Assembly: GCA_017502065.1 (NCBI GenBank)
Contig: JAFVVU010000190.1
Span: 1-11,835, forward strand
Length of the DNA: 11,835 nt
Source of the DNA: Clostridia bacterium
Lineage (GTDB): Bacteria > Bacillota > Clostridia > RUG12999
Direction of reading: 5' to 3'
The notes below the pieces were generated by a model that saw nothing but the letters and a program-made list of their open reading frames with translations, made no database searches and had not been told where the DNA came from. This document shows, one piece after another, positions 1 to 11,835 of the stretch. Each line of letters opens with the position of its first letter. The first letter of the stretch is position 1. The position numbers and the translations under genes are program-made.

Positions 1-2
1 CT

Positions 3-1409
3 TTTTTATTACCGTTTGAATATTCCGGTACGATTTTGCCCGACAGCGGTTTTTGTGCGGAAAAAACAATGACGGCAACAGCTATTCCGGCAGGGAAAAA
101 ATACGTTGCAGACTATGCAGCGTTTCAGTATTTTACACCTGAAGCACGAAGCCTGCTGTTTGGTGCAAAGCACGACTATTGTTACCCGCCCGAAAAGCTT
201 GAAAATGAAGCTTATATAATAGAAAAACAGGAAGGCAAAGGCCGTCCTGCAAAAACCTTTTCACTCCCGGTAACAAGAGTTCGTGTTCTTCTGCAGGATA
301 ACGGAGTGGGGCTGTTTATGCTTTCGGTGGAAAACCGTGACTATCCGGACATAAATGATATTGCATGGATTAATGAATACGGCAGAAGAATAAGCCTGCC
401 GTATCTTACAGAACCTCCGCATGAGGTTGCCGCCGAAAAAATATCGCTTTTTGGCAAATGCGCGGATTTTGTTAAGCTTTCCGAAGAGTATATTTCAACC
501 GGACACACGCCAAACGGCGATATAATTGAACCGGTCCGTGCGGTTATTGAAGATTTACTCGGTACTGAAGGTACAATAAAACCTATTATAGATGACAGAA
601 TGTTTGTGTGCTGCCTTATAAGAAACGAGGCTTTGAGCGCAACATTTAAAGATGACGGACTTTATACTTCGGAAGATGTTTACCGCCTTGCATTTGTTGA
701 TGCGGACGATGCATCCTGTCCGGGCGAAAGAATGCGCCGTGAAATTCTTGAGCGCTGTATTTATGACCGATGGGCACCATGGGGAACGGTTGATGTTGTA
801 ACCCACCATTCAATTTTCCGTCTTACCGGTGAATATGAAGGCATCATGAATTCGGTTATAAATCCGTTTAATGAAATGTATGTACAGCTTGCTGCAGGTG
901 CACTTCTGCAGCGTGCAAGCATAATGTATTTTTCAAACAAATGTGCACAGCTCAGCAGAAAAATAAATAATGCGCTTAATTCCAAAAAAGGCATAACTGC
1001 ACAGCTAAAACGTGAAATTGAAAAACTTAATGCAGAGTTTGCGGATGCCGGCAGCTGTATATTCCTTGACCAGCTTTCTGCACAGGAACAGGGAATGGAA
1101 GAATTTGATATGCTTCGCCGTGAACTTTATGTTGATACATCGCTTGAACGCTTAAGTGAAAAGGTTAAAGGCGTGTATGACCTTGCGCACATATATACCG
1201 AGCAGGAAGAAAATAATATGCTTAATTTCATAACATATCTCGGCATTCCGCTTGCAGCGGCAGAGCTTGTCCGGTCTGTTGCGGCGGCAGCAGTTCCGGA
1301 TGCAGGTGCATGGTGGCACGTTGCCTGGGCGATTATAGGCGCAGCGGCAGGAGTGTTAATATGTACGCTTGCAAAACCTATTGTACATAACATAAAAAAC
1401 AGGGATTAA
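3..1409 (+). CDS. Unrecognised protein with coiled coil and two C-terminal membrane segments (5' partial)
   Basis: The reading frame is open from the first in-frame codon at position 3, so the true start lies upstream of the window; the TTG at 36 has no supporting ribosome binding site. I do not recognise the family. The visible 469 residues are mostly soluble. A charged, probably helical or coiled-coil stretch is encoded at about 940-1190. It is followed by a hydrophobic segment starting MLNFITYLGIPLAAAELV (from 1218) and, after a short linker, a second one starting WWHVAWAIIGAAAG (from about 1311). A short basic tail ends at TAA 1407-1409. A soluble domain, then a helical stalk, then two C-terminal membrane helices recalls CorA-like transporters, but the diagnostic GMN motif after the first helix is absent, so transport function is not claimed. 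The gene is followed by a strong terminator and ends its own transcription unit. Confidence 0.8.
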   Translation, partial: FLLPFEYSGTILPDSGFCAEKTMTATAIPAGKKYVADYAAFQYFTPEARSLLFGAKHDYCYPPEKLENEAYIIEKQEGKGRPAKTFSLPVTRVRVLLQDNGVGLFMLSVENRDYPDINDIAWINEYGRRISLPYLTEPPHEVAAEKISLFGKCADFVKLSEEYISTGHTPNGDIIEPVRAVIEDLLGTEGTIKPIIDDRMFVCCLIRNEALSATFKDDGLYTSEDVYRLAFVDADDASCPGERMRREILERCIYDRWAPWGTVDVVTHHSIFRLTGEYEGIMNSVINPFNEMYVQLAAGALLQRASIMYFSNKCAQLSRKINNALNSKKGITAQLKREIEKLNAEFADAGSCIFLDQLSAQEQGMEEFDMLRRELYVDTSLERLSEKVKGVYDLAHIYTEQEENNMLNFITYLGIPLAAAELVRSVAAAAVPDAGAWWHVAWAIIGAAAGVLICTLAKPIVHNIKNRD

Positions 1410-1477
1410 TCCCTTAAATATTTCCTTACCCAATATCGGGAATTACGGTGACATCTGATCTAATCCGTTCTTTTTTA

Positions 1478-1515
1478 AAAAGTAAAGGCCTTTTTTCGAA
1501 AGGGTCTTTACTTTT
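1478..1515 (+). terminator. Strong hairpin terminator with UUCG loop
   Basis: The arm beginning AAAAGTAAAGGCC pairs with the arm ending GGGTCTTTACTTTT, giving about 17 base pairs including two G-U pairs, around a TTCG tetraloop at 1495-1498. Runs of T before (1471-1476) and after (1512-1515) make it plausible in both orientations. It closes the upstream membrane-protein gene. Confidence 0.8.
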
Positions 1516-1535
1516 GTCCGAAAATATGGTATATT
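1507..1535 (+). promoter_or_regulatory. Sigma-A-type promoter for the TSCPD/FakA-like/glycosidase unit
   Basis: The -35 box is TTTACT (1507-1512). After a 17-base spacer comes TATATT (1530-1535), preceded by TG at 1527-1528 (extended -10). The -35 box lies in the 3' arm of the upstream terminator hairpin. The predicted start site, near 1542, falls on the Shine-Dalgarno sequence itself, which would leave a leader of only about 13 bases. Confidence 0.6.
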
Positions 1536-1554
1536 AGCCGTGGAGGCGACGGAT

Positions 1555-1818
1555 ATGAAACATGAATACAAAACACGTGGCACCTGCGCTCAGATAATAC
1601 GATTTGAGCTTGACGGGGACACGGTAAGAGACATTGAATTTTACGGCGGATGCAACGGGAACTTAAAGGCTCTTTCAAAACTGCTTGAAGGTAAAACCGT
1701 TGATTATATTGAAGAAACGCTTCTTGGAAACGACTGCGGAGGCAGAGGCACATCCTGTGCGGACCAGCTTGCAAAAGCCGTACGAGCGGCACATGAAAAG
1801 GAGAATAAAAATGATTGA
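1555..1818 (+). CDS. Small TSCPD-domain protein (TIGR03905-like)
   Basis: This 87-residue protein carries the TSCPD signature, here TSCADQLAKAV at residues 66-76. Cysteines 11, 33, 61 and 68 fit the conserved cysteines of the family and could form a metal or redox site, which is inference. TSCPD domains occur alone in Clostridia and at the C-terminus of B12-dependent ribonucleotide reductases; the solo proteins have no established function that I know of. The ATG at 1555 is chosen because GGAGG (1542-1546) sits 8 bases upstream; the in-frame GTG at 1540 overlaps that site. The stop at 1816-1818 overlaps the next gene's start by 8 bases, which suggests translational coupling. Confidence 0.85.
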   Translation: MKHEYKTRGTCAQIIRFELDGDTVRDIEFYGGCNGNLKALSKLLEGKTVDYIEETLLGNDCGGRGTSCADQLAKAVRAAHEKENKND

Positions 1819-2062
1819 ATTTAAGTACGATACTCAGCTTCTCATTGAAGGCGAAGGTCTTGATGAAGATGCAATATACGATTATTTTGTGGAAAATTTT
1901 AAAGGAGACAGCCTGCTTGCAGTAGGCGGCGATGACCTTGTAAAAATCCACTATCATACCAACGAACCGTGGAAAGTGCTTGAATACTGCGCTTCCCTTG
2001 GCGAAATTTATGATATAGTAATAGAAGATATGGACCGTCAGGCACGTGGTCTTGACGGCTGA
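1811..2062 (+). CDS. Stand-alone FakA/YloV middle-domain-like protein (83 aa)
   Basis: The protein aligns by eye with the middle domain of FakA/YloV, the dihydroxyacetone-kinase-like ATP-binding subunit of fatty acid kinase. Matching stretches are KGDSLLAVGGDDLVKIHYHT (residues 31-50), NEPWKVLEYCASLGEIYDIVI and EDMDRQ. FakA proteins carry the near-identical pattern GDSLVVVGDDDLVKVHVHT, then IENM. No kinase (DhaL-like) domain and no C-terminal domain is present, so it cannot be a fatty acid kinase by itself. The histidine pair H47/H49 is kept, whereas the preceding Cys expected in a YCTEF-type motif is Asp7 here. AAGGAG at 1798-1803 lies 7 bases before the ATG. A regulatory or binding role is possible but not shown. 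Confidence 0.8.
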   Translation: MIEFKYDTQLLIEGEGLDEDAIYDYFVENFKGDSLLAVGGDDLVKIHYHTNEPWKVLEYCASLGEIYDIVIEDMDRQARGLDG

Positions 2063-2088
2063 GAGTAGTAGAAGAAGAGGTAGAATAA

Positions 2089-4128
2089 ATGAATTATAAT
2101 AAGCTGTTTTTAAACACAAAACGCACCGACCTTATCGGCAAAAATCTTTCAACCGTAACGGTCAGCGGTGCAGATATTGAGAATGAGGATAAATGGGATG
2201 CCCCTCGTTTTGCAATGCAGGGGAAATTCTGCTGCGGTCACGAAACCGAGCTTTCGGATATTCTCACTCTTGAAATTTCCGAAAATGGAACTCCGCTTGA
2301 GTTTGAACCCAAACGTAATAGCTGGACACCGGCATATCTTGAAACTTATTACAGATGTACTCCGCAAAAGGAGTATTATGCGCCTCACGGATGCATTTTT
2401 GCAAAAGAAACAAAGGCAATAACCGCAGGCGATGTGTTTGTTTCGGAAATGACCGTAGCAAACAATAAAAAAGAAAAAACAACACTTAAAATAAAACTTT
2501 CCTCACCGCTTGAATTCCTTGGAAATTCAATATATAAAGCGGCAGGAAAGGTGCTTGCCAATGCAACGGAAAAGAATCTTGAATTTGCTGGGTACATATG
2601 CCTTTTGGGATGTGAACCCGAATTTGAAATAACCCTTGCTCCTGAAGAAATTTATAAATTCAAATACGTTTTTGCATACGGTCTGTCGGAAGAGGCGGCA
2701 AAGGAAAAGGCAAACGAAGAGCTTGCAAAAAAGGACAGCTTTAAAGATAACGAAAATGCCATAAACAGTTGGTTTTCCGAAAACGTGCCTGCACTTAAAA
2801 CCGAAAACCGTATTTTAGAAAAAATATATTACTACAGATATCTGATGATATACATAAACTCTTTTACGCCAAGGGATGTTAATCCGGCGGATAAACTTCC
2901 CGGTGCGGTAATGTATGAAAACCGCTACGGCGGATGGTTTGACTGTGCGATTGCCCTGCCTGTGCCGCTTCAGATAAATGAAGCAAAATGGCTTGGAAAT
3001 GGCGAGCTTTCTGTATCGCAGATTGACCTCTGGACAGGCGGCGGAGTGTATATGGGATATATTCAGTACACACCTTATTCCATATGGGAATATTATGTAA
3101 ACCACAAAGACAAGGCATTGCTTGAGAGAAGCTATGAATTCTGCAAAGAATTTACATTAAAAGATTATGATGAAAAAAACCCTCTGCCCATACGTATTGG
3201 CAGCTGGCCAACGGGCGCGGAATATTCGGCATCGTTTTATCAGCACACCGAGCCGGCATGGGACTGGAGATGCGACAGCGAAGGGTATGCAAAAGAAGGG
3301 TTTGAAATTAGCGCCCTTTACAGACTTGATGAAATAACATATTTTGCGGCAAACCTTATGGCAATGCGCAATATGGCGCGCGTGCTCGGCAAACCGGACG
3401 AAGCCGATAAGTTTGAGAGCATCCTCAAAACCATTACAGAAAAAATAAAGGAAAATTTCTGGAACGAAAAAGATAAAATGTTCTACGATATTGATGTGAA
3501 ATCAGGTAAGCAGTGCGATGAAGCGGCGTGCTACAACAGCTATGCGCCGTTTGCATTTGGCATTATTGATGATGAAAAATATATTTCATGTTTCGATAAG
3601 CTTATGGATGAAAACTGGTTTGCTGATGATTTTAGCATAACAACTACGGCAAAAGATTGTCCGATATACTGGTTTGATAACCACATAGCAGGACCTACCG
3701 CATCAAGTCCGCAGAATCCGCATTTTTATTCGTGCTGCTGGAACGGACCAATCTGGCCGTATGCAGTAAGCCTTGTGCTTAATGCGCTTGGCGAAGCGGC
3801 AAAAAAATATCCGCAGTTGCAGGAAAAATGGCTTGTTATATTTGAAAAATATATGAATCTTCATTTCCTTAACGGCGACTTTAATGTTCCGTGTATCTTT
3901 GAACATTACCGCCCGGGCGAAGCAACCACATTTTCTAAACACGGCGATTATTTCCATTCCGCAGGCGTGGATTTGTTCATGAAATACTGGGCGGGAATTT
4001 CGGTTACGGAAGACGGCGTTACATTTGCACCGTTCACAACGGAAGAATTTGCGCTTGAAAACGTAAAAATAGGCGGAAAATCCTATACCTTCCGTCAGTA
4101 TGCCGACGGCAGAACAGAAATCGAATAA
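2089..4128 (+). CDS. Cytosolic trehalase/GH63-like (alpha/alpha)6-barrel glycoside hydrolase
   Basis: This 679-residue protein has no signal peptide or membrane segment, so it should act in the cytosol on an imported or internal sugar. The first ~235 residues are beta-rich and the rest resembles an (alpha/alpha)6 barrel of the trehalase/GH63 type. Visible motifs are GGWFD (281-285), TEPAWDWRCD (387-396), WNGPIWPY (551-558) and FEHYRPG (604-610). By comparison with GH37 trehalase, where a WD motif supplies the general acid, Asp392 is a candidate acid and Glu605 a candidate base. These assignments are inferred from motif resemblance. An alpha-glucoside substrate is likely, but neither the exact substrate nor the CAZy family can be read from the sequence. 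AAGAGG (2075-2080) precedes the ATG by 8 bases. It is the last gene of its unit, ending 6 bases before a terminator. Confidence 0.75.
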   Translation: MNYNKLFLNTKRTDLIGKNLSTVTVSGADIENEDKWDAPRFAMQGKFCCGHETELSDILTLEISENGTPLEFEPKRNSWTPAYLETYYRCTPQKEYYAPHGCIFAKETKAITAGDVFVSEMTVANNKKEKTTLKIKLSSPLEFLGNSIYKAAGKVLANATEKNLEFAGYICLLGCEPEFEITLAPEEIYKFKYVFAYGLSEEAAKEKANEELAKKDSFKDNENAINSWFSENVPALKTENRILEKIYYYRYLMIYINSFTPRDVNPADKLPGAVMYENRYGGWFDCAIALPVPLQINEAKWLGNGELSVSQIDLWTGGGVYMGYIQYTPYSIWEYYVNHKDKALLERSYEFCKEFTLKDYDEKNPLPIRIGSWPTGAEYSASFYQHTEPAWDWRCDSEGYAKEGFEISALYRLDEITYFAANLMAMRNMARVLGKPDEADKFESILKTITEKIKENFWNEKDKMFYDIDVKSGKQCDEAACYNSYAPFAFGIIDDEKYISCFDKLMDENWFADDFSITTTAKDCPIYWFDNHIAGPTASSPQNPHFYSCCWNGPIWPYAVSLVLNALGEAAKKYPQLQEKWLVIFEKYMNLHFLNGDFNVPCIFEHYRPGEATTFSKHGDYFHSAGVDLFMKYWAGISVTEDGVTFAPFTTEEFALENVKIGGKSYTFRQYADGRTEIE

Positions 4129-4134
4129 CAAATA

Positions 4135-4169
4135 AATGCTCTCTTATCCGAAAGAGAGCATTTTCTTTT
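4135..4169 (+). terminator. Rho-independent terminator after the glycosidase gene
   Basis: A perfect 11-bp stem pairs AATGCTCTCTT (4135-4145) with AAGAGAGCATT (4152-4162) around a 6-base loop. It is followed by a T-rich tail, TTCTTTT. This separates the glycosidase unit from the purine operon. Confidence 0.9.
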
Positions 4170-4176
4170 CAAAAAA

Positions 4177-4226
4177 TATGCGGATTTACCGCATAAATTT
4201 ATACAATATGTAATATTGATTTATGC
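4177..4226 (+). promoter_or_regulatory. Cluster of inverted repeats at the purE promoter (candidate operator)
   Basis: Three perfect dyads are packed here. TATGCGG (4177-4183) pairs with CCGCATA (4189-4195). GCATAAAT (4191-4198) pairs with ATTTATGC (4219-4226). Nested inside the latter, CAATAT (4204-4209) pairs with ATATTG (4213-4218). The right arms cover the -35 box at 4216-4221, a position suited to a repressor. The sequences do not resemble the Bacillus PurR PurBox, so the regulator is unknown. Confidence 0.5.
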
Positions 4227-4244
4227 TTATTTTTATAGTATAAT
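4216..4244 (+). promoter_or_regulatory. Purine operon promoter
   Basis: TTGATT (4216-4221) and a perfect TATAAT (4239-4244) are separated by 17 bases. The predicted start near 4251 gives a leader of about 36 bases before purE, too short for a guanine or other purine riboswitch. Control is therefore more likely at initiation. Confidence 0.8.
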
Positions 4245-4286
4245 ATATATAGTAATGTCCATTTTTAACGAAAGGCGGAAAAACAT

Positions 4287-4799
4287 ATGTCAAATACACC
4301 AAAAGTAGCGGTAATTATGGGTAGTGATTCTGATTATCCTACAGTTAAAGCAACCATTTCCACACTTAAAAGCTTTGATATTGAAACAACAGTTAATGTT
4401 ATAAGCGCACACCGCACACCTGATAAGGCAGCGGAGTTCGCTAAAAATGCAGATAAAAACGGGTATGATATTATAATTGCGGCAGCAGGAAAGGCAGCGC
4501 ATCTGCCGGGTGTTCTTGCGGCATTTACAGTTCTTCCTGTAATCGGTATTCCGATAAAATCCTCAACTCTTGACGGACTTGATTCCCTTCTTTCCATCGT
4601 GCAGATGCCGAAAGGAATCCCGGTTGCAACAGTTGCGGTTGACGGTGCAGACAATGCGGCAATTCTTGCAACGCAGATGCTTGCACTTAAATATCCTTAT
4701 CTTAAAGACAGACTTTATGATTTCAAGAAAGGACTTGAAGACGGCGTAAACAAAAAAGATGCCGAACTCCAGAAAAAGTTAGAAGAAGATTTTAAATAA
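4287..4799 (+). CDS. purE: N5-carboxyaminoimidazole ribonucleotide mutase / AIR carboxylase, PurE
   Basis: PurE forms 4-carboxy-AIR (CAIR) in de novo purine synthesis in the cytosol. The 170-residue length is normal for bacterial PurE. The signature motifs are GSDSD (12-16), SAHRTP (40-45, with His42 as the expected catalytic histidine) and AAAGKAAHLPG (65-75). The AAHLPG motif points to the class I, PurK-dependent form rather than class II proteins with an AGRSN-type motif. Lys69 stands where many class I enzymes have Gly. No purK is present in this window, so the carboxylation partner must be elsewhere or CO2 is used directly. AAAGGCGG (4271-4278) lies 8 bases before the ATG. It is the first gene of the operon. 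Confidence 0.95.
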   Translation: MSNTPKVAVIMGSDSDYPTVKATISTLKSFDIETTVNVISAHRTPDKAAEFAKNADKNGYDIIIAAAGKAAHLPGVLAAFTVLPVIGIPIKSSTLDGLDSLLSIVQMPKGIPVATVAVDGADNAAILATQMLALKYPYLKDRLYDFKKGLEDGVNKKDAELQKKLEEDFK

Positions 4800-4815
4800 T
4801 AAACGGGGGATTAAA

Positions 4816-6234
4816 ATGAGCTATAACAAAAGCAGTAAATTAAAAGAAGAGTGTGGCCTTTTCGGTATTTACGACAGACACGGCTACGATTGTGCACGAA
4901 TGATGTATTACGCACTTTACGCTTTGCAGCACCGCGGACAGGAAAGCTGCGGTATTGCCGTAAACGACGATAATAACATCTTCTGCCATAAAGACCTTGG
5001 TCTTGTGCAGGACGTGTTCAGTGATTTCGTTCTGTCACAGATTAAAGGAAACATCGCAATGGGCCACGTAAGATATTCCACAGCCGGCACCAACACAAGA
5101 GATAATGCACAGCCGCTGGTATCCAAATATGTAAAAGGAACACTTACCATTGCACATAACGGAAACCTTGTAAATGCGGACGAGCTTCGCGATTCTCTTG
5201 AAAAACAGGGTGCAATTTTCCAGGCAAGAAACGATGCCGAGGTTATTGCATATTTAATTGCACGTGAACGTCTTAATGCTCCGTCAATTGAAGAGGCGGT
5301 TGCAAATACAATCCCGAAACTTAAAGGTGCATTTTCACTTCTTGTAATGAGCCCGCGTAAGCTCATCGCAGTTCGTGACCCGCACGGAATGAGACCGCTG
5401 TGCATAGGTAAGCTTGAAGACAGCACATATGTATTTTCTTCCGAATCCTGCGGACTTGCGGCAATCGGTGCAGAGTTCATAAGAGATGTCAAACCCGGCG
5501 AAATTGTTATTGCCGACGGAACAGAAACCTTACGCACAATAGAAACACATTGCGGCGGCAAAAGTGCACTTTGTATTTTTGAACACATATATTTTGCACG
5601 TCCCGACAGTGTAATCGATGGACAAAGCGTGTACGATGCAAGAAGAGCGGTTGGACATGCACTTGCAAAAGAGCATCCCGTTGATGCAGACCTTGTATTC
5701 GGTGTGCCGGACTCCGGTCTTTGTGCGGCAATCGGATATGCCGAAGAATCAGGCATCCCGTACGGCTATGGTCTTATGAAAAACAGATACATCGGCAGAA
5801 CATTCATTCAGCCGTCACAGAGTATGCGTGAAAAAAGTGTTAATATAAAACTTGCGGCGGTAAAGAGTGCAGTTGAAGGTAAAAAGGTTGTAATGGTTGA
5901 CGACTCCATTGTACGTGGAACAACCATGAAAAACATTGTAAAAATGCTTAAGGATGCAGGCGCAAAAGAAGTACACGTTCGCATAAGTTCGCCCCCGTTC
6001 TTATGGCCGTGTTATTTCGGAACAGACATTCCGAACCGTGAAATGCTTATAGCATGCAAATACACAATTGAAGAAATCCGCCAGAGCATTGAAGCAGACA
6101 CACTTGGTTTTGTTTCCTGCGAGGCGCTTAAAACAATAGCAAAAGATTCTAAACTTGAATTCTGTGACGCGTGCTTTACGGGTAAATATCCGATGGAAGT
6201 GCCGATTATGAAAGAAATGGAAGGTAATAAATAA
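4816..6234 (+). CDS. purF: Amidophosphoribosyltransferase, PurF
   Basis: PurF makes 5-phosphoribosylamine from PRPP and glutamine, the committed step of the pathway. The first 12 residues form a propeptide ahead of the N-terminal nucleophile Cys13 (CGLFGIYD), as in Bacillus-type enzymes that are processed to expose the cysteine. The glutaminase domain fills the N-terminal half. The phosphoribosyltransferase domain carries the PRPP loop [12 protein letters not shown] (359-370). Cys253, Cys399, Cys450 and Cys453 lie in the contexts [14 protein letters not shown] and CDACFTG, which match the four 4Fe-4S ligands of the B. subtilis enzyme; the cluster is oxygen-labile in that family. The 472-residue length is normal. 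GGGGGA (4805-4810) is the ribosome binding site. The stop codon overlaps the purM start by one base (TAATG). Confidence 0.97.
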
Positions 6235-7265
6235 TGAGTGAAGCTTATAAACTTGCAGGTGTTGACGTTGAAGCCGGCTACGAAGCCGTTAGACTTATGA
6301 AAGAACACGTTAAAAGAACATTCATCCCCGGCGTGCTTACAGATATCGGCGGATTCGGCGGCTCTTTCGAACTTCCGGAAGGATATAAAAAACCGGTTCT
6401 CGTTTCGGGAACAGACGGTGTTGGCACAAAACTGCGCATTGCATTTTTAACAGATAAACACGATACAGTAGGTCAGGACTGTGTTGCAATGTGCGTTAAC
6501 GATATAATCTGCTGTGGTGCAAAACCGCTCTTTTTCCTGGATTATATCGCAGTTGGACATAACTATCCGGAAAAGGTTGCAACAATCGTTAAAGGTGTTG
6601 CCGACGGATGTGAAAAAGCCGGATGCGCACTTGTTGGCGGCGAAACTGCTGAAATGCCCGGATTTTATGATCCCGAAGAATACGATATTGCAGGCTTTGC
6701 AGTAGGTATCGTTGAAAAAGATAAAATGATTGACGGCAGCAAAGTAAAAGCAGGGGACAAGCTTGTTGGTATTGCATCCTCAGGCGTTCATTCCAATGGA
6801 TTTTCTCTTGTAAGAAAGCTGTTCAACCTCAATAATGAGGGTGCTGCAACACGCCTTAATGAAGCTCCTGCATCACTTGGATGCACAGTTGGCGAGGCGC
6901 TTATCGCTCCAACAAAAATTTATGTGAAACCCGTTCTCGGACTTCTTGAAAAATTTGAAATAAACGCAATTTCTCATATCACAGGCGGCGGCTTCTATGA
7001 AAATATTCCGCGTATGCTTCCTGAAGGAACAAAAGCGGTTATCAACAAAGGTTCATGGGACATCCTGCCGATTTACGATATCATGAAAGAAATGGGCGGC
7101 ATCACCGAAAAAGATATGTATAACACATTCAACATGGGTATCGGTATGATTATGGCGGTTCGTCCGGAAATTGCCGAGGATGTTGTTAAAGAGCTTGAAG
7201 CATACGGCGAAAAAGCATACATAATCGGTGAAGTGGCTGAAGGCAACGGAGAAGTTGAAATATGA
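6234..7265 (+). CDS. purM: Phosphoribosylformylglycinamidine cyclo-ligase (AIR synthetase), PurM
   Basis: PurM closes the imidazole ring, converting FGAM and ATP to AIR. The 343 residues match the family length. The typical N-terminus [11 protein letters not shown] (5-15) is followed by the ATP-site motif [10 protein letters not shown] (58-67), then GGETAEMPG and HITGGG further on. It is translated from an ATG that shares its A with the purF stop; GGAAGG at 6219-6224 inside the end of purF is the ribosome binding site. It overlaps purN by 4 bases (ATGA), so PurF, PurM and PurN are probably translationally coupled. Confidence 0.97.
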
Positions 7266-7846
7266 AAAAAATAGGAGTTCTTGTTTCAGGCGGCGGCACT
7301 AATCTTCAGGCGCTAATTGATGCCGAAAAATCGGGCATCATAAAAAGCGGCAAAATTGTTACCGTTGTTTCAAATAAAGAGGGCGTTTATGCGCTCCAGC
7401 GTGCAAAAAATGCCGGAATTGAATCAGCGGTTATAACAAGAAAAGAACATGGCGCGGCTCTTTGCGATAAAATACTTGAATATCTTAAAGAAAAGCAGGT
7501 TGATGTGGTTGTTCTTGCAGGATTTCTTGCAATCCTTGAAGGAAAACTTCTTGAAGAATATAAGGACAGAATAATTAATATTCACCCGTCACTTATTCCG
7601 TCATTCTGCGGCGACGGATTTTACGGCCTTAAAGTGCACGAAGCGGCACTTGAAAAAGGCGTAAAGGTAACCGGCGCAACAGTACATTTTGTAAATGAAA
7701 TTACAGACGGCGGTAAAATAATAATGCAAAAAGCAGTGTATATTGAAGACGGCGACACCCCCGAAATATTGCAGAAACGTGTAATGGAGCAGGCGGAATG
7801 GGAAATTCTTCCCCTTGCAGTTGAAAAGGTTTGCTCCGAGCTTTGA
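7262..7846 (+). CDS. purN: Phosphoribosylglycinamide formyltransferase, PurN
   Basis: PurN transfers a formyl group from 10-formyltetrahydrofolate to GAR, giving FGAR. The 194-residue protein has the N-terminal [10 protein letters not shown] loop (9-18) for the phosphoribosyl substrate. It also carries the catalytic triad of the family: Asn106 and His108 in [11 protein letters not shown], numbered as in E. coli, and Asp149 in ITDGG, the equivalent of E. coli Asp144. Its start overlaps the purM stop by 4 bases. Its stop codon lies only 17 bases before the inverted-repeat element that splits the operon. Confidence 0.97.
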
Positions 7847-7862
7847 TATACCCCGAAATCTA

Positions 7863-7889
7863 AAGCCGAGTGGAGTAGACCCCCACAAG
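7863..7889 (+). repeat. Left terminal inverted repeat
   Basis: These 27 bases match the reverse complement of 8053-8079 at 25 positions; they differ at 7871 and 7886. The shared core is GGAGTAGACCCCCA. The repeat is GC-rich at its outer part, in contrast to the AT-rich interior. Confidence 0.9.
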
Positions 7890-8078
7890 GTTTAAAACCA
7901 AAAATTTTGCGTAATACTGCAGAAAATTCTGCAAATATACGCGAGTATTATTTTTGAATTTTCTTTGTCTTCCATCAAAATTTAAGGGGTTTAAACTCTT
8001 CGACCTTAAATGGGCGACAAATTACAAGGATGAAAATTTAACAAATTTAAGGCTTATGGGGGTCTACTCCCCTCGGCT
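7864..8078. mobile_element. MITE-like non-coding element inserted between purN and the IMP cyclohydrolase gene
   Basis: The 215-bp segment is bounded by long inverted repeats and has TAA at both outer edges (7861-7863 and 8079-8081), consistent with a 3-bp target duplication; a 2-bp TA duplication cannot be excluded. No open frame of useful length lies inside. The interior contains hairpins and repeated AAATTTAAGG blocks (7978-7987 and 8043-8052, inverted as CCTTAAAT at 8004-8011). Removing the element would leave an intergenic gap of about 40 bases, normal for this operon, which supports a recent insertion. No terminator-type T-tract follows the right repeat, so read-through is expected. The alternative is a structured intercistronic RNA rather than a transposed element. 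Confidence 0.75.
7912..7950. repeat. Internal nested hairpin of the element
   Basis: TAATAC (7912-7917) pairs with GTATTA (7945-7950). Within it, TGCAGAA (7918-7924) pairs with TTCTGCA (7927-7933). Such subterminal structure is common in MITEs and would also fold in the operon transcript. Confidence 0.65.
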
Positions 8079-8079
8079 T
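8053..8079 (-). repeat. Right terminal inverted repeat
   Basis: This is the reverse-complement partner of 7863-7889 with two mismatches. In the purine operon mRNA the two repeats could form a stem of about 27 bp enclosing the whole element, ending just before the ribosome binding site at 8086-8091. Confidence 0.9.
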
Positions 8080-8101
8080 AATATGAAAGGACGTAAGGTC
8101 A

Positions 8102-8815
8102 ATGATAAAACTTAATTTAGCAAACGAACTTAAAAATAATGCATACCCCGGCAGAGGTATTGTAATCGGAAGAACAGCGGACGGTAAAAAAGCAGTTACT
8201 GCTTATTTCATCATGGGCAGAAGCGAAAACAGCCGTAACCGTGTGTTTGTAGAAGACGGATGCGGCATCAGAACACAGGCTTTTGATGAATCAAAGCTTG
8301 TTGACCCAAGCCTTATCATTTATGCTCCGGTTCGTGTACTCGGAAATAAAACAATCGTAACAAACGGCGACCAGACCGATACAATTTATGACCTTATGAA
8401 CCAGCAGCTTACATTTGAACAGGCTCTTCGCACACGCGAATTTGAACCTGATGCACCTAACTATACACCGAGAATTTCGGGTATTCTTAAAATTGATAAC
8501 GGCGGCTACAGCTATGCAATGTCAATTTTAAAAAGTGCGGACGGCAACCCTGAAACATGTAACAGATACACATTCTCATACAAAGCACCGGTAGCGGGCG
8601 AAGGCAGATTTATCCATACTTATATGGGCGACGGAAACCCCCTCCCGAGCTTTGAAGGCGAACCGAAACGTGTTGAAATTTCCGGAAATATCGACGAATT
8701 TACAGATATGCTCTGGACAAACCTCAACGAAGAAAATAAAGTTTCTCTGTTCGTAAGATATATCGATATCGAAACCGGAGAAACCGAAACAAGAATAGTA
8801 AACAAAAATAAATAA
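8102..8815 (+). CDS. purO: IMP cyclohydrolase, archaeal PurO type
   Basis: The enzyme closes FAICAR to IMP, the last step of the pathway. The 237-residue protein resembles archaeal PurO (IMP_cyclohyd family), not the MGS-fold cyclohydrolase domain of bacterial PurH. Shared stretches are YPGRGIVIGRT (15-25), AYFIMGRSENSRNR (34-47), TNGDQTD (87-93, compare TNGSHTD in archaeal PurO) and NYTPRI (120-125). It is longer than archaeal PurO (about 200 residues), mainly at the C-terminus. AAAGGA (8086-8091) lies 10 bases before the ATG, immediately outside the inserted element. The next gene supplies its substrate: together the two replace bifunctional PurH. Confidence 0.9.
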   Translation: MIKLNLANELKNNAYPGRGIVIGRTADGKKAVTAYFIMGRSENSRNRVFVEDGCGIRTQAFDESKLVDPSLIIYAPVRVLGNKTIVTNGDQTDTIYDLMNQQLTFEQALRTREFEPDAPNYTPRISGILKIDNGGYSYAMSILKSADGNPETCNRYTFSYKAPVAGEGRFIHTYMGDGNPLPSFEGEPKRVEISGNIDEFTDMLWTNLNEENKVSLFVRYIDIETGETETRIVNKNK

Positions 8816-8833
8816 TCAGCAGGAGTGAACAAA

Positions 8834-10006
8834 ATGAAAGAAATGCAGTTAAAATACGGCTGTAACCCTAACCAGAAACCGTCAAGAATTTATATTGAAA
8901 ATGGCGACCTTCCTATCGAAGTGCTTTGCGGCAACCCGGGATATATCAACCTTCTTGATGCATTCAACGGCTGGCAGCTTGTAAAAGAACTCAAGAAAGC
9001 AACAGGACTTCCTGCTGCAACAAGCTTTAAACACGTATCGCCGGCAGGTGCGGCAGTAGGCCTCCCGCTTAGTGATACATTAAAACAGATATATTTTGTG
9101 GAAGAAGAAAATCTTTCTCCGCTTGCATGTGCATATGCAAGAGCACGTGGCGCCGACAGAATGAGCTCATTCGGTGATTTTATCGCACTTTCCGATGTTT
9201 GTGACGTGCCTACAGCAAACCTCATCGCACGTGAAGTTTCCGACGGCGTTATCGCTCCGGGATATACAGACGAAGCACTTGAAATCCTTAAAGGGAAAAG
9301 AAAAGGCAGCTACAACATCATTAAAATAGACGAAAACTATACTCCGGCACCTATCGAAACAAAACAGGTGTACGGCATCACATTTGAACAGGGCAGAAAC
9401 GAGCTTGACATCAATGAAGAGCTTCTTTCAAATGTTGTAACAGAAAACAAAAATATGTCAGCGGACCAGAAACGTGACCTTATGATTGCGCTCATCACTC
9501 TTAAATATACACAGTCAAACAGCGTTTGCTATGTAAAAGACGGTCAGGCAATCGGTATCGGTGCAGGTCAGCAGTCAAGAATTCACTGCACACGTCTTGC
9601 AGGAAATAAAGCTGATATCTGGTGGCTCCGTCAGGCTCCGCAGGTGCTCGCACTTGATTTTGTTGACGGCATCAAACGTGCCGACAGAGATAATGCAATC
9701 GATGTTTATATTTCCGACGAATATATGGATGTGCTTGCAGACGGCGCATGGGAAAAAATATTCAAAACAAAACCGCCGGTATTCACAAAAGAAGAGCAGA
9801 AAGCATGGCTTTCTAAAAATACAGATGTTGCACTCGGCTCTGACGCATTCTTCCCGTTTGGTGATAACATCGAACGTGCAAGAAAAAGCGGCGTAACCGT
9901 AATTGCACAGCCGGGCGGCTCAATCCGTGACGAAAACGTAATTGAAACCTGTAACAAATTCGGAATTGCAATGGCGTTTACAGGCATCAGACTTTTCCAT
10001 CATTAA
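8834..10006 (+). CDS. Stand-alone AICAR formyltransferase (PurH C-terminal-domain type)
   Basis: The enzyme formylates AICAR with 10-formyltetrahydrofolate to give FAICAR. The 390 residues correspond to the AICARFT domain of PurH alone; the N-terminal IMP cyclohydrolase domain of about 200 residues is absent. The catalytic Lys-His pair is Lys66-His67 in TSFKHVSPAGAAVG (equivalent to human ATIC K266/H267). The C-terminus has the family endings AQPGGSIRDENVI and FTGIRLFHH. The ATG at 8834 is chosen because AGGAG (8821-8825) sits 8 bases upstream; the GTG at 8825 overlaps that site. Paired with the PurO-type cyclohydrolase 18 bases upstream, it completes IMP synthesis. Databases may call it purH although it is only half of PurH. 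Confidence 0.95.
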   Translation: MKEMQLKYGCNPNQKPSRIYIENGDLPIEVLCGNPGYINLLDAFNGWQLVKELKKATGLPAATSFKHVSPAGAAVGLPLSDTLKQIYFVEEENLSPLACAYARARGADRMSSFGDFIALSDVCDVPTANLIAREVSDGVIAPGYTDEALEILKGKRKGSYNIIKIDENYTPAPIETKQVYGITFEQGRNELDINEELLSNVVTENKNMSADQKRDLMIALITLKYTQSNSVCYVKDGQAIGIGAGQQSRIHCTRLAGNKADIWWLRQAPQVLALDFVDGIKRADRDNAIDVYISDEYMDVLADGAWEKIFKTKPPVFTKEEQKAWLSKNTDVALGSDAFFPFGDNIERARKSGVTVIAQPGGSIRDENVIETCNKFGIAMAFTGIRLFHH

Positions 10007-10021
10007 TAAAGGAGTAAGGAC

Positions 10022-11284
10022 ATGAAAGTTCTTGTTGTTGGCGGCGGCGGAAGAGAACATACAATTGTGTGGAAGCTTTCCAAAAGCCCGAAAGTAACTG
10101 AAATATATGCGGCTCCCGGTAACGGGGGAATTGCAGAGCTTGCAACCTGTGTGCCCATTAAAGCAACGGACATTGACGGCGTTGTGAACTTTGCATATGA
10201 AAATAAAATTGATTTAACGGTTGTTGCGCCGGACGATCCGCTTGTTGCCGGAATGGTGGATGCACTTGAAGCAAAAGGACTTCGTGCATTCGGCCCGAAC
10301 AAAGCGGCGGCAATAATTGAGGGAAGTAAAGTATATTCCAAAGAGCTTATGGAAAAATATAATATCCCCACAGCCGCTTGCAAGGTGTTCACCGATGCAA
10401 ACGAATGTATGGCGTATATCAAATCGCAGAATACATATCCTACCGTTATAAAAGCCGAAGGGCTTGCACTTGGTAAAGGCGTTATAATTGCGCAGACCGA
10501 AGCGGAAGCGGAAACGGCAATTGACGATATTATGGTTAAAAAAATCTTCGGCGACTCGGGTAACCGTGTTGTAATTGAAGAATTTTTAACCGGTCCGGAG
10601 GTTTCTGTTCTCACATTTACCGACGGAAAAACCATCGTGCCGATGGTATCTGCGCAGGACCACAAACGTGCATATGATAACGATATGGGTCCGAATACGG
10701 GCGGAATGGGAACATTCTCTCCCAGCAGAGTTTACACAAAAGAAATTGCCGACATTTGTATGAAAGAAATTTTTGTTCCTACAATGGAAGGCCTCAATAA
10801 AGAAAACCGTAAGTTCAAAGGCGTAATTTTCTTTGGTCTTATGATAACCAAAAACGGCCCGAAAGTTATTGAATATAACTGCCGTTTCGGTGACCCGGAA
10901 ACACAGGTTGTTCTTCCGCGTCTTAAAGGGGATCTTTTTGAAATTATGATGGCAGTGTCCGAGCAGCGTCTTGCCGATGTAAATATCGAATGGGACGATA
11001 ACGCCGCAGTCTGCGTTGTTGCGGCATCGGGCGGATACCCGAAAAAATATGCAACCGGCTACGAAATTTCCGGAATGGCGGATGCTGAAAGCGCAGGAAA
11101 TATTAAAATTTTCCACGCCGGCACCAAAAATGAAGACGGTAAAGTGCTTACATCGGGCGGCCGTGTGCTTGGAATTACAGCGGTTTCAAAAGACCTTGAT
11201 ACCGCAATAAAAGATGCATATGCGGCTGTTGAAAAGGTGTCTTTCACCGATATGCACTACCGCAAGGACATTGGCGTTAAATAA
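10022..11284 (+). CDS. purD: Phosphoribosylamine-glycine ligase (GAR synthetase), PurD
   Basis: PurD joins phosphoribosylamine and glycine with ATP to make GAR. It is 420 residues, the usual length. The N-terminal loop VLVVGGGGREHT (3-14) opens a pre-ATP-grasp domain. The ATP-grasp fold includes FGPNKAAAIIEGSK, KAEGLALGKGV, the glycine-rich DMGPNTGGMG (221-230) and the metal-binding EYNCRFGDPE (284-293). AAGGAG (about 10009-10014) precedes the ATG by 7 bases. It is the last purine gene before the hpf promoter; its product feeds PurN. Confidence 0.97.
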   Translation: MKVLVVGGGGREHTIVWKLSKSPKVTEIYAAPGNGGIAELATCVPIKATDIDGVVNFAYENKIDLTVVAPDDPLVAGMVDALEAKGLRAFGPNKAAAIIEGSKVYSKELMEKYNIPTAACKVFTDANECMAYIKSQNTYPTVIKAEGLALGKGVIIAQTEAEAETAIDDIMVKKIFGDSGNRVVIEEFLTGPEVSVLTFTDGKTIVPMVSAQDHKRAYDNDMGPNTGGMGTFSPSRVYTKEIADICMKEIFVPTMEGLNKENRKFKGVIFFGLMITKNGPKVIEYNCRFGDPETQVVLPRLKGDLFEIMMAVSEQRLADVNIEWDDNAAVCVVAASGGYPKKYATGYEISGMADAESAGNIKIFHAGTKNEDGKVLTSGGRVLGITAVSKDLDTAIKDAYAAVEKVSFTDMHYRKDIGVK

Positions 11285-11289
11285 AAATA

Positions 11290-11318
11290 TTTACAAACAT
11301 AACAGAATATGTTATAAT
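11290..11318 (+). promoter_or_regulatory. hpf promoter (extended -10)
   Basis: TTTACA (11290-11295), a 17-base spacer and a perfect TATAAT (11313-11318) preceded by TG at 11310-11311 give a near-consensus housekeeping promoter. It starts only 6 bases after the purD stop. The expected start near 11325 lies inside the next hairpin. Confidence 0.8.
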
Positions 11319-11320
11319 GA

Positions 11321-11343
11321 GGGTGAAACAAGATGTTTCACCC
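11321..11343 (+). terminator. Perfect hairpin after purD, overlapping the hpf start site
   Basis: GGGTGAAACA (11321-11330) and TGTTTCACCC (11334-11343) form a 10-bp stem with a 3-base AGA loop, followed by TTTCATATTTT. It may terminate the purine operon, although the T-tract is interrupted. Because it sits just downstream of the -10 box, it could equally be an operator or an mRNA 5'-end structure for hpf. Confidence 0.6.
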
Positions 11344-11409
11344 TTTCATATTTTGGTAAGAATAGAAACATCGGTTTCAAATGCTATTATCATGAAATGG
11401 AGTGAGTTT

Positions 11410-11835
11410 ATGAACATTAACGTAATCGGTAGAACATTAAAGGTATCGGAAGCTCTTAAAACCAGGGCGGAAAACAAGCTTACAAAGCTTTCAAAATTCT
11501 TCGGAGACGATGTTGACGTAACCGTTGCCCTCTCAACCGTTAAAGATAAAAGCATTGTTGAAGCAACAATTTTTTATAAAGGTATGATATACAGGGCGCA
11601 GCACGCGGGATATGATATGTATGCATCAATCGACCGTGTTGTTGAAATTCTCGAACGTCAGATACGTAAAAACCGTACCCGACTTGAAAAACGTCTGTAC
11701 GAATCAGCATTTGCACCTGCTCCGGATTTTGACCCGGCGGATGTTGCGGAAGAAGAATATGAAATTGTTAAAAGTAAAAAATTCGTTATAAAACCGATGA
11801 GCGTGGATGAAGCAATTCTGCAAATGAATATGCTC
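11410..11835 (+). CDS. hpf: Long-form ribosome hibernation promoting factor, HPF (3' partial)
   Basis: Long HPF binds the 30S subunit and dimerises to form inactive 100S ribosomes in stationary phase or stress. The window holds 142 residues with no stop. The N-terminal S30AE/YfiA-like domain spans roughly residues 1-100 (MNINVIGRTLKVSEALK, then YRAQHAGYDMYASIDRVVEIL and the basic RQIRKNRTRLEKR). After an acidic linker comes the start of the C-terminal dimerisation domain at about 118 (EIVKSKKFVIKPMSVDEAI), which marks the long form. Some 30-40 residues are missing off the window end. GGAG (11399-11402) lies 7 bases before the ATG. It has its own promoter, with a leader of about 85 bases. Confidence 0.95.
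   Translation, partial: MNINVIGRTLKVSEALKTRAENKLTKLSKFFGDDVDVTVALSTVKDKSIVEATIFYKGMIYRAQHAGYDMYASIDRVVEILERQIRKNRTRLEKRLYESAFAPAPDFDPADVAEEEYEIVKSKKFVIKPMSVDEAILQMNML

Follow-up and report, generated by a model that had tools for sequence, protein, structure and literature searches.

The purN-purO junction and its insert

The window, that is, the whole stretch of 11,835 nucleotides of a Clostridia bacterium that was analysed, carries genes for purine synthesis in the order purE-purF-purM-purN, an insert, purO (IMP cyclohydrolase), AICAR transformylase and purD. The Pfam search around the insert confirms purM, purN, the IMP cyclohydrolase, the AICAR transformylase and purD; purE is what we take the first gene to be from its sequence. 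The insert is a non-coding piece of 221 bp between purN and purO, and its removal leaves 34 nt between the purN stop at 7846 and the purO start at 8102, in agreement with the preliminary description, in which the collapse was said to restore a normal gap of about 40 bases. The presumed ribosome site of purO, placed by eye at about 8086-8091, lies just outside the element. The features around the insert are as follows.

7262..7846, + strand: purN (Formyl_trans_N), the upstream gene
7861..8081, + strand: the whole element, an internal-deletion copy of 221 bp; the + strand is the strand with RNA-level selection on the 3' half of its relatives
7863..7890, + strand: 5' arm of the terminal inverted repeat, with a variable outer part and a more conserved inner part (around CGAAC in relatives)
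7891..7989, + strand: interior 5' half, with the hairpins GCAGAAAATTCTGC and ATACG..AGTATT
7990..8053, + strand: remnant of the conserved RNA domain, matched in part by covariance model R1 (45.9 bits)
8009..8013, + strand: deletion junction, between CTTAAA and GGGCGACAAATT
8052..8079, + strand: 3' arm of the terminal inverted repeat, with an arm-to-arm match better than in the copy C319 (by eye)
8102..8815, + strand: purO, IMP cyclohydrolase, the downstream gene

The two ends are inverted with respect to each other, with 25 of the 27 bases of 7863-7889 identical to the reverse complement of 8053-8079, exactly as had been described; with the extension by one base the match is 25 of 28, and the wider arms of 39 nt (7858-7896 and 8046-8084, 85% complementary) are the longest of the three inverted pairs in 7700-8300. 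The 13-mer GAGTAGACCCCCA is present in the window solely as the inverted pair in the arms, and two matches to it at no more than two mismatches were given by 0 of 200 shuffles. As RNA, the 221-nt insert has a predicted fold of −86.3 kcal/mol (z = −10), which 0 of 200 shuffles equalled. The interior 5' half holds one strand of a helix, the partner of which is the TTTAAAC preceding CTCTTCGACC. The TAA that was said to flank the insert on both sides is indeed present at both edges (7861-7863 and 8079-8081), but it overlaps the arms, and a duplication longer than TA is not supported.

The 29 full-length relatives of the insert are 276-281 nt long with terminal inverted repeats of about 28 nt, and the window copy is without about 60 nt of this full-length form (CGCAGG...GGAGGACGAAG..GGCTGACGCC..GA). 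The copies C319 and L025, which represent one locus in two species, have by eye nearly the same deletion junction as the window copy, which represents a second locus, and L034, L041 and L083 have other deletions in that same region. The junction common to two loci suggests that the deleted form can still move, with repeated deletion being a possible alternative. The copy in the window is a broken one: its arms are intact and its RNA core is cut. Other unusual forms were also seen. Two relatives are very short, one (L210:1031-1081, on G142:C18) being a hairpin of about 50 bp made of the two arms, and one (L209:983-1103, on G142:C3) a version of about 120 bp. In G001, one copy (C10:~1860-1931; L063, L048) is interrupted by about 76 nt of another dispersed repeat, which recurs as partial matches at no fewer than about nine other places in G001, including a tandem pair on C14; in the same genome two copies that are 87% identical (C9:~13014-13281 and C4:114850-115113) appear to represent a divergent form of the element, the arms of which are quite unlike the usual ones.

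Dispersed copies and the sites they occupy

Further copies, the search for which had been suggested in the preliminary description, are present both in the window's own MAG (74% complete, 321 contigs) and in relatives. In the own MAG there are 14 blast matches on eight contigs, that on C11 being a 35-nt end only, and the copies on C153, C260 and C203 lie at contig ends, as is expected of a repeat. By blastn, 10 of 99 genomes were matched with the own genome included, the matches in G039, G045 and G067 being shorter than 40 nt. With an exact 20-base pattern of the core, 34 stretches were found in named genomes, 31 of which are elements by inspection (L067, L068 and L082 were left out of the counts as chance pattern matches); the records of these 31 are labelled Clostridia or Oscillospiraceae, with a ruminant host in 17 of the 31 titles. 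A phage or plasmid origin was rejected, with 0 blastn matches in the phage and plasmid collections, and one 20-base pattern had 0 exact matches in viral contigs. Protein coding was rejected as well: the frame via CTC TTC GAC is open in some copies, the near-identical L080 is frameshifted against L071 and L075, and the variability of that frame by codon position is weak (0.113/0.137/0.175), with no conserved frame.

A close purN occurs in five relatives. It is adjoined by purO in G003 of the same family and in G009 of another family, both without the element; purO was not seen in the stretch fetched for the remaining three, and G001, the sole genome of the same genus, gave no purN match. An occurrence restricted to this one junction and common to all relatives, which had been held to indicate a conserved RNA of the locus, was looked for and did not appear. 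A locus-specific conserved RNA was rejected on account of the dispersed copies together with the junctions without the element, and the feature in the window is a mobile element.

Sites without the element, which had also been called for, are available at purN-purO of G003 and G009, and a few more are provided by comparison with G001. The sites of C183 and C260 are filled in the own MAG and empty in G001, the site of C183 aligning uncleanly and that of C260, the copy of which is at a contig end, being comparable on the left flank alone. In the other direction, a 5' fragment, that is, a truncated copy, is present at G001 C5:87714 and its site is empty in the own MAG; at the C153 site 13 nt of the 5' arm remain in G001. 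In two of these comparisons, both partial, the filled and empty sites are compatible with a TA target. TA is found at mirrored positions of the ends in 41 of the 51 relatives with both ends aligned; since TA is its own reverse complement, the mirrored TA neither shows a target duplication longer than TA nor proves one of TA. Ten pairs of similar copies were aligned: in five the alignment spans 278-283 bp and stops at the element ends, with unrelated flanks beyond, and in the other five, where it lacks a sharp stop at both ends, it covers 321 bp (into a similar flank), 516 bp (within a larger repeat) and, in three cases, 208-226 bp only. The MITE-like reading given before is upheld by the dispersed copies, the junctions without the element and the near-identical copies in unrelated flanks.

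The orientation of the copies was counted in 55 unique two-ended elements with a flank of 320 nt on each side (the alignment holds 63 elements). Between co-directed genes there are 26 sense versus 6 antisense copies (32 of the 55; p = 0.0005), and the remaining 23 have other or no called neighbours. In 18 of 77 cases the TA of the left end is part of the stop codon that closes an upstream open frame of at least 80 codons, against 4 of 77 for the mirrored arrangement. The symmetric ends alone do not explain the orientation bias, which may come from selection against antisense copies or from an insertion bias.

A transposase with matching ends, proposed before as a thing to look for, was not recognised by eye in the clusters of ORFs that recur next to 91 loci, which overlap in part, nor in ten stretches fetched around solitary or odd ends in G142 and G094, where the arm pattern at no more than three mismatches has 20 and 24 matches, respectively. 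Among 15 carriers, DDE_3 (IS630) is found in none, which does not fit a MITE mobilised by IS630/Tc1-mariner; the reverse transcriptase RVT_1 is found in four, none being the many-copy G094 or G142, which does not fit a retroelement; the Y1 transposase (REPIN/RAYT) is found in seven, some with short matches only; DDE_Tnp_1 is found in one; and the IS110 Transposase_20 is found in one, which does not fit an element using an IS110 bridge RNA. Each of the five mobility families is absent from at least eight of the 15 carriers and thus is not common to the carriers; in seven genomes without model matches the counts are three for reverse transcriptase, one for DDE_Tnp_1 and zero for Transposase_20. 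MAG assemblies often lose repeated IS genes, and a missing transposase is therefore weak evidence.

The RNA domain and the terminal arms

The 3' half of the element, in the form of a covariance model of 122 positions (R1), matches in 50 of the 391 genomes sampled from the class, in 27 of 318 high-quality genomes and in 32 of 222 genera, where at most nine candidates per genome were scored, so that the copy numbers are lower bounds. In a phylum-wide draw R1 was found in 4 of 398 genomes, three of them belonging to the class of the window (the own genome is one of the three) and the fourth, G413, to another class. In each of the elements of G413, G097 and G145 the two arms agree at 19-21 of 24 positions. 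With 68 distinct sequences on R1, 97% of the cells are paired and two-sided changes occur in 23 of 27 pairs, the two-sided compensatory cells of the 3' half numbering 230 versus 49 in shuffles.

A constraint on RNA was separated from one on DNA by the counts of G-U, which RNA permits, and of A-C, the mirror transition, which it does not. For the 3' half the ratio G-U:A-C is 95:12 in 68 rows (67 distinct, the antisense row of L181 being left out), 58:10 in the 30 rows with the lowest scores, all from outside the training alignment (47:9 in unique local contexts), 115:9 with the alignment-predicted structure and 143:32 with a second scoring scheme, it being noted that an alignment by a covariance model is fitted to the structure and the G-U counts lean towards it. 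At the level of these alignments, the counts show that the 3' half is a predicted RNA fold that is conserved under RNA-level selection on one strand. The alternatives set against each other in the preliminary description, a mobile element or a conserved RNA, are therefore not exclusive: the element is mobile, as was claimed, and it also has an RNA fold with compensatory changes. The interior 5' half is mixed, with ratios of 14:6, 18:7 and 7:9.

One interior helix of the 5' half (columns 54-61 with 115-121 of the 63-element alignment) has a ratio of 2:22, the reverse of the 3' half, which argues against simple sense-RNA selection in that helix and could reflect selection on the other strand, an alignment error or shared descent. 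In Rfam 15, with 20 loci searched at the gathering score, no match lies on an element, the tRNA and T-box matches lying outside the elements only, and the Rfam matches of the window copy and of one long copy are weak and far below threshold. A description of the family was absent among the matches listed from the open-licence PMC literature, a scope to which subscription papers mostly do not belong.

The outer arms differ widely between elements and yet match within an element, with a mean of 88% over 26 nt, and they covary strongly, with 165 two-sided cells versus 49 shuffled. This covariation would be expected if the arms were an RNA stem kept by compensatory RNA mutation rather than inverted repeats at the DNA level; this reading is disfavoured and we regard it as quite unlikely, the arms having no excess of G-U, unlike the interior 3' half. 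The ratio G-U:A-C is 45:52 in 63 distinct elements (outer 21:17, inner 24:35, the border between the two being approximate) and 71:88 over the whole helix. These 63 are from 76 extracted elements, after dropping those with arms matched at fewer than 18 of 24 positions, which include truncated or deleted copies such as that of the window, and those with a repeated arm pair. With no G-U preference in the arms, their match is kept at the DNA level.

The arms also change faster than the cores. In 13 independent pairs of similar copies 85 of 624 arm positions (13.6%) and 108 of 2932 core positions (3.7%) are changed, and mirrored positions are changed in both arms 25 times versus 8.9 expected under independent change. 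In 23 pairs with both ends aligned the changes are 171/1104 in arms versus 196/5187 in cores, and in an earlier set of 33 overlapping pairs, which included the odd L053 and extrapolated ends, they are 258/1584 versus 311/7442. The joint change of the arms could arise from arm-to-arm copying or from co-evolution with an enzyme that binds the ends. By eye, the arms of the window copy match better than those of C319, looking as if one had been copied from the other. The inner part of the arm (around CGAAC), which is more conserved, is the probable protein site. An RNA under selection together with outer ends that are more variable than the core is unusual for a MITE.

Two observations concern single ends. 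In L074:1559-1860 (G001 C15:33560), a snap-back copy of the end (TCTCCTCGGCTTCAGCCGAGGAGA) directly follows the 3' end, as hairpin copying would yield. The 5' flank of L077 terminates, by eye, in the mirror image of the unusual 5' arm of L053 (AAGCAGTTGCGTCAGTATC; SIG433), which suggests a remnant of another element directly abutting. An origin of the ends from tRNA, considered for the resemblance of the 3' arm to a T arm, was rejected: with six arms compared with 25 tRNAs of G001 the best agreement is 15-16 of 24, and the shuffles average 13-14 with maxima of 15-17 of 24.

Nature of the element and its relation to known systems

Our verdict is that the element represents a new, widespread, RNA-carrying MITE-like family. 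As the best explanation as a whole, we consider it probable that the window holds a copy, with part of its interior lost, of a non-autonomous insertion element of Clostridia that is flanked by TA. In the proposed mechanism, a putative enzyme acting in trans would recognise the conserved inner repeat and insert the element at TA. The outer arms would be kept alike via arm-to-arm copying, by a hairpin or template switch, or via co-evolution of the enzyme and the ends. The RNA would be read from the host operon and be kept for helping the element to persist or move. A stronger form of this proposal, in which a mobile unit free of protein has an RNA that takes part in moving it and is used in trans by a putative enzyme, and in which the outer ends are rewritten together during movement, one being copied from the other, we regard as unlikely. 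The window copy, with its RNA core cut, would most likely act only as a long stem, if transcribed, between purN and purO. Such a stem of 28 bp is a candidate RNase III site, plausible by its likeness to the reported Correia elements, and it could uncouple the parts of the operon; an effect on the last three pur genes, as suggested before, is what we infer from this.

The label MITE-like fits in structure and in dispersion: the element is shorter than 500 bp, non-coding and with terminal inverted repeats (276-281 nt, arms of about 28 nt), and it occurs in multiple dispersed copies with sites that are without it; the mirrored TA is at most a candidate target duplication, and no IS with the same ends was recognised in G142, in G094 or beside the 91 loci, where assemblies may have lost IS copies, hence MITE-like. 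It could be an ordinary MITE, the ends of which are used by the transposase of a lost or unassembled IS while the interior is a passive relic, with the RNA constraint reflecting common descent. The size, the terminal inverted repeats, the A+T-rich interior and the intergenic place all fit the published description of MITEs, and the loss of IS copies from MAGs makes the missing transposase weak evidence against it. It is, however, difficult to reconcile with the ratio of 58:10 outside the training set and the two-sided changes in 23 of 27 pairs, with outer repeats that are less conserved than the core, which is the reverse of a passive MITE with kept ends, and with the absence of DDE_3 (IS630) from all 15 carriers, and we consider it somewhat unlikely.

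An RNA of benefit to the host, of a riboswitch-like or RNase III signal kind, that regulates or is processed in cis and has spread by duplication and recombination would account for the sense bias of 26:6, for the frequent place directly behind a stop codon and for the conserved fold. It would be at odds with the near-identical copies at unrelated loci, the junctions of relatives without the element and the patchy occurrence (50 of 391), as well as with the lack of a recognised recurrent function in the neighbour genes and of an Rfam match at the gathering score; we give it little chance. An RNA-guided element of the IS110 or TnpB kind, with its RNA pairing with its own ends, is a weak candidate and highly improbable: it shares with the present element that it is mobile with a conserved RNA, but guide pairing was rejected, since across 54 elements the interior has no contiguous complement to its own arms beyond that with the arms of other elements, and Transposase_20, IS110 alone being tested, occurs in one of 15 carriers.

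Among known systems, the Correia/NEMIS and ERIC elements belong to other phyla and are shorter. Like them, the element has terminal inverted repeats and lies in intergenic regions that would be transcribed; in the passages of PMC10969869 and PMC2229807 bearing on them, RNase III (Correia) or RNase E (ERIC) can affect the mRNA and the orientation of ERIC matters, and the descriptions there, which were compared as descriptions rather than as sequences, contain no conserved RNA core. Prokaryotic MITEs, as described in the relevant part of PMC10969869, are shorter than 500 bp, A+T-rich and intergenic, with terminal inverted repeats of 4-30 bp, no ORF and a stable stem-loop if transcribed. The element resembles this description in size, repeats, A+T richness, intergenic place, lack of an ORF and stem-loop, and it differs from it in outer repeats more variable than the core, in the compensatory RNA of the 3' half and in that no related IS was found. 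With the pneumococcal BOX and RUP (as far as the relevant part of PMC3049150 goes) it shares the occurrence in Firmicutes, the dispersion and a predicted RNA fold. It was proposed there that an IS acting in trans recognises the ends of BOX, and BOX is modular (boxA-B-C), whereas the element is one fixed unit of about 280 nt with strongly varying ends and no IS found. The IS110 bridge-RNA and IscB (HEARO) elements, in the parts of PMC11208160, PMC11208158 and PMC9755519 that bear on them, are likewise mobile with a conserved structured RNA; unlike them, the element has no protein gene seen, has long terminal inverted repeats, has an interior RNA that is not complementary to the ends and has no Rfam match in the scanned loci.

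A folded RNA common to dispersed copies in many clostridial families would be both a new RNA family and a new mobile element. An RNA under selection together with fast, jointly changing ends does not agree with the usual view, in which MITEs are passive relics whose ends are conserved, and it raises the concrete question of which enzyme moves the element and whether the RNA is needed for it. With many copies lying between the genes of operons, the element may be a source of altered gene expression in gut bacteria.
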